From Candidatus Bathyarchaeia archaeon (GTDB lineage: Archaea > Thermoproteota > Bathyarchaeia > 40CM-2-53-6): DNA of 64,000 bases. The notes beneath the pieces are model-generated. The model saw only the letters and a list, made by a program, of their open reading frames with translations, had not been told where the DNA came from and made no database searches. Both the position numbers and the translations under genes were made by a program. The stretch lies in the NCBI GenBank assembly GCA_035935655.1, contig DASYWW010000012.1, positions 141,618-205,617 on the forward strand, given 5' to 3'. Positions 1-64,000 of the stretch are shown piece by piece. Every line of letters starts with the position of its first letter. The first letter of the stretch is position 1.

Positions 1-234
1 TCCATTGACAATGAATGAGTGTGAATCCATAGTCAGGGTTAAGCGGACCCTGCAGTCTTGGTTTACTAGAGCGTCCTTCATAGCCTCAGGCAGATCTCCA
101 AGACTTGCCGAAGATCCGACAGCAACAACGCAATCTCCACGTCTCGTTAATCGAGACTCTGTTGTCAACTCCAGAGTTGTTGGATGAGTTGAAGAAACGG
201 CCGGATGACCGCGTGCGTGAAATGTAAAGTGCAC
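1..234 (-). CDS. DUF371 family protein (partial, C-terminus beyond window)
   Basis: The left edge holds the first 78 codons of a gene on the minus strand, read from a GTG at 234-232 after an in-frame TAA. The translation begins MHFTFHARGHPAVSSTHPTT and continues with LELT and RRGDCVVAVG. This matches my recollection of the archaeal DUF371 family: a GHP motif, a T-H-x-T-T-L-E-x-T motif, and a GDC[IV]xxV motif. The family is small (about 140 aa) and has no assigned function that I can name. The rest of the gene lies outside the window. It is divergent from pcm, with 78 bp between the two starts. Confidence 0.75.
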   Translation of the reverse strand, partial: MHFTFHARGHPAVSSTHPTTLELTTESRLTRRGDCVVAVGSSASLGDLPEAMKDALVNQDCRVRLTLTMDSHSFIVNG

Positions 235-312
235 AGTAACCCTTTCTTATGTGAATGAATGAATCTAATATGCTCGTCGACAAATGTTAGTCTGGAGTGA
301 TGAGAAGCATAG

Positions 313-993
313 ATGGATTTTGAAATTGAGAGAGAGCGATTGGTCCAAGCTCTCATCGCCGAGGGACTCTTGAAGACGCCTCAAGTCATTGAGGCCATGA
401 GGAAAGTTCCGCGGGAACTCTTCGTGACTCCCCATCTTCGTCAGTATGCGTACGTCGACACTCCGCTGCCTACGGATTATGGTCAGACGATAAGTGCGCC
501 ACTCGGCTAACCTGCCGGGCGTTACATGGCTGCCATAATGGACGAGGCCCTGGAGGTTCGACCCGGGATGAGGGTTCTAGAGGTAGGAGCGGGAAGCGGA
601 TACCATGCAGCCACAATCGCGGAGATCGTTGGAAGGGAGGGACATGTGTTCGCAATCGAATATCTTGACAAACTGGTTGCCGTTGCGCGTGCGAACTTGG
701 AGCGGGCCGGATATGCCGCGAAGATCACGCTCGTCCAGGCCGATGGATCCATGGGCTATCCTGACGGAGCGCCATACCATAGAATCCTCGTAACCGCCGC
801 GGCCCCAAGAGTCCCACCTCCGCTGCTGGAGCAATTGATTGCAGAGGGAATACTAGTCATACCGATCGGTGGAAGGATGTTTCCACAGGAACTAGTCAGA
901 GTCAGGAAGAAAGAGAACAACAGCCTCGTCCGTGAGTCCTTGGGAGGAGTCGCGTTCGTCCCGCTCGTCGGCAAGTACGGGTTTAGTGACTAG
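313..993 (+). CDS. pcm: protein-L-isoaspartate O-methyltransferase, split by a 21-nt BHB intron
   Basis: Pcm repairs isoaspartyl residues in damaged proteins using S-adenosylmethionine. Two same-frame pieces are visible, 313-510 and 526-993, separated by a TAA at 508-510. Piece one ends in the conserved GQTISAP stretch. Piece two starts at M-A-A-I-M and carries SAM-binding motif I, VLEVGAGSGYH (about residues 81-91 after joining). Removing 503-523 joins CCA-C to AC-ATG and restores S-A-P-H-M, the family motif, giving a 219-aa protein of normal length. The flanking bases form a canonical bulge-helix-bulge, so I read this as a spliced gene rather than a pseudogene. Without splicing, only a 65-aa fragment or a 155-aa protein restarted at 526 would be made. 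The 3' end overlaps the convergent fen1 stop by 4 bp. Confidence 0.85.
503..523 (+). other. candidate archaeal mRNA intron (bulge-helix-bulge) in pcm
   Basis: The 5' bulge is A501-C502-T503. The central helix is CGCC 497-500 paired with GGCG 518-521. The 3' bulge is T522-T523-A524. The outer helix is GTG 494-496 with CAT 525-527 (one G-U pair). The inner helix is CGGC 504-507 with GCCG 514-517, closed by a 6-nt loop, TAACCT. Cleavage after the second base of each bulge, the usual EndA rule, excises exactly 21 nt. It removes the in-frame TAA and recreates a CAC histidine codon followed by ATG. Geometry and coding outcome are independent lines of evidence that agree. Confidence 0.85.
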
Positions 994-2027
994 CTACCGA
1001 AGAATGACTCAAGTGTCTGTCTTCCAGTTTGATTAGCCATCGCCACCTTAGCTCTCTCCACCGCAGTTCTGACTCTTTCTTCGTTGAAGTCTCTTTCTCC
1101 ACAAAGGAATCGCACAAGGCCTTCGACATCAGGCTCGCGCCATTTCAGAGCATACTCCGAAGTAACCGCGGGCTTTAGGAAGATCTCGCGGATCCTGTCC
1201 AACTCTCGCGGGGCGACAACCTCTTTGTTTGCCTCTGCGACCTTCTCGATCATTCCATACCCCTTGATCAATTTCAGAGCTGTTTTTGGCCCGATTCCCC
1301 TGAAGCCGTCAGGGTTGAAATCTGTCCCAATGAGAATTCCCAAGTCTACAAGTTGTTCTCGTGAGAGTTGCAAAGCTTGCAAAGTCGATCCGAGCTCAAC
1401 AACTTCCGGTTCAACTTGAACGTAGGCCTCCCTCATGGGCAGCTTTCTCTTTCCACTAATCGCGAGATTCCGAACGAGTCGCTGAGCTCCGAAGAGAAGA
1501 GAATCGTAATCTTGACTCACCGCGGCCCAAACATCTCCGCGCGTAGCCATGTGAGCAGCCTGAGCTTCACCCTCAGACGGAGCTTGCACGATCGGAATGC
1601 CTAGAAACTGGAGAAGCTTGTGAGCGTCATCGATCATCAGGTCTTTGAGGCTAGAGGTCGCCTGGGCGTACCGCTTTGCCTCCTCAAACTTCCCAGTTGA
1701 TAGCGCAGATTCGTATCTGGTCTTGGCTTCGACCTTGACAACGTGCCTCCTCTTGATCTCAGCGTCTTTGAGGCTCGGAGGCTTACCGTCGAAGACATAG
1801 ACGAGTCTGATTCCTCGTTCTGCTAAGTTGGTCGTTCTATAGAGAAGCCCACTGAGGTGACTCGTAACTCGACTTTGGCGATCCATTAGAGGCTCGCCAG
1901 TAGGCCCGCGAATTATCGCGAGAAACTGATAGAGCGCATTGTATGCATCGACGGCAAAGGTCTTTCCTGAAAACTCGTCGAGAGATGCTTTTGCCCGAGT
2001 GACTATGTCGCCTAGATCAACGCCCAA
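990..2027 (-). CDS. fen: flap endonuclease FEN1
   Basis: FEN1 is a structure-specific 5' nuclease that removes flaps during Okazaki-fragment maturation. The protein begins GVDLGDIV as in the family, contains the VDAYNALYQFL, YVFDGKPP and APSEGEAQAA metal-site regions and a helix-hairpin-helix (RGIGPKTALKLI), and ends in a PCNA-binding PIP box, QTLESFF. I place the start at a TTG (2027-2025) because it gives the family N-terminus (M)GVDLGD and sits about 9 nt after a strong GGAGG. A longer in-frame extension to 2165 would run into larB and adds unrelated sequence. It lies 17 bp downstream of larB, apparently cotranscribed, and its stop overlaps the pcm stop. Confidence 0.95.
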   Translation of the reverse strand: MGVDLGDIVTRAKASLDEFSGKTFAVDAYNALYQFLAIIRGPTGEPLMDRQSRVTSHLSGLLYRTTNLAERGIRLVYVFDGKPPSLKDAEIKRRHVVKVEAKTRYESALSTGKFEEAKRYAQATSSLKDLMIDDAHKLLQFLGIPIVQAPSEGEAQAAHMATRGDVWAAVSQDYDSLLFGAQRLVRNLAISGKRKLPMREAYVQVEPEVVELGSTLQALQLSREQLVDLGILIGTDFNPDGFRGIGPKTALKLIKGYGMIEKVAEANKEVVAPRELDRIREIFLKPAVTSEYALKWREPDVEGLVRFLCGERDFNEERVRTAVERAKVAMANQTGRQTLESFFGS

Positions 2028-2044
2028 ACCTTTCGCTCCTCCAA

Positions 2045-2824
2045 TTATCTGGTGGCTAATTCTCTCCATGATCTGTATGAACCTACGCGGTTTGCGATCA
2101 GAGCCGCGATAGCTCCCGCACCAACCCCTCCGTCGATATTGACCACAGCCATTCCTAAGGAGCAAGATTGCAACATGGCAGAGAGCGCAGCTAGTCCCTT
2201 CTCTCCAAACCCGTAACTCTTTGATGTCGGAACACCTATGACTGGAACATCAACAATTCCAGCTACCACGGTAGGGAGGGCCCCTTCTCTACCGGCAACC
2301 ACCACTATGACGTCACAATCCCACTTCAGGAGATCCTGAACAGGCTGGAAGAGCCGATGAATACCGGCTACCCCTACATCAAAGAACGATCTAGTCTCAC
2401 ACCCCATCTCTCTGGCGATAATTTCGACCTCTTCAGCGACTGGTATGTCGGAAGTGCCTGCCGTCAATATCCCCACTCTGCCTCCGCTACGCCTTGAGCG
2501 GTAATTCTTCGACTTTACAATGATCATTCGAGAGCGTGAAAAGAACTCAATCTTCGACCCTCCATTGATACTGGACCTGAGGGCGCGAACCTGGAGACTA
2601 TCAGAACGGCTTATGATGGCTCGACCAGTCCGTCTTACCATCGCCTGGCTAATCCTCACCACGTCACCGGGAAGCTTGCCCTCTGCCAGAATAACCTCAG
2701 GGAGACCTTTGCGTTTTTCTCGACCAATGTCAAGCTTCGCAAACCGGGATAGGCTCACGACGGCAAGCAGCCTATCCTTCTTCTCGAAGAGTTTTCGACT
2801 TTGCTCAAACTTCTTCAGGGACAC
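2045..2824 (-). CDS. larB: LarB, pyridinium-3,5-biscarboxylic acid mononucleotide synthase
   Basis: LarB carboxylates and hydrolyses nicotinic acid adenine dinucleotide in the first step of nickel-pincer nucleotide synthesis. The 259-aa protein has a C-terminal AIR-carboxylase-like domain (about residues 110-259) with GTSDIPVAEE, FDVGVAGIHR, VAGREGALPTVVAG and NIDGGVGAGA motifs typical of the LarB family. The start is GTG at 2824 with a GAGGAA about 10 nt upstream. It is divergent from larE across a single TATA box and is followed by fen1. LarC is not in this window, and a LarA homologue lies about 40 kb away. Confidence 0.92.
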   Translation of the reverse strand: MSLKKFEQSRKLFEKKDRLLAVVSLSRFAKLDIGREKRKGLPEVILAEGKLPGDVVRISQAMVRRTGRAIISRSDSLQVRALRSSINGGSKIEFFSRSRMIIVKSKNYRSRRSGGRVGILTAGTSDIPVAEEVEIIAREMGCETRSFFDVGVAGIHRLFQPVQDLLKWDCDVIVVVAGREGALPTVVAGIVDVPVIGVPTSKSYGFGEKGLAALSAMLQSCSLGMAVVNIDGGVGAGAIAALIANRVGSYRSWRELATR

Positions 2825-2857
2825 GATTGATCATTCCTCACTTCTGCGCGTAAACTG

Positions 2858-2863
2858 TTTAAA
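2858..2863. promoter_or_regulatory. shared palindromic TATA box between larB and larE
   Basis: TTTAAA lies 34 bp from the larB start (minus) and 28 bp from the larE start (plus). The 66-bp gap contains no other good box, so one symmetric element probably serves both directions with nearly leaderless transcripts. Confidence 0.55.
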
Positions 2864-2890
2864 TTGCAGGTGACTTCCATGTTTTGAATA

Positions 2891-3763
2891 TTGTTGCTTA
2901 CCGAGTCGACGAATCTAGATCTGCAAACGAAGATAGAGAAGGCGGTTCATATTATCAGCCAGCTTAACGGAGCCATCGTTGCATTATCCGCTGGAGTCGA
3001 CAGTTCATTAGTAGCAGTGCTGGCGCACAAGGCTCTGGGAAATCGGACTGTCGCAGTAACTGCTATCTCCGAATCTCTGGCCCGTGGAGAAATAGACATC
3101 GCAGAAAGAACTGCGAAACATATCGGCATCAAACACGTCACTGTGACAACTGATGAAGTGCACAACGAAAAATACAAGTCGAATCCCTCCGACCGATGCT
3201 ATTACTGCAAGGACACCCTTTACCGCGAACTCAGGAGCGAAGCTAATAAAGCGAGATTCGAGGCAATTCTTGATGGAACTCAGCTTGATGATTTTGGTGA
3301 AACAAGGCCAGGACTTCTCGCAGCTAGGGAAGCCGGTGTGAGGAGCCCACTCGCCGAGGCTGGCTTCTCCAAGAGAGATGTGCGGGAAGCTGCCCGATTT
3401 TTCGGGCTTGAGGTGTGGGACAAGCCAGCCATGCCTTGTCTATCATCCAGGATACCTCATGGGGAGGGGATCACCGTTCAGAAACTATCTCAAGTTGGAG
3501 AAGCGGAGTCAATGGTCAGACAACTGAGCGGTGCCCGAGACATCAGGGTAAGACATCATGGAGAAGTGGCGGCCATTGAAGTAGCTCCGGAAGAGTTACG
3601 ATTATTTCATCAAGATGGCTTGATGAACCAGGTCGAGAAAGAACTGAGACTTCTTGGGTTCACGAAAGTGACTCTCGGCCTTCGCAAGTATCCAAACCGA
3701 CAGACAAGGATAACACTTGGCCAAGACCGAATACTTCCTATCATAGAGGGTCCAAGCCATTGA
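2891..3763 (+). CDS. larE: LarE, ATP-dependent sacrificial sulfur transferase
   Basis: LarE inserts sulfur into the pyridinium ring of the nickel-pincer precursor after AMP activation. The 290-aa PP-loop protein has the ATP motif ALSAGVDSSL (about residues 31-40), the family segment DRCYYCK, and PAMPCLSSRIP. The Cys in the last motif corresponds to the sulfur-donating cysteine of Lactobacillus LarE. The start taken is TTG at 2891; other starts a few codons on are possible. Divergent larB makes pathway membership firm. Confidence 0.93.
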   Translation: MLLTESTNLDLQTKIEKAVHIISQLNGAIVALSAGVDSSLVAVLAHKALGNRTVAVTAISESLARGEIDIAERTAKHIGIKHVTVTTDEVHNEKYKSNPSDRCYYCKDTLYRELRSEANKARFEAILDGTQLDDFGETRPGLLAAREAGVRSPLAEAGFSKRDVREAARFFGLEVWDKPAMPCLSSRIPHGEGITVQKLSQVGEAESMVRQLSGARDIRVRHHGEVAAIEVAPEELRLFHQDGLMNQVEKELRLLGFTKVTLGLRKYPNRQTRITLGQDRILPIIEGPSH

Positions 3764-3978
3764 GAGAATCGTCTGAGAATGTTTCCGCGACGGTGAAAGG
3801 ACCTGACGATCCTCCCTCCGTAGTAAGGTCCCTGAAGCTTCGCTGAAAACGTTTTTAAGCTATCGGAAGCCGATTCCCCTCAAATCTTTCCGGTCCTCGG
3901 AAAGCAGCCGCAAGATAGTAGCATCTGGACGCGCAACGTGTTGGAAAACCCAAGGTTACCAAAAATAGGCGTTTCGAA

Positions 3979-4578
3979 TTGACAACTACGATCGGAGTTG
4001 TTTGCAAGGATGGAGTTGTACTTACGACAGACACGAGAGCCACGATGGGCTCTTTCGTCGCCCACAAACATGCTAAGAAAGTCTACAGAATCGATCATCA
4101 CCTAGCAATGACAATTGCGGGGACCGTAGGAGATGCACAAGCATTGGTGGAAATGCTTAGGGCCAACTCCTCGCTGTACAGACTTGACTTAGCGAGGCCA
4201 ATTCCAGTCAACTCCGCCGCTAGACTAGTGTCAAACATCCTCTTCGGTGCGCGATATTATCCACTCGGCGTCCAAGCCCTTATCGGCGGGGTGGACGACA
4301 GCGGTGGCCACATCTTCGCACTAGATCCTCTCGGAAGCATGATGGAGGAGAAATACGTCTCAACGGGATCAGGATCGCCGGTTGCATACGGGGTCCTTGA
4401 GTCCGAATGGAAAGACACGATGAACGTGAAGGAATCCGTCCCTATAGTCGTCAGGGCTATCGATTCCGCGATGAAACGAGACTCAGCGAGCGGGGATAGC
4501 TTCGACGTTGCCCTAATCACGAAGGAAGGATACCGAGAACTGTCAGAGGACGAAAAGAAGCACATCCTCCACGCCTGA
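3979..4578 (+). CDS. psmB: proteasome beta subunit
   Basis: This is the catalytic subunit of the 20S proteasome. Counting from the Thr after the TTG-encoded start Met, Thr1, Asp17 (TTDTR) and Lys33 (AKKVYR) fall exactly on the catalytic positions. Unusually there is no propeptide: the only in-frame start before Thr1 is this TTG, and the upstream frame reaches a stop at 3919-3921 with no ATG, GTG or TTG. Maturation would then need only methionine aminopeptidase. The best TATA (GTTTTTAAG near 3850-3858) is about 120 bp upstream, implying a 5' leader near 100 nt. The aCPSF1 gene follows after 44 bp. Confidence 0.95.
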   Translation: MTTTIGVVCKDGVVLTTDTRATMGSFVAHKHAKKVYRIDHHLAMTIAGTVGDAQALVEMLRANSSLYRLDLARPIPVNSAARLVSNILFGARYYPLGVQALIGGVDDSGGHIFALDPLGSMMEEKYVSTGSGSPVAYGVLESEWKDTMNVKESVPIVVRAIDSAMKRDSASGDSFDVALITKEGYRELSEDEKKHILHA

Positions 4579-4622
4579 CCCCTTCTTTCAACCCTCAACC
4601 GAAATCACAGTCGTAAAGAGAA

Positions 4623-6542
4623 TTGACTAGAACCTACAACGATGTTCACGCGAAGATACGAGAGACAATCGTAGAACACATGCCGAAGGATGCTGAAATT
4701 ACACGAATAGAATTCGAAGGACCAAGACTCGCCATCTATGTGAAGAATGTCGGCCTATTGGCCGAGCAAAGCTACGTGGTCACTGAGATCGTTAATCTAC
4801 TTCACAAGAGGATAGTTATTCGGTCCGACCAGTCCATACGTCTTCCGGAACGCGAGGCCGAAGCCTACATTCGCAAGATCATTCCTGCTGAGGCTGAAGT
4901 GACTTCGATCAATTTCGACCCGAGCCTCGGCGAAGTGGTAGTCGAAGCAGCGAAACCAGGCGTGGCAATAGGGAAGGAAGCGACGGTCTTGCAACAGGTT
5001 GTGAAGGAAACAAGGTGGCGGCCGCGAATACTCAGGGCTCCCCCCTTGCACTCAAAGATCATTTCTAGCACTCGTCATATCCTTCATACCGAGAGCGAAG
5101 AACGCAGCAGGATTCTGCGTGACGTAGGCGAAAGAATCTTTCGCCCCACCTTTAGCAAGGCCGGCTACGTTCGACTCGTTACGCTTGGAGCCTTCCACGA
5201 AGTCGGTCGAGCTGCAATGCTCATTCAAGCCGGATCGAGCAGTGTACTACTCGACAGCGGAATAAACCCCGGAGCGCAAGATCCTTCATCAGCATATCCG
5301 CGATTTGATACTGACGAGTTCGACCTGGAAAAACTGGATGCTGTTGTCATATCCCATGCCCACCTCGATCACTGCGGCATACTTCCGTTCCTTTACAAGT
5401 ATGGCTACGATGGACCAGTCTATTGCTCAGAACCCACCCAAACTCTGATGACGCTTCACCAGCTCGACTATCTTGATGTTCACAGCAGGGAAGGAGAACA
5501 CTCGCCCTACGACCAAAAAGACGTCAGAGAAGTCGTAACGCACACCATACCTCTACGCTACAATGTAGTTACTGACGTCGCTCCGGACATCAAGCTCACC
5601 TTTCACAACGCTGGCCATATCCTCGGCAGCTCGATGGTACACCTTCATATCGGTGAAGGCTTACACAACATAGTGTACAGCGCCGACTTCAAGTTCGGAC
5701 GAACAATGATGCTCGATCCGGCAACAGCCCTCTTCCCTAGAGCCGAGACACTCATCATTGAGAGCACATACGGCGGACCCGACGATATCATGCCAGACCG
5801 AGAAGGAGTCGAAGGCAAGCTCGTCAGCATAGTCAATGACACAGTCGAGAAGGGTGGAAAGGTGCTGATACCTGTTCCCGCTGTCGGACGAGCTCAAGAA
5901 ATAATGCTCGTCCTAGATGCATACATGAAAAACGGCGCTCTCCGGGAACTCCCTATCTACATCGAGGGAATGGTCAACGAGGCGACCGCGATTCATACAG
6001 CCTTTCCGGAATATCTGGTTCGAGACATCAAAGAACAGATCCTTCACAAAGACATCAACCCATTCCAATCCGAATACTTCCATCCGGTTACTCACCCAAG
6101 TGACAGAGAGGAAATTATCGCGGGAGGCCCATGCGTCATAATTGCCACCTCAGGAATGCTCGAAGGCGGACCCGCGATTGACTACTTCCGACACCTTGCG
6201 CCTGACGCAAGAAATACTCTTGCGTATGTGAGCTACCAAGTTGATGGTACGTTAGGAAACAGAATCAAGAATGGTTTGAAAGAGGTCTCTCTTTACGCTC
6301 ATGACGGCAAGATGGAAATGGTGAAGGTGAATATGAGAGTAGAATCCATTGAAGGGTTTTCGGGCCATTCAGACAGAAATCAGCTCTTAGGATTCATCAA
6401 GCGGATGTCTCCGAAGCCAACCAAGATCATAGTCAACCACGGAGAAAGAAGGAAGTCGGATCTTTTCGCTCAAAACGTCAACCGCATATTCGGAATCAAG
6501 ACGGTCGTTCCTGACGTTCTGGAATCCATCAGGCTACGATAG
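4623..6542 (+). CDS. KH-domain beta-CASP ribonuclease aCPSF1 (FttA)
   Basis: This archaeal CPSF-73 homologue acts in 3'-end formation and transcription termination. The 639-aa protein has two N-terminal KH-like domains (about residues 1-145), a metallo-beta-lactamase core with SHAHLDH (about 243-249) and GHILGSS, and the beta-CASP region. It ends with FSGHSD and NHGE motifs that supply the late metal-binding histidines. The start is TTG at 4623. A 44-bp gap after psmB suggests cotranscription. Confidence 0.95.
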   Translation: MTRTYNDVHAKIRETIVEHMPKDAEITRIEFEGPRLAIYVKNVGLLAEQSYVVTEIVNLLHKRIVIRSDQSIRLPEREAEAYIRKIIPAEAEVTSINFDPSLGEVVVEAAKPGVAIGKEATVLQQVVKETRWRPRILRAPPLHSKIISSTRHILHTESEERSRILRDVGERIFRPTFSKAGYVRLVTLGAFHEVGRAAMLIQAGSSSVLLDSGINPGAQDPSSAYPRFDTDEFDLEKLDAVVISHAHLDHCGILPFLYKYGYDGPVYCSEPTQTLMTLHQLDYLDVHSREGEHSPYDQKDVREVVTHTIPLRYNVVTDVAPDIKLTFHNAGHILGSSMVHLHIGEGLHNIVYSADFKFGRTMMLDPATALFPRAETLIIESTYGGPDDIMPDREGVEGKLVSIVNDTVEKGGKVLIPVPAVGRAQEIMLVLDAYMKNGALRELPIYIEGMVNEATAIHTAFPEYLVRDIKEQILHKDINPFQSEYFHPVTHPSDREEIIAGGPCVIIATSGMLEGGPAIDYFRHLAPDARNTLAYVSYQVDGTLGNRIKNGLKEVSLYAHDGKMEMVKVNMRVESIEGFSGHSDRNQLLGFIKRMSPKPTKIIVNHGERRKSDLFAQNVNRIFGIKTVVPDVLESIRLR

Positions 6543-6553
6543 CTCGCCAGGTC

Positions 6554-6880
6554 TCATCTCGTACCTGGAACTGCTTCACTCTGAAGTGGAACCGCAGGGA
6601 TGGCTCCTTCTGGGGAGGCAGCTTCTTTCCTCCATACCTTTACGCCTGCTGGCGTTATGACAATACGCTCCTCTCCCAGCCGAGCAATATCTCCTCCCAA
6701 AGATTTTGTGTAGTCGGTCAACTCCGTGATTGCGAGTTTTGTCTCCTCAACGCTCTTCCGCGCCAAGGGAGTAATTCTCACGATCAGAATGTTGCCGGTT
6801 CTGACCTCCCCCTTTATCGTCTCCACATCGTCCAGTTCCTGTAGAGGAAGAGCCTTCACATATATCGAAGAATGCTGCAT
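6554..6880 (-). CDS. sepF: SepF-like cell division protein
   Basis: This 108-aa protein carries the SepF (DUF552) fold. It has YVKALPLQELDDVETIKGEV near the N-terminus, then GNILIVRITPLA, and a GGDIARLGEERIVITP segment. Archaeal SepF anchors FtsZ to the membrane, which implies an FtsZ-using cell. The N-terminal amphipathic helix is very short here (M-Q-H-S-S-I before YVKAL), so membrane anchoring may be weak, or a start further upstream may be used. It is convergent with aCPSF1, with only 11 bp between stops. Confidence 0.85.
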   Translation of the reverse strand: MQHSSIYVKALPLQELDDVETIKGEVRTGNILIVRITPLARKSVEETKLAITELTDYTKSLGGDIARLGEERIVITPAGVKVWRKEAASPEGAIPAVPLQSEAVPGTR

Positions 6881-6972
6881 GTGGAAAGATCAGACTGTGC
6901 TCCGGGAGCTAACATCGGGCGTCCGACCGGTTCGACTTTAAACATTTCCCTGACTATTTTCGATACAAATCG

Positions 6973-7476
6973 TCAATTGGAGCTTGAAGAAGTCGAACCC
7001 TTGGGCTTTATCACGTCCCAGATCAAGTCCCCAACGTAGTGGACATTCTCAACGACCTTCCCCTTCTTTGTAGCGGCCATTGGACCCGATCCAATGATTG
7101 CCTTCCCAACGGCAAGGAACTTGCCGTACTTCTCGTCCACGACTACCAAGAATTGCCCCACCTCGAACTCCCCACTCAGCTTTCGAATCCCCGGGGCCAT
7201 GATGTCCGCGCCTCCAACTACATGTGGGACCGCGCCCATGTCAACGACAACCCGTGGCATCCTCTCAAGAGCTGAAGTATTCGTTAACACTGGCGCCAGG
7301 TCGCTCTTCCTCCGAAACGCGATGGCTATGCCGTCAACAAATATGATCTCTGAGTCTTTGACAGTCTCTATCTCGACTCTGGCTTTGTGAGTGAGATGCT
7401 GTTGGTTCGGGAGCCGTCTGAGTTCTTCGATCAGAGGCTTGGAGTCACGATCTTTGAGTATTGTTCTGACTGTCAA
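6973..7476 (-). CDS. PUA domain RNA-binding protein (MCT-1-like)
   Basis: The 167-aa protein has a C-terminal PUA domain (about residues 75-150) with PRVVVDMGAVPHVVGGADIM, FEVGQFLVVVDEK and AVGKAIIGS. This arrangement is seen in archaeal relatives of MCT-1/Tma20, which are linked to tRNA or ribosome recycling in eukaryotes. The role here is inferred from family only. I chose the TTG at 7476, giving a start TVRTILKDRD, because a TATA (7507-7514) lies 30 bp upstream. The longer reading to 7623 would overlap the divergent LSm gene. Confidence 0.75.
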   Translation of the reverse strand: MTVRTILKDRDSKPLIEELRRLPNQQHLTHKARVEIETVKDSEIIFVDGIAIAFRRKSDLAPVLTNTSALERMPRVVVDMGAVPHVVGGADIMAPGIRKLSGEFEVGQFLVVVDEKYGKFLAVGKAIIGSGPMAATKKGKVVENVHYVGDLIWDVIKPKGSTSSSSN

Positions 7477-7506
7477 GACTTTTCGGAGTGATCGAGGGAG
7501 ACAATC

Positions 7507-7514
7507 TTTAAAAG
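7507..7514. promoter_or_regulatory. TATA box between the PUA gene and LSm
   Basis: TTTAAAAG is the only clear box in the gap. It is 45 bp upstream of the LSm ATG on the plus strand and 30 bp upstream of the chosen PUA start on the minus strand, so it may serve both. Confidence 0.5.
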
Positions 7515-7558
7515 AGTACCTTCGCCCGACAACCCGCAACTCTCCGGTTGAGCGATGA

Positions 7559-7789
7559 ATGTCTGAAGTTGCTGCGAAGATCTTCGAAGAGAGCCTGAAC
7601 AAAGTCGTCCTGGTCCAACTCAAAGGCGGACGCAGTGTAAGAGGAAAGCTCTACAGCTTTGATCAACACATGAACCTAGTCCTCGAAGATGCGGAAGACG
7701 TCACTAACGCCGAGTCAACGAAGAAACTCGGCACCATCATCGTCAGAGGAGACAACGTAGTACTGGTTTCTCCCCCACCAAAGCGATAA
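7559..7789 (+). CDS. LSm (Sm-like) RNA-binding protein
   Basis: The 76-aa protein has the Sm1 motif (LQLKGGRSVRG form, then DQHMNLVLEDAED) and the Sm2 motif (IIVRGDNVVLVSPP). Archaeal LSm proteins form heptameric rings that bind U-rich RNA and tRNA precursors. The ATG start at 7559 is preceded by a TATA at 7507. In many archaea LSm is followed by ribosomal protein L37e; that gene is absent here and the region downstream is non-coding. Confidence 0.95.
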   Translation: MSEVAAKIFEESLNKVVLVQLKGGRSVRGKLYSFDQHMNLVLEDAEDVTNAESTKKLGTIIVRGDNVVLVSPPPKR

Positions 7790-7797
7790 GCTCGAAA

Positions 7798-7810
7798 TTT
7801 TTTCTTCTTC
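7798..7810 (+). terminator. T-rich terminator after LSm
   Basis: Six T residues followed by CTTCTTCC begin 9 bp after the LSm stop, which fits archaeal T-tract termination. Confidence 0.5.
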
Positions 7811-8010
7811 CAGAGGCGACATGCCTCTTAGCCATGAGCTGGTTCTGGTATGATGCTACAAAGCTTAGCATTGAATTGCCCGGAGCAACTAATGCGAGAA
7901 GCCGATGCAAGATTCCATGAGCAACTCATGACTCGCTTCGGTTTCTTCTGCTTGATCTAAAGCCTCGTGCATCTACTGATTGTTTCTGGATGATGCATTC
8001 CCAGCCAAAC

Positions 8011-8028
8011 GTGAAGTGTACACTTTAC
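8011..8028. promoter_or_regulatory. palindrome upstream of the surface-protein promoter
   Basis: AAGTGTACACTT (8014-8025) is a perfect 12-bp palindrome, imperfectly extended to 18 bp. It ends 5 bp before the TATA-like TTAAATA at 8034-8040 that drives the gene at 8081. The position suits a transcription-factor site. The rest of 7811-8010 shows no gene; it holds a small inverted repeat, CATGAG-CAA-CTCATG, near 7917-7931. Confidence 0.45.
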
Positions 8029-8080
8029 AAAGGTTAAATAGAATCCGGCAGGGTTCGCCGAAACTAATCCGTGAAGCGAC

Positions 8081-10810
8081 TTGATCCGTAGTTCTCTAGG
8101 TGTACTTCTAGTTCTGCTCTCGCTATCCATCGTTCTTCCTCAGTCCGCTCGTTATGGTTCCACCAATTCTGGCATGTTCGGACATCCGGCCTTGGCCCCG
8201 TCGTTCGACCCATACAACCCACCTTGTCCGTGCCCCGCTTTCAACGTCACCTATTCTCAGTTTGACCTATACACAAGCAAGAACGCAACGGCCCCTCCCC
8301 CGAATCTTACGTTTTTCAGCACCACCATAAACAACACCCAGACGGGGCAGCCTGTTCCTGCGACTGCGTTCAAATACTCAATCCCAAGTGCTACCGTCAC
8401 CGCTCAAAGCATCAATTATACTCTCACGGTCCCCAAGGGGACTGGGCCAGCGACTTTCCTGAAGTTCGACTGGAACGGCACTCTCGGCCAGGGAGCGAGG
8501 GCTCGCTATTTGGTATACAATGCCTCCAACACGCCACCCGTGCTGTTACCCAACGGCAACGTTACAAGGTCAGGTCCACCATACTCGTTCAATTTCACTG
8601 GAGGACCTCCCAACAGCTCAACGGGAGGTGTTCCTGTTTCCTGCGCCCCCACGGACGAATGCTACGATTTAACGAGCCTCATCGGGTTCAAAGTGACCCT
8701 AGCGTTTCTTTTCAGCAACACAAATGCCACTGGTAGGGGTTTGAATGTCCGTGTCGCTAACATCGAAGTCGCCTCGGTAGCAAATACTCCCAGCGAAGCA
8801 ACACTTCATACAATGACTCTCACATCGGCCACCCAAGTGTCCCACAACGCGAATGTAACTGTAACCTACAATGCCACAGCTATAAGCTCCAAGCATCTTT
8901 GGGGTCAGACAGTTACCACCTACTATTTCCCGAAACCGTACACGTTGACAGGCATTAGTCTCAATAATACCATTCCATTGTCACTTGCCTATCCTATCGC
9001 TAAAGGTTCGTGCACTGCATCCTCCTGCTCAAGCTCACAGCTCGCATCTCTCAAGAATACGCAATTTATCGCCCTCAACGACACAACCACCCCTAGTTCA
9101 ACGACTACGTATCCCTGGTTTAGAGGATCAGCCATAATCCTTGCAACGGGGAATAGTGGCGAAGGATTCATCCAGACAACCCTCGGAGGGCTTCCTACAA
9201 ACTTCTGGGAACCTGGAGACCTGCTCCAGGTGAGGGTCAATGATACACAGGGGGTCAACGGCACCGGTTCCAACATTATCTCGATTCTTTCCCCCACACC
9301 CGCAACCGTCAATCTGACTCAGACCTTTTCCGTCTCCCACCGAGGACTCTTTCTCTTCAACTTCACATCTGCTCTTCCACAGCCTCCAATAGCAGGCTCC
9401 TGGAACGTCACCAGCACTTTCACAAGCAATTTCGACTTCGGCGTCGTGTTTCACACGTTTAGGGTCGAACAGACCCAAGTCAAGCCGAGCTCGTTTTCTT
9501 ACTCAGGTGATAACAGACTTCTCTCAGTCAAGGGAACGCTCACGAACTCAACTACCCAGACGACGATACCGGCAAGTAACGTTGTCGGCAACGTCTTCGC
9601 CATCGATTCGGGCTCCAACGCGGCTCCTCTATCCACTCCAACGATCACTGGCGGAACAATGAAGGGAATGTACATCTCGAACGTCACTCTACTTAACGGA
9701 GCCTTCACAATAGGCCAACCACTGATTGCGACCTTCACACTGGTCAATCCTCCACCAACTGTTGGAGTTGACGCTAACATCACAATCGACCACGAATGGA
9801 GTAGCCAGCAGACCCACGGCGCAAGCGTTACAGTTTCTTTGAAAACACTAGGCGACCAACCATATCTCATCAACTCAAAATATGTCTACAAATTGACCGC
9901 CAACATGACACTGGGCGGAATAACGATCGTGATAACAAGCCTCACTACTGGTAACAGTGTTAGCGCAAACATTCCACCCGGTAGCCTCGGCGACCTGCCG
10001 GTCACAAGCGTACGCCAAAATTCTGGCCTCTTCAAGATCACCGTCACAAGCAAACCCCACGCTCAGACCGTGGCTAGCCCATGCGCCCCGCTACTCGCAT
10101 GCACGAACAGTCTTGAGTCTCCAACCTACGCCTACATTCTCGTCAACCCACCGCTTCCTGGAAGACTTCTAGCCTCCACACCGTTCCCTCTAACTGATTC
10201 GAGCGGAACCTTCACAACAGCAATGACTTCCGGCGGAGAACTGGGCGCGAAAAACCTAATCTTCTATGTACTAGGACGGGACCCGAACGGGATAGTGATT
10301 ACAGGTCAGGACAAGTCGACACCGGAATCAACAATTCTCCAGGCAAGCGTTGACAGTATTCCCACAGTAACTCAGGGACAATCCGTTACAATAATCCTCC
10401 ACCTGTCGAGCAATTCATCCATCGTGAACATGAACATCACAGTCAGCCTGAACATTGATCAAAACGTCGTTCAAAGCCAATCGGGCATCTACATCCAGCA
10501 TGGTGCGAAAAAAGACGTATCATTCAGCTTCAACGCCCCACAAGGACTCGGAGTCCATACCCTCACATTCTTCTCGCCAGAATACGGCGCCCCCATAGTT
10601 ACGGGGACCCTTCAGGTATCAGTCTTGCAGAATAGCCTCCAAGTAATAATTCCAGCCATCATTGGACTGGTAGCCGCCATTGTAATACTTCTGTTCTATC
10701 TCTACCGAAGAAAGCCGCAGGTCGAAGCTGAACCCACACCAAAAGACAAACCGGCCGGAGGAAAACCCTCAAAACCGACTCCAGCGTCTCCGACTAAATC
10801 CTTAACTTGA
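8081..10810 (+). CDS. large membrane-anchored surface protein
   Basis: The 909-aa protein begins with a signal peptide (residues 1 to about 22, RSSLGVLLVLLSLSIVLP). It has a long Ser/Thr/Asn-rich ectodomain with very many N-x-S/T sequons, and a C-terminal membrane helix (about residues 852-874, IIPAIIGLVAAIVILLFYLY) followed by a short basic, proline-rich cytoplasmic tail. I recognise no enzymatic domain. The beta-strand-rich repeats suggest an S-layer or adhesin-like role, but this is inference. The start is TTG, about 40 bp after a TATA box. Confidence 0.85.
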   Translation: MIRSSLGVLLVLLSLSIVLPQSARYGSTNSGMFGHPALAPSFDPYNPPCPCPAFNVTYSQFDLYTSKNATAPPPNLTFFSTTINNTQTGQPVPATAFKYSIPSATVTAQSINYTLTVPKGTGPATFLKFDWNGTLGQGARARYLVYNASNTPPVLLPNGNVTRSGPPYSFNFTGGPPNSSTGGVPVSCAPTDECYDLTSLIGFKVTLAFLFSNTNATGRGLNVRVANIEVASVANTPSEATLHTMTLTSATQVSHNANVTVTYNATAISSKHLWGQTVTTYYFPKPYTLTGISLNNTIPLSLAYPIAKGSCTASSCSSSQLASLKNTQFIALNDTTTPSSTTTYPWFRGSAIILATGNSGEGFIQTTLGGLPTNFWEPGDLLQVRVNDTQGVNGTGSNIISILSPTPATVNLTQTFSVSHRGLFLFNFTSALPQPPIAGSWNVTSTFTSNFDFGVVFHTFRVEQTQVKPSSFSYSGDNRLLSVKGTLTNSTTQTTIPASNVVGNVFAIDSGSNAAPLSTPTITGGTMKGMYISNVTLLNGAFTIGQPLIATFTLVNPPPTVGVDANITIDHEWSSQQTHGASVTVSLKTLGDQPYLINSKYVYKLTANMTLGGITIVITSLTTGNSVSANIPPGSLGDLPVTSVRQNSGLFKITVTSKPHAQTVASPCAPLLACTNSLESPTYAYILVNPPLPGRLLASTPFPLTDSSGTFTTAMTSGGELGAKNLIFYVLGRDPNGIVITGQDKSTPESTILQASVDSIPTVTQGQSVTIILHLSSNSSIVNMNITVSLNIDQNVVQSQSGIYIQHGAKKDVSFSFNAPQGLGVHTLTFFSPEYGAPIVTGTLQVSVLQNSLQVIIPAIIGLVAAIVILLFYLYRRKPQVEAEPTPKDKPAGGKPSKPTPASPTKSLT

Positions 10811-10846
10811 AGTTAGAGTCAACATGTAGATCTTCGGTTTAATCTC

Positions 10847-11068
10847 ATGGAGTCGGGACCTGAAGAGCCACTGGGCGAATCCTTACCATCAGAGGCTCCG
10901 CCACGAGAGCGAAACCCCGGCGGGCTCATCTACGAATGCATCAATTGTGGGTCAAAGCTTACTGCTGACCAACTCGCAATGACGCCAGAGATCAAGTGCC
11001 CGTTCTGCGGATACAGAATCCTACGAAAGGTCAGAGCCCCGATAGTCAAACACGTGAAAGCTCGATAG
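10847..11068 (+). CDS. rpo12: DNA-directed RNA polymerase subunit Rpo12 (P)
   Basis: This is the small zinc-binding polymerase subunit. The core has CINCG and CPFCGYRILRKVRAPIVK, the four-Cys ribbon and basic tail of Rpo12/RPB12. An N-terminal extension of about 26 residues, acidic and proline-rich, precedes the usual start of the domain. It lies between the surface-protein gene and glyS on the same strand. Confidence 0.9.
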   Translation: MESGPEEPLGESLPSEAPPRERNPGGLIYECINCGSKLTADQLAMTPEIKCPFCGYRILRKVRAPIVKHVKAR

Positions 11069-11143
11069 AGCCACCTGCAGGTCCTTGCATAAACGGATAT
11101 AACGAGTCCACAATCCGCGTGAAGTGCCCAGGCCAGAAGTATC

Positions 11144-12871
11144 TTGCAACAACAAATCAGGGATAAGCACAAGCTCATTTCAGAAACGGCCCGCCGAAGA
11201 GGATTCTTCTGGGGCTCCTTCGAGATCTACGGTGGGCTCAGCGGGTTTCTCGACCTTGGGCCTCTGGGAGTGGTCTTGAAGAGACAGATCGAGGATACCT
11301 GGAGAGATTTCTTCCTCAGACGCCATGGGTTTGTCGAGGTTTCAACCCCAATAATCACGCCGCACAAGGTTCTCGAAGCCTCAGGCCACGTCGAGAACTT
11401 CAAAGATCCGATGACCGAGTGTACCGATTGCAAGAGAAGGTTTCGAGCAGACCAGCTAGTAAAGGAGGCCACCGGGCTCGAAACGGAAGGCATGAGCCTC
11501 GAGACCTTAGGATCACTCCTCAAAGAGAAACATGTCAAGTGTCCTGAATGCGGCGGGGAACTTGGACCACCACAATATTTCATGACCATGTTCAAGACCA
11601 CTATAGGCCCTTACGGCGAGGACCCGGCCTACGGCCGCCCGGAAGCGGCTCAGGGAATATTCGTAAACTTCCGCAGAATCTTCGAAACTATGAGAGAAAA
11701 ATTCCCCATCGGGATCGCCCAAGTGGGAACGGTTCTCCGTAACGAGATATCACCCCGACAGGGCCCCATTCGATTACGAGAGTTTACAATAATGGACTTC
11801 GAGCTCTTCTTCAACCCTGAAGAACCCGATTGTCCGTACCTAGAAGAGATGGCGTCCGAGGAGTTGTCAATAGTTACCGCTGACACTCGAAAAGAAGGCG
11901 CAGAAAACGCGACCGTGATCAAGGTAGGCGACGCGGTCCAGAGACAGATAATCAAAGCACCATGGGCAGCCTATTTTATGGCTCTCTCGAAACAATTCCT
12001 TAATCGGCTCGGCGTCGACGGTCACCATCAAAGATTTTTCGAAAAACTGCCCTCTGAGCGAGCACACTATTCCTCCCAAACCTTCGACCACGAAGTCAAA
12101 CTTGACCGATGGGGATGGACTGAGGTAGCCGGGTTTGCAAACAGAACGGACTACGACCTCCGAAAACATATGGAAGCAACTGGAGAGGACTTGCGAGTGT
12201 TCAAACCCTATCAGACACCTCGCCTTCGCGAAGTCAAGTTGATAAAACCGAATCGTCAGAACATCGCAAAAATCTTCCACCAAGAGACTGGAAGAGTCGC
12301 TGATCTGATTTCGAAAGACGATCCCGAGAAATTTCTAAAAAGCAAGAAGGCTGGGTTGCCCGTAACAGTCGGGCCATATACCATTCCATCAAACTGCTTC
12401 GACGTCGTCGAGGAGCAGGTAAAGGAAACCGGGACCCGTTTTCTGCCCTACGTAATCGAGCCGAGCTTCGGAGTGGAACGCCTCCTCTACACGACCCTCG
12501 AATACAACCTAGCGATGAAGGAAGATAGGCTCATTCTAGGCCTCCCATTCAACCTCGCTCCCATCCAGGCGTCGGTCTTCCCCTTGGTAAACAAAGACGG
12601 CTTGGAAAAGCGAGCTACGGAAGTGTATGAGGCTCTCGTCGCGAACGGATTGAGAGTGGAGTACGATGAAGCAGGCTCTATTGGAAGGAGGTACGCTAGG
12701 GCCGACGAGGCAGGCGTACCCCTCGGAATCACCGTCGACTATGATACGCTCAAAGATGATACTGTTACGATCCGAGATCGTGATAGCTGGAGCCAAATGA
12801 GAACCCCTGTCGGAACACTGGCCTCAACAATTCGTGAGATAATGATAGAAGGTTTCAAAGCCCCGAACTGA
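11144..12871 (+). CDS. glyS: glycyl-tRNA synthetase
   Basis: This is a class II alpha2-type GlyRS of 575 aa. It has the N-terminal catalytic signature GFFWGSFEIYGG, an inserted zinc-like region (CTDCKRRF, later CPECGGEL), motif 2 around LRNEISPRQGPIRLREFTIM, motif 3 GVERLLYTTLEYN, and a C-terminal anticodon-binding domain (LAPIQASVFPL onward). The start is TTG at 11144. A T-tract follows at 12893. Confidence 0.96.
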   Translation: MQQQIRDKHKLISETARRRGFFWGSFEIYGGLSGFLDLGPLGVVLKRQIEDTWRDFFLRRHGFVEVSTPIITPHKVLEASGHVENFKDPMTECTDCKRRFRADQLVKEATGLETEGMSLETLGSLLKEKHVKCPECGGELGPPQYFMTMFKTTIGPYGEDPAYGRPEAAQGIFVNFRRIFETMREKFPIGIAQVGTVLRNEISPRQGPIRLREFTIMDFELFFNPEEPDCPYLEEMASEELSIVTADTRKEGAENATVIKVGDAVQRQIIKAPWAAYFMALSKQFLNRLGVDGHHQRFFEKLPSERAHYSSQTFDHEVKLDRWGWTEVAGFANRTDYDLRKHMEATGEDLRVFKPYQTPRLREVKLIKPNRQNIAKIFHQETGRVADLISKDDPEKFLKSKKAGLPVTVGPYTIPSNCFDVVEEQVKETGTRFLPYVIEPSFGVERLLYTTLEYNLAMKEDRLILGLPFNLAPIQASVFPLVNKDGLEKRATEVYEALVANGLRVEYDEAGSIGRRYARADEAGVPLGITVDYDTLKDDTVTIRDRDSWSQMRTPVGTLASTIREIMIEGFKAPN

Positions 12872-12892
12872 CCTGGTTCAAACCGCTGCTAG

Positions 12893-12898
12893 TTTTTT
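12893..12898 (+). terminator. T-tract terminator after glyS
   Basis: Six consecutive T residues lie 22 bp after the glyS stop and before the next gene. Confidence 0.45.
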
Positions 12899-12938
12899 AT
12901 GGTAACGACAGCATCACCTTGCGAGACAGTGCTCTTTG

Positions 12939-13598
12939 ATGACCTTTCCAGTCGAAACCGAAGCAAACATACGACGACGAATACTTGACATCTGCAGAGA
13001 ACAGACAAGAAACGTCGTAGACATAACCCGCGAACTAGCGCTAATGACCGACAACGTCTCTGATGGAAAAGCAAAGGACGCAAAGGAGCACTATCAGAAC
13101 ATGCTGAAGATTCTGGAAACCTTCGAAGGCACCAAGAAGAAGCTCCTTGAGGAGGTCGCCTCGTTCGGGACACTACTCAGCAATCGAGAGGACTTCATCA
13201 GGCTAATTTTCAAGATAGGCGAAATAGCGGACTATGCTCAAGGCATCGGTTTCCGACTTTCAGCGGTCATCGACCGAAGCTGGAAACTCGACAAGAAATA
13301 CACCAAGCGCCTCGCGGAATTGAACGCCCTCGTTCTCGAAGAAATGTCCAAGATAAGAGAGACCGTGATGTCCCTAGGCTTCAACCCGGCAAAAGCAATG
13401 GAGCTCTCAAGAGGTGTCGAAGACTCAGAGAAGAAAGTAGACATGGCCTACCGATCTCTCGACCTTGAGGTACTCGACGATAAGATTCCTCTGCGTACCC
13501 TGTTACTTGTCAGGGATCTGAGTGCTCACATGGAGAGCATGGCCGATCTAGGAGTGGACGTTGTAGACTTGATCAGGGTAATTGCCCTGACAGCCTAG
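12939..13598 (+). CDS. DUF47 (PhoU-related) helical protein
   Basis: The 219-aa protein is all-helical with heptad-rich segments. It resembles the DUF47/PhoU-like family often linked to phosphate transport regulation: an N-terminal pair of helices, a central FIRLIFKIGEIADYAQGIGFRL helix, and a final LLLVRDLSAHMESMADLGVDVVD helix. No Pit transporter is next to it here. ATG 12939 is preferred over the TTG immediately before it. It sits 7 bp upstream of endA, apparently in one transcript. Confidence 0.75.
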   Translation: MTFPVETEANIRRRILDICREQTRNVVDITRELALMTDNVSDGKAKDAKEHYQNMLKILETFEGTKKKLLEEVASFGTLLSNREDFIRLIFKIGEIADYAQGIGFRLSAVIDRSWKLDKKYTKRLAELNALVLEEMSKIRETVMSLGFNPAKAMELSRGVEDSEKKVDMAYRSLDLEVLDDKIPLRTLLLVRDLSAHMESMADLGVDVVDLIRVIALTA

Positions 13599-13605
13599 AA
13601 AAATC

Positions 13606-14175
13606 ATGAAGTCCACGACGCTTCAAGGTGAAGCTGAACTCATCGGAACTCGCCTCATAGTTTGGGACGCCAAGACCGGCCTTGACATTTACCGGTCAGG
13701 TTTCTTCGGGAAGCCAGTCGGGATACCAAAACCCAAACCAGACCAAGACTTCGACGTCCCACTACTGCTCGATCTCATGGAAGGATTGTACCTTCTGGAA
13801 CATCGTAGGATCTCAGTGATTGATGGAAGAACCAAAGATCCCGTCCCAAAATCGGTTCTATTGAGAGAGGCTAAGGGAACTTACCGTGGATTCAGTCAGG
13901 CGTACCAAGTGTACAAGGATTTGAGAAACAAGGGTTACATCGTCACACCTGGAATAAAGTTCGGCGCTGACTTCGCCGTGTATGAGCACGGACCTGGAAT
14001 AGATCACGCCCCATTCATCGTCTCGGTCGAAGACCCGGAGTCGATCATGGGACCCTTTGAGGTAGTGCGAGCCGGTAGACTGGCAACAACCGTGAGAAAA
14101 CAGTTCATAATTGCGATTCCAGACATGAAGCAGGACGAGATCAGATATCTGGTTTTTAGCTGGTTCAAAGCCTAG
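13606..14175 (+). CDS. endA: tRNA-splicing endonuclease EndA
   Basis: EndA cuts introns from RNA at bulge-helix-bulge sites. The 189-aa protein has the size of a single-domain subunit. The catalytic triad can be placed at Tyr126 (ADFAVYEHGPG), His134 (IDHAPF) and Lys165 (TTVRKQF). It could act as an alpha4 enzyme or pair with a subunit outside the window; the sequence cannot tell. Its presence matters because pcm in the same window carries a perfect BHB intron. Confidence 0.93.
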   Translation: MKSTTLQGEAELIGTRLIVWDAKTGLDIYRSGFFGKPVGIPKPKPDQDFDVPLLLDLMEGLYLLEHRRISVIDGRTKDPVPKSVLLREAKGTYRGFSQAYQVYKDLRNKGYIVTPGIKFGADFAVYEHGPGIDHAPFIVSVEDPESIMGPFEVVRAGRLATTVRKQFIIAIPDMKQDEIRYLVFSWFKA

Positions 14176-14564
14176 CTCGAACCCGCAGCTCCTCCCATCG
14201 CCGCTGCTCGAGCATTCTCGAGAAAGCCAAGAGCAAAGTCACGAGCGTGTCGTTCAGTTCCTCTATGTTTCCCGCCGACATGTCTCAAGTGATGGTAAAA
14301 CTCATGGATCAAAACATATGGATCAAACATGTATTCTTCACTCGACATGTAGATAGTCCGCTCCCTGTGCACATAGCATCCCAGCGCTCTTTTCTCGCCT
14401 TTGGGTAGACCGATCCTCAACGCGGGCCTCTCAACACGGTAACGAAAGCAAAGGGCGTCGAGGGCTTCCTCCGGCTTCCGTTCTACTGCTATGAGGCGCA
14501 CAATCTTACTCTGGAACTCGGCCTCGTCAAACTCTTTCCTTGGCCCTGATTGTAACGGGTTCAA
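14172..14564 (-). CDS. putative zinc metallopeptidase-like protein (SprT-like HExxH)
   Basis: The 130-aa protein contains LIHEFYHHLRH, an HExxH zinc motif, followed by GTERHARDFA, which could supply a third ligand. Size and layout resemble small SprT/WSS1-like minimal peptidases. I do not recognise the exact family and activity is unproven. The TTG start at 14564 is the only upstream candidate, so the N-terminus is uncertain. It is convergent with endA and overlaps its stop by 4 bp. Confidence 0.65.
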   Translation of the reverse strand: MNPLQSGPRKEFDEAEFQSKIVRLIAVERKPEEALDALCFRYRVERPALRIGLPKGEKRALGCYVHRERTIYMSSEEYMFDPYVLIHEFYHHLRHVGGKHRGTERHARDFALGFLENARAAAMGGAAGSS

Positions 14565-14615
14565 GACCCGTCAACTGTTGCGGCTAAAGCCCTTGCATTT
14601 TGCGTTGTTGCCAAA

Positions 14616-15182
14616 GTGGCCGACGCTTTCTGGTTGCAACTCTTTAAGGTTCTTCGGGACAGTGGCCTCTCGACCCTCAATGTGGAGGCGAATCCAAATT
14701 CTTTTGAGACTCACCCCGAACGATTGCAAGTCGCGAAGTTCCTGCTGCTCAACGGACTATCGATCGACGGGGGCAAGATTTACGTCAATGAAGTTGAGAT
14801 CCCGATTCTCAAAGTGGCCAGAGCAGTCGGAGTTGATCGTCGTACTGTCAGCGAGACGATCCGCGCGATGAGCATGGACAAAGAAATCAAGATGATCTTT
14901 TCGAATTTGGAGTCGGCTGGACCATCGCTCCGAGCTATGGCCAAGCAAATGGGATTAGGGGTTGTCGAGATAACAGCCGACAATCCGAACAAGGTCGGGA
15001 TTCTCGCAGACGTGTCGAGGGTCTTGGCAGAGAATGGAATTAGCATTAGACAGGCATTAGTCGACGACCCTGAACTGAACCCCAATCCCAAGCTCATCCT
15101 GATCGGGAACAAAGTAATCCCCGGAAAGGCCATTCCACTAATCTTGAAGATTCCCGGAGTTGCCAGGGTATCAGTTTACTAG
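14616..15182 (+). CDS. HTH and ACT domain regulator of amino acid metabolism
   Basis: The 188-aa protein has an N-terminal helix-turn-helix (about residues 60-90, ILKVARAVGVDRRTVSETIRAM) and a C-terminal ACT domain (about 110-188, EITADNPNKVGILADVSRVL) that would bind an amino acid. This matches archaeal COG2150. It is likely a transcription regulator sensing an amino acid; the ligand is unknown. The start is GTG at 14616. Confidence 0.85.
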   Translation: MADAFWLQLFKVLRDSGLSTLNVEANPNSFETHPERLQVAKFLLLNGLSIDGGKIYVNEVEIPILKVARAVGVDRRTVSETIRAMSMDKEIKMIFSNLESAGPSLRAMAKQMGLGVVEITADNPNKVGILADVSRVLAENGISIRQALVDDPELNPNPKLILIGNKVIPGKAIPLILKIPGVARVSVY

Positions 15183-15199
15183 CTACCGAGGACCTCAAT

Positions 15200-15246
15200 G
15201 TTACCAGGGGTAACATTTAAAGCAGAATTATGTTACTTTGAGTAAC
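15200..15246. promoter_or_regulatory. promoter with two matched operator palindromes
   Basis: GTTACCAGGGGTAAC (15200-15214) and GTTACTTTGAGTAAC (15232-15246) share the form GTTAC[CT]-N3-[GA]GTAAC. They flank a TATA box, ATTTAAA (15215-15221). The second covers the expected transcription start. This is a classic repression layout for the regulator-hsp20 operon starting at 15264. Confidence 0.75.
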
Positions 15247-15263
15247 GAATAAGGGTCCTTCAA

Positions 15264-16022
15264 ATGATACTACAGCTGGTCCCCTCAGCGGAAACCCAAC
15301 AAGTGTCTCCTCAAGACATCCTCGACTACAAGACTTTCGCTCGCAGACACCAAAACCCGACAGGAGAGAACGAACTCAAGCAATTCGAGCGGTTTCATGC
15401 CGCATGGCATTTGATTTCTCAGGATATGGAAACATTCCTGGATGCAGAACTGACCCCCAACGACCCTTCGAGATCTATAACTGTGGACGTATGTGGAATC
15501 AAGAACGGAACTCTGACAGCGGTGTTTTGCCAGACCGCGGGACTAGACGAGCCACTGGCAAAATCTCTCGAAACAATCAATAGATCTCAGAATACCACCG
15601 CGTTGATTCTCCTGCCAAGGGAATTGGCTCAGTCTGAGCTAGAGGAATCGGTGCGCGTTGCTCTCCAGACGGGCAAAGCCACTATGGAAGTGCTTGGGTG
15701 GTTCGGTGACACGTTTGAAGAGACATTTCGGGAAACCCTTCGACTCATAGAGCTCTTGGGAAACGAAACCAGAATGAGGATGCTCGCACCGCTTCTTGAG
15801 AGGTCGGGTGCGAAGAGGGATTATCGAACCAGGATAAATCCGAAGCTTGTCTACCACAATATCTCTGCTCTTTCCGATGCAGGCATCCTCGACGAGAATA
15901 CGGAAGGAGCGTACGAATTGAGTCAATTCGGGAAGACAGTCTTCGCGGAATTCATCTCGTTTCTCGAGAGGACACGGAAGACCCTTGATGAGTCAAGAAA
16001 TAGGGAGGTGAAAAATGGTTGA
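15264..16022 (+). CDS. winged-helix transcription regulator upstream of hsp20
   Basis: The 252-aa protein has an N-terminal domain of about 150 residues that I do not recognise. A C-terminal ArsR-like winged helix follows (about 165-235): LIELLGNETRMRMLAPLLE, then KLVYHNISALSDAGIL and a wing ending in YELSQFGKTV. It overlaps hsp20 by 4 bp and its promoter carries two identical-form palindromes. It is probably an autoregulated repressor of a heat-shock operon, analogous in logic to Pyrococcus Phr but not obviously the same protein. The signal is unknown. Confidence 0.8.
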   Translation: MILQLVPSAETQQVSPQDILDYKTFARRHQNPTGENELKQFERFHAAWHLISQDMETFLDAELTPNDPSRSITVDVCGIKNGTLTAVFCQTAGLDEPLAKSLETINRSQNTTALILLPRELAQSELEESVRVALQTGKATMEVLGWFGDTFEETFRETLRLIELLGNETRMRMLAPLLERSGAKRDYRTRINPKLVYHNISALSDAGILDENTEGAYELSQFGKTVFAEFISFLERTRKTLDESRNREVKNG

Positions 16023-16606
16023 GTGAAGATGAATTCTTTTCCAATTGGCTAAGGCGTCGATGGCGGTTCCCGACGGCGAACTTATTCGACGAGCTCGAGC
16101 AGGACTTTGAGTCGATGTTTAAGGACTTGGAACTTCCAAAGGATCTCATCAGAGAGCGAAAGCTTCCGGACGGTGGAACCGTGAGGGAAATGGGTCCGTT
16201 TGTCTACGGCTATTCGTTCAGCATGGGTCCCGATGGAAAACCGGTCATCAGAGAATTCGGTAATGTCAAACCCTCTCTGAAAGGAGGACAGAGTGGCACG
16301 GTTAAGCCTCAGCTCGACGTAAAAGAAGATCGAGAGCCTCTAGTTGATACAATAGTCAGTCCCGATGCGGTGAAGGTCGTAGCCGAGCTTCCAGGTGTCG
16401 AGAAACCTGACATCTCGCTTGAATGCGACGGACGGAAGCTGACGCTCAAGGTGGACACGGACAAACGACGCTACTACAAGGAACTAGAACTTCCTGTCGA
16501 GGTTGACCCCGACACGTCAAAGGCGTCATACAAGAACGGTGTGCTGGAGTTGCTGCTGACTAGGAAGAAAACGGGGTCTAAGGCCAAGCAGATAGCCATC
16601 GATTGA
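16019..16606 (+). CDS. small heat-shock protein (HSP20/alpha-crystallin family)
   Basis: The C-terminal half (about residues 105-195) is an alpha-crystallin domain: DTIVSPDAVKVVAELPGVEK, SLECDGRKLTLKV, and a final YKNGVLELLLTRKK strand. The N-terminal 100 residues are longer than usual and contain a PFVYGYSFSMGPDGKPVI segment common in archaeal HSP20 proteins. The TTG start overlaps the regulator stop, so the two are translationally coupled. A T-rich stretch follows near 16634. Confidence 0.9.
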   Translation: MSEDEFFSNWLRRRWRFPTANLFDELEQDFESMFKDLELPKDLIRERKLPDGGTVREMGPFVYGYSFSMGPDGKPVIREFGNVKPSLKGGQSGTVKPQLDVKEDREPLVDTIVSPDAVKVVAELPGVEKPDISLECDGRKLTLKVDTDKRRYYKELELPVEVDPDTSKASYKNGVLELLLTRKKTGSKAKQIAID

Positions 16607-16745
16607 TCTGGGAGTAAATACTCCCACCACCCCTTTTTCGTGCGCGCGGACTACCCTTAATATTAGACATAGTAGAGTTCTCGCGTCAACAGAATGGCTG
16701 GACGCGGACCCAAATCTTAACCGCTGATGATCCCACTTCAATCGC

Positions 16746-17948
16746 ATGGTTTCCGGCGACTTGGTCATCAGTCAGGCAGAACATAGATCCAGAGTCGAGA
16801 AAATCCGGGATCAATTGAGGAGATCGAAGTCTGCCGCGCTCTATCTTACGAATCCCACCAGAATTCTCTACGCGACCGGATTCAGCCACATTTCCACGGA
16901 GCGACCTCTAGCCCTTGTCATCCCACAAGACGGAACAATCTTCGTGATGGGACCTCATCTAGAAGAGGACCATGTAAGATCCGATTCCCGTCTCATACAG
17001 GAGTTTTTCAGCTATCCCGACTACCCAGGCAATACCCACCCGATTCGACACTTTGTCAAGGTACTGAGGGAGAAAGGACTAGCAGGAGCGAAAATTGCAA
17101 CCGACTCATTTGACGGAGCCGCTGGAGGCTGGGGCTACAGAGGACCTTCCTTGCGGGACCTGCTCAAACGCGCCAAAATGGTCGACAGCAGAGATATGGT
17201 CGACAATCTGAGAAGGGTGAAATCCAAACAGGAAATACATCTTCTGAAGGAGAGTGCTCGATGGGCGGAGAAGGCTCACGATATTCTGATCGAGAACATC
17301 GGACCTGGCGAACATGATGCGCTAGTCGGGGTGAAAGCGAGCTATGAGGCGCTGACGAGAATGATGAAGAAGCTTGGAGCAAAATATCGCCAGCTGAAAT
17401 GGGGCCTTTCACCCGTAGTTGTTGGTTGTCGGGGACAGGTCGGACCCGGGTCAGCCATACCGCACTCCGTCTTCTCTCAAAGAAGGATCCGAAAGGGGGA
17501 CGTATTGGTAACAGAGGCCGGAGTCGAAATAGGAGGCTACACAAGCGAACTCGAGCGGACCGTTATCGTTGGAGCAGCTGGCCCTACAGAGAAGAAACAC
17601 TTCGAGACCATGCTAAGAGCTCAGGACGCCGCGTTAGGAGAATTCAAACCTGGTGCGCCGTGTTTCCGGGTTGATGAAGCTGCGCGGAAGGCTGTTGAAG
17701 CGGTTGGTCTGGCCGACGCGCTCCGTCACCATGCCGGTCACGGCATTGGGATAGATGGTCATGAGCCACCGTGGCTCGACCCAGGAGAGAAGACGATCAT
17801 GAAGACCGGAATGGTCTTTTCGTGCGAACCAGGACTCTATGTTCCCGGGTTTGCTGGGTTTCGTCACTCGGATACTATAGCGGTTAGCAAGGATGGAATG
17901 GAGTTCATAACTGAATACCCACGCGGCCTGGATGAACTGACTGTTTAG
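16746..17948 (+). CDS. M24 family (Xaa-Pro peptidase/creatinase-like) hydrolase
   Basis: The 400-aa protein has a creatinase-type N-terminal domain and a C-terminal pita-bread fold. The histidine region HHAGHGIGIDGHEPP is intact, but usual metal ligands are replaced. The two Asp of the canonical D...SD pair read E (VTEAGVEIGG) and E (TSELERT), and the last Glu region reads FRHSDT rather than RxEDT. Such substitutions occur in creatinase-like and other M24 branches, so the substrate may not be a dipeptide. It stands alone on the plus strand. Confidence 0.85.
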   Translation: MVSGDLVISQAEHRSRVEKIRDQLRRSKSAALYLTNPTRILYATGFSHISTERPLALVIPQDGTIFVMGPHLEEDHVRSDSRLIQEFFSYPDYPGNTHPIRHFVKVLREKGLAGAKIATDSFDGAAGGWGYRGPSLRDLLKRAKMVDSRDMVDNLRRVKSKQEIHLLKESARWAEKAHDILIENIGPGEHDALVGVKASYEALTRMMKKLGAKYRQLKWGLSPVVVGCRGQVGPGSAIPHSVFSQRRIRKGDVLVTEAGVEIGGYTSELERTVIVGAAGPTEKKHFETMLRAQDAALGEFKPGAPCFRVDEAARKAVEAVGLADALRHHAGHGIGIDGHEPPWLDPGEKTIMKTGMVFSCEPGLYVPGFAGFRHSDTIAVSKDGMEFITEYPRGLDELTV

Positions 17949-17972
17949 CACATGAAGCAGGCAGAAACCGAA

Positions 17973-18164
17973 CTAGGTCCACAAGGCGTTCGGTAGAGCC
18001 TTCTCCACTGGTGGAGAGACTCGATGATCATGATACGCCTCTCCGCAGTGTGGACATTTCAGATTCCTTCGCCACATCCGGTAGATCAATTTGAGCCCGA
18101 CGTAGGTCAGGGCGAAAACAACGACGCCTGCTATGGCTGACGCGATTGCAGAGTCCACGTTCAT
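17973..18164 (-). CDS. small membrane protein with zinc-ribbon half-site
   Basis: This protein is 63 aa from the ATG at 18164 (73 aa if TTG 18194 is used). It has one membrane helix (SAIASAIAGVVVFALTYVGL) followed by a basic loop and CPHCGEAYHDH, which could bind a metal with two Cys and His. No family is recognised. Confidence 0.55.
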   Translation of the reverse strand: MNVDSAIASAIAGVVVFALTYVGLKLIYRMWRRNLKCPHCGEAYHDHRVSPPVEKALPNALWT

Positions 18165-18399
18165 GATGAAGATGAAATAGTGGATGTCAACCAATCAAGA
18201 GACCTCCCAGATGTCGCGAGGAACATGTGGACGAACGAGTGGACGGGTTTTAGCGCGCATACGCTATATTGCGGAGTTGACGGTATAAACCTACCTCGGA
18301 ATGAAAGTCGCGAACTAAGGCGACGTGTATCTGTTTATTGAGAAGTATATCCTGCCGACCTGAAGTATTTTTTGGAGTCCGGAGTCTTGCGAGAGATGA

Positions 18400-18591
18400 T
18401 CAGGGCTGACTGTTTGGTGGTGTGGTCTGGACGGGTTTCAAGACTTCGTCCGCGTGGGTGATCTTGACCAGGCCCTTGAGGAGCAACCGATTGGTTATTT
18501 TCGCGCAAATATCGCAGTCCTTACCCGGACAATATCCTTTGAGAAAGTTCTCGCACTTCCATCGATAGTTCTCTATCTCAACAGTGGACAT
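18400..18591 (-). CDS. small Cys-rich protein, unknown function
   Basis: The 63-aa protein starts at an ATG and carries four closely spaced Cys (C-ENFLKGY-C-PGKD-C-DI-C), suggesting a zinc or Fe-S site, followed by a helical segment ITNRLLLKGLV. No family is recognised. It lies upstream of nothing obvious on its strand; the HMG-CoA synthase gene ends elsewhere, at 18769. The 205 bp between 18195 and 18399 show no gene. Confidence 0.5.
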   Translation of the reverse strand: MSTVEIENYRWKCENFLKGYCPGKDCDICAKITNRLLLKGLVKITHADEVLKPVQTTPPNSQP

Positions 18592-18768
18592 ACAAGTGGA
18601 GCCTTTGCCGATCGGCCTTCGGCCCGAAATCGACTAAAGTCTCGCGTAACTTCACGCAAAAGCGACCGGTAACATCAGGAAGGTCGACTCTGCCCGGTCA
18701 AGCTGGGCTGATGATGACCCCCCCTGAAAGTCTATGTTAGGGCTAGTCTGGCGAATGGTACTATGGGT

Positions 18769-20352
18769 CTAAGCGTACTGGGTAGGAGCGACTGCGATCG
18801 GCTTCGGTTTCGAGATTACTGCTATGGGCTCTCTGAATACTGGTCGATATGCGATTCCATAGAGGATGAGTCCGTCCTTGCCCTCGTAGTCGAGTCTTCT
18901 GATGACCCCCTCAAGTCGAACTCCGGGTTTCAAATTGGAGATGTCCGCGTCCACGAAGAGCACTTTGTTGCTTTCTAGTAGTTCGAAGTTCGAGGTCCAT
19001 CTCTTCTTGAACGGAAGTTTTGCAACGTTTTTCAGTTTCGCATATCTTGGAAAGCGCTTCTTCTCCATTGGTCCGGGACAATCGGACGCGAGACAAGTGT
19101 CTCTGGCGGGATAGTAGATTCTGTTGCAGCCTTTGCAGAGGGAGAGGGAGAAGTAGCTTCCGTTGACTGGTTCAATCTCGCCGACAATTCGCGGAATCTC
19201 CAGTCGTCGCTTAATTCTTGAAAGTCGTTCGCGGATCAAATCGTGGTACGTGTCTATCCTGATCTCGGACTTCCGTTCGACATAGTCCATCACGGTGGGG
19301 GTTCGTCCTCTCTTTTCCTCTATTCCATCCTGTACCTCAAACCAAGTTGCGTTTGAATAGGCCCCCGAGCCGTAGGAGACAGCGAGGACCTGGTCGCCCG
19401 GGTTTGCCTTGTCAAAGAGTGACGCGAGTGATATCATCGTAGACGCCGCGTACGTATTTCCTGTATCCAACACCCTGAGCCAGGGCTTGATCTTCTTCTC
19501 AATGTCTTGCTCGGTGAGCCTCATCCGTTTAGCGATGGATGAATCGGCAACGTAGGGGCTTATGTCCTGCGTGAGCGCATTGCATGTTTTCATCGGAAGA
19601 TAACCCGAGGGTTGGTGAAACGTTATCCAGTCAAAGTCCGCTAAAGAGAGATCGGGATGCTTGCGGAAGAGGTTAGCAATCGCACCGATGATATGTGATT
19701 TGTAGGCTTCAACAGTCGTCCTGCCGAAGTGCTTGGGAACAGCTGACTCCTCACGTCTCCAAAAGTCCATGAATAGGCTGGAATAGGGTGCAATGTCCTC
19801 GATACTCGCGATCACATCGCTCTTCCCCAACACAAAAGCTCCGGCACCTGCTCCGGCCGAGTATTCTAGAGGGTCCCCCCGCTCAGCTTGAGCAACGTCG
19901 GCGCCAATCGAAAGACCGTATTTTATTCGTCCGCTGCGAATCTCAGCGTCGATGAAACCGACCCCTTGCATTCCAGAATTGCAGGCGCCTTCAAGGTCGG
20001 CAATGAATACGTTCTCTCCGACGCCAACGAAAGACGCAACGTGCCGTGCAATCGTTCCGACTGCATACGGCTTAGACTCCGAACCTGCAGTGACCGCGCC
20101 GATTTCTCCGGGAGAAATTCCGGCCATTCGAATAGCATTCTCAGCTGCCTCAGTGGCGATGGTCATGGTGTCTTCGGTGTGTCCTGCCACAGCCTTTTCG
20201 CGCAGAAGAAGTCCATGTCTAACCTTCTCTAGAACTTTCTCAAGTTCCTTGCCGCGTTTCTTCTCTCGCTCCCTTACTATCTTCGCGGTCTCAATGCGTT
20301 CTCGGGGAATGTAAACCCCGTAACCAACGATTCCAACTTTGCTGTGACTCAT
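18769..20352 (-). CDS. HMG-CoA synthase fused to DUF35 OB-fold domain
   Basis: HMG-CoA synthase condenses acetoacetyl-CoA and acetyl-CoA in the mevalonate route to archaeal lipids. Residues 1 to about 350 are the thiolase-fold synthase, with probable catalytic Cys124 (EGACNSG), a His region FHQPSGYLPMK, and the late GSGAYSNATW motif. Residues about 385-510 are a DUF35-type rubredoxin-zinc ribbon (CKGC, then C and DC) plus OB fold. In many archaea these are separate neighbouring genes with acetyl-CoA acetyltransferase, which is absent here. A TATA (CTTAAATAC, minus strand, about 20407-20415) lies upstream. Confidence 0.88.
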   Translation of the reverse strand: MSHSKVGIVGYGVYIPRERIETAKIVREREKKRGKELEKVLEKVRHGLLLREKAVAGHTEDTMTIATEAAENAIRMAGISPGEIGAVTAGSESKPYAVGTIARHVASFVGVGENVFIADLEGACNSGMQGVGFIDAEIRSGRIKYGLSIGADVAQAERGDPLEYSAGAGAGAFVLGKSDVIASIEDIAPYSSLFMDFWRREESAVPKHFGRTTVEAYKSHIIGAIANLFRKHPDLSLADFDWITFHQPSGYLPMKTCNALTQDISPYVADSSIAKRMRLTEQDIEKKIKPWLRVLDTGNTYAASTMISLASLFDKANPGDQVLAVSYGSGAYSNATWFEVQDGIEEKRGRTPTVMDYVERKSEIRIDTYHDLIRERLSRIKRRLEIPRIVGEIEPVNGSYFSLSLCKGCNRIYYPARDTCLASDCPGPMEKKRFPRYAKLKNVAKLPFKKRWTSNFELLESNKVLFVDADISNLKPGVRLEGVIRRLDYEGKDGLILYGIAYRPVFREPIAVISKPKPIAVAPTQYA

Positions 20353-20362
20353 CAGAAGACCT

Positions 20363-20376
20363 TCGGATACATCCGA
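20363..20376. promoter_or_regulatory. 14-bp palindrome in the HMG-CoA synthase leader
   Basis: TCGGAT-AC-ATCCGA is a perfect inverted repeat 11 bp upstream of the HMG-CoA synthase start, within the predicted 5' leader. It could be an operator or a small RNA hairpin. Confidence 0.35.
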
Positions 20377-20611
20377 TATGTGAAGGACTTTTTCTCAGCC
20401 AACACGGTATTTAAGACTACGTAGAACATGTTTTGACAACGCGAATAGATCAAAGACAGATATTGATGCAAGAAAGGATTCTTCCGTCTCACGCCATGTA
20501 CCTGTAGTTTCTTCAATCCTTCTGAAACTCGAACGGTAGTCAATTGGTTACAGTCTGTTTTTGGCGCTAGAAACGAGCCCGGTTGAGTATTAGCTTCTCG
20601 AAGGATTCCAG

Positions 20612-22366
20612 ATGGTATTCCGCTCTATCACGAGCTTGATTCTCGCACTGATAATTCTATCCTTCTCATCAGGAGCCGCGAACGTTCCTCACCATGACGT
20701 GAACAACGGAAGCCCACTTCCAAATAATTTACCCCTCGCAGCGGTGAATGGTCCTCAGCGGACCATCGTCATAGAGGTCCAATTTCCTGACAAAGGAAAC
20801 AGCACTTCACCTACACAGACGCTGACGATGATTTCAAACCTGAACAATTATTACAACGAGGATTCCTACGGAACTGTTTCATTTCAAACGGGTATGACGC
20901 CGTCTGCCACCGCTCCTTGGTATGCTTTGCCTAACTCAATGACGTACTATGGAGCAGACACGGTATCGAGTGACAACCAACTAGTCTCTGACTCGCTACA
21001 AGCTGCCTACAACGCGGGAATCGATCTCGCAAGCTACAAGTTTGCAATCGTAGTTCACTCAGGCAATGACGAAGCGATGAGCCACGTAACCTCTGACATT
21101 CATTCTTTCACCATTCCAGGTTATGTTTTCAACCCTGCTCCCTTGGTGTCGTACAAGATTTCGACATCTGTGGTGGCCGAATCCGACCCGACAGGGGTTT
21201 ATTGCCACGAGTCGGGCCACCTCCTAGGACTTCCTGACCTTTACGACCTGACCGGCCAAATCGACCCTTCGAACAACTTTCTCGGGTACTGGGAAATAAT
21301 GGCCCTGGGAGAGTGGAACCCCAATACTGGCAACCCGCTCCAACCTAAACCCGGCACCTACCCATCCCACCACTCTATCTGGTCGAAAATTCAGCTAGGA
21401 TTCGTTCCCAGTTCAAGAGTGGTGGTTGTTCAACCGGGTCAGAGCGCCAACGTCACTTTGCAGAATCTAGAATCCTCGACTACTGGCAATCAATCGGTCA
21501 AGATTCCCATAGCCGCAAACCAAGATGGCTCCTTGACCTACTACCTTGTAGAAATGCGTGCCAAGCTTGGCACGTATGATCAATATCTTCCGTTCCCCTC
21601 AGATTATCCCGGAGCAGGTATTCTCATCTACAAGGTAAACGAGAGTATCGCTGCAGGCCATGGCAGCGTTCGCGTGATAGACGCTCATCCAGGTGGAGAT
21701 CTTAGCGATGCCCCCTTTGGACCATGCAATTCTCCGTGCACCAGCAATAACACGTTCTCGGATCAGACGAATTTCGTGAAAGTAATAGTGACTACGACAA
21801 CGGCGACGTCATATTCTGTGCTAGTAGATCGAACAAACGCTCCTCCACTTCTGCTTCAAATAAACACTCCATCCCAAGGCGTTATGGTCACCGTCGACGG
21901 AATCAACCAGACTTCGGACAAGGCAAACCAGGTCCGAGTAGTGGTGCGTTATGGACCTCACATCATCTTTGTTCAACCACAAATCCCACTGTCGGTCGGC
22001 TCCACAAGTATTCAGCTGGGACTAACAAACAGCTTTGCAGCATGGGACGATGGAAGCACCGCGAACCCACGAGCCTTTTCAGTCGTCAAGGATATTGCCA
22101 TTACCGCGAGCTACCGAGTAATAATCGAGCCCTCGTTCGCCACGGCAATCACCGCGGCGACAATCCTTGGAGTCGTAATACTGGCAGTAACACTTCATCG
22201 AAGGCGACACGACGCTGAGAAGAGTGCGCCTTCTCCCCCGTACTCTTCACAAGTCCCAAGCACAATTCAACCCGGGAATATCGCCACCACAGGAGGATCA
22301 CTCCCAGGGAATAATGCTCTTCCGAGAGTACCCGTAAAGAGCGACAGCGAGACCGAGAGCTCCTAG
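20612..22366 (+). CDS. secreted M6-family (immune inhibitor A-like) metalloprotease
   Basis: The 584-aa protein has a signal peptide (residues 1-22), a zinc-protease domain with CHESGHLLGLPDLYD (about residues 196-212; HExxH plus downstream Asp), and a beta-rich C-terminal part. A final membrane helix (about 508-530, AITAATILGVVILAVTL) and a Ser/Pro-rich tail follow. It probably degrades extracellular protein while anchored at the surface. Its last 69 bp overlap the convergent gene at 22298. Confidence 0.88.
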   Translation: MVFRSITSLILALIILSFSSGAANVPHHDVNNGSPLPNNLPLAAVNGPQRTIVIEVQFPDKGNSTSPTQTLTMISNLNNYYNEDSYGTVSFQTGMTPSATAPWYALPNSMTYYGADTVSSDNQLVSDSLQAAYNAGIDLASYKFAIVVHSGNDEAMSHVTSDIHSFTIPGYVFNPAPLVSYKISTSVVAESDPTGVYCHESGHLLGLPDLYDLTGQIDPSNNFLGYWEIMALGEWNPNTGNPLQPKPGTYPSHHSIWSKIQLGFVPSSRVVVVQPGQSANVTLQNLESSTTGNQSVKIPIAANQDGSLTYYLVEMRAKLGTYDQYLPFPSDYPGAGILIYKVNESIAAGHGSVRVIDAHPGGDLSDAPFGPCNSPCTSNNTFSDQTNFVKVIVTTTTATSYSVLVDRTNAPPLLLQINTPSQGVMVTVDGINQTSDKANQVRVVVRYGPHIIFVQPQIPLSVGSTSIQLGLTNSFAAWDDGSTANPRAFSVVKDIAITASYRVIIEPSFATAITAATILGVVILAVTLHRRRHDAEKSAPSPPYSSQVPSTIQPGNIATTGGSLPGNNALPRVPVKSDSETESS

Positions 22367-22837
22367 CCCTAAACCCGCCGTGTTCGCGCTACCATCTCTC
22401 GCAATTATTACCTGCTGAGTACTTCCAGAGACTCGGACCGAGATGTCAATGGCCTTCGCTGCATGAGAACTCTGGTTGTCGAATACGAAACAGTAAGTCC
22501 CGGTCACATTTAATGGAATATTGAATGACTGGCTAGACACGAGCTGGTCGATGAGGACAGTGGGAGGTCGTGACGATGGAGAGCATGATTGAGACTTGTT
22601 CATGCCCAAGAGTTCGAAGTGAACGGCGGAGGCTACTCCGCTTGGCTCCGAAACTGTGAGATTGGCCCGCAGTTCATTGTTCATGCCAGAAAGAATGGTG
22701 ATATTCTTGGGCTGTTCGACAAGGCTCCCTGCCTGTATAGGAAACCCACTTTGAACCCAAACGTTCTGTACGCGGACCACGGGAGTAGTGTGGACAGCCG
22801 GGATCGACGCGTAGGTGACCAGACCGACTATCAGCAT
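22298..22837 (-). CDS. membrane-anchored extracytoplasmic protein, unknown
   Basis: The 179-aa protein has an N-terminal hydrophobic segment (MLIVGLVTYASIPAV) and a beta-rich middle with sequons (N-I-T, N-L-T, N-V-T). A C-terminal membrane helix (GLGLGALGLAVALYGY) and short basic tail follow. Its start lies 35 bp after the ABC ATPase stop on the same strand, so it may belong to that transporter operon, but it does not resemble a substrate-binding protein. The C-terminal coding end overlaps the M6 protease. Confidence 0.65.
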   Translation of the reverse strand: MLIVGLVTYASIPAVHTTPVVRVQNVWVQSGFPIQAGSLVEQPKNITILSGMNNELRANLTVSEPSGVASAVHFELLGMNKSQSCSPSSRPPTVLIDQLVSSQSFNIPLNVTGTYCFVFDNQSSHAAKAIDISVRVSGSTQQVIIARDGSANTAGLGLGALGLAVALYGYSRKSIIPWE

Positions 22838-22872
22838 GGCGAGCCCGAAGACTACGAGTTTGAATTGCGTAC

Positions 22873-23691
22873 CTAGCGACCCTCCATATCTTGGAGTTTC
22901 TGGAACTCTCTGATTTCGCCCAGCCGATGTCGCATTATGCTGGCCTCAAGCTCCGTCTGCAGCAACGAAAAGATGTCCTTGTGGATGCTCACAAAGTCCG
23001 ATGCGGTAGGACTTCTTGGACGAACCAACTCGACGGGCACTACGCTTTTCACTCTCGCGGGTCGAGCGGAGAGAACCAGTATTCGATCCGCGAGCTCAAT
23101 CGCCTCTGGGAGGTTGTGAGTAACGAGGAGGAAGGTCTTCCGAGTCTCAGCGTGGATCTCTGCGACTTCTTCCCTAAGCGCTTCTGCAGTGAACTCGTCT
23201 ATCGCACTGAAGGCCTCGTCCATTAGAACAACTTCGGGGTCTATGGCGAGAGCTCTAGCGATGCCGACTCGTTGTTTCATCCCGCCGGAGAGCTGTTTCG
23301 GATAGAGATTTTCGCTGTCTTTGAGGCCGACCATTCCGAGAAGTTCTCTTGCCTTGTTTTCCCTCTCGCGTTTCGGGGTATTCTGTATCTCAAGACCAAA
23401 CGCGACATTCTCCAGAACAGTTCGCCAAGGAAGTAGCGCGAAGGTCTGAAAGACCATGCTGATCTTGGGATGAGGAGCAGCCAGCACGTCTCCGCGGAAA
23501 CGGATCTCGCCTGAGGATGGCTTGTCTAGCCCGGCAATCATTCTTAGAAGGGTAGATTTTCCGCAACCGCTCGGACCTACGATGCAGACGAATTCTCCCT
23601 CGTTAATCTGGAAAGAAATGTTGTTCAAGGCTGTCACGGTCTGCGGAGGCTCCGAGTACACCTTTGTCACATTAGAGAATTCGACGTGCAA
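22873..23691 (-). CDS. ABC transporter ATPase, NitT/TauT (SsuB-like) type
   Basis: The 272-aa ATPase has Walker A GPSGCGKST, a Q-loop VFQTFALLPW, the signature LSGGMKQR, Walker B VVLMDEAFSAID and the switch His (VTHN). The NitT/TauT group imports nitrate, sulfonates, thiamine precursors or similar small molecules; the substrate cannot be named. The permease gene ends 9 bp upstream. No periplasmic binding protein gene is visible in the window. Confidence 0.92.
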   Translation of the reverse strand: MHVEFSNVTKVYSEPPQTVTALNNISFQINEGEFVCIVGPSGCGKSTLLRMIAGLDKPSSGEIRFRGDVLAAPHPKISMVFQTFALLPWRTVLENVAFGLEIQNTPKRERENKARELLGMVGLKDSENLYPKQLSGGMKQRVGIARALAIDPEVVLMDEAFSAIDEFTAEALREEVAEIHAETRKTFLLVTHNLPEAIELADRILVLSARPARVKSVVPVELVRPRSPTASDFVSIHKDIFSLLQTELEASIMRHRLGEIREFQKLQDMEGR

Positions 23692-23700
23692 TTGGTTCTA

Positions 23701-24429
23701 TTACCGCCATCTCTTGATTCGCTGTTCTAGCCGCTCGAAAAACGCGCGATCCATCAGGATAGTTAGGAGGCCAACGGTCATTATTGCGGCGAGACCGTAA
23801 GTCATTGAGTGCGAGGAGCCCTGAATACTGTTGGAAATGAAACTTCCAACCCCGGCAACGCTCGCGATGATTTCCACTGCGAGAAGTACGTTCCAGCTGA
23901 ACTCGAAAGAGAGTCTTAGTCCAGTTAGGAAGTTTGGAAAGATCGAGGGAAGAATGATCTTCGAGAAGGTGTCGAGCCTTCCCGCTTTGAAGACTGATGC
24001 AACGTGGAAGTAGTCTGTTGGAATCTCCTTGACTCCCTGGCGGATCGTAAAGTAAATCGGGAAGAAGGCACTGAAGGCTGAGATGGCTACTGCTGCTACA
24101 TTGCCTCGTCCGATTACAGTAACCAGGAGAGTGAGTATTGCCAGGTCTGGCAGCGCGCCTACCAGCATGATGATCGGCGTGATCGCTTCGTCGAGCTGGT
24201 TCCTTAGACCCACGAGTAGTGCGAGAGGCATAACGACAACTAGCGCAAGAGAAACCCCTGCAGCTACGTTGACGAAACTCTGGCCAACCCGGGCCAGGAA
24301 AAATGGGGTTCCACCGAGTTGGACTAGTGTGAGTAGAACGTCATGGAGAGGCGGGAGCTGGTTACTAGAGACTATGCCGAGGAGACCTACTACCTCCCAC
24401 AGGGAGAATATGGCGACGAGCGTGATCAT
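23701..24429 (-). CDS. ABC transporter permease, NitT/TauT (SsuC-like) type
   Basis: The 242-aa membrane protein has about six helices and the EAA-type coupling loop FKAGRLDTFSKIILPSIFPNFLTGLR. The ATG at 24429 is the first usable start, although the frame stays open upstream with no ATG, GTG or TTG. The gene pairs with the ATPase at 22873. Confidence 0.9.
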   Translation of the reverse strand: MITLVAIFSLWEVVGLLGIVSSNQLPPLHDVLLTLVQLGGTPFFLARVGQSFVNVAAGVSLALVVVMPLALLVGLRNQLDEAITPIIMLVGALPDLAILTLLVTVIGRGNVAAVAISAFSAFFPIYFTIRQGVKEIPTDYFHVASVFKAGRLDTFSKIILPSIFPNFLTGLRLSFEFSWNVLLAVEIIASVAGVGSFISNSIQGSSHSMTYGLAAIMTVGLLTILMDRAFFERLEQRIKRWR

Positions 24430-24751
24430 CCACGGGGGCAGTCGGGGTTTGTTTCGACTAGTGTCCCGGACTCGATGGAAGACCTTGGGATTGAGTGGCC
24501 AGAAACGCAGCTCGATACACCGGGAGCCCGAAGGTCCCCTCTCAGAACTAATTAGCTTTGGACGATTAGTCTGCGAAATTCCGTGCTTAATGAGGTAGAG
24601 GTCCGAACTCTTGTCATTGGACGCTTATCGGTTCTAAGGAAAGAACTTGACTGTTTGAGGGGGAGGTTTGACTTAGAGCAGTTCAAAACGCGACCGTGCA
24701 GTATGGGACGCTGCTGTGCAGAGTTGTGCGAATGCCTGTGCGAATACCCAC
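24430..24751. other. non-coding gap between ahcY and the transporter operon
   Basis: This stretch of 322 bp contains no gene I can support. Short open frames on both strands lack family similarity. It probably holds the promoter of the permease operon, though I see no strong TATA, and no riboswitch fold was recognised. Confidence 0.5.
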
Positions 24752-25996
24752 TCAAGCCTGCCAAGAGTGGAGATACTTCTGCTGCAATCGGGATAGAGTG
24801 TCGATTTTTCGCCCGAAGGCTTCGAGTCTCTGCCGAGCGACCTCGAAATCGAGTTCTTCTGGAACTTTGATGACCTTTGGCGGCAGTTTGCCCTTGTTCT
24901 TGGAGAGATACTCAGCGGACAAGGCTTGATCGGCAAAGCTCATGTCCATCACCTCGGCCGGGTGTCCGTCGGCGGCTGCGAGGTTAACTAGTCGCCCTTC
25001 GGAAAGCAAGTAGAGCCTTTTCTTGTTTGGTAGAGTGTACTCAACGACTTGGGGCCGTACTCTCTTTTGTCTGATAGCAAGCCTCTCAAGGCCTCGCACA
25101 CTTACCTCGACATCGTAGTGGCCGACATTGCAGAGGATCGCTTTGTCTTTCATCTTGAGCATATGCGACACGGTTATCACGTCCGTATCTCCAGTCGCGG
25201 TGATGAAGAGGTCCCCCCTCTCGGCCGCTTCAGACATTGGCATCACATCGAACCCCTCCAATAGCGCCTCCAAAGCCCGGACAGGGTTTACTTCTGTGAC
25301 GATGACCCTCGATCCCATTCCACGGGCACGTTCAGCCACCCCTCTGCCCACCCATCCGTAGCCCGCTACCACGACGTCCCGACCGGCGAGGAGCAAGTTA
25401 GTTGCCCGCATTATGCCCTCGAGACCCGATTGGCCTGTGCCATACCGACTGTCAAACAGATACTTGGTAAGGGCATCATTGACGGCGATCACGGGAAATC
25501 TTAGTTTTCCTTGTTGCTCCATGGCCTTGAGTCGCGTCACGCCTGTGGTGGTTTCTTCGCAGGCGCCGATGATGCTCTGCAAGAGCCTTCCTCGTTTCGA
25601 GTGGGCTAGAATCGAGAGCTCGGCACCGTCGTCGATCAGAATGTCAGGCTGCAAGTCAAGGACCCGACTCAGATTCTGTCTGTGTTCTTTGTCGGTTACT
25701 CCATGCCAAGCGTACACATGGACCCCTGTTTCGGCTAGCGCAGCAGCAACATCATCTTGGGTAGAGAGGGGGTTGCTTCCGGTTATTGCGACCTCTGCGC
25801 CCGCTCGGTGGATGGATTCTGCTAGGACAGCGGTTTTTGCCTCAAGGTGGAGGCAGGTTCCAATCTTGTAGCCTTTGAAGGTCTTCTGATCGATCAGTCT
25901 CTTTGTGATTTTGGCGAGTACAGGCATATGCTCCCTTGCCCATTCCATCTTTACCTTCCCTGAAGGTGCGAGTTTGGGGTCCTTTACGAGGCTCAA
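24752..25996 (-). CDS. ahcY: S-adenosylhomocysteine hydrolase
   Basis: This enzyme hydrolyses SAH to adenosine and homocysteine, relieving product inhibition of methyltransferases. The 414-aa protein has LHLEAKTAVL, the GSNPLSTQDDVAAAL segment, and the NAD-binding GYGWVGRGVA. It also has ATGDTDVITVSHM and ends in an archaeal-type C-terminus. The start is TTG at 25996. The gene is divergent from hutH across 118 bp. Confidence 0.96.
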   Translation of the reverse strand: MSLVKDPKLAPSGKVKMEWAREHMPVLAKITKRLIDQKTFKGYKIGTCLHLEAKTAVLAESIHRAGAEVAITGSNPLSTQDDVAAALAETGVHVYAWHGVTDKEHRQNLSRVLDLQPDILIDDGAELSILAHSKRGRLLQSIIGACEETTTGVTRLKAMEQQGKLRFPVIAVNDALTKYLFDSRYGTGQSGLEGIMRATNLLLAGRDVVVAGYGWVGRGVAERARGMGSRVIVTEVNPVRALEALLEGFDVMPMSEAAERGDLFITATGDTDVITVSHMLKMKDKAILCNVGHYDVEVSVRGLERLAIRQKRVRPQVVEYTLPNKKRLYLLSEGRLVNLAAADGHPAEVMDMSFADQALSAEYLSKNKGKLPPKVIKVPEELDFEVARQRLEAFGRKIDTLSRLQQKYLHSWQA

Positions 25997-26114
25997 GGTC
26001 CAGCCCGAATGTTTCAGGGGAGAATATCAGCGTTACACGCTGGGCCACTCGTTTGCTCAAGATGGTATTCGGGACTTCAGCTTCAATCGGCGTTGAGCAA
26101 GGACAATCTGCCGA

Positions 26115-27725
26115 ATGAACAGCCAACCTTATCTCCCAAATCCTCGCGTGCCGCATTCTCGTGGAAGATTGGCCGAAGTCACAATAGACGGATCAAACCT
26201 GACGCTGAAAACGCTAGTGTCCGTCGCTCGAACCAACAGCACAGTCAGAATAGACAAGAGGGCAATTGAAAGGACGACTAGAGGCAGGGCGGTTCTCGAA
26301 AAGTTGCTCAAGGAGGACAAGGTAATCTATGGCGTAAACACTGGGTTTGGCGCACTCTCTAATTTCAAGGTGGCTACTGAAGATCTTAGGCAACTTCAAG
26401 CCAACCTTCTTCGGAGCCATGCAGCTAGTGTAGGCAAACCTCACTCAACCGAGGTGGTAAGAGCGATGATGCTCCTTAGAGCGAACACGCTCATCAAGGG
26501 CAACTCAGGCATTAGGCCGGAAATTCCTGTGCTCATCGTAGCGCTCCTCAACAAGCGCGTGCATCCCTACATTCCCCAGAAAGGATCAGTTGGGGCTAGC
26601 GGTGATCTCTCTCCTCTGTCTCACATGGCGCTGGTGCTAATGGGTGAAGGCAAGGCCGAATATCGGGAGAGATGGCGCTCAGGCGGGGAGGCTCTTCAGA
26701 GAGCGGGTCAGGATCCGATCCAGCTGGAAGCCAAGGAAGGCCTCGCACTGAACAATGGCACGCAGCAGACGACTTCGATCGGTTGTCTCAATCTTTGGGA
26801 TTCCTATGATCTCCTCGCATCTGCCGAGGCCGCGCTAGCACTTTCTTTGGAGGCAATCAGGGGATGGATTGATCCGTTCGATGAACGGATTCACAAGATC
26901 AGGCGGCATCCGGGACAAACCCGAGTCGCCGCGGACGTCCGTGCGCTCTTGGAAGGTAGCAAGTCGTGCAGAACGATAGCCAAGGACGATCCGGGTAACG
27001 GACGCCCCCAGGACCCCTACTCTTTCCGATGTGCCGCCCAAGTTATGGGACCAGTGCTCGACGCGATGATGTTTGTCAAGTCGACACTTGAGATTGAAAT
27101 GAATTCGGCCACGGACAATCCTCTCATTTTCCCGGATGATAAAGCCTGCTTATCTGGTGGTAACTTTCATGGGCAACCGATTTCGATGGCTCTGGACATT
27201 ATGGGGCTGGGGCTCTCGACACTCGCGAACATTTCTGAGCGACGGATATCTGCTCTGCTCGACGCGTCCTTGAACAATGGTCTGACCGCTTTCCTGGTCG
27301 GAAGGGAATCCAAGCCTGGTCTTGCCAGTGGTTTGATGGCTCTTCAATATACAGCGACCGCTCTGGTCGCTGAGAACAAGATACTGTCACATCCGGCCAG
27401 CAGTGACTCGATTCCCACATCAAACAATTTCGAAGACTTTGTGAGCATGGGTCCTGGCGCGGCCCACAAGTCAACCGACATCCTCGAGAATTGCCGATAC
27501 GTGATAGCGATAGAGCTGTTGACCGCAGCTCAAGCGGTTCATCTCAGGCAGACGAACTCCAAGTTGGGAAGAGGCACGAACAGCGTGTATCGAGCCATTC
27601 GGAACCGGGTTCGTCCTCTGACCCATGACAGGTCTTCCCACGAAGATATCCAGCGAGTTTTCGAACTGATAAAGGACGGTGCAATCAGCGACATAGTACG
27701 GCGGAACACTATGGGCTCGGTTTAG
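26115..27725 (+). CDS. hutH: histidine ammonia-lyase
   Basis: HutH converts histidine to urocanate and ammonia. The 536-aa protein has YGVNTGFGALS near the N-terminus and the MIO-forming triad Ala161-Ser162-Gly163 in SVGASGDLSPLSH. It also has the family segments NGTQ, DNPL and GNFHGQPI. It heads the hut cluster and ends 1 bp before the CofE-like gene. Confidence 0.96.
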   Translation: MNSQPYLPNPRVPHSRGRLAEVTIDGSNLTLKTLVSVARTNSTVRIDKRAIERTTRGRAVLEKLLKEDKVIYGVNTGFGALSNFKVATEDLRQLQANLLRSHAASVGKPHSTEVVRAMMLLRANTLIKGNSGIRPEIPVLIVALLNKRVHPYIPQKGSVGASGDLSPLSHMALVLMGEGKAEYRERWRSGGEALQRAGQDPIQLEAKEGLALNNGTQQTTSIGCLNLWDSYDLLASAEAALALSLEAIRGWIDPFDERIHKIRRHPGQTRVAADVRALLEGSKSCRTIAKDDPGNGRPQDPYSFRCAAQVMGPVLDAMMFVKSTLEIEMNSATDNPLIFPDDKACLSGGNFHGQPISMALDIMGLGLSTLANISERRISALLDASLNNGLTAFLVGRESKPGLASGLMALQYTATALVAENKILSHPASSDSIPTSNNFEDFVSMGPGAAHKSTDILENCRYVIAIELLTAAQAVHLRQTNSKLGRGTNSVYRAIRNRVRPLTHDRSSHEDIQRVFELIKDGAISDIVRRNTMGSV

Positions 27726-27726
27726 A

Positions 27727-28512
27727 GTGGAACTCTACCCACTCAGGTCCAGCTTAGTTCTTCCAGGTGACACGATAGTTGAGAGATTCGTTGAAGCGCT
27801 TTCGCTTGCAAAACTGAGAGTCAGGAGTGGAGACATAATTGCGATCACAAGTAAGATCGTATCTATCTCAGAAAATAACACCATCTCGCTTGTAAGCATT
27901 AAGCCGACGCCCTTGGCTAGAAGACTTGGCCGCAAGTTTGACATGCTGCCCGAGTTTGCTCAGGTTGTCATCGACGAGTCTGACTCAGTCTACGGCGGAG
28001 TTCCCGGCGTACTTCTAACACTCAAGAACGGAGATGCGATCGCGAATTCGGGGGTTGACCAGAAGAATTCTCCAAGCGGCAGTGTCATACCTTGGCCGCG
28101 AGACCCCCAACGGTCTGCTGACGCGATTCGGAGGAGTGTCGATCGGAAACTTTCCAAGAGTGTCGGTGTCGTCATTGTTGACAGCAGGGTTACGCCGCTT
28201 CGCATCGGGACGATAGGGATGGCGGTTGCTTGCTCAGGATTCCAACCAGTTCGGGACACTCGTGGAATCACCGATCTCTACGGGCGAAAGGCTAGGATAA
28301 CCTTCCAAGCCGTAGCCGATGGAATCGCCGGAGCTGCACAGCTATTGATGGGAGAAAGTTCGGAGAGCATACCCTTCGTTCTCGTTCGAGGAGCCCCCGT
28401 CAAGCTGACCAGTAGCAAACGCGTTGGCTCGATGAAACTGCCTGCCAAGGGCTGCCTCTACATGAGCCAGATTCCCCGACCGTCCAAGGAAAACAAACCC
28501 GGTTTTGCCTAG
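27727..28512 (+). CDS. CofE-like F420-0:gamma-glutamyl ligase
   Basis: The 261-aa protein matches the CofE family: VRSGDIIAITSKIVSI near residue 35, a DESDSVYGGVPGVLLT region, GSVIPWPRDPQRSADAIR, and VIVDSRVTPLRIGTIGMAVACSG. CofE adds L-glutamate to coenzyme F420-0. The GTG start follows the hutH stop by 1 bp, so it is translationally coupled to histidine breakdown, which makes formiminoglutamate. It may be the genuine F420 enzyme placed here by chance, or a paralogue joining glutamate units to another acceptor. Confidence 0.85.
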   Translation: MELYPLRSSLVLPGDTIVERFVEALSLAKLRVRSGDIIAITSKIVSISENNTISLVSIKPTPLARRLGRKFDMLPEFAQVVIDESDSVYGGVPGVLLTLKNGDAIANSGVDQKNSPSGSVIPWPRDPQRSADAIRRSVDRKLSKSVGVVIVDSRVTPLRIGTIGMAVACSGFQPVRDTRGITDLYGRKARITFQAVADGIAGAAQLLMGESSESIPFVLVRGAPVKLTSSKRVGSMKLPAKGCLYMSQIPRPSKENKPGFA

Positions 28513-28538
28513 GGGTTCGGACCAACCGGTTCTGCGGG

Positions 28539-30230
28539 CTACTTGAGCATCGGCATCTGTATGCCCTTTTCGCGGGCTATTCTCTTCGCTGTAGTGTACC
28601 CTGCATCCGCGTGCCTCACAATTCCTATCCCCGGATCGGTAGTCAACACTCGTTCTATTTTGCCTAAAGCTTCAGGCGTTCCATCGGCCACTAGACACAT
28701 TCCAGCGTGAATGCTGTAGCCCATGCCAACACCACCCCCTTGGTGCACGCTTACCCAAGTCGCTCCCGCGGCCGTATTCAACAAAGCATTGAGTATAGGC
28801 CAGTCAGCGATGGCATCGCTCCCGTCAAGCATTCCCTCTGTCTCTCTACGAGGAGAAGCAACGCTACCACAGTCAAGATGATCCCTTCCAATCCATATCG
28901 GACCAGCAAGTTCTCCCTTTGCCACCATTTCATTTATCAATCCGCCAAACTTGGCTCGTTCTCCGAATCCGAGCCAGCACACTCTTGCTGGCAAGCCCTG
29001 GAATTTCACTTCCTTCTGAGCTTTCCGAATCCACCGAGACAGGCCTTGGTCCTGGGAAAAGGTGGAGAGAACTAGCTCGTCGATCTTGCGAATGTCTTCT
29101 CGATCTCCCACCAGCGAGGTCCATCTGAATGGCCCCCTGCCTTCGCAGAACATCGGTCTGATGTAGCGCTGGACAAATCCCGGGAATTCAAATGCATTCT
29201 TCAACCCAGCGTCCAATGCCTGTTGTCGGAGATTGTTTCCATATTCGAACGCTACAGCTCCTCGGTGAGACATCGCGATAATCGTTTTCACGTGCATGAA
29301 GATGCTCTTACGAACCCTCTTCATGTATTCTGCCGGATTAGACCGGCGCAACGAATCGGCCTCTTCCTTCGAAAGACCAATCGGATAGTAGCCATTGAGG
29401 GGGTCATGCGCCGACGTTTGATCAGTTACTACATCAGGAATAATCCCACGTCTAAGGAGCTCGGGGTGAACCTCAGCGGCGTTCCCCAGGAGAGCCACGC
29501 TGCGCGGAACCCGATCCACCCTGGCTTGCTGAACAATATCTAAAGCCTCATCCAGATCATCAGTGAAAGTCTGAACATATCCATAGCGAATTCTCTTGTC
29601 TATTGCATTCTTGTCGATCTCTATTGCTAGAGCGACGCCATCATTCATCGTCACCGCCAAGGGCTGTGCACCTCCCATCTCTCCAAGACCGGCCGTTAAG
29701 ACGAGTCTTCCCGCGAGCGTTCCCTGAAAGTGTTCTTTGGCGACCGCCGCGAGCGTTTCGTAAGTACCCTGAAGGATTCCCTGTGTTCCAATAAACGCCC
29801 AAGAACCTGCAGTCATCTGCCCATACATGATGAGACCCTTCTGTTCAAGTTCGTAGAAGTAGTCCCACGTCGCCCACTTCGGAACAATCATGCTGTTAAC
29901 TATGAGCACTCGCGGAGCCAGCCGGTGAGTCTTGAAAACCGCGACCGGCTTGCCACTTTGAATAAGAAGAGTCTGATCCTCACCAAGGTTCTCTAGGGAG
30001 CTGAGCGTTGCCTCAAGCGCATCCCAAGATCTAGCAGCTCGTCCTGTACCACCATAAACGATCAAATGATCAGGATCTTTCGCAACCTCGCGATCTAGAA
30101 CATTGTGAAGCATTCGGTAGGCACCTTCTATTTGCCAACTCTTACAATGCAGCTCCGTTCCGGTGATCGCTGAAATCCTCCTTCGACTTTTCAGAACTGA
30201 TGCTGCTCGCGGCTTTCGCCTCTGAGTCAA
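28539..30230 (-). CDS. hutU: urocanate hydratase
   Basis: Urocanase hydrates urocanate to imidazolonepropionate using tightly bound NAD. The 563-aa protein has [35 protein letters not shown] and the signature [18 protein letters not shown]. The family length (about 555 aa) matches. It overlaps hutI by 4 bp, so hutI-hutU form an operon read opposite to hutH. Confidence 0.96.
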
Positions 30231-31474
30231 AGAATTCTCCTACCGTCCCTCACTACCCATTCGCCTCCGATAAGGACATTGTCAACAATCCGCTCACCAT
30301 ACGTGTATCCGATCCATTTGTGGTTCGGTGCTCGTAAGGTTACAAGATCCGCTTGCTTGCCGGCATCCAGACTTCCCACCTCGTTCTCTAATCCCAGGGC
30401 TCTGGCTGCATTGATCGTTATTCCTCGAATTATTTCGGAAGCGTTCATTCTCAACTCTCGAGATGCAACGGCGGCTGTCGTTAGTTGTCCGAGCATCCAG
30501 TTAGAAGGGCTGAAGTCGGTTCCCAACGCAACAGGAAGGCCCATGGCGAGCATCCCTCGAGCGTCTGCGTACTGTGCGCCAAGTAGACTATGAGATGAGG
30601 AAGGCAGCAATACCGGGGTGACGTTCGTCTCAGTCATCCTTTCGAGCTGTGTCCTCGGTGAGCGGACTAAATGGTCCGCCGAGGTTGCATGGAATTTGTT
30701 TGCCAGGGCAGCTCCTCCGCAATCGGTGAATTGGTCTGCGTGCAACTTGACCTTGAGACCAAGGCTTACCGCTTTCCTGAGGATCTTTCCTGATGCGATC
30801 GAATCGAATGCTCCTTGTTCGCAGAAGACGTCGCAGAACTCTGCCAACCCCGCCTTTGCGACCTGTGGCATTGTTTCGTTCGTCATACTTGTCACATATT
30901 CCGATGAGACCTCTCCCGGCGGAACTGCATGGGCGCCCATGTACGTGGGGACGATGTTGCAAGGATGATCTTTCTTTAGACGGTTAACGACGCTGAGAAT
31001 CTTGAGCTCGGAATCCCTTCTGAGCCCGTAGCCGCTCTTGATCTCGACGGTCGTCGAGCCTGATTCTAGACATGTGTCGAGTCTTCGTTTCCCAGATTGG
31101 AAAAGCCGCTCCGGGCTGGCCTGGCGAGTACGGTTCACAGTCTCGATTATTCCTCCTCCACTGCGAAGAACGTCCATGTACTTGGCGCCAGCTATTCGGT
31201 GCTGGAATTCTTGCTCGCGGGCCCCGTCGAAGACTAAGTGAGTGTGTGGGTCCACGAATCCGGGCAGTATTATCTCGTCCCGAACATCGATAGTCCTTCT
31301 GGCACGAAACCTTCGCTGCAGCAATTGCGTTGACGCGGCCAAGACTATGTTGCCTTGGCTTATCGCAACACCTCCGTTGTCGACAACCCCCAATTCATTC
31401 TCGCTATCAGGACGATCGAGGGTCACGGTTTCATTCGAGTTGAGAACTAGAAGGTCGACTCGTCTCTTGACCAT
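30227..31474 (-). CDS. hutI: imidazolonepropionase
   Basis: HutI hydrolyses imidazolonepropionate to N-formimino-L-glutamate. The 415-aa amidohydrolase has [19 protein letters not shown] (zinc His-x-His), EIKSGYGL, the KLHADQF zinc His, and GTDFSPSNW with the catalytic Asp. A TATA-like TTTTTAA (minus strand, about 31505-31513) sits 35 bp upstream, so it likely has its own promoter. The next step (HutG, HutF or formiminotransferase) is not in the window. Confidence 0.96.
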
Positions 31475-31525
31475 GCGAGCACTTCGCCTCGCTATTTGAT
31501 CGTGGATTAAAAATGGACGGTTGCT

Positions 31526-32617
31526 CTATAGGGCGATTCTTCCGTCAATCAGTATCGTTTGGCCGTCAATTTCCACAGTCGGCTTGGTGATGGTTCCCGA
31601 GAACGAAAAGCTACTGTCGTTCTTACCGCCAATACCCTTGTTGGCTCCAACACCAATTGTCACTGTACCCAAAGACAGTTCATCAGTTGTGTAGCCGATG
31701 AGATCGACCTTGGGATTCAGTCCCAGCGTGAACTGAGCAATCCTGTCTCTGTCACCCCGGGTCGACTCATAGACCTCTCGGAATACCTCCTCATACTTCT
31801 TAGCGCGATATTCCTTGAGGTGACCCTTCTCGAAGTCGAGTCGAAGCTCCTGAATCAGTCTTCCTTTCAAGGCTCGCGGAACGTCGAACACTACGACCCC
31901 TCGCCCTGACTCTTCCAGCGGTGCAACCTCAACCTTGCCTGAAGGCAATTGGGTCGATACTAGTCCATGTTCAATGTCAGCTTGATCAATGATTCCATCC
32001 TGGACATGAACCGGTCTTTTCGTAATGTCAAACCTTACGTCTGTACCTCCTTTCGAAGTAATGTGGACTTTTACTCCCCGTTCTAGTCGAAGGGCCATTT
32101 TTCTTCCCAGTTCCGCAAGTTTCGGATAGTCGACCTTGATCGCGTCTTCGGTCATCTTTAACCAGCGGTCGTAGTCAAAACCGTAAGCTTTGGCCCGTTG
32201 AGGCGTAACGTGACCTAGAAGCAGTTCCGCTGTTCGAACTTTTTTCTCGAAGGTCTTGTCGAGAACAGGCTTGTCCCCTTCGAAAAGTATCTCCAGCCTC
32301 GAGGCCGGTACGTCACGAAACTTTGTGGGATCCTCCGGACCGCCCAGAGCGATCCAGACTGTGACGTTGTCTACTGCGCTGAGTATGTGTCGAGGGATCT
32401 TGCGCATGTACTGTTCCGGAATCTCGGCGAGGGTTCCCCACCAGAGTCGGTCGGTGTTCAGTGTTATGAGGGGCTTCGCGCCTGTGCGATAGCATTCAAG
32501 GGCGATTTCGCTAGCCAAGTCGATTGTGTGCTGCCATGTTTCGATGAGGACCATGTCGTCTTCGTGTACCCTCAGACAAGTGTGAACGACACGTTTCGCG
32601 ACGCTGTCCTCGAGCAA
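31526..32617 (-). CDS. M29 aminopeptidase-like protein lacking metal ligands
   Basis: The 363-aa protein has the overall layout of M29/COG2309 aminopeptidases, including the ending TKPTVEIDGQTILIDG. However, the metal-binding positions appear changed. The E in P-x-E-V-x-x-A-P reads K (PSGKVEVAP). The His in G-x-x-H-x-A-L-G reads T (LGTVTIGVG). The H-x-D of the next motif reads F-x-G (SFSFSGT). It is probably not a conventional metallopeptidase. It sits 51 bp upstream of hutI on the same strand. The TTG start at 32617 is tentative. Confidence 0.75.
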   Translation of the reverse strand: MLEDSVAKRVVHTCLRVHEDDMVLIETWQHTIDLASEIALECYRTGAKPLITLNTDRLWWGTLAEIPEQYMRKIPRHILSAVDNVTVWIALGGPEDPTKFRDVPASRLEILFEGDKPVLDKTFEKKVRTAELLLGHVTPQRAKAYGFDYDRWLKMTEDAIKVDYPKLAELGRKMALRLERGVKVHITSKGGTDVRFDITKRPVHVQDGIIDQADIEHGLVSTQLPSGKVEVAPLEESGRGVVVFDVPRALKGRLIQELRLDFEKGHLKEYRAKKYEEVFREVYESTRGDRDRIAQFTLGLNPKVDLIGYTTDELSLGTVTIGVGANKGIGGKNDSSFSFSGTITKPTVEIDGQTILIDGRIAL

Positions 32618-32750
32618 GAGGGGTATCGGCTAGTTCTTTGGGAACCATGCCGTACATAAGCGTTCAAGACTCGCGTGGAGTCTCGTAACTAGGCAAACCC
32701 GTGCATTGGTAACCCATGGAGTATTGGATGCGAGCCGTTAGGAGGTGTCT

Positions 32751-33194
32751 CTAATCGGACAGGCCGAATCCAATTATTATTAGTGAGTGAAACCGGCGCA
32801 TCAATTCGCTGACATGGGGTTTGTAGAAGACCAGAGACGATGGCCTTGATCGTATGAAGTCTGCGAGAGTTCCTTTGTTCTCGCCTAGCAACTTCGATAG
32901 GGCGTATTCCTCGTACGTATCTCCTAGTAGCGTGAACGCGCCCGCTCCCAGGTCCCTCCTCCTCAATAAAACGATGGGAAGCTTGACCCTGTCAAGCAAT
33001 TCGTCTGGCAACTCGGCTCTCAAGTCTTCAACTTCAGATTTTTTCAGAGCGAGCTTCTCCCCTCCCACAGTAGGAACGGTTGGCTGGTCTTCAGTCATCA
33101 ATTCTCTAATGGTTTTTCTATTCTTTGGAAGATGTGTGTTGAGCCTCCGCAACTCATTCTGGAGCATAACATCGAAAAATCCGTCTCCATCCAA
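32751..33194 (-). CDS. UPF0216 family protein
   Basis: This 147-aa archaeal conserved protein has LNTHLPKNRKTIRELM near the N-terminus and VKLPIVLLRRRDLGAGAFTL in the middle, matching my memory of UPF0216. Function is unknown. It starts 16 bp after the fibrillarin stop, at the end of the nop5-flpA operon, which hints at an RNA-related role. Confidence 0.75.
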   Translation of the reverse strand: MDGDGFFDVMLQNELRRLNTHLPKNRKTIRELMTEDQPTVPTVGGEKLALKKSEVEDLRAELPDELLDRVKLPIVLLRRRDLGAGAFTLLGDTYEEYALSKLLGENKGTLADFIRSRPSSLVFYKPHVSELMRRFHSLIIIGFGLSD

Positions 33195-33210
33195 GAGAAA
33201 AGGGCCTGAC

Positions 33211-33903
33211 CTATTTCTTTCCTCGAACCATGCAGTGGTCTTTCTCGAAGGGGTCCAATCTAACCATCTCCTCGATCGCGTAGCCCCGCTTTTTCAGAAC
33301 ATCGGCTTCCTGCCGAAAGATAACGTTTGGATCCCTAGTCACGTCAACACTGCGCGCCTTTATCGCCATAAGGAACTCATCTGGCTGTTTCAGAAATGTA
33401 TCAAGGTTCTCCGCCAATATTCTTCCTTGGTCTGGTTGCGCGATATCACAGTAGACTGAATCAACTTCGGAGACAAGACTCCTATACCGGCTCGGGAACC
33501 GCGCATCCTCGAATATCGGTACGGTATTGCCTCTTCTCTTCGATACGTTATTGACTAGGTCTCTGAATGATCTTTGTGCAAATTCAACGCCGAATACTTT
33601 CCCTTCAGGCCCTACGATGTCGCTTACGTGGCTTACAGTTGTGCCGCTCGCAGCGCCCAAGTACAGGACGTTCGACTTTGCCCTGAACGGGATCTTGCCA
33701 AGTCCCTTCAGGATCGCAGCGGCGAGTTTACTCCTGTATGGATCCCATACTCGATACTCTTCATCGCCAACTTTGACGATTTCCTCTCCGTAAACGCTCT
33801 CGCCCGGTGCTAGGCTGAGGGTACCTAGTCTCTCTTGCCCTTCCCTCCCGATCAGATAGATCCCTTCGAATCTTCTGTGGGGCCGGACGCCATTGCGTAG
33901 CAT
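33211..33903 (-). CDS. flpA: fibrillarin-like 2'-O-methyltransferase
   Basis: FlpA is the catalytic subunit of C/D box sRNPs. The 230-aa protein has PGESVYGEE, YRVWDPYRSKLAAAIL, the SAM motif VLYLGAASGTTVSHVSD, and VYCDIAQPDQ and FLMAIKARSVD motifs. The N-terminus (RRFEGIYLIG) is needed for the fold, so the 143-bp overlap with nop5 appears real. Confidence 0.95.
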   Translation of the reverse strand: MLRNGVRPHRRFEGIYLIGREGQERLGTLSLAPGESVYGEEIVKVGDEEYRVWDPYRSKLAAAILKGLGKIPFRAKSNVLYLGAASGTTVSHVSDIVGPEGKVFGVEFAQRSFRDLVNNVSKRRGNTVPIFEDARFPSRYRSLVSEVDSVYCDIAQPDQGRILAENLDTFLKQPDEFLMAIKARSVDVTRDPNVIFRQEADVLKKRGYAIEEMVRLDPFEKDHCMVRGKK

Positions 33904-35071
33904 GCTTCTTCTTGGGTGGTTGTCCTTGATAACGATCTTTCAGTTCCACCAATTTCTTCTCTAATGCCGTTCGCATCTTGTCCCCCTCGTTGGAGCCGCC
34001 GAAAGCATCCATTCGGGAAGCAATGGCGAGTTTGCCTGCAACCGCTCGGGCAATCCGACCTCTCAACCATCTCGGCGATTGGTGGATAGCAGCATATTGG
34101 AAGATGATCCCGTGTTTAGGTGGACGAGCGCCAGTCTTGAGGGTTCTGAAGAGTGCCTTTTCAGCGCCCAAGACTTGAATCGTGCTCGCGGGCATCTTAG
34201 CGACGTTCTCTAATCCTCCGGCCATTGAAAGGATCTTGGCGGAGAGAACCGCGCCTAGTACGCCAGTCATGTTAGGCGCAACTTCCAACATGATCTTGTC
34301 GGTATACTTTTCAGCAGTCTCCCTTAGCTTGTACATCTGGAGAGCAGTCGTGCAGACTTCTTGTAGCCATAGCAGATCTGGTTGAGGGAGATCTGCACCC
34401 GAGGATTTTTGGGCCGCCTCCGAGATAATTCTAGACCGCTCTTGAGGTATCCCCAGCTCGACGAGCGCCTCTTGGGAGAATGAATCGCGTGTACCTAGGC
34501 TCTGGACAAGTCGGATGTAGGTATCGTGTTTTTCCACAAGCCTGTCTATCTCGGGAAAATGGAGACCATACCATTCTCGTATTCGTCCCGCGAGCAGATT
34601 CAGAACCTTATCCAAGTCCTCAATGCACCTGACCGTCTGAATCGCATACAAGTCTCGCTTCGTACCTGTCTGGGCGATTGAAGCCTGCGCGAGTTCCATG
34701 GAGACATCATGGACCAGTTTCTCATAGTCGTCCTTCGACTCCACAATTCTGAATCGGACGAGCATGTTCGGAAGTCGGTTCCGCAACTTAGAGATTGTCT
34801 CATCTCTTTCGTCCAGAACGACATCTGAGGCCAAGATGCCACGAGCAATCCGTGCAAGATATTCGTTGTCGACGGTCAGCTTTTCTAGACCAAGCTGGGA
34901 CAAGCTCTGCGCGAATTCAGAGAATTCAGCGGGCAGTTGCCCCTGCCGAACCTCGTTCAGTTTCACAGCCGCGTCTTTGGGGTTACGGGGAAAGAGCGCT
35001 TTCTCAGCGATCTTCCCGGTTTTCTCCAGGAGGAAAAGTCCTGCCGGTGAATCGACGAGGTAGGCCTTCAA
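33761..35071 (-). CDS. nop5: Nop5/Nop56-related C/D sRNP scaffold protein
   Basis: Nop5 bridges L7Ae-bound sRNA and fibrillarin. The 436-aa protein has an N-terminal fibrillarin-binding domain, a central coiled coil, and a Nop domain with VAPNMTGVLGAVLSAKILSMAGG, LGAEKALFRTLKTG and PKHGIIFQ. A long Lys/Arg-rich tail follows (from about residue 385). That tail is coded by the region shared with flpA. The start is TTG at 35071. Confidence 0.95.
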   Translation of the reverse strand: MKAYLVDSPAGLFLLEKTGKIAEKALFPRNPKDAAVKLNEVRQGQLPAEFSEFAQSLSQLGLEKLTVDNEYLARIARGILASDVVLDERDETISKLRNRLPNMLVRFRIVESKDDYEKLVHDVSMELAQASIAQTGTKRDLYAIQTVRCIEDLDKVLNLLAGRIREWYGLHFPEIDRLVEKHDTYIRLVQSLGTRDSFSQEALVELGIPQERSRIISEAAQKSSGADLPQPDLLWLQEVCTTALQMYKLRETAEKYTDKIMLEVAPNMTGVLGAVLSAKILSMAGGLENVAKMPASTIQVLGAEKALFRTLKTGARPPKHGIIFQYAAIHQSPRWLRGRIARAVAGKLAIASRMDAFGGSNEGDKMRTALEKKLVELKDRYQGQPPKKKHATQWRPAPQKIRRDLSDREGRARETRYPQPSTGRERLRRGNRQSWR

Positions 35072-35163
35072 AATCGCTCGCCGATTTCGGTCCTGTTGCT
35101 TAGTGCTGGATTAGTTGGTGCGAAGATAATTAACGTGGGACCGGCATATCGTCTAGACCGCAT

Positions 35164-36090
35164 TTGGAACCTGACCTATCGGTGGAGTTTGCTGGTATAA
35201 ACCTCCCCAACCCCGCCATTCTTGCTTCAGGAATTCTCGGCGTTTCCAGCGAAGTCATGGTTCGCGCTTCCAGAGCAGGCGCAGGAGCGGTCGTTACAAA
35301 GTCGTTCAATCGAAAGGGCCGGGAAGGATATCGGAACCCATCTTTCATCGAAGTTCCAGGCGGTTATCTAAACGCTCTCGGAATTCCGAACCCCGGAATG
35401 GATGAGATGCGCGAAGAGGTGGCCGGAGTAGCCAAGGCGGGAGTTCCGGTCATAGCTAGCGTTTTCGGTTTCGACGCTGAAGAGTTCGCCGAGGCTGCTT
35501 CTAAGGGGGAAGAAGGCGGTGCAATCGCAATAGAGTTGAACGTGTCCTGCCCTCATGTCAGGGAGGTCGGAGTAGAAATAGGACAGAGAGCCGAAATGGT
35601 TTCCGAGGTTACACGGGCTGTAAAGGCGAGCGTCAAACTGCCCGTCTTAGTCAAGCTTACGCCGAACGTCGCTGACATTCAAGAAATTGCGAGAGCCGCG
35701 GAAGGTGCTGGAGCTGATGCTATCACAGCCATCAACACAGCACTGGGAATGGCAATCGATATCGACGCTGCGGCTCCAATTCTAGGAGGAGTCTATGGTG
35801 GTCTCTCAGGCCCAGCTCTCCACTCCCTCGCTGTAAGAGCAGTCTATCAGGTAAAAGCAGCGGTCAGAGTACCTGTTATAGGTGTCGGCGGGATAACGGA
35901 TTGGAGGGGAGCAGTCGAGATGATGATGGCAGGAGCGTCAGCTATCCAAGTGGGGACAGCGGTGATGTATCGAGGAGTTGAGGTGTTCCGGGAAATCACA
36001 ACAGGCATGTCAAAGTTCCTTCGAGACAATGGATATCGTTCAGTCAGCGAGATTATTGGACGGGCAACCAAAACCCGACCCGAACCATGA
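35164..36090 (+). CDS. pyrD: dihydroorotate dehydrogenase, class 1B
   Basis: PyrD oxidises dihydroorotate to orotate in pyrimidine synthesis. The 308-aa FMN barrel has NPAILASGILG, NVSCPHV with the catalytic Cys of class 1B enzymes, LTPNVADI, and GVGGITDWRGAVEMMMAGASAIQVGTA (the FMN phosphate site). Class 1B usually needs a PyrK partner, which is not visible nearby. The start is TTG at 35164. pyrE lies 9 kb downstream. Confidence 0.95.
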   Translation: MEPDLSVEFAGINLPNPAILASGILGVSSEVMVRASRAGAGAVVTKSFNRKGREGYRNPSFIEVPGGYLNALGIPNPGMDEMREEVAGVAKAGVPVIASVFGFDAEEFAEAASKGEEGGAIAIELNVSCPHVREVGVEIGQRAEMVSEVTRAVKASVKLPVLVKLTPNVADIQEIARAAEGAGADAITAINTALGMAIDIDAAAPILGGVYGGLSGPALHSLAVRAVYQVKAAVRVPVIGVGGITDWRGAVEMMMAGASAIQVGTAVMYRGVEVFREITTGMSKFLRDNGYRSVSEIIGRATKTRPEP

Positions 36091-36091
36091 C

Positions 36092-36313
36092 TTAGCCTAG
36101 TGCACGACTGAATATTAGAAATGCAATGTAGAACGTGAATACAAGTGCGGTTATTACAATAATATTTCTCATCTTTGTCCTCTGAACCTTCTTTCCTGCT
36201 ACCCTGCACTTGTCACTGCAGTACTCTTGCTTCAACTCTGTTGGAGTGCCGCATACTGGGCAGTGTCGATGTTTAGGAACTGACACTGGTTCTTCGCGTC
36301 GATACTTAGACAA
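36092..36313 (-). CDS. zinc-ribbon (DUF2116-like) single-span membrane protein
   Basis: The 73-aa protein has CPVCGTPTELKQEYCSDKC, a four-Cys ribbon, then a basic stretch and one membrane helix (NIIVITALVFTFYIAFLIF). Small proteins of this type are common in archaea and have no clear role. It is convergent with pyrD, with 1 bp between the stops. Confidence 0.7.
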   Translation of the reverse strand: MSKYRREEPVSVPKHRHCPVCGTPTELKQEYCSDKCRVAGKKVQRTKMRNIIVITALVFTFYIAFLIFSRALG

Positions 36314-36410
36314 CTGTTTCCATCCGGACTCTCGCTTGGGACGAATTCAGAGGACGAAACGCGAATGGGACTCTTATATCATTCTCAGCCACTCACTGTT
36401 TAGACTAAAA

Positions 36411-38150
36411 TTGGGAAAGATACTATGGCTCGACTGGAGTAAGGAGAGTTTTGAAAAGGCTCGGGCCGAAGGCAAACCCATTCTACTCGATATCAAGGGG
36501 TCTTGGTGCCACTGGTGCCACGTCATGGATGAGACATCTTACTCAGATCCAGCTGTAGTTGACGCGTTAAACAAGAAGTTCGTCCCGATAAGAGTGGACA
36601 CCGATAAGCGACCTGATGTCAATCGCCGATACAACATGGGGGGATGGCCCACGACCGCTTTCCTCGACAGCGAGGGAAAGATCATCACGGGCGGGACTTA
36701 CATCCCACCTGAACAGCTACGCGAAGTCATCCGATCAGTACTCGACATGTACGCAAAGAGCAAGGGGAAGATTCGAAGCAAGCTTGAGCCGCCTCGGATT
36801 CCAAAGGCGACGACAGATCCTCTGACGGAGAGTATCGCTAAGGATATTGGAACCGCTATAGCGGTCAATTTTGACATTGACTACGGTGGATTTGGCTTTG
36901 AGCCTAAGTTTCCGCAGACTGACTCTCTCGAATACGCTCTCGTGAGATATCGTTACCATGGGGAGAAGGAGATGCTCACGGTTGTCAACAAGACTCTTGA
37001 GCGGATGGGAAGAGGGGGACTCTACGATCATGTTGAGGACGGGTTCTTCCGATACTCCACGACTAGGGATTGGACGATACCACACTTCGAGAAGATGGCT
37101 GAGGATAATGCCCGGCTTCTTGCAACATATCTCAAGGCTTACCAAGTTACTGGAAATACGTTCTTCAAAGAGAAGGCTGAAGGTATTCTACGATACGTTC
37201 AATCAAAATTCGCAGACTCGAAAGAGGGAGGATTTTACGGCAGCCAAGACGCTGACGAGGAATACTACAAGCTAGGCTTGGACGAGCGAAAAAAGCGCTC
37301 GGCGCCAAGCATTGACAAAACTTTCTACACAAACTACAATGTTCTATTCGCCTCGTCGTACCTGCTCGCCGGCGCAGTCTTGAACAATCCCGAGTATGCG
37401 AGATTCGGTTTGAAAACTCTAGAGCGCGTCATAACCACCATTGACAATAGAGGAGCCTTACCGCACTATGTCGGCGCAGATGTTTCAGCACTAAAGGGAC
37501 TCTTGGTCGATCACGCTCTAGCTTTGCATGCTCTCGCCGATGCTTACGAGCACACAGGAAACTGGGCTCACATTGAGACAGCGAAGAAACTGATGGATTA
37601 CTCAGTTAGAACCCTCGGTGATAAAGAAGGTGGGGGATTCTACGACATTGCAGAACAGTCAGCGGACATCGGAGAACTTCAGGCTCGGGACAAACCCATG
37701 GACGAGAACAGCGTGATGGCTACGGCCGCGCTTCGCCTGTCATGGATTACTGGGGACGATCGATACGAGAAGCTTGCGGAGAAGACGCTGAGGCTCTACG
37801 CCAGCGAGTATGAGCGGTACGGGATAATGGCTGCATCATACGCGCTTGCACTTGAATCCCTGCTAAACGGGCCGATCGGAGTCACCATCCTCGGATCCAA
37901 GTCGAAGGAAGCTGAAAAATTCAGAGTGCAAGCCAGAAAACTTTACCCTGTCAGAAGGTATCTCCTCCAACTGGACCCAGCAAGGGACTCTGAGAGGATC
38001 AAGCAACTCGGCTACGAACATGCAACAGCTCCCGTTGCATATGTCTGCGTGGGCAAGGTCTGCGGACCTCCACTGAAGGATGCATCAAAGATTGAATCTA
38101 CAATCACCTCTCTCATTAGTCCGGTACCAATGACGGCTGCATCGCAGTAA
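36411..38150 (+). CDS. DUF255 thioredoxin-domain protein (YyaL/spermatogenesis-associated 20 type)
   Basis: The 579-aa protein has a thioredoxin-like domain with GSWCHWCHVMD (C-x-x-C) at about residues 26-36, then GGWPTTAFLD, followed by an alpha/alpha-barrel similar to N-acylglucosamine 2-epimerases (GGLYDHVEDGFFRYSTT, PHFEKMAEDNA). Function is unknown in archaea. I choose the TTG at 36411 because CTTATATC (36373-36380) lies 31-38 bp upstream. The same frame runs open to 36210 but adds unrelated sequence antisense to the neighbour. Confidence 0.9.
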   Translation: MGKILWLDWSKESFEKARAEGKPILLDIKGSWCHWCHVMDETSYSDPAVVDALNKKFVPIRVDTDKRPDVNRRYNMGGWPTTAFLDSEGKIITGGTYIPPEQLREVIRSVLDMYAKSKGKIRSKLEPPRIPKATTDPLTESIAKDIGTAIAVNFDIDYGGFGFEPKFPQTDSLEYALVRYRYHGEKEMLTVVNKTLERMGRGGLYDHVEDGFFRYSTTRDWTIPHFEKMAEDNARLLATYLKAYQVTGNTFFKEKAEGILRYVQSKFADSKEGGFYGSQDADEEYYKLGLDERKKRSAPSIDKTFYTNYNVLFASSYLLAGAVLNNPEYARFGLKTLERVITTIDNRGALPHYVGADVSALKGLLVDHALALHALADAYEHTGNWAHIETAKKLMDYSVRTLGDKEGGGFYDIAEQSADIGELQARDKPMDENSVMATAALRLSWITGDDRYEKLAEKTLRLYASEYERYGIMAASYALALESLLNGPIGVTILGSKSKEAEKFRVQARKLYPVRRYLLQLDPARDSERIKQLGYEHATAPVAYVCVGKVCGPPLKDASKIESTITSLISPVPMTAASQ

Positions 38151-38156
38151 GAGAAC

Positions 38157-39713
38157 TTGGCCAACCCTGATCTGATACTCTACAACGGAAGAATCTACCT
38201 TCAGCCGGACAGACAGAGCAGGGTTGAAGCGATCTCAATCACGGACGGCGGCGTCACTGCAACAGGTTCCAGCCGAGACCTTCTAAGATTCAAGGCCGCG
38301 TCAACCAATTCTGTTGACCTTCATGGACTGGTCGGAGTTCCCGGCCTCGCTGACTCCCACGTTCACCTTCTGGGATACGGAATGTTGCTGCGTACCCTCG
38401 ATTTGTCTAGTGCAAGATCCATTGCCGAAATTCAAACGATGCTTGCGAAGGTCGCGTCGGGAAAGCCGAAAGACCAGTGGATACTTGGAAGAGGATGGGA
38501 TCAAGAGAAGCTTCGAGATCACCGATACCCTGATCGATCCGACGTAGATATCACAACCAACCCGGCCTTCTTTAGAAGAATTTGCGGCCACGTCGCCGTT
38601 GCAAACTCGACCGCGCTAGCCAAAGCAGGCGTCGATGAAAACACTCCGGACCCGTTTGGCGGAGAAATTGAGAGAGACTCAACTGGCAAACCCAACGGCA
38701 TATTGAAAGAACGAGCCCTGGAGATTGTTAGTAGATCAGTCCCTAGACACGAGAAAGAGACAAGAGAAGCCCTACTTGTCGCGTCTCAGAAACTGTTAGA
38801 GCAAGGAGTCACCTCCTTGCACTGCATAATCGAAGACGATCAAGAATTCAAAGCCCTCAAAGACCTGAAGCATCAGGGAAAGATCGCACAGACAATCTAC
38901 GCGATTCTACCAATGAACATGCTCGAACAAGTCGCGTCAATGGAAGACGAACTTGCCGTTTGGGGGAACGGCTTCAGAATTGGAGGGATCAAACTATTCC
39001 TGGATGGATCTCTCGGCGCGAGAACAGCGGCTCTCGGAAGCCCATACGACGATGCCCCGGGCTCTTCAGGAATGCTGACAATGTCTAAGGAGCAGCTCTT
39101 GAGCGCGATCGACAAGACCCGAGATACCGGGCTTCAACTATGCTTGCATGCCATTGGCGATAGGGCCGTCGCAATGGGGGTAGAGACGCTGACCGAGACT
39201 CTAGGGTCCAGGGAGTGTCAGAAATCGAGACATCGAATAGAACACGCATCTCTGGTGCCCCCAGAGCTGATGCGGGACATGGCAGAGTTGGGGTTGGTTG
39301 CCTCTGTTCAACCTCGCTTCATCTACTCGGACAGTTGGGCCGAGAAACGTCTCGGAAAGCGCGTCTCATACTTGTATCCGTTCAAATCTATGATTCAAGC
39401 GGGAATCCATTTGGCAGCCGGATCCGACAGCCCCAGCGATGATCCAAGCACGGCTGAGGGGCTGTGGTCAGCGGTCTCTCGTCCCGGTCTCTCATCTCTC
39501 GAGCGCCTAACACCGAGCGAGGCCCTCTCCTGTTATACAAAGGGCCCGGCCTATGCCTCTTTCTCAGAAAACGTCCAGGGAACTTTGCAAGTGGGCAAAT
39601 GGGCGAACATGACGGTTCTAGACCACGACCCCCTTGAATCCACGCCGGATGCTCTTAGGAAGCTTCGAGTGGTTCAGACGATCGTACGTGGGACGATATT
39701 CAGTTGGAACTAA
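38157..39713 (+). CDS. metal-dependent amidohydrolase (YtcJ/Amidohydro_3 type)
   Basis: The 518-aa enzyme has GLADSHVHLLGYG (metal His-x-His), ILGRGWDQEKL, GGIKLFLDGSLGARTAAL, LHAIGDRAV and SDSPSDDPS. This family hydrolyses C-N bonds of varied substrates and the substrate here is unknown. The TTG start lies 7 bp after the DUF255 gene, indicating one transcript. Confidence 0.88.
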   Translation: MANPDLILYNGRIYLQPDRQSRVEAISITDGGVTATGSSRDLLRFKAASTNSVDLHGLVGVPGLADSHVHLLGYGMLLRTLDLSSARSIAEIQTMLAKVASGKPKDQWILGRGWDQEKLRDHRYPDRSDVDITTNPAFFRRICGHVAVANSTALAKAGVDENTPDPFGGEIERDSTGKPNGILKERALEIVSRSVPRHEKETREALLVASQKLLEQGVTSLHCIIEDDQEFKALKDLKHQGKIAQTIYAILPMNMLEQVASMEDELAVWGNGFRIGGIKLFLDGSLGARTAALGSPYDDAPGSSGMLTMSKEQLLSAIDKTRDTGLQLCLHAIGDRAVAMGVETLTETLGSRECQKSRHRIEHASLVPPELMRDMAELGLVASVQPRFIYSDSWAEKRLGKRVSYLYPFKSMIQAGIHLAAGSDSPSDDPSTAEGLWSAVSRPGLSSLERLTPSEALSCYTKGPAYASFSENVQGTLQVGKWANMTVLDHDPLESTPDALRKLRVVQTIVRGTIFSWN

Positions 39714-39723
39714 AGATGGTTCC

Positions 39724-41184
39724 TTAGACTCTTTCTGGAGAGTCAGAGGGGAGAAGCACATCATGTGGGCGGGCTTCCTCGGACCCTGAGTGAGTTATCG
39801 CAGCTAAGTGTGCTTTCTCCCAGAGTTCTGGAATCGTCCTGGCTCCTGCGTATCCCATGGATGCTTGCAACCCTGCAGACATTTCTTGCATGACAACACC
39901 GACTTCTCCCTTGTAGGGGACCCAGCCTTCAACTCCTTCCGGGAGGCCCTTCGAGGGTTGGGCATATCGATCCATAGAGAACCTCTTCGCCATGGCTGAA
40001 GGACTTCCCATTCCCCTGTACTGCTTGTAATAACGGCCACCAATCGTAATCAACGTACCAGGCGCTTCTTTGCAACGCGCGAATAGGTTGCCCATCATTA
40101 CGGTTGACGCTCCAAGCGACATTGCGATTGCGGCGTCCCCGGGTCCTCTTATGCCACCGTCCGCGATTATAGGGACCTTCGACCCGTATGTTCGAACTGC
40201 GTCGGCAACTTGCGCGGTAGCGTAGACGGTTGGCGAGCCTGCTTTTGTTGCCTCCATCGTAGTGCAGATGGACCCTGAGCCTATTCCGACTCGGAATCCT
40301 GCGATGCCTTCCAGTCTTGTTATCGCATCCTCGGCAGCTTTGTATGTCCCGATGCTGCCGACGACAACGTCTGCGTCGACTTCTTCCAGGATCTTCTTCG
40401 TCGCTGCGAACACGTTGGCGTTGTGGAAGTGGGACACGTCTATGACGAGAATGTCGGCGACTTCGCTGAGCCTCTTCGCTCTCTTGAGGTCGAAGGGCGA
40501 TACTGCCGCTCCGCAGAGCAATTGGCCGTTCTCGTCTCGGGCGGCGTTGGGGAATCTTCCTCGAAGGAGGATGTCTTTGATCGTCATTAATCCCTTGAGT
40601 CGGCCTTCCCTATCGATCAGTGGAAGTTTCTCAACGCGATGCTTGTGAAGAATCTCCTTGGCGCCTTCGATATTCGTATCATCGGGCGCCGTTATGACTT
40701 TCTTTGTCATGACGTCCTTGGTCAGCAGGCTAGAGTCCGCGAAGCGAACATCTCTCCCTGTGACGATACCCACGAGCTTCTCTTGCTCGACGACCGGAAG
40801 ACCGGAGATGTTGTGTTTCTGCATCAGCTCAGTAGCGTACTCGACTGTCTCGGTCGGCCTGATAGTGATCACGTCTTTTATCACGAGAGATTCTGCACGT
40901 TTCACCTTCTTTGCCATCTCCACCTCCTCTTCGAGAGTACAGTTTCGGTGGAGCACTCCTAGGGCTCCGAGTCTGGCGACGGCTATGGCCATTTCGCTCT
41001 CCGTCACTGTGTCCATAGGACTCGCGACAAAGGGCATGTTGAGCGAGTGGTTTACGGTGACCTGGGTCGATATTTCGACCTGGTTGGGTTCTACCTCGGT
41101 CCATCCGGGAAGAAGGATAAGATCCCGGAAAGTAACTGCCACGTCAGTATCCTTGAACTTAGATCTGAACCCTGGCTCCGACAC
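39724..41184 (-). CDS. guaB: inosine-5'-monophosphate dehydrogenase
   Basis: This enzyme converts IMP to XMP in GMP synthesis. The 486-aa protein has FVASPMDTVTESEMA, two CBS domains (about residues 95-205), IGSGSICTT with the catalytic Cys, and IADGGIRGPGDAAIAMSLGAS. An AT-rich TATA-like element lies near 41236. It is convergent with the amidohydrolase, with 10 bp between stops. Confidence 0.96.
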   Translation of the reverse strand: MSEPGFRSKFKDTDVAVTFRDLILLPGWTEVEPNQVEISTQVTVNHSLNMPFVASPMDTVTESEMAIAVARLGALGVLHRNCTLEEEVEMAKKVKRAESLVIKDVITIRPTETVEYATELMQKHNISGLPVVEQEKLVGIVTGRDVRFADSSLLTKDVMTKKVITAPDDTNIEGAKEILHKHRVEKLPLIDREGRLKGLMTIKDILLRGRFPNAARDENGQLLCGAAVSPFDLKRAKRLSEVADILVIDVSHFHNANVFAATKKILEEVDADVVVGSIGTYKAAEDAITRLEGIAGFRVGIGSGSICTTMEATKAGSPTVYATAQVADAVRTYGSKVPIIADGGIRGPGDAAIAMSLGASTVMMGNLFARCKEAPGTLITIGGRYYKQYRGMGSPSAMAKRFSMDRYAQPSKGLPEGVEGWVPYKGEVGVVMQEMSAGLQASMGYAGARTIPELWEKAHLAAITHSGSEEARPHDVLLPSDSPERV

Positions 41185-41338
41185 CTAGTCTCTGAAACTC
41201 CCTGAGTTTCTAGTGAAAGCCGCCGATTTCCCTTATTATACATACCGACATTAGGTGAAAATTGTTTTCTGAGAAAGGTTCAAAGATAGCTACGAGTATC
41301 TCTTTGAGGTTTGAACTAGCAGCCAGGGCTTCTTTTTT

Positions 41339-43357
41339 CTAGACTGGCTTCTGGCATCTATCACAATACCATTTCATCTGCACAACGTCCCAGCGAACCG
41401 GTTGTCGACACGTAGGACAGACATTGTATCCAACTGCGTTGGTGACCTTTCGCTTTCTGAAGAAGAAGAAGAAGAAGAAGAATCCTACCAGGAGTCCAAT
41501 GGCTGCGCCCGCAACCAGCCCGATCAAACCGAAGACGAGCCCAGAGGAGAAGAGCGATCCGCTTTGCTCCGCCTGGAGGGCGTTCAAAGCCGCCGCCAAA
41601 GAGTGCAGAACAGCACCCGCATAGTCCATTGTAGAGTAGTGCTGGTTAGCGAGAGCCATTTCCTGTCGCGCAGTAGCGATTGTTCCACTGTTGACCAAGC
41701 TATTTCCTGTGACAGCCAGAGCGTCCTGCGCGACGATCAGCAGTTCGTCGTTAATTCCTCTTAGGACAGTATCCTTGTCGAACTGGCTGAACGTACTGGA
41801 GTCTGGATAGTAGGCCATTACGCTGTTCGTGAAGTCCTCGGTTTGATCATAGAGGAATGGATGGTTCAGGCCCATCATATGCCCTAGCTCATGAGTTGCT
41901 GCACGTGTGAACCCGACGCCTCTTCCTGGTTGTTTCGGAAAGGCATTGTATCCGGCGGTTAGAGTAGAGTTGGATTGGTTAACTAGAATCATATCGCCCA
42001 ACGCAACCCCGCCGATCGATCCCGGAGGTTCGGACAACGCAATGTTCTCCTTGAAGGTGAAAGCGAAGGTGTAGTTCCCTTGGAATGCGAACAAGAAACC
42101 TGGGATATCGTATTGAGACGTGGTATGGGTTACATTGATGAATTGAGTTAGGTGCCCTTTGCCGTAAACTGACAGCCAGTTCCAGACAAGCCTAGCGTCC
42201 ACGATCGGAAGCGATAGTACCGGATCTTTGACTTTGGATGTGGCGTTCGCCACCACGGCGGCGAGTTGTGGGTAGTCAGTAATGTTTGAAAACTTTGCGC
42301 TGACCGTTATTTTGGCAAATGGGAGGAGGATTGCGAGTTCGCTCTGAATCTTGGTGGTGTTGAGGGTTGTTGATATTTTCGGTCCCTTCGCTCTTTCTGG
42401 AGCTGTCCGGTTGTCGAGTACGAATAATTGGAAATTGTATTTTTGCGCGTACGTGACTGGGTAGAGTTGGTCTGCAGCGAATAGATTGGATACTGCACCG
42501 GCGATGTAGTCGTTGACGAACTCGGCGGCCCAAATCCTGCCATACGGTGTCAAGAGATTGACGCCGCGTGCGCCGGCGGCCACCTGGATTGGCAGCTCGT
42601 CGGTCCAGTAGCTAGTTCCTGCGGATAGATCGGTGTAATAGATTCTTCCGGTTCCGCCCCATCCTGTCATATAGTGTCGGGTTAGGTTCAGATAGAGGTC
42701 AGGGTCGGTTGCTGTTCGGTTATAGTAATGGGCTTGGGCGGGGACGTAACTGCCGCATGGACAACTAGTAGTATAGGCTTGGTATTGCTGATAGGATAAC
42801 GACGGGATCATTGTCTTGTTTAGGTTTGCAATGAAAAAGGTGTATCCGGGGCTGGGAACTGTTCCAAAAAGGGTCTGGTTTGAAGTAAGCCAGTTCTCTA
42901 CTTTGCTAGCATCGTAGAAATAGTTGTGAACAATGTTCACCATTGTGCCAGTCTTGTTGAAGGCCGGATTGCCAAAATTGGGGGGTAGGCTACCAGGGAC
43001 AGTATCTTCCTTCTTTCCAATGGAGTTCAGATACTGAACGAAGCTCTGAACAACAGTTGAATCCGGTTTTTCGTATACGTATTGATAGGTGAAATTGAAT
43101 ACGACTCCAGTGTTGATGGGTCCTTGCAAGACTTGTTGATACTTGACTGGAATCGAGTTGATGCCACTCGTCAGGTATGACGAGTTCAGGTCAGTGCTGG
43201 AGAAACCGAGCATGACGATCTTGATGGTTAGAGGAACCACTCTGGACGCGGCTACAGCTCCCGGCGAGTTGGACTGAGAGTATTGGCCGCTTGCCTGGGA
43301 GGCAGAGAGTACGATCAATAGGGTGATTGCAAGTACCTGAGATTTTCCTATTCTCAT
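41339..43357 (-). CDS. secreted metzincin-like protease with zinc-ribbon tail
   Basis: The 672-aa protein has a signal peptide (about residues 1-24, IGKSQVLAITLLIVLSASQASG) and a large ectodomain with sequons. The zinc motif ATHELGHMMGLNHPF (about 487-501, HExxHxxGxxH) is followed by SVMAYY, the Met-turn of metzincins. A membrane helix runs into eight consecutive Phe and RKRK. A final cytoplasmic ribbon has CPTC and CDRC. It is the second anchored protease in the window. The exact family is not recognised. Confidence 0.87.
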   Translation of the reverse strand: MRIGKSQVLAITLLIVLSASQASGQYSQSNSPGAVAASRVVPLTIKIVMLGFSSTDLNSSYLTSGINSIPVKYQQVLQGPINTGVVFNFTYQYVYEKPDSTVVQSFVQYLNSIGKKEDTVPGSLPPNFGNPAFNKTGTMVNIVHNYFYDASKVENWLTSNQTLFGTVPSPGYTFFIANLNKTMIPSLSYQQYQAYTTSCPCGSYVPAQAHYYNRTATDPDLYLNLTRHYMTGWGGTGRIYYTDLSAGTSYWTDELPIQVAAGARGVNLLTPYGRIWAAEFVNDYIAGAVSNLFAADQLYPVTYAQKYNFQLFVLDNRTAPERAKGPKISTTLNTTKIQSELAILLPFAKITVSAKFSNITDYPQLAAVVANATSKVKDPVLSLPIVDARLVWNWLSVYGKGHLTQFINVTHTTSQYDIPGFLFAFQGNYTFAFTFKENIALSEPPGSIGGVALGDMILVNQSNSTLTAGYNAFPKQPGRGVGFTRAATHELGHMMGLNHPFLYDQTEDFTNSVMAYYPDSSTFSQFDKDTVLRGINDELLIVAQDALAVTGNSLVNSGTIATARQEMALANQHYSTMDYAGAVLHSLAAALNALQAEQSGSLFSSGLVFGLIGLVAGAAIGLLVGFFFFFFFFRKRKVTNAVGYNVCPTCRQPVRWDVVQMKWYCDRCQKPV
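41459..41482. repeat. trinucleotide microsatellite coding for eight Phe
   Basis: Eight perfect GAA units (TTC on the coding strand) lie at the cytoplasmic edge of the protease membrane helix. Unit-number changes would keep frame and alter helix length. Confidence 0.9.
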
Positions 43358-43399
43358 CGGTCTTTAGGCTTCACAAATCGGTTCCTTATCAGGAGTTTC

Positions 43400-44461
43400 C
43401 TAGGGGGGAATCGCCGTGGGTATCGTCAAGTCCCCTCTTGTAATGATCAGGATCTTTGCTTCCTTTCCTTCTGCTCGAATCGACTGTTGGATAGCGCTCG
43501 AGGCTGTCCGCGAAGGCTTCAGTTTGAAGGAGTCTTTGGCGTAGAGATCGGGTAGTACAGATACAAGCTGTATTCTATGCCTCTCCAAAGCGTCTTGTAG
43601 GAAGAGCGAGACGTGGCTTCCAAGCTTGAACTTGTGCCGGAGCTCCGATGCTAGCTCTTTCTTGTCAGAGAACCGTCTGGAAAATCCAAGGAAGCTTTGG
43701 TCACCGATGCCTCTTGAGCATTCGGCGACAAGGATGATGGTTCCTTCTTTCCTTACGGCTCCGAACGCGTTGGAAAGGACTCGTACCCCGTGGTAGAGAT
43801 CCATTCCCAACAGTTTACCAGCGGCAACGACGACGACATCAGATCTCCGGTCTATTCGAGGGCTGTGAACCTGCTGATATCTGGGGACGGCTTCCCGAAA
43901 CACCGATTCTAGCTCTCCCGAGAACACGGCATCGATTTCACCCCAGCCATCCGGCACGAAGGTTAGGCTGTAGAATGGGCCTGCCATCTTGTAGGCCTCG
44001 AACGCGTCTGATAGCACCAAGTTCTCTCCGATATCAACGGAGCCTGATAGACCCTTGATCATCAGTGATCTATTCTTCACAATAGTATCCAGTGAGGATG
44101 CTCCTGGAAGCAGAATATCCGGTCCGCCCGTGAAACCGCTAGCAAAGTGAGGCGTTACAATACTGAGGCTAATTCTCACATCGCAAGCGAGCAGATCCTT
44201 TTCAAGAAAGACGCTGGTTCCTTGACTGGTCTTGCCAAGTTCGGCAAAATCTCCCTTCTTAGGGTCAAGGCTTCTTACGCCAAGGTCAGCTGAAGAGGAT
44301 TGAACCTCCACGTTGGATGTTCTACTGCGTGAGAAGAGCTTGATCTCGGTAACTCCAAGAGCGCCAAGCTTTGTCCTGATTATCTCAACCCCCCGATGCT
44401 GAACATGTAAGGGAACGATCGGGTCGATCAGAACACCAGCGATTGCCCCCGGTTTTGCCAT
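43400..44461 (-). CDS. LarA-like (DUF2088) protein lacking canonical active-site residues
   Basis: This is a homologue of nickel-pincer lactate racemase LarA. The TPHFASGFTGG segment aligns with the ESHFFAGFSGG of L. plantarum LarA, keeping that His. The covalent Lys of GGRKS is Asp (GGPDILLPG), the His of M-A-N-H-S is Arg (VKNRS), and the G-F-H-R-P histidine is absent. The first ATG is at 44461. The same frame upstream (to about 44614) encodes IPYGETEIPIRVPDDNFYKI, the normal LarA N-terminus, with no ATG, GTG or TTG, so the true start is probably non-standard. larB and larE are 40 kb away. Confidence 0.8.
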   Translation of the reverse strand: MAKPGAIAGVLIDPIVPLHVQHRGVEIIRTKLGALGVTEIKLFSRSRTSNVEVQSSSADLGVRSLDPKKGDFAELGKTSQGTSVFLEKDLLACDVRISLSIVTPHFASGFTGGPDILLPGASSLDTIVKNRSLMIKGLSGSVDIGENLVLSDAFEAYKMAGPFYSLTFVPDGWGEIDAVFSGELESVFREAVPRYQQVHSPRIDRRSDVVVVAAGKLLGMDLYHGVRVLSNAFGAVRKEGTIILVAECSRGIGDQSFLGFSRRFSDKKELASELRHKFKLGSHVSLFLQDALERHRIQLVSVLPDLYAKDSFKLKPSRTASSAIQQSIRAEGKEAKILIITRGDLTIPTAIPP

Positions 44462-44783
44462 GTTTGAAAGTGAAAAGTCATTGATGGGATGAGAAAGAGA
44501 CTCCTCGATCTGATTGGAGAGCTGCTTGGTCGCGTCCGGTTTCTTGGGTTCCAGAATCTTGTAGAAATTGTCGTCGGGAACTCTGATCGGAATCTCTGTC
44601 TCACCGTAAGGAATCCAAAGCTCCGAATTTGTTCCCTCCCGTCGCCTTCTCTTGAGCTTGGCTTTAAATCGCTATACCCGAATCCGACTGCTCATGAGCA
44701 GGAGTTTGGCGCTTCTATTCTCATCCGTGTACATGATGGTGGGTTCCTAGACGCCGCGTTCTCTTGAAGATGACTTCTCCAAG

Positions 44784-45359
44784 TTGCTAGTGAGAACTGG
44801 AGCTTTGCAATTTGGAATGTTCACATTATCAGGAGGCAGGATAAGCCCATACTATCTAGACCTCCGAGTGATCCCCAGCTTTCCTGACGCGTTCCATACA
44901 TGCTCAGAGCTCTTGCTGAAAAGCGCTAGATCTATTGAGGGAATCAACAAGATTGGAGGTATACCAACAGGCGGGCTGCCGTGGGCCTCCGTACTTGCAT
45001 ACACTCTATCCAAGCCTCTCGTCTATACGAGGAAGGACGTCAAGCTACACGGGAGAGAAAAAACGGTCGAAGGGATATTGACACCGGGTGAAAAGGTCCT
45101 TCTTATCGACGACGTGATCACGACCGGCAAGAACATTCTCACGGCTCTGCAAAGCATCCGTGGAGAGGGAGGAGTTGTCGAGGACGCTCTAGTTCTTCTC
45201 GACAGGCAAGAAGGGGGCGAACAGCATCTGATGAAAGAGGGGGTCAAACTGCACTCAGTCACAAAAATCTCTACCGTTGCACAGAGGCTTTTCGACATGG
45301 ACGCAATCACGAAAGAGCAGTTCGACGAGCTTTCAGGCCGAAGCGAAAAAACGGAATAG
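44784..45359 (+). CDS. pyrE: orotate phosphoribosyltransferase
   Basis: PyrE makes OMP from orotate and PRPP. The 191-aa protein has TGALQFGMFTLSGGRISPYY, GGIPTGGLPWA, YTRKDVKLHG and the PRPP loop VLLIDDVITTGKNIL. The TTG start at 44784 gives a short N-terminus. The frame upstream reads D-D-F-S-K, which looks family-like but offers no start codon, so a few residues may be missing. Confidence 0.93.
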   Translation: MLVRTGALQFGMFTLSGGRISPYYLDLRVIPSFPDAFHTCSELLLKSARSIEGINKIGGIPTGGLPWASVLAYTLSKPLVYTRKDVKLHGREKTVEGILTPGEKVLLIDDVITTGKNILTALQSIRGEGGVVEDALVLLDRQEGGEQHLMKEGVKLHSVTKISTVAQRLFDMDAITKEQFDELSGRSEKTE

Positions 45360-45401
45360 CCCTTTACAACAACGAATCCCGGCAAACAGGAAATCCAAGA
45401 A

Positions 45402-46715
45402 ATGGAAACCACGCTATCAATCCCGCGCGAGCTTCAGGTAACAAGGTCGACGCTAGAGAACGGACTGAAGGTCCTCATTCGGGAGATCCCCAACGCTCCC
45501 GTCGCTGGCTGCTGGACCATTTACCGAGTGGGCTCAAGAAACGAGAAGCCTGGCCTCACCGGAATATCTCATTGGGTCGAGCACATGCTATTCAAAGGCG
45601 GAGGCAAGCTTGCCAAAGGGGACATCGGACGTCTCGTTAGTAGAGTCGGAGGAGAGTACAACGGATTTACCTCGAAAGATTTCACCGCCTACTACGAAAT
45701 CCTCCCGGCAGATCACATCGAGACAGGATTATTGATCGAATCAGAGAGAATGATGAACGCCGCCTTCGATCCACGCGAAGTTGAATCAGAGCGATCAGTC
45801 GTTGTGTCTGAACGAGAAGGAAACGAGAACGATCCCGAGTTCCAGGCAACTGAAGAATTATTCCTTACCGCGTTCCGATACCATCCTTACAGGTGGTCGG
45901 AGGGTGGGACAAAGCCTGATCTTCAACGAATCACCCGAGACGATCTCTTCGAACACTATCGACGATACTATGCGCCGGGAAACGCTATGCTGGTTGTAGC
46001 GGGACCTTTCTCTCCAAAGAAGATTCTACCCAAAATCGAGGAAAGCTTCGCCCCCCTCTCCAAGACTGAGAACCCCCCTGAACCCAATATCGTCGAGCCC
46101 GCCCAGGCCGGAGAAAGACGGGTAGAGTTGCGGATTCCTTCCGAGGCTGACTACATCAAAGTCGCCTATCATACCCCAGGCTTTGGCAACGAAGACGTCT
46201 ACGGACTAATGATGCTGGATGCTGTTCTCAGTGGAGTAAGACTCTTCGCGTTTGGCCCCGGTCAAACATCAGGAAGGAGCGCTAGACTTTACAGGGCACT
46301 CGTTGAGAAGAAGATTGCGACTCAAGCGTCTTCAGAGTTCTTTCCAACCATCGATCCCTCGGTCTTCGCTCTTGACCTTACAGTCTGGGACGGCGTCATT
46401 ATTGGCAAGGCTGAGAAGCTCTTGTTCGATGAGATCGAGAGGATAAAGCGGACGCCGCCAAGTCGGCACGAGCTCGATAGATCGCTGGCACAGATTCGGT
46501 CACAGTACGCATACACGTTTGATGGCGTTGCTCGTCAGGGATTTGTGATCGGAATCTTCGAACTGGTCATCTCATTTGAGACGATACCGAAGCTGGTTGA
46601 CAAATTGTCAAAGGTAACTGCCGACAAGATCTCGGAGATCGCGAGGAAGTATCTGACCGTTGAGAACCGAACAGTTTGCAGAACGGTAGGCACGAGGAAC
46701 TCGCATGGGCATTGA
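45402..46715 (+). CDS. M16 family zinc peptidase, catalytic subunit
   Basis: The 437-aa protein has the inverted zinc motif His57-x-x-Glu60-His61 in GISHWVEHMLFKGG and the distal ligand Glu in ESERSVVVSE. It resembles processing peptidase/PqqF-like M16B enzymes. The next gene is a partner without the motif and overlaps it by 11 bp, giving a heterodimer arrangement. Confidence 0.93.
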   Translation: METTLSIPRELQVTRSTLENGLKVLIREIPNAPVAGCWTIYRVGSRNEKPGLTGISHWVEHMLFKGGGKLAKGDIGRLVSRVGGEYNGFTSKDFTAYYEILPADHIETGLLIESERMMNAAFDPREVESERSVVVSEREGNENDPEFQATEELFLTAFRYHPYRWSEGGTKPDLQRITRDDLFEHYRRYYAPGNAMLVVAGPFSPKKILPKIEESFAPLSKTENPPEPNIVEPAQAGERRVELRIPSEADYIKVAYHTPGFGNEDVYGLMMLDAVLSGVRLFAFGPGQTSGRSARLYRALVEKKIATQASSEFFPTIDPSVFALDLTVWDGVIIGKAEKLLFDEIERIKRTPPSRHELDRSLAQIRSQYAYTFDGVARQGFVIGIFELVISFETIPKLVDKLSKVTADKISEIARKYLTVENRTVCRTVGTRNSHGH

Positions 46716-47970
46716 TTCCGATCTTCCTAAACTGGTCGAAGAACACTCTGTCGCCAAAGGAGTAAGATGTCTTCTATACCGGACAACCGATAACCCGACT
46801 GTTGCAGTCAACGGAAGCATTCGAGCTGGAACGGCGCTAGAGCCGAAGAATCACCATGGAATCGCAGAGCTTGCAACCAGGCTCTTGATCAGAGGCTCGC
46901 GGAAGATAGGGCCGGAGAAAATCGCCGACTCTTTGGAATCCGTTGGGGCAGCGATTAGTTTCCGGAATGCGCCTGACGCGATCTTGTTCCAGGCGCGGAT
47001 GACGACCCCTTGGATGAAGAGAGTACTCGATATTCTATCGGAGTGCTTGACCAGCCCCTCGTTTGACCGGAAGGATGTAGAGAAGGAGAAAGAGGAACTG
47101 CTTACCGACATCCGGCTGAGAGACGACGATCCGACGAGGAGAGGAATGCGCGAGTTACTTGCACTGGTCTATCCCAAGAACCATCCTTACTGTAAGGACA
47201 GGTTCGGTACGGCCGAGAGTGTCAAGAAGATCGAGCGAGCAACCCTCGTCGATTTCTTTCACGATCATTTTGCCAAGGCTCCTGTCATCGTAGCATTCGC
47301 GGGACAGTTCAAATCCGACCAAGCGTTAAAGTGGAGCGGCCGTACTTTCGGTGAGAGAGAAGACTCTTCAGCAGTGAAGAGCATTTCCGGAACCGAGCCA
47401 AATCCGGCGAAGAAAGAGATTGTTATGGCTCACAAGGCTCAAACCGAGATCCTGATGGGAACGCTAGCCGTCGCGCGGCTGCACCCGGATTATGAACCGT
47501 TTAACTTGCTTAACGCCATACTGGGGGAGCTGGGTTTCATGGGGAGGCTTGGACAGAGGGTGCGGGACAAAGAAGGGCTGGCATATTCGTGCACGTCGTT
47601 TCTCAATGCTGGACTCCAGGGCGGGAACTGGACCGCCCTTGCGGGGGTAAACCCGAAGAACGTGGACCGTGCAAAGGAGCTGATGGAACAGGAGATTAGC
47701 CGGGTTATCGATGAGCCGGTCTTGGATCAGGAGCTTGAGGACGCCAAGGAGAACCAGACCGGTTCTGCTTTGATGGAACTGGAGTCAACCGAGGGAGTTG
47801 CCAGGACAAGCCATAATCTCGTCCACTACGGACTTGGATTGGACTATTTCGCGAAGCGGCGTCAGCTATTCCGAAAGATCAACAAAAGTCAACTTCAAGA
47901 AATGGCTGGGAAGTATCTACAGCCGTTACGGACCTCTAGTGTGATTGTTGGACCTAAGGCCAAGGAGTAG
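46705..47970 (+). CDS. M16 family non-catalytic partner
   Basis: The 421-aa protein aligns with the M16 fold. The zinc motif position reads HHGIAELATRLLIRG, lacking HxxEH. It retains the C-terminal substrate-cleft segment (GLAYSCTSFLNAG). M16B enzymes commonly work as one active and one inactive subunit, and the overlapping gene pair fits that. Confidence 0.92.
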   Translation: MGIDSDLPKLVEEHSVAKGVRCLLYRTTDNPTVAVNGSIRAGTALEPKNHHGIAELATRLLIRGSRKIGPEKIADSLESVGAAISFRNAPDAILFQARMTTPWMKRVLDILSECLTSPSFDRKDVEKEKEELLTDIRLRDDDPTRRGMRELLALVYPKNHPYCKDRFGTAESVKKIERATLVDFFHDHFAKAPVIVAFAGQFKSDQALKWSGRTFGEREDSSAVKSISGTEPNPAKKEIVMAHKAQTEILMGTLAVARLHPDYEPFNLLNAILGELGFMGRLGQRVRDKEGLAYSCTSFLNAGLQGGNWTALAGVNPKNVDRAKELMEQEISRVIDEPVLDQELEDAKENQTGSALMELESTEGVARTSHNLVHYGLGLDYFAKRRQLFRKINKSQLQEMAGKYLQPLRTSSVIVGPKAKE

Positions 47971-48014
47971 CCATTCTCCAAACCCTAAAAGCCGCCGGCC
48001 TTATTGGCGGAACC

Positions 48015-48356
48015 ATGGATGATCCGGCCAAAGAAGTATCAATAGACGAATTCAAGAAGCTCGAGATCCGAGTTGGGCGAGTTGTGGAGGTCTCGCGCGT
48101 TCCGCGAACTGAGAAACTCTACAAGGTTGTTGTGGACTTTGGTCCTCAAGGTAAGCGGCAGACTGTAACCGGCCTCGTTGGTTATTACGCGGCGGAGGAG
48201 CTGATGAACAAGAGAGTTGCATTCCTGGTGAATCTCAAGCCAGCGAAATTTGCTGGGGAGAAATCTGAGGGCATGCTCCTGGCCGCCTCTGATGGCGAGA
48301 AGCTATCTATTCTTACGATCGATAGGGATGTGCCAAACGGGTCCAGAGTCAGCTAG
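48015..48356 (+). CDS. tRNA-binding EMAP/MetG-beta domain protein
   Basis: The 113-aa OB-fold protein has FKKLEIRVGRVVEVSRVPRT, TVTGLVGYY, FLVNLKPAKFAGEKSEGMLL and a short end. It matches the stand-alone C-terminal domain of methionyl-tRNA synthetase (Trbp111/MetG beta). It probably helps MetRS bind tRNA; the catalytic subunit is not in the window. Confidence 0.88.
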   Translation: MDDPAKEVSIDEFKKLEIRVGRVVEVSRVPRTEKLYKVVVDFGPQGKRQTVTGLVGYYAAEELMNKRVAFLVNLKPAKFAGEKSEGMLLAASDGEKLSILTIDRDVPNGSRVS

Positions 48357-48374
48357 GATACAATTACTGTCATT

Positions 48375-49010
48375 ATGCCAAACCAGTGGATTGAGCGTAG
48401 GAAGAAGGATCAGTACTACAAGCTGGCCAAGCTCAAAGGCTACCGTAGCAGAGCGGCCTACAAGCTTCTCCAAACATCGAGAACCTACAAGCTCTTGCTT
48501 CCAGGTCAGAAAGTTGTCGACCTCGGCTCCCAGCCGGGAGGCTGGCTTCAGATTGCGCGAGAAGCGGTTGGACCGGAAGGCTCAGTTCTTGGAATCGACA
48601 TCAAGAAGATCGAACCCCTACCCTATCCAAATGTGAAGCTGATAGAGGCAGACATCTATTCTGAAGACCTACCGCAGAGGATAGTTTCGGAGCTGAAGGG
48701 ACCTGCAGATGTGGTTCTGTCAGACTTGGCACCAACAATCATTGGAGCATGGGACGTGGATCATGCTAGACAAGTGGATCTCGCAAGAGCCGCGCTTAGA
48801 ATAGTGCAGGAGGTTCTCAAGCAAGGGGGAGACGCGTTCATCAAACTCTTCCACGGACCCGAGCTCAGACGGTTTCAGGACGAAGCTGACGAGTTCTTCG
48901 AGAAAAGCAGATTGTTGAAACCGAAAGCGAGCCGCCCAGAAGCCTCGGAAGTATACTACCTTGGCCTAAATTTCAAAATGATGTGGATTCCTCCTGAGCC
49001 AAAACCGTGA
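48375..49010 (+). CDS. rlmE: 23S rRNA (uridine-2'-O)-methyltransferase RlmE/FtsJ
   Basis: The 211-aa methyltransferase has the K-D-K-E tetrad at Lys30 (RAAYK), Asp117 (LSDLAP), Lys157 (FIKLFHG) and Glu192 (SEVYYL), plus SAM motif VVDLGSQPGGWLQ. RlmE modifies the ribosomal A-loop. It overlaps the next gene by 4 bp in an RNA and nucleotide-related operon. Confidence 0.94.
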   Translation: MPNQWIERRKKDQYYKLAKLKGYRSRAAYKLLQTSRTYKLLLPGQKVVDLGSQPGGWLQIAREAVGPEGSVLGIDIKKIEPLPYPNVKLIEADIYSEDLPQRIVSELKGPADVVLSDLAPTIIGAWDVDHARQVDLARAALRIVQEVLKQGGDAFIKLFHGPELRRFQDEADEFFEKSRLLKPKASRPEASEVYYLGLNFKMMWIPPEPKP

Positions 49011-49561
49011 ACATCCTTACAATAGTGTTCGTGACAGGCGCTCCAGGAGTTGGAAAGACGACCCTCATGCAGCGAATCCACGATCACTACAAGAACAAAG
49101 GGCTTAGAGTTGATGGCATGGTTACACGCGAGGTGAGAAAAGGCGACGAACGCATCGGGTTTAAGACAACCGACCTCTCCTCAGGCGCTGAAGGTTGGCT
49201 CGCCCGAACGGGAGATAGCGTCGGCCCGAGAGTAGGCAAGTACAGTGTCGATCCAGAAGATCTTGAAGAGATCGGTGTAGGTGCGTTGAAAAGAGCTGCA
49301 GAACGGTCCGCTGATCTCGTTCTCCTTGATGAGATCGGACCCATGGAAATGACAAGCAGAGCTTTCAGACGCACTTTAGCCAAACTATTGTCAGCCGGGC
49401 GAAACGTGATTGCGACTGTCAAATATGGGTCACATTACCCTGAGATTGAGAGGTCGCCAGGGTTTGCTGAGGCCGTGAGTTTCGAGATTTCGCGTGACAA
49501 CCGTGAGGAAGTGATACAGAGGATACTCTCGATCGTTGACGCGTGGATGGAACGGAGCTAG
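49007..49561 (+). CDS. THEP1 family nucleoside-triphosphatase
   Basis: The 184-aa P-loop enzyme has VTGAPGVGKTTLM, MVTREVRKGDERIGFK and VLLDEIGPME (Walker B), typical of THEP1/NTPase proteins that hydrolyse NTPs. The cellular role is unclear. The GTG start overlaps rlmE by 4 bp. Confidence 0.92.
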   Translation: MNILTIVFVTGAPGVGKTTLMQRIHDHYKNKGLRVDGMVTREVRKGDERIGFKTTDLSSGAEGWLARTGDSVGPRVGKYSVDPEDLEEIGVGALKRAAERSADLVLLDEIGPMEMTSRAFRRTLAKLLSAGRNVIATVKYGSHYPEIERSPGFAEAVSFEISRDNREEVIQRILSIVDAWMERS

Positions 49562-49568
49562 CGTATTC

Positions 49569-50225
49569 TTGCGGGTTTGTGGCGTGGATGATGCCGGTCG
49601 GGGTCCCGTGATCGGTCCTCTAGTCATTGCCGGGATCAGAATCGAGGAGGAGAAACTCGACCAGCTTAGATCGCTTGGCGTTAAAGATTCAAAGAAACTG
49701 TCGCCGGAAGCTAGAATGGATCTTTCTATCGAGATTCCGAAGGTCGTCGATGAGTATCACATTGTAGAGTTGGAAGCGGATTATCTGGACTTGGTAGTAA
49801 ACCGTTCTCCAAAATTCCAGGGACTAAACTTGCTAGAAGCGAAAGCGATGGCAGATGTGATCGAGAAATTGAAGCCTCACCTTGCATATGTCGATGCCTC
49901 GGATACTCGACCCGAGCGATTCAAGAACAACATTCTGGAACGCCTGAGCTTCAAACCCCGACTGGTCTCCGAACATCACGCGGACGAAAAATATCCCACT
50001 GTCTCGGCCGCGAGCATCCTCGCGAAGGTTCGAAGAGATTCTAGAATCGAGGAGCTAAAGAAAGAATACGGCGAAATTGGATCAGGGTACGCGCACGATC
50101 CCATAACCGTCCGGTTTCTTAGTGAGTACTATTTGGCAAATCGAGACTTTCCACCAATCGTAAGGAAATCGTGGAAAACCCTCAGAAACCTCGTCCGAGA
50201 AATCTCTCAGTCAAAACTGAGCTAA
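49569..50225 (+). CDS. rnhB: ribonuclease HII
   Basis: RNase HII removes ribonucleotides from DNA and RNA primers. The 218-aa protein has VCGVDDAGRGPVIGPLVIAG, KDSKKLSPEAR, YVDASDTRPERF and SAASILAKVRRD. The second acidic residue is Asp (DDAGRG) where most families have Glu, which I associate with Thaumarchaeota. TTG 49569 gives the family-like start (M)RVCGVDD; an ATG at 49536 would overlap THEP1 by 26 bp. Confidence 0.92.
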   Translation: MRVCGVDDAGRGPVIGPLVIAGIRIEEEKLDQLRSLGVKDSKKLSPEARMDLSIEIPKVVDEYHIVELEADYLDLVVNRSPKFQGLNLLEAKAMADVIEKLKPHLAYVDASDTRPERFKNNILERLSFKPRLVSEHHADEKYPTVSAASILAKVRRDSRIEELKKEYGEIGSGYAHDPITVRFLSEYYLANRDFPPIVRKSWKTLRNLVREISQSKLS

Positions 50226-50242
50226 CCAACGGATTGTTCTTC

Positions 50243-50308
50243 GACGGCTCAGGCAAATGCCTTCTCGCTCATCTATGGTCCGAGTAACTTTGAGCAATCA
50301 TCGCCGTC
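50243..50308 (-). ncRNA. candidate C/D box sRNA
   Basis: Read on the minus strand, a 6-bp terminal stem (GACGGC with GCCGTC) encloses GATGA (C box core, 50298-50302), a D'-like CGGA, a C' box TAGATGA (50269-50275), and a perfect D box CTGA (50249-50252). The two guide regions are 15 and 16 nt. The box C first two bases (GC) and the D' box deviate from consensus, so this is only a candidate. Nop5 and fibrillarin genes are present at 33-35 kb. Confidence 0.4.
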
Positions 50309-50309
50309 T
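50288..50309. repeat. dispersed 22-bp repeat, copy 1
   Basis: CTTTGA-G-CAATCATCGCCGTCT occurs here, and again at 53778-53799 with one mismatch (C for G). Both copies are intergenic and 3.5 kb apart, flanking the vapBC and surface-protein genes. Confidence 0.75.
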
Positions 50310-50374
50310 GACTACCTAGCCAATGAGTACCAGATAAGCCTGCGGGATCGAAGCCTCCAAGCATTCACCAAACC

Positions 50375-50762
50375 CTTCTGACCCCGGATATTCGGTCAAA
50401 GACCAAGTCTGTGGAAACAACGTTTCCATCCAAGGTTTGGGCCTCAGCGGCAACACCGGCGTCGAAATAGTCAACCTTTTCCTCGCCTTCTATTCTGGAA
50501 GTCAGATACAAGACTGAGGGGAGAGCGCCTTCACCCTGGAAGTTGTTGCTGGATAGTCCCGGGCCAGGAGCGCGTGCCTCGCCATTCTTTCACGATAGTT
50601 CATCCCGCGACTCTTCATCACGATATCAAACTCGAAAAGGGCGAAGGACGCGAGGTAGAAGCCAGGTTGGATCAATTGTGCGAGGCGGAAGGTTGACTTC
50701 TCGTGATGAGGGTCTTTGGGATCGGCCGCACCAAAGAGTACGACCGTGTCGAGAACTGGCAC
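50375..50762 (-). pseudogene. vapC: frameshifted VapC-like PIN domain toxin
   Basis: The N-terminal half (50762 down to about 50565) encodes VLDTVVLFGAADPKDPHHEK (first PIN Asp), SFALFEFDIVMKSRG and RHALLARD. The frame then shifts. The alternative frame continues with EKVDYFDAGVAAEAQTL and VVSTDLVFDRISGV and stops at 50375-50377, giving the second half of a PIN domain (DxxxA and STD motifs). Total length, about 129 codons, is normal for VapC. The shift lies near 50555-50575, around CCCGGG. Either the toxin is dead or there is a sequencing error. It directly follows vapB. Confidence 0.75.
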
Positions 50763-50765
50763 TGG

Positions 50766-50987
50766 CTAGTTCTTCTTGAATAGGTACTTGGAGGCTTCAT
50801 GGCGCTCTTCCCGGAACCGGAAACCGGCCAGGGAAGTCTTGAACCGTTTTCCTTTGAGAGACGTGATGAGAACTCCCTCGGAGTAGGGAATCGCCAGGAC
50901 CTTGTCGCCGGGAGCGACCCTTAGAAGCTCCCGCACTTCTTTGTCGAGAAGAACCCTGTACCTGTCGTCAACTTTGAGGACGGCCAA
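50766..50987 (-). CDS. vapB: AbrB/SpoVT-type antitoxin VapB
   Basis: The 73-aa protein has a swapped-hairpin AbrB domain: KVDDRYRVLLDKEVRELLRV, APGDKVLAIPYSEGVLITSL, then a charged tail for toxin binding. It sits 3 bp upstream of the PIN gene. A TATA-like TTTAA (minus strand, near 51031-51036) lies about 45 bp upstream. Confidence 0.82.
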   Translation of the reverse strand: MAVLKVDDRYRVLLDKEVRELLRVAPGDKVLAIPYSEGVLITSLKGKRFKTSLAGFRFREERHEASKYLFKKN

Positions 50988-51197
50988 TGCTTTCCCACGT
51001 TTTCATCCTGCTACCCACCATTAAAGGTTTCCTCCCCCGGTGGCCTCACCCAACTTAATTCCGGCCCTTGACTTATCCTAATTGGTGATCACTTCGACCT
51101 ACAAGACAACAGGAGCATGGTGCCTCGTGGTCTGAGCTTCTGATGACACTTTCTGGTAAATGCTGTAGAAAACGTAGCAGGCCCACGTGCACTGCCA

Positions 51198-53288
51198 TTA
51201 CCGCCGCGATTTCGCGAGACTCTTTAGTCCTCTGCTTGCCCCGGAGATGAGAGTCCCTCCGAATGGCGACCATGCTAGAACCAGAACTATGATGGTTCCG
51301 AAGACAGCGGCTCCTAAAGTGTACCAAACCCAGTTTGGCATACAAGCGATTCCTGGGATAGGCTGCTGGAAGGGTATCGGGTTCGGAGTTGGTGGTATCA
51401 GGCATGAGGCTCCTGGAGAATTGGCCGGTTGAAGGACGAAGTTGACAACGGTCGTGTCGCCGACCGAGGTGACGATGTTTGTCTGAAAGACCGTTGAGTA
51501 GCCTTGGGCCGAGGCGTAGAGTGTGTAGGTGCCCGGTGGAATGTTCGAAAGACTATAGAAACCGTTGGTGTCGGTCTGCAGCTCGATCTGTCCGGGTTGG
51601 CCACTGCAGGGTGCGCTCAGTCCGATGCATGCGCCTACTATCGGACTGAAGTGGCCTAGTATGTTCTTACTCGATCCATCAACGACCCGTCCTGAGATGA
51701 AGCCTGCCGTCGTACCTCCATTGGGAGGTATGCCCGGATACTGGTAAAGCCATGTCGCCAGACTTTTGGAGCCGATAATGTCATAGATAATTGGCACGTT
51801 GATCACTAAAGGCGCCGGGGTTGTTATGCAGCTCGTCAGTGTGCTAATTGTGCAGCTCACAGTATTTGCAGAATACTGTACCCCAAGACTTTGAGTATCA
51901 ATGTAGCTGAAAACTTGCCCATAGGTGTTCGCGGCAATGATTTCTGGCATCGTCTTGTTGGTGAGCTGCGACAGATTGACGAGCTGGTCGACAGTTGGAA
52001 CTGATGCTGGCCGGGTCAATCCAGGGTCCTGAAAGATGGGCAGCTGGGTATGAATGCCTTGCACGAAATTACAAGTGTTCTGACCTGTGCAGCCCGACGT
52101 CTGGATTCCTTGACCGCCAATCCAGACGCCCACGATCCCATACCAGCAGTTGCCTGCGACGAGGTCGGGTTGGCTGCACGTAAGTCCTCCAAAACCCACC
52201 GAGTTGAGACCGAAACTGATTCTCGTCGATGTCAGAATTGATACTTTGTTGATGTCTGAGACTAACCCAGGGAGAGAACTGGTTAATGTCCGCAGAGGAT
52301 CGCATTTGCCTACGGCGAAGAACCCACAGACGCTGACATCGTTGTTACAGACGTTCGCTGAGCCAGAGTTCGTCTTTACGCAAGTGGGCACGACTGCCGG
52401 TGGTACAATTTGGAGGGTTAGACTCGTAATCTCTCGGTAGATATACCACGTCTGTTGCGTGACTTGTGTCCCAATCTGGACAAATGTCCCGTTGTATTGT
52501 TTGCCGCTGACTATAGGATTTACCACGGTTGTATTGCTTTTCGAGGTGATCGACGAGCTTCCTATGCAGGCGGTTACTCCTTCAATGCAGGGAGGGTTGA
52601 CTGATTGCCCTGCTTGAACAATCTGGTAATCAGTAGTCCAGCAGGCATTTGCTGGTATGTTGCCCTTGTCTGGCGTTGCCCCTAGAAACTTTGTACAAGT
52701 TGGGTCACCGACCGGGGTTGCCGAGGTCAAGAGTATTCCACCAAGCGCTCCGGTTATAGTACCAGACAAGTCGAAGCCCCTGACATCCGCACACGACGAC
52801 GATGTTGTGCCCGTCGCTAATGGTATGTTTGGAACGCATGCATCAGGTATGCCCGAAGGAAGTTTTAGACTCCAAGTGGCCAGGTTTATTCCACAAACAA
52901 TCCCTAGACAGTCGTTGTATGCTACTGATTCGCCAAGCATTCCAACCGGATCATACAATGTCCCTGCTGAAACCAGGAAGAGCCCGTTGCACAACCCCCC
53001 ACACGAACCTATTGAGGCCGACTGTGTCTGGATGCCTGAGTGAGCGTTCGCGATGTATTGGAAGCTGGTCGTACAGGAAGCGCACGGTCCCGGGTTATAG
53101 AACGGGTTGGTAGGAAATGCGGGTTCTTCACTCTTGGTCGCGACAACCTGGGGAACGTTGCCCCTCAAAGTCGACATGGAGCTGACAGCCACTGCCGCGA
53201 CGAGCAGCAAGGCTAGGCCGGCGCTCTCAAGACTTCTCCTTTTTCCACGATGCATAAGGGGAGGGTTCATCCAGGGTTCACCTGTCAT
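51198..53288 (-). CDS. Cys-rich surface protein with carboxypeptidase-regulatory-like domain
   Basis: The 696-aa protein has a signal/anchor segment after a basic stretch (about residues 22-42, SAGLALLLVAAVAVSS) and a long ectodomain with about 30 Cys, often in CxxC-like pairs. Near the C-terminus there is a CarboxypepD_reg-like beta-sandwich (about 530-625: ISGRVVDGSSKN, TDTNGFYSLSNIPPGTYTL). A final membrane helix (WYTLGAAVFGTIIVLVLAW) and basic tail follow. Function is unknown; extracellular disulfides are likely. ATGs at 53288, 53270 and 53255 are all possible starts. Confidence 0.85.
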   Translation of the reverse strand: MTGEPWMNPPLMHRGKRRSLESAGLALLLVAAVAVSSMSTLRGNVPQVVATKSEEPAFPTNPFYNPGPCASCTTSFQYIANAHSGIQTQSASIGSCGGLCNGLFLVSAGTLYDPVGMLGESVAYNDCLGIVCGINLATWSLKLPSGIPDACVPNIPLATGTTSSSCADVRGFDLSGTITGALGGILLTSATPVGDPTCTKFLGATPDKGNIPANACWTTDYQIVQAGQSVNPPCIEGVTACIGSSSITSKSNTTVVNPIVSGKQYNGTFVQIGTQVTQQTWYIYREITSLTLQIVPPAVVPTCVKTNSGSANVCNNDVSVCGFFAVGKCDPLRTLTSSLPGLVSDINKVSILTSTRISFGLNSVGFGGLTCSQPDLVAGNCWYGIVGVWIGGQGIQTSGCTGQNTCNFVQGIHTQLPIFQDPGLTRPASVPTVDQLVNLSQLTNKTMPEIIAANTYGQVFSYIDTQSLGVQYSANTVSCTISTLTSCITTPAPLVINVPIIYDIIGSKSLATWLYQYPGIPPNGGTTAGFISGRVVDGSSKNILGHFSPIVGACIGLSAPCSGQPGQIELQTDTNGFYSLSNIPPGTYTLYASAQGYSTVFQTNIVTSVGDTTVVNFVLQPANSPGASCLIPPTPNPIPFQQPIPGIACMPNWVWYTLGAAVFGTIIVLVLAWSPFGGTLISGASRGLKSLAKSRR

Positions 53289-53743
53289 TGGCGCAAGGCT
53301 CTCGCTGGTTTTTCCTGGGCGCTTGTGAACCGGAGCAGTTCCTGTGGAATTACGTTCGCATCTAAGCCTCCAGTCTTGGGCTCGTTAGAAAATCCCGAAC
53401 AATTACTTCGGACGTCTCTCTTGAATGAGTGGCCTCGCCGCCGATCGGTGTTGGCGCGTGGAGAGGATGCCAGGGAGCCTTGAGCTGTCGGATCTATCAC
53501 AAAGCTCACTATGATGCTCGGTAAGCCAAAAACGAGAGGGGATGCCGAAAGTCAAATGTGAAAGTAAAAAGTTCACGTGCGGCAGCCCTTCGCATTGGAA
53601 TCCGAGAATGGGCGTGAGCAACAGGATGGACAACCAAACGCCGAAGACAAGGTCAACGCCGGAGAGGCACCTTACGACAGGTTAACAGAACGTCAGACGA
53701 GCTATCCTTATGAATCGAGACAACAATTTCGCCCTTCCGAGGA

Positions 53744-53791
53744 ATGATTGGTTGAATAAAGAAAACTCTGTTAGTGGCTTTGACCAATCAT
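53744..53791. repeat. inverted repeat overlapping dispersed repeat copy 2
   Basis: ATGATTGGT (53744-53752) and ACCAATCAT (53783-53791) are perfect 9-bp arms separated by 30 bp. The right arm is inside the dispersed repeat. Confidence 0.6.
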
Positions 53792-53799
53792 CGCCGTCT
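53778..53799. repeat. dispersed 22-bp repeat, copy 2
   Basis: CTTTGA-C-CAATCATCGCCGTCT matches copy 1 at 50288-50309 in 21 of 22 positions. Confidence 0.75.
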
Positions 53800-53907
53800 C
53801 CGGCATTTCTAGCGCTCTGACATTAAAGCATGTCTCGATAAGACCCGTGATGTTCGGAAGGTCGGACTGAACATTCGTACACAGTCCAAGGAAATGGTTC
53901 ACTGATA

Positions 53908-53929
53908 GGGTTAGAAAAACGTCTAACCC
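53908..53929. repeat. perfect 8-bp hairpin
   Basis: GGGTTAGA and TCTAACCC pair perfectly around a 6-nt loop, AAAACG. There is no T-tract after it, so a classical terminator is unlikely. It could be an sRNA or protein-binding site. Confidence 0.55.
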
Positions 53930-54086
53930 TCAAACGCTAAGAAGATCGGAAAGACGTTAATCGTCTGACAACGACAAATCCATACGTTCCCCAACGAAAA
54001 ACCAAGAGATAATCAGCGACCCCCGGGTAGGCTCCCAAAATCTCGTGACAACGCCCGATGCGAATCCCCGAAAACGGCCCCGGCCC

Positions 54087-54620
54087 TCATCCGATCCCGG
54101 TATCAAAAGCCCCTGTACTAGTGTACTTTTGGGCCATCTTCACGTAGGCACGGTAGGATTCTCTTATCATCCGAACATCATTGTCTGTTGCCCTCCTCAT
54201 CACCTTGGCGGGCGCACCCACCGCGACAGATCGCGGAAGGATCGTTCTACCTTCAAGAACCACCGCTCCGACCCCTATGATAGAATGAGCACCAACTCTC
54301 GCCCCATCAAAAATAATGGCTCCGGCTCCAATGAGACACTCGTCCCCGATTCTGCAAGCATGGACAATTGCACTGTGAGCTACTGTAACACCATTGCCAA
54401 TAACCGCGGCGTTTTCGGACGAACAGTGGACGACAACATTGTCCTGCAGGCTACAGTTTGCTCCGATCCTAATCCTCCCGTAATCGCCTCGAAGCACAGC
54501 TCCTGGCCAAACACTAGTCCGTGAGCCGACAACGACATCACCTATGATGCTCGCGTTAGGAGCGATCATCGCTGTCGGATGGACTCGAGGCTTCTTGGAC
54601 CCCAGCGTATAGAGAGGCAT
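54087..54620 (-). CDS. gamma-class carbonic anhydrase-like hexapeptide protein
   Basis: The 177-aa left-handed beta-helix protein has hexapeptide repeats and three metal-binding His in the Cam arrangement: His65 (VVVHC), His82 and His87 (VAHSAIVHA). Arg and Asp near residues 44-46 (RGDYGRI) match the family. It likely hydrates CO2, although many relatives are inactive or bind other metals. Confidence 0.85.
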   Translation of the reverse strand: MPLYTLGSKKPRVHPTAMIAPNASIIGDVVVGSRTSVWPGAVLRGDYGRIRIGANCSLQDNVVVHCSSENAAVIGNGVTVAHSAIVHACRIGDECLIGAGAIIFDGARVGAHSIIGVGAVVLEGRTILPRSVAVGAPAKVMRRATDNDVRMIRESYRAYVKMAQKYTSTGAFDTGIG

Positions 54621-54673
54621 TTCTGGCCAACAGCCAAAAAACGATCTGCAGCCGGATTATTCATAAAGAGGAT

Positions 54674-55408
54674 CTAGGCTGAGCCAAAACTGAATATCCT
54701 ATGGAAGTAGGACGACCCGACTTGGCTCGGCGCCGCCTCAGCTTTGGGCTCAGACGCTGACGCTTCCGCCTTCGGCTTCTTCGAGGGCTCAATCACCTCG
54801 AACGCAAACAGGGCTATGATGAGTATAACGATCACAAGGATTCCCTCCGGTCTCGGCTGGCCCGTACTGTCATCATACATAAAATTACGAATACCCAATA
54901 TCGCAGATCCAAGATAAGGAATCGGAATAGTGTACTGGTACACTCCTACAACATTAGAAGCAGGCACCCCACCGTAAGGGTTTGCCGACGTCGGATAATC
55001 CCATTGATCAAGCGCACCGTGATTATTGTCTCCCTCAGTGACAAAGTAGGGTCCACCCACGGTCTGGTTCCCCCTGACATCAACAACCCGATGAACCACC
55101 AAATAGTCCGGCTGGTCAGTGTTCGGACGAAAAACGATTATCGTGCCCAGAGGAGGTGGACCTGCAATAATAGTTCGAGGATCTTGCCCCCTGATCACGA
55201 TAAGCGCCCCCACGGGGAGGACGCAGTTCGTCGGTGGACACATACTCGGGGACGAGACAACTAGGACAGGGTACTCAGTATTGAGCGCCAAACGAACTCC
55301 GCCCCAGACGGCTAGGGCACCCAGTATCACAATCCCTACTAGAAGTAGGCCTCTTGCGGTTTCATTTTTCTGGATAAACCTCCAGAACTTGCGAACATAA
55401 GCGCTCAA
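54674..55408 (-). CDS. signal peptidase I (S26B, archaeal/ER type)
   Basis: The 244-aa membrane protease has an N-terminal helix (about residues 19-41), the catalytic Ser in SSPSMCPP (about 52-59), His in VVHRVVD (His rather than Lys, the archaeal/ER form), and a GDNN region. A second helix lies near residues 190-210, followed by an Ala/Glu/Lys-rich tail. It would process the secreted proteins coded elsewhere in the window. The start is TTG at 55408. Confidence 0.92.
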   Translation of the reverse strand: MSAYVRKFWRFIQKNETARGLLLVGIVILGALAVWGGVRLALNTEYPVLVVSSPSMCPPTNCVLPVGALIVIRGQDPRTIIAGPPPLGTIIVFRPNTDQPDYLVVHRVVDVRGNQTVGGPYFVTEGDNNHGALDQWDYPTSANPYGGVPASNVVGVYQYTIPIPYLGSAILGIRNFMYDDSTGQPRPEGILVIVILIIALFAFEVIEPSKKPKAEASASEPKAEAAPSQVGSSYFHRIFSFGSA

Positions 55409-55423
55409 AGTCTCAAGTCTAGT

Positions 55424-55783
55424 CTAGACGTGTTTTTGCTGGAAGGGTCCTATCTCGGCCTCATACTGGATGCGCCTCAAAAACTCTTCTGCAGCACGAG
55501 CGCCAGCAGTCAGGAACTCTTCACCTCTAGGAGTGATCCTGTAGACTTTTCGGCCTCGTCCGCCCTCCGCTTCCCATACGGCTTGCAAGTAGCCCTTCTC
55601 CTCCATTGAATGGAGGAGTGGATAGAGTGTTCCTGCGCTCAGGTAGACTTTGAATCGATCGCGGATCTCAAGGTTAACCTCGTATCCCCAGCGCGGCTTA
55701 CTTTTGAGAAGCCTGAGTATGATAAGGTCAAGATGGTTCTTTACCAGTCTCTCTCTCCAGGCCTTATCCAGATCTTTATTCAA
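55424..55783 (-). CDS. PadR family transcription regulator
   Basis: The 119-aa protein has a PadR winged helix: LDLIILRLLKSKPRWGYEV, YLSAGTLYPLLHSMEEKGYL, and a wing GRGRKVYRITPRGEEFL, with a short C-terminal helix for dimerisation. It is 15 bp upstream of the signal peptidase gene on the same strand and divergent from the Lhr helicase, so either could be its target. Confidence 0.9.
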   Translation of the reverse strand: MNKDLDKAWRERLVKNHLDLIILRLLKSKPRWGYEVNLEIRDRFKVYLSAGTLYPLLHSMEEKGYLQAVWEAEGGRGRKVYRITPRGEEFLTAGARAAEEFLRRIQYEAEIGPFQQKHV

Positions 55784-55874
55784 ACAGCACCAGGGCTCAG
55801 TGATACAAGGCCGAACAATTGCCCCTTAACGCTTTCTAGGTTTTTATCGAACAGCAGAAGGCCTGCTTGTCCAG

Positions 55875-58739
55875 TTGTCTTCGACGGTCTTTGACCTTCT
55901 CCCGAAACCCCTAGCGGAAGCTGTCAGGGAAAAAGGATTCGAAAAACCGACCGAGGCACAAGAAAAGGCAATTCCCCCCATCCTAGAAGGAAAAAATGTT
56001 CTTCTAATATCTCCCACAGCAAGCGGAAAGACAGAGTCCGCTATACTACCGGTATTCACCAGGTTCTTGATGAACACTGACAGAGGTCCTGGTGTAAAGA
56101 TTCTCTACATGACCCCGCTTCGCGCGCTGAACAGAGACCTACTGGACCGCCTAGAATGGTGGGGAAAGAAAATCGACCTTAGAGTTGCGGTAAGACATGG
56201 CGATACTGAGGTCAGAGAGAGAGTTGGACATGCTCGCAACCCCCCCGACATGCTAATCACAACTCCAGAGACTCTGCAAGCGCTTTTGCCTGGGCGTATC
56301 ATGCGGAGACACCTTCGTGAAGTTAGGTTCCTGATAATTGACGAAGTGCATGAGCTGGCTGAGGATAAGAGAGGCAGCCAGCTAGCCATAGCCATCGAGC
56401 GTCTAAGATGGATCACCCAGAGAGACTTCCAAGTCATCGGGCTTTCGGCAACAATTGGATCGCCCGAGAAGGTTGGAGCATTTCTGGTCGGGACAAACAG
56501 ACCCGTAGAGATTGTGAGGATTCCGGTTGCCAGGAAGATGCGATTGGAGACACTCTTTCCTGAACCGTCCGGCCAGGACCATCAACTAGCCGCGAAGATA
56601 TTCACACACCCGGAGGTCGCCGCCAGGCTTCGGATAATGAAAGAGATGATCAAGAATCACAGGTCAGTCATACTCTTCACAAACACGAGATCGATCGCCG
56701 AAATACTGGCCAGTAGGTTCAAGGTCTGGGACATTGACTTTCCAATTTCAATACACCACGGGAGCCTTGCCAAACCATCCCGGATAACCGCTGAACGAGG
56801 CCTGAAAGGAGGCGAGCTCAGAGGTCTCGTAGCCACCTCAAGCTTGGAACTAGGAATCGATGTTGGAAGAATAGACTACGTAATCCAGTACATGAGCCCT
56901 CACCAGGTGACGCGGCTCATCCAACGGGTAGGTCGCTCAGGCCACAGCGTCGGTAAGATGGCGGATGGAGTGATCATCGCAAGCGATTCTGACGATGCCC
57001 TCGAATCGCTCGTCGTTGCTAGAGGAGCACTCAGCGAGAACTTGGAAGAGGTTTCAGTTCCAGAGAAACCGCTCGACGCTCTCTGCCACCAACTGGCAGG
57101 ATTGCTGATACAGAACAGAAAATGGTACTATAACGAGCTTGTCGAACTCATCTCGAAAGCGTTCCCGTATCGGAATCTGACAGAAGAAGAAGTTGCTTCT
57201 GTCGCGAACTATATGCACTCGCGTTTTCCACGCCTCGCCTGGGTCTCGCCGCAAGACAAGATGGTGATGAGGCCGTCGAGAGTCAAAGACCTCTACACTT
57301 ACTACTTCAACAAGCTCTCAATGATACCTGACGAGAAACAGTATCTCGTCATAGAGCAGGAGACGGATACGGCAGTCGGCGTCTTAGACGAAGCTTTCGT
57401 AGCCGAGTACGGTCAACCGGGTACCAAATTCATCGTGCGGGGAACACCGTGGATGATGCAGAGCATCAGAGGCGATAAGATATTCGTCAAGCCAATCTCC
57501 GACCCGACAGGAGCAATACCCAGCTGGGTAGGGGAGGAAATACCCGTCCCTCACAAGGTCGCGAGCGAAGTCGGAGAGATAAGAAGGAAAGTAGGAGAAA
57601 TGTACTCAACCGGCCAGAACATCAAAGAAATAGCTCAATCACTCAGTCAGGAATATCCTGCGGACCCCAAGACATTTGAACGGGCAATATTCGAGACGTA
57701 TGAGCAATACGAACAAGGACTTCCAGTTCCAAACGACCACCTTCTTACTGTTGAGGAGTGGGACGACTTCATCATCGTCAACTCACACCTGGGAACACTG
57801 GTCAACCGTACCCTAGCCCGACTCATCGGACACTTGTTATCGGACGAGGCAGGCGTCAGTGTCGGGATCCAGCAAGATCCGTACAGGATTGTCTTCCAAG
57901 CCGTCGGTGGAGTAGACGCGAATGATGTTGTGAAGATGGTCCGCCGACTCTCTGAGATCGAAGTGGACGATGTGGCGATAACTGCGTCCAAGAGAACCGG
58001 ATTGTTCAAGCGAAGGCTCGTCCATGTCGCGAGAAGATTTGGAGCGATCTCGAAATGGACAGATTTCAGCAGCATAACTCTTCGCCAGCTCGCGAAGAGC
58101 TTCGAGGGAACAGTCATCATGGACGAGGCTGTTCGCGAGACCCTGGAGAGAGACATGGACATTCCTCATACCAAAGAGGTTCTGCAATCTGTCGCCAGAC
58201 GCGAGATTCAGCTCAAGGTGGTCAAAACAGTAGCGGGAGAAGCGACACCGATCTCGAGGATAGGGCTCGAGAGGATCAGTCGGAAGACGGACTTGATTCC
58301 GACGGAAAAACTGGGCCAGATATTGGTCGGGTCAGCGAAGGCGAGAATCCTCAATGAGGTTAAGACGATCGTCTGTACAGACTGCTGGAAGTATGTTGAG
58401 ATGAGAAGAGTCAAGGATATTCCCGCTGCTCCTGAATGTCCTGAATGCGGATCTAAGAGTCTTGCCGCATTGGCAGTCTCCGATGAGGACATGAAGAAGA
58501 TTCTGTCAAAGAATGGGGCACACCTCTCAGAGAGAGAAAAGAGTGTTCTATCGAGAGCAGAGGAGACCGCGAAACTTGTTGACAAGTATGGAAGGCTCGC
58601 GGTCTATACCCTGGCTGGAAGGAGAGTAACGCTTGAATCGGCCGCGGACATTCTTCGAAAACACCGAAAGCCCACGAACGGATTCTTTGAGGCGATAATG
58701 GAGGCTGAACGAGAGGCGTTGAAAGAACGTTTCTGGTGA
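55875..58739 (+). CDS. Lhr-type superfamily 2 helicase
   Basis: The 954-aa protein has a Q-like motif (KPTEAQEKAIPPIL), Walker A SPTASGKTES, MTPLRALNRD, TTPETLQALL, Walker B IIDEVHEL, LSATIG, and helicase motif VI RLIQRVGRSGH. The Lhr-specific winged-helix and beta-rich core domains follow. Near the C-terminus four Cys (CTDC, then CPEC) form a zinc site, a feature of some archaeal aLhr proteins. The likely role is DNA repair or RNA remodelling. The start is TTG at 55875, divergent from padR. Confidence 0.92.
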   Translation: MSSTVFDLLPKPLAEAVREKGFEKPTEAQEKAIPPILEGKNVLLISPTASGKTESAILPVFTRFLMNTDRGPGVKILYMTPLRALNRDLLDRLEWWGKKIDLRVAVRHGDTEVRERVGHARNPPDMLITTPETLQALLPGRIMRRHLREVRFLIIDEVHELAEDKRGSQLAIAIERLRWITQRDFQVIGLSATIGSPEKVGAFLVGTNRPVEIVRIPVARKMRLETLFPEPSGQDHQLAAKIFTHPEVAARLRIMKEMIKNHRSVILFTNTRSIAEILASRFKVWDIDFPISIHHGSLAKPSRITAERGLKGGELRGLVATSSLELGIDVGRIDYVIQYMSPHQVTRLIQRVGRSGHSVGKMADGVIIASDSDDALESLVVARGALSENLEEVSVPEKPLDALCHQLAGLLIQNRKWYYNELVELISKAFPYRNLTEEEVASVANYMHSRFPRLAWVSPQDKMVMRPSRVKDLYTYYFNKLSMIPDEKQYLVIEQETDTAVGVLDEAFVAEYGQPGTKFIVRGTPWMMQSIRGDKIFVKPISDPTGAIPSWVGEEIPVPHKVASEVGEIRRKVGEMYSTGQNIKEIAQSLSQEYPADPKTFERAIFETYEQYEQGLPVPNDHLLTVEEWDDFIIVNSHLGTLVNRTLARLIGHLLSDEAGVSVGIQQDPYRIVFQAVGGVDANDVVKMVRRLSEIEVDDVAITASKRTGLFKRRLVHVARRFGAISKWTDFSSITLRQLAKSFEGTVIMDEAVRETLERDMDIPHTKEVLQSVARREIQLKVVKTVAGEATPISRIGLERISRKTDLIPTEKLGQILVGSAKARILNEVKTIVCTDCWKYVEMRRVKDIPAAPECPECGSKSLAALAVSDEDMKKILSKNGAHLSEREKSVLSRAEETAKLVDKYGRLAVYTLAGRRVTLESAADILRKHRKPTNGFFEAIMEAEREALKERFW

Positions 58740-58892
58740 ATCACTCGAACAACCCTTATCTCAACGCGTCCGAATACTGCTTCGAGAAACCTCTAGCGAC
58801 GCGAAACAATCGGTGAGAATTTGAACACACTCGACGAACCGTTAAATGACGCACCGAAATTTCGGGAAGATTAGCAAGGGTTACGGAACGTC

Positions 58893-59897
58893 ATGAATCG
58901 CGTCGATACGGAAATCACCGTCCAAGTGGATGGCCTTAGACGCGAGTTCGATAGTAAAGAGGGAAAGGTCACCGCCCTCGACGGTGTCAATCTGCAAGTT
59001 CGAAAGGGCGAGATATTCGGCGTGCTCGGGCCGAACGGCGCTGGAAAGACAACTATGATCCGAATACTTTCCACACTTCTGCTGCCGACTTCGGGTAAGG
59101 CTGGGGTAATGGGTTTTGATGTGGAAAAGGAGCCGGAAAAGATTCGGGCCGTAATCAACATGGCTAGCGGTTCAGAGAGGGCAGGTTACGACTTCATCAG
59201 TGCCCGCGGAAACCTATGGTTCTTTTCCCAGCTCTACGGAATACCCTCCGAAGAGGCACACAAGCGCATAAACGAACTTTCGGACATGCTAGGACTGCAG
59301 AGCTATCTGGACAGAAAGTTCTACGCGCTCTCCACGGGCTACAAGCAGAGAGTCACCCTAGTAAGAGCATTCATCAACGATCCCAAGGTAGTATTTCTTG
59401 ACGAACCGACGATAGGTCTTGACGTCATGACGGCACTAAGCATACGCGAGTACATTCTGAAGCAAGCGAAAGAGCATGGGAGGACCATTCTACTCGCAAC
59501 ACACAACATGGCCGAGGTCGATGCAATCTGCAACCGTGTCGCGATAATCGATAAGGGCAAGATCCTTGCGTGCGACACTCCCGCAGCTCTGAAACGGTCG
59601 CTAGGTGCCCCATCTCTTGTTCTAGAGGTCTCACCCCCTCCAGCTCCCGGAAGCCTTGAGCCAATTGGGAAACTTGACGGAGTCAAAGGCTACACCGCAT
59701 CAATCGATGAAGAAAGAGGGTTATCACGAATTCAAGTTGTCGTGGACGGAGATTTATCTGCGCAGTCCGTGATTGACTCAGTCCGGAAGTCAGAAATGAC
59801 AGTCGTGTCGAACTGGAGGCAACAAGCAACTCTGGAAGAGGTCTTCGTCGCATTAGTGGGTCGAGGGTTTCGGGAGAGAGAACATGAAGCTGCATAG
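58893..59897 (+). CDS. ABC-2 transporter ATPase
   Basis: The 334-aa ATPase has LGPNGAGKTTMIRIL, the signature region LSTGYKQRV (STG variant of LSGGQ), Walker B VVFLDEPTIGLD, and the switch THNMAEVD. A C-terminal extension of about 80 residues follows. A TATA-like GTTAAATG lies at 58841. It overlaps the first permease by 14 bp. Together the three genes form an export system whose substrate cannot be named. Confidence 0.92.
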   Translation: MNRVDTEITVQVDGLRREFDSKEGKVTALDGVNLQVRKGEIFGVLGPNGAGKTTMIRILSTLLLPTSGKAGVMGFDVEKEPEKIRAVINMASGSERAGYDFISARGNLWFFSQLYGIPSEEAHKRINELSDMLGLQSYLDRKFYALSTGYKQRVTLVRAFINDPKVVFLDEPTIGLDVMTALSIREYILKQAKEHGRTILLATHNMAEVDAICNRVAIIDKGKILACDTPAALKRSLGAPSLVLEVSPPPAPGSLEPIGKLDGVKGYTASIDEERGLSRIQVVVDGDLSAQSVIDSVRKSEMTVVSNWRQQATLEEVFVALVGRGFREREHEAA

Positions 59898-60708
59898 CAA
59901 CCCATGGCTGAGAACCGCGTACGCCAGATTGTGGGTGAGAGCGAAAAGCATCTACGGAGAGCCCCTTTGGGTAGCAGTCAACGTCGGATTCCCATTCTTC
60001 ACATCATTCTCCTTTACAATGGTTTACCGAGCCTACGGCCTCGGTGCCTACGCTGGATTCGCTATCCTCGGTGGAGTAATGATCTCTTTCTGGGGGAATG
60101 TTCTGTGGTCGATGGCGAGCCAGTTCAACTGGGATAAGCAAGTCGGACTCTTTGAGATCTATATCAGTTCCCCCGCGCCGATCACTGCCATTCTGGTAGG
60201 AATGTCTCTCGGCGGGATCCTCGGCACGGCACCATCCGCAGCAATGGTGGCCATTCTAGGATGGATTATCTTCGCTCCACCTATCCATCCATATTGGCCC
60301 GCGGTTGTCCTCATCTTCTCTCTGACCCTTGCATCTCTCTACGCGATGGGCATGGCCTTATCCTCGCTCTACCTGGCTTATGGTAGGGAAGCTGATTCAG
60401 TCAACGAAGCGCTTCACGAACCCGTCTCTCTTATTTCCGGCGTCTACTTCCCCTCGGTTGGTCAAGGAATCTCTCCCTTCCCATTTGCAGTGCAAGCGGC
60501 AGCATCAATAATTCCCCTCACCATCGGAATGGACGCTCTGCGACAGAGCCTGGGGTTCCCGATCCCAATCCCATTCATTCCACTCTACCTCGAAGCTCTC
60601 ATTCTCGCTCTGATGGCAGTCATCCTCCTCTTCGCGTCTTCCAGAGCCTTGCGATTCCTTGAAAACAAGGGACGGAGGACTGGTTCAATCGCTGTGAGAC
60701 AAAGATGA
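59884..60708 (+). CDS. ABC-2 type transporter permease
   Basis: The 274-aa protein has about six hydrophobic helices and the ABC-2 layout (long soluble start, WSMASQFNWDKQVGLFEIYISSP coupling region). It overlaps the ATPase gene and the second permease (4 bp). Confidence 0.88.
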   Translation: MKLHSNPWLRTAYARLWVRAKSIYGEPLWVAVNVGFPFFTSFSFTMVYRAYGLGAYAGFAILGGVMISFWGNVLWSMASQFNWDKQVGLFEIYISSPAPITAILVGMSLGGILGTAPSAAMVAILGWIIFAPPIHPYWPAVVLIFSLTLASLYAMGMALSSLYLAYGREADSVNEALHEPVSLISGVYFPSVGQGISPFPFAVQAAASIIPLTIGMDALRQSLGFPIPIPFIPLYLEALILALMAVILLFASSRALRFLENKGRRTGSIAVRQR

Positions 60709-61553
60709 GCGTCCTCAGAAGCATTCTCGCTTCGGTGCGAGTTGGCTGGTATAGAGAGTTCAACTGGACCAACCCCGTCTTAGGATTCTCTATGAGAACA
60801 CTCGGGCCGCTTGCGGGTGTTATCACTGCCTCAAGTGTGTACTTTGTAGGGGCCTCCGCTACTGTTCCTTCTAGGTTTAGTCCGGCTCAGCTCGCCTTCA
60901 TCCTCATCGGCGCCGCATTATACGCCCACGTTGCCGCATACTCTTGGGTTCCAACACTCGCCATAGCGGAAGGAAAATGGACCTACGTATTCCCCCAGGT
61001 CTTCATCTCTCCACATTCATCGCTGCCTTACTTGACTGGGAGGACGATTGCGTCGTTCTTCTCTTCAACCCTAACCGTCATCGTCTCTCTCGTGCTGTCC
61101 TTCTTCATTTTATCGTCAGTATTCAACACGAATATTCCTTTTGTTGTGACCCCTCTTTCAGTCACTCTGTTGTTCTTCGCCATGATTGTGAATGTTCTTG
61201 CGGCGTTTGGACTAGGGCTACTACTCAGCGCTTACGCATTGTTCGCGACAAAATTCGAGTGGGCTCTACCCACTTATGTTGCGGGAGTCTTGATGGTTTT
61301 CTCAGAAGCTCTATTTCCGGTGTCCTTTCTACCACATCCCGTGTCAGACGTAGCAAACGTGCTCCCATTTACCGAATTCATGAGGGCCTCAAGGCAAGCG
61401 ATGATCCAAGGGGGCGACATCTACTCATACTTCTCATACATTGGACTTGCAACTCTTGGAGGGATCATCCTCCTAGCGGTGGGCTTTCTTGCGTTCAGAT
61501 ACGCTGAGAATCGGGCGAGGCGGCTCGGTGTCATCGACAAGAAAACGGCCTGA
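60705..61553 (+). CDS. ABC-2 type transporter permease, second subunit
   Basis: The 282-aa membrane protein has six predicted helices. It starts inside the previous gene and resembles it in layout, so the exporter is probably a heterodimeric permease with one ATPase. Confidence 0.88.
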   Translation: MSVLRSILASVRVGWYREFNWTNPVLGFSMRTLGPLAGVITASSVYFVGASATVPSRFSPAQLAFILIGAALYAHVAAYSWVPTLAIAEGKWTYVFPQVFISPHSSLPYLTGRTIASFFSSTLTVIVSLVLSFFILSSVFNTNIPFVVTPLSVTLLFFAMIVNVLAAFGLGLLLSAYALFATKFEWALPTYVAGVLMVFSEALFPVSFLPHPVSDVANVLPFTEFMRASRQAMIQGGDIYSYFSYIGLATLGGIILLAVGFLAFRYAENRARRLGVIDKKTA

Positions 61554-61562
61554 GACCGAGTC

Positions 61563-62336
61563 TTAGTTTAAGCCTAAAACTCTGCTTGCACTCTCAAAGG
61601 CATCTTTCCATCCGCCGGCCTTGTAGTCTCTCAGACTTCTCAGAAGCTCGTCTCTATCCACGGGCCCCAAGATCCTGATCATTTTCTTGGCAATGCTGCC
61701 TCCAAGAAACAAATACTGAGTTAGCGAGGTGAAATTGCTGGGTCGTCTCGTAACGCTGGCGCTTTCAAAATCCAGGATTCTCGCACTGTCATTGTTCGAC
61801 ACGATCACATTCTTGTGAGCCCGGCTGAGCTCTCCATGATCGAGCCCGTAAGCATCCATTCTGACGCATTCTTCGAGTAAGGGTCTCAAGACACTCCGCA
61901 CCCGTGATCTTCGGCCTCTGCCCTTGAGGGTCTCCAGCCATAGGGGAAGGGACAAGCCTTCGATTAGTTCCATCGCCAACACGTCTGGGGTACCGCCGAG
62001 GCACTCGGGTCCGACACCTAGCGAATTTGCGGTCTTGAGATGCTCGGCCTCGTGAATCAAGTTCAGACGTCGCGCATCAACGCGCCGAATCTTTACAGCG
62101 ATTCGTCGATTGCCCTTGAGGCCTACGACGACTATTCCAACGACCCCCTTACCAAGGACTGATAGCTGATCGGTTTTCAGCCGGCCCTGAAAATCAAGCG
62201 AAGTTATATCCAGTTGATGCAGCTGACGAATTCGTGACTCAACCTGCTCCGGCTCACCGCTCGGATATGCTACGAGACGATTGTAAGGCGGCTTAACGAG
62301 GGACGATAGCGGTGCTAGTGATGGGTTTTGAGCCAC
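61563..62336 (-). CDS. COG2112-type protein kinase-like protein
   Basis: The 257-aa protein has kinase-fold motifs: a Gly loop LGKGVVGIVVVG, the Lys in IAVKIRR, a Glu helix HEAEHLK, a catalytic-loop-like DHGELSRAHKNVIV (the usual HxD reads HGE), and ILDFESAS (DFE for DFG). This matches archaeal predicted Ser/Thr kinases related to RIO and Bud32 types. It overlaps the CCA enzyme gene by 22 bp. Confidence 0.82.
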   Translation of the reverse strand: MAQNPSLAPLSSLVKPPYNRLVAYPSGEPEQVESRIRQLHQLDITSLDFQGRLKTDQLSVLGKGVVGIVVVGLKGNRRIAVKIRRVDARRLNLIHEAEHLKTANSLGVGPECLGGTPDVLAMELIEGLSLPLWLETLKGRGRRSRVRSVLRPLLEECVRMDAYGLDHGELSRAHKNVIVSNNDSARILDFESASVTRRPSNFTSLTQYLFLGGSIAKKMIRILGPVDRDELLRSLRDYKAGGWKDAFESASRVLGLN

Positions 62337-63733
62337 GCTGGTTTCGCCGCCAAGAACTCTGACAACGCCTGGTCAAAACCTTCTCGCCCAAGCAACGCAA
62401 GAATTTTCCCGTTTTCTAGGACCTTCACATTCTTGCGGAAGGAGCTGTCGAGTTGGTCAGGGATGGTCAGACCCAGCCTCGGATCCTTGAGGGCTTCCAT
62501 GACGAGGTGTTCGACCGTGAGGAGTCTCCGTTTCTTGTCAACCACCCATCGATCAGCCTCTATCCAGGGACCGCGAACGGTTTCTTTCGCGGCTACGTGT
62601 CGATCGAGGAACCCTTGGCTGTCGTCCATCTTAGAAACCGGAGGACCCAAGCGTAGCTGAACTTCGGTCAGGGTCGACCTGTCTAGCTCGATAAGGATTG
62701 CGCTTAGTCGGGCTTCGTCGCTCCAGACTGTCGACCTGATAGGATGGAAATCTTGTCGCGTCATCAGCCCTGTTATCGAATTCTCAGTTTTCAACAGTTG
62801 CCCCCAGAGAACGTCAGGCACTATCCTGGGATGCTCGAAAGAAATTGCCACAATGTCCCTGTTGTGATCCTTCACGATTTTGGAAAACTGGGCTTTGGTT
62901 TGCTGTCTGTATTTCTGCGGAAAGAAGTACCACATGCCAGGGTGCTCCTGGAGTTCTCTTGACGCGGCGGCAAACCCCCACAGCTTATCATCTCTAACGG
63001 CAGCAGCCAGGTTTCTATTCGAGTCTACTGGGTCTATGACAACCAATGGAGAGTCGAATTCTCGAGCTCTAGAATCTTGGTTACCGCCGGGACTTTCGAT
63101 ATCCAGGAAGATAATGGGCTTCCATCTCGAAGCTTGAGTAAGTGTCTCTAGAAATGAGTGGTAATGTAGAATCAAGGTTTCGACAAGCATTCCGCTGAAT
63201 CCTCCCACTCTGATCTCGGCACCGTATGATCGGATGCCCTTCGTGAACCGTTTGAGGAGCCGAGCCTCAAGCCGCATCTGTTCTGTCAGGTGCTTTGTCA
63301 TGTACTCGGTATGGTAGGGTGTCCTGTCTGTAGCGCTCTTCCACTGACCTTTTTCCACGGAATAGCATGGGACTACGTTCACTCGGATCCCGGTAATGTG
63401 GAATTCCAAATAGGGATGCTCGGCATATCGATCGATCGTCTTGGCGCTGATCCTCTTCCGAATTTCCGGGAGAATCTTCTCAGTCCACTCCTGCCTATCC
63501 ATTGATGGAGGAAAGCTTGCAAAGATATCCAGGTCGGCCTCACCGCTCAGCCATGTATTCCGCGCAAAGGATCCCTGGATCGAGACGTTTCCTCCAAATC
63601 CTCTGTTGTCCAGAATATTCTGAACTTGACCCTTCAATCTCTCAGCTAGCTGCGACATTCGTTCCCTTTCAGCTACGCTGGGAACGATCTTCTTTGCAAC
63701 CTGGTCCAAGACGGTTTGAATAGAATTCGGCAT
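62315..63733 (-). CDS. cca: CCA-adding tRNA nucleotidyltransferase (archaeal class I)
   Basis: The 472-aa enzyme has SIQGSFARNTWLSGEADLDI (Gly-Ser helix plus Asp-x-Asp metal site), then archaeal CCA domains with TKHLTEQMRLEARLLKRF and GFSGMLVETLILHY. It repairs and completes tRNA 3' ends. It lies 50 bp downstream of thpR and upstream of the kinase, all on the minus strand. Confidence 0.95.
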   Translation of the reverse strand: MPNSIQTVLDQVAKKIVPSVAERERMSQLAERLKGQVQNILDNRGFGGNVSIQGSFARNTWLSGEADLDIFASFPPSMDRQEWTEKILPEIRKRISAKTIDRYAEHPYLEFHITGIRVNVVPCYSVEKGQWKSATDRTPYHTEYMTKHLTEQMRLEARLLKRFTKGIRSYGAEIRVGGFSGMLVETLILHYHSFLETLTQASRWKPIIFLDIESPGGNQDSRAREFDSPLVVIDPVDSNRNLAAAVRDDKLWGFAAASRELQEHPGMWYFFPQKYRQQTKAQFSKIVKDHNRDIVAISFEHPRIVPDVLWGQLLKTENSITGLMTRQDFHPIRSTVWSDEARLSAILIELDRSTLTEVQLRLGPPVSKMDDSQGFLDRHVAAKETVRGPWIEADRWVVDKKRRLLTVEHLVMEALKDPRLGLTIPDQLDSSFRKNVKVLENGKILALLGREGFDQALSEFLAAKPAWLKTHH

Positions 63734-63783
63734 AAATTGGCCCCACGTAACGAGTCAGTATTTGAAAGTGGACTGATAACTCG

Positions 63784-64000
63784 CTATTGAGGTTGCGAAG
63801 GAACTTCTAGCAGGGTCGAGTATTTCGGGCCGGAACTGGAAAGAATGCTCTGTTTGAGACGGACTTTATCCACTGTGATCGTGCCAAAGCTCTCGTCGAC
63901 CAAGCGCTGGAGAAAATTGCTGATCTCGTCTCGCTTTCTCCCGGACTTGACCCGCGCTATCGTGATATGGGGACTGAAGGGGCGGTTTTCCCGTCTGAAA
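63784..64000 (-). CDS. thpR: RNA 2',3'-cyclic phosphodiesterase ThpR (partial, N-terminus beyond window)
   Basis: The right edge contains the C-terminal 71 codons. They include FSPHITIARVKSG, the second H-x-T motif of the 2H phosphoesterase family, and end VDKVRLKQSIL, SSSGPKYSTLLEVPSQPQ. The family is known as archaeal 2'-5' RNA ligase/ThpR and often neighbours cca, as here. Confidence 0.85.
   Translation of the reverse strand, partial: FRRENRPFSPHITIARVKSGRKRDEISNFLQRLVDESFGTITVDKVRLKQSILSSSGPKYSTLLEVPSQPQ

Follow-up and report, generated by a model that had tools for sequence, protein, structure and literature searches.

A TATA-framing operator pair at a regulator–hsp20 operon of a Bathyarchaeia archaeon suggests an autoregulated heat-shock switch

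Autoregulated switches coupling a regulator to hsp20 are already known in Euryarchaeota, namely HSR1 and Phr. In the available part of PMC9133787, HSR1 of Archaeoglobus fulgidus is described as autoregulatory, with its gene preceding hsp20 in an operon and its product binding a palindrome before its own gene, and Phr of Pyrococcus furiosus as repressing hsp20 at the start site through a TGGTAA element. The accessible sections of PMC5852551 link HSR1 to HSP20 and CDC48, place the HSR1/Phr heat-shock regulators in arCOG01684, hold the HSR1 family to be ancient, and consider regulation of such a kind possibly common to all archaea. HSR1/Phr regulons are described as lacking thermosome genes in the portion of PMC10653856 at hand, and the corresponding portion of PMC10746257 states that no thermal-responsive regulator has been reported for Crenarchaeota.

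Here, we describe an operon within a window of 64,000 nucleotides (the whole stretch of DNA that was analysed) from a Candidatus Bathyarchaeia archaeon. Bathyarchaeia share a broad branch with Crenarchaeota, yet stand outside Crenarchaeota in the strict sense. We found no heat-shock regulator described for Bathyarchaeia in the open-licence literature.

Operators and layout of the regulator–hsp20 operon

A preliminary description of this DNA had proposed twin palindromic operators around the promoter of a winged-helix regulator gene coupled to hsp20. The features are as follows.

15200-15214, no strand: operator 1, GTTACCAGGGGTAAC, immediately upstream of the TATA box, at the position expected of a BRE
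15216-15221, + strand: TATA box TTTAAA between both operators (TTTATA in many relatives)
15232-15246, no strand: operator 2, GTTACTTTGAGTAAC, over the expected transcription start
15264-16022, + strand: regulator gene, 252 aa, with an N-terminal PD-(D/E)XK-like domain and a C-terminal winged helix
16003-16010, + strand: Shine-Dalgarno-like GGGAGGTG, preceding the hsp20 start
16019-16606, + strand: hsp20 gene, 195 aa, TTG start

The palindromes lie where they had been placed, with TTTAAA between them. Both have the form GTTACY-N3-RGTAAC and start 32 bp apart; their form is identical, and their inner bases differ. Transcription would be expected to start about 25 nt after the TATA box, under operator 2. 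The TTG start of hsp20 overlaps the TGA stop of the regulator gene, and the encoded protein scored 162.9 bits against the NCBIfam Hsp20 model NF041800, above the curated cut-off of 140. The upstream neighbour (14616-15182) encodes an ACT-domain protein with a weak helix-turn-helix match; it ends 17 bp before operator 1, and its 3' end looks alike across much of the window's genus. An extra GTTACY half-site occurs 18 bp before operator 1 in several relatives (L010, L011, L012, and L015), where the window has CTACCG (15182-15190).

The operators proved not to be scattered at random through the genome. GTTACN5GTAAC matched exactly twice in the 2,504,272 bases of the own genome, both times in this operator pair, which also gave the sole matches of the pattern GTTACYNNNRGTAAC in the 65 contigs; this pattern matched in 0/100 shuffled windows. 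Perfect 6+3+6 inverted repeats are not themselves rare in the window (32, compared with a mean of 17.7 in simulated windows), but the operator pair is the only case among these 32 in which two repeats at most 60 bp apart have their outer five bases in common, and such a same-arm pair occurred in 0/100 windows simulated with a first-order Markov model.

The motif with one mismatch showed no enrichment in the own genome (28 sites in all versus 74 for the reversed control). We rejected the 26 further one-mismatch sites as weak operators: 25 lie inside mechanically called ORFs of at least 100 aa, and the remaining one (L162), which is near small helix-turn-helix-like genes and has no partner site, was taken as chance. 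A tblastn search with eight heat-shock queries found no heat-shock genes near these 26 sites. Exact N5 counts by themselves do not exceed the reversed control in many genomes, and the argument rests on where the sites lie.

Operators and regulators in related genomes

Matches to the regulator (E ≤ 0.001) were found in 33 of 61 genomes, the own genome included, the weakest of them covering the winged helix only. The 28 named loci carry the taxonomic labels Candidatus Bathyarchaeota (20), archaeon (4), Crenarchaeota (2), Thermoproteota (1), and bacterium (1, one MAG), and the sample names point to a soil habitat. We compared 26 orthologous regulator promoters, leaving out L021 (upstream region masked), L030-L032 (short forms), G242, and weaker matches that gave no locus. 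The second copy of G010 and the copy of G008 also stand outside the 26, and both have the operator pair.

At least one perfect GTTACN5GTAAC site was present in all 26 promoters, and an operator pair, allowing at most two mismatches with Y and R kept, in 20. Operator 1 (at most one mismatch) precedes the TATA box in 25/26 promoters, with one mismatch in L017; the exception is L022, whose perfect site follows the TATA box. In the relatives' promoters, the TATA box sits between the paired operators. A second strict site is absent from L019, L020, L022, L025, L026, and L027; L019 and L020 keep operator 1 only, and L025 and L026 have a second site that breaks the R rule. The pair spacing was 32 bp in 16/16 pairs of the window's family, and 36, 36, 34, and 31 bp outside it (L023 and L024 are near-copies), with 30 bp in L227. 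A same-face reading of the 32-bp spacing was dropped because these other spacings occur. Co-conservation of site and regulator thus supports, at the level of sequence, the proposal that this system has its own operator code and is autoregulated.

Exactly two motif sites occur in 13 of the 18 genomes of the window's genus. Among the others, G007 has no site and no regulator was found there; G002 and G011 have one site each, the first operator of G011 having one mismatch; G010 has four sites and two regulator copies; and G013 has five, two of them at the regulator, two in a repeat of that pair at the end of a contig, and a fifth within an ORF. The conserved ATG start of the regulator is ACG in L015 (G016), L204 (the second copy of G010), and L205 (G008, partly masked), which would fit a non-standard start codon or a gene in decay; the twin operators of these three loci are intact.

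The gene directly downstream of the regulator is hsp20 in 17/26 loci, comprising 16 of the 18 in the window's family and L022 (a partial match). No hsp20 follows in the other nine, of which L029 ends at a contig end; a gene for a small HExxH protein follows in L019 and L020, and cdc48 in G025. In G242, placed outside the class, the order is regulator, HExxH gene, cdc48, and an N5 pair spaced by 30 bp precedes the regulator.

We inspected all GTTACYN3RGTAAC sites in nine genomes belonging to the window's order (G019, G022, G025, G030, and G032-G036). All 21 non-regulator promoters with sites precede heat-shock-type genes or the HExxH-protein gene, and nothing else: hsp20 in nine (seven, plus two of a second hsp20 class), the HExxH protein in seven, thermosome in three, and dnaK-dnaJ and cdc48 in one each. 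Pfam searches on representatives confirmed HSP20, HSP70, DnaJ, Cpn60_TCP1, and CDC48; the HExxH protein had no Pfam match, and homology to L087 served to assign its members. Sites lie at varying distances from the start codon, 178 bp for cdc48 in G019 and under about 80 bp for most others, and several f3 targets have a single site just after the TATA box. G035 has sites, and no long regulator was found in this genome (82% complete).

Among genomes without the long regulator, sites obeying the Y/R rule were absent from G020, G027, and G038, and the single sites of G037 and of G040 fell within ORFs; no N5 site of any kind occurred in G023, G024, G026, G028, G029, G031, and G039. N5 sites that break Y/R lie inside ORFs in G018, G021, G022, G037, and G038. 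The rule is not absolute, because in G008, G032, and G034 such sites are the second operators of the regulator promoter.

Since the site is conserved in 26/26 regulator promoters and all 21 other promoters stand before these genes, we regard the operator code, as read from the genomes, as genuine and as marking heat-shock genes; its occurrence within the window's genus is restricted to the regulator–hsp20 operon. That heat-shock genes follow these sites in relatives also lends support to the stress-switch reading of the preliminary description.

The HExxH protein, of about 165 aa, recurs among the marked genes and operons (L087:643-1134, L080:2360-2845, L076, L090, L225, L226, and L227), and the motif HEYLHSLGH was seen in L080 and L087. 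Matches occur in 35/41 genomes, some with two tandem copies, and the own-genome homologue lies at G000:C46:172808-173179. We consider it a candidate stress metalloprotein.

A shorter sister of the regulator (about 132-145 aa) is homologous to it over the winged helix (hhalign probability 96.7, E = 3.1e-10), has a different N-terminus, and is associated with TTAC-N6-GTAA operators. We sampled the 30 best loci from a search of 201 genomes of the class (L191-L193 are near-copies). Downstream of the short form in these 30 loci were hsp20 in 25, cdc48 in two, and neither within reach in three. At least one TTAC-N6-GTAA site was present in 28/30 short-form promoters and at least two in 24/30, with a TATA-like box between two N6 sites in 18/30; N5 sites were found in 0/30. 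The half-site TTACY is common to both operator types. Outside the class, where five of six matching genomes were looked at, N6 pairs were found in G365 and G274, followed by cdc48, and in G228, followed by the HExxH gene; G393, in which hsp20 follows, has a longer palindrome that is not N6, and in G255, where the short form is internal to an operon and preceded by cdc48, there is no palindrome.

Long and short forms separated into two groups with support 100/100 in an unrooted tree with long joining branches. Operator spacing goes with regulator type, N5 with the long form and N6 with the short form. It follows the winged helix and not the N-terminal domain, because a long-group winged helix without the N-terminal domain in G025 keeps N5 operators. 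This protein (L078:3376-3726) is a natural 116-aa regulator without the nuclease-fold domain; it has N5 twin operators and is followed by cdc48. In the own genome, a divergent short form is encoded directly upstream of cdc48 (L202:139-2850, G000:C37), so that hsp20 and cdc48 each have their own related regulator; no TTAC-N5..7-GTAA site was found in the 5.5 kb around this paralogue.

Domain structure of the regulator

The following features were assigned within the regulator gene.

15264-15701, + strand: N-terminal domain, residues 1-146, with a PD-(D/E)XK-like fold lacking the catalytic motif
15486-15488, + strand: invariant D75, N-terminal domain
15528-15530, + strand: invariant C89, N-terminal domain
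15714-16013, + strand: C-terminal winged helix, about residues 151-250, with a PF25213 match below cut-off and structural matches to ArsR/HxlR/MarR repressors and Phr

The full-length model was of middling confidence (pLDDT 81, pTM 0.60). Its C-terminal half was modelled as a winged helix, for which the best structural matches were repressors of the YodB, HxlR, and CzrA type (Z up to 11.9). Phr (PDB ID: 2p4w) matched this winged helix with Z 9.4 over 80 residues (rmsd 3.8) at 29% identity, the highest identity among the best 50 structural matches; the sequence matches to Phr were not significant (E = 0.21 and 0.2).

The preliminary description had called the N-terminal domain unfamiliar. Modelled alone (pLDDT 90.5), it showed the order H37-52, E56-64, E72-80, E83-89, H96-107, and E111-117, an alpha-beta-beta-beta-alpha-beta core. 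It matched AF1548 (PDB ID: 1y88; Z 8.5, rmsd 3.5 over 102 residues), Can2 (PDB ID: 8bao; Z 8.5, rmsd 4.0 over 136 residues), and Cdn1 (Foldseek probability 1.00, E = 2.9e-4, TM-score 0.42); models that lack a clear match usually reach a Z of 7-8, which the best value here, 8.5, exceeds only slightly. All of the top seven structural matches belong to what we take to be the PD-(D/E)XK group or its kin, and the matched chain ranges presumably cover the nuclease part of these proteins and not the CARF domain. Matches to histone H2B in the N-terminal part (E = 0.76-0.99) were dismissed as noise, as they disappeared with a profile and the predicted fold differs.

D75 is kept in 20/20 aligned sequences. 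At the place of (D/E)XK, position 87 is V/A/T/I and never D/E, position 88 is F/L/I, and position 89 is Cys in 20/20; the D75/C89 motif was placed by strand order and general knowledge of the fold, not by residue-level structural alignment. Taken together, the model, structural matches, and alignment are best explained by a PD-(D/E)XK-like fold without the catalytic motif, in which Cys replaces the lysine. Cleavage by this domain is unlikely, because the motif is lost in 20/20 sequences, and the domain probably serves dimerisation or sensing. More speculatively, and in our judgement rather improbably, the dead nuclease domain could be a stress sensor that responds to damaged nucleic acid, a nucleotide signal, or C89 oxidation and is coupled to a stress regulon in which thermosome and DnaK are included, in contrast to the HSR1 and Phr regulons.

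Proposed mechanism and relation to described systems

We propose, with a probability of about 0.8, that this is an autoregulated heat-shock operon controlled by a winged-helix autorepressor that works like HSR1 and Phr and is released by protein-damaging stress. The operator pair, its framing of the TATA box, its co-conservation with the regulator, and the target genes, all read from DNA, point to this model, and protein–DNA binding, repression, and a heat response are what it predicts. The regulator would be a dimeric repressor whose dimers bind both GTTACY-N3-RGTAAC operators. Occupied operator 1 would mask the side of the TATA box that TFB recognises, and occupied operator 2 the start, so that TBP/TFB and RNA polymerase would be blocked. 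By analogy with HSR1 and Phr, heat or other protein damage would make the repressor let go, and the signal may be other than heat. Release would give a burst of regulator and translationally coupled Hsp20, after which new repressor would shut the operon off, a negative feedback through the first gene. The same operator would serve a wider heat-shock gene set in related families and only this operon in the window's genus.

The position of operator 1, which abuts the TATA box in 25/26 promoters and is the only operator kept in L019 and L020, would also suit an activator that recruits TFB from operator 1, operator 2 then serving for further activation or for modulation; archaeal activators can recruit TFB from a position adjoining TATA/BRE. 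We nevertheless judge this reading improbable, since operator 2 lies over the expected start and several f3 targets have their site only downstream of the TATA box, the position described for Phr as a repressor in the available part of PMC9133787. Alternatively, the palindromes could be bound by a different protein, such as the short-form paralogue by cdc48, with the long regulator controlling something else. The presence of that paralogue in the own genome, the common TTACY half-site, and G035, with sites and no long regulator found, speak for this option. We hold it to be very improbable, because N6 sites occur in 28/30 short-form promoters and N5 sites in none, whereas N5 sites stand at long-form promoters; moreover, G020 and G027, which have the short form only, lack the site, that of G037 is inside an ORF, and no TTAC-N5..7-GTAA site occurs in the 5.5 kb around the own paralogue.

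A chance or structural origin of the inverted repeats, for example as RNA hairpins, with no regulator involved, could appeal to the excess of perfect 6+3+6 repeats in the window. It is contradicted by the conservation at all 26 regulator promoters and by the genes behind the 21 other marked promoters, and operator 1, being upstream of the TATA box, would fall outside the expected transcript, which argues against an RNA hairpin. We consider this explanation extremely improbable and retain the autorepressor model.

The same palindromes at chaperone genes of related archaea point to a real, largely undescribed heat-shock control system. With its regulator, its precisely defined operator, and its set of targets, it could be examined in vitro with one protein and 50-bp DNA. 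Its regulon size differs among related families (one operon in the window's genus and four promoters in G022, G025, G033, and G036), and two related regulator types differ by one base in operator spacing. As far as the open-licence literature shows, several elements are new: the lineage; an operator pair that frames the TATA box, together with its sequence; the inclusion of thermosome and dnaK in the marked set; the domain with a nuclease fold; and the correspondence between the type of regulator and the spacing of its operators.

Compared with the short-form regulators, the long form has a homologous winged helix, hsp20 or cdc48 operons, and promoter palindromes, but is set apart by its N5 operators, its nuclease-fold N-terminus, and its separate clade. 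Its N-terminal domain appears, from the model, to resemble PD-(D/E)XK nucleases of the Can2/Card1/Cdn1/AF1548 type in fold; unlike them, it retains only the Asp and has V/A/T/I-F/L/I-Cys in place of (D/E)XK in 20/20 sequences. With Phr, as far as it is described in the sources available, the regulator has in common a winged helix of the same fold and a half-site, GGTAA, akin to TGGTAA, whereas Phr has its winged helix at the N-terminus (chain 1-90) and the present regulator at the C-terminus (154-241). Because this N-terminal placement is not matched, we describe the regulator as working like HSR1/Phr and do not file it as a member of their family. As in the described parts of the HSR1 system, a regulator–hsp20 operon has a palindrome at the regulator's own promoter, here by sequence. 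The HSR1 operator reported there is CTAAC-N5-GTTAG, in contrast to the TATA-flanking GTTACY-N3-RGTAAC pair found here, and the PD-(D/E)XK-like domain distinguishes the present regulator from HSR1, which was compared by description only. Unlike the HSR1/Phr regulons, as far as the available accounts describe them, the marked genes of the relatives include thermosome and dnaK.
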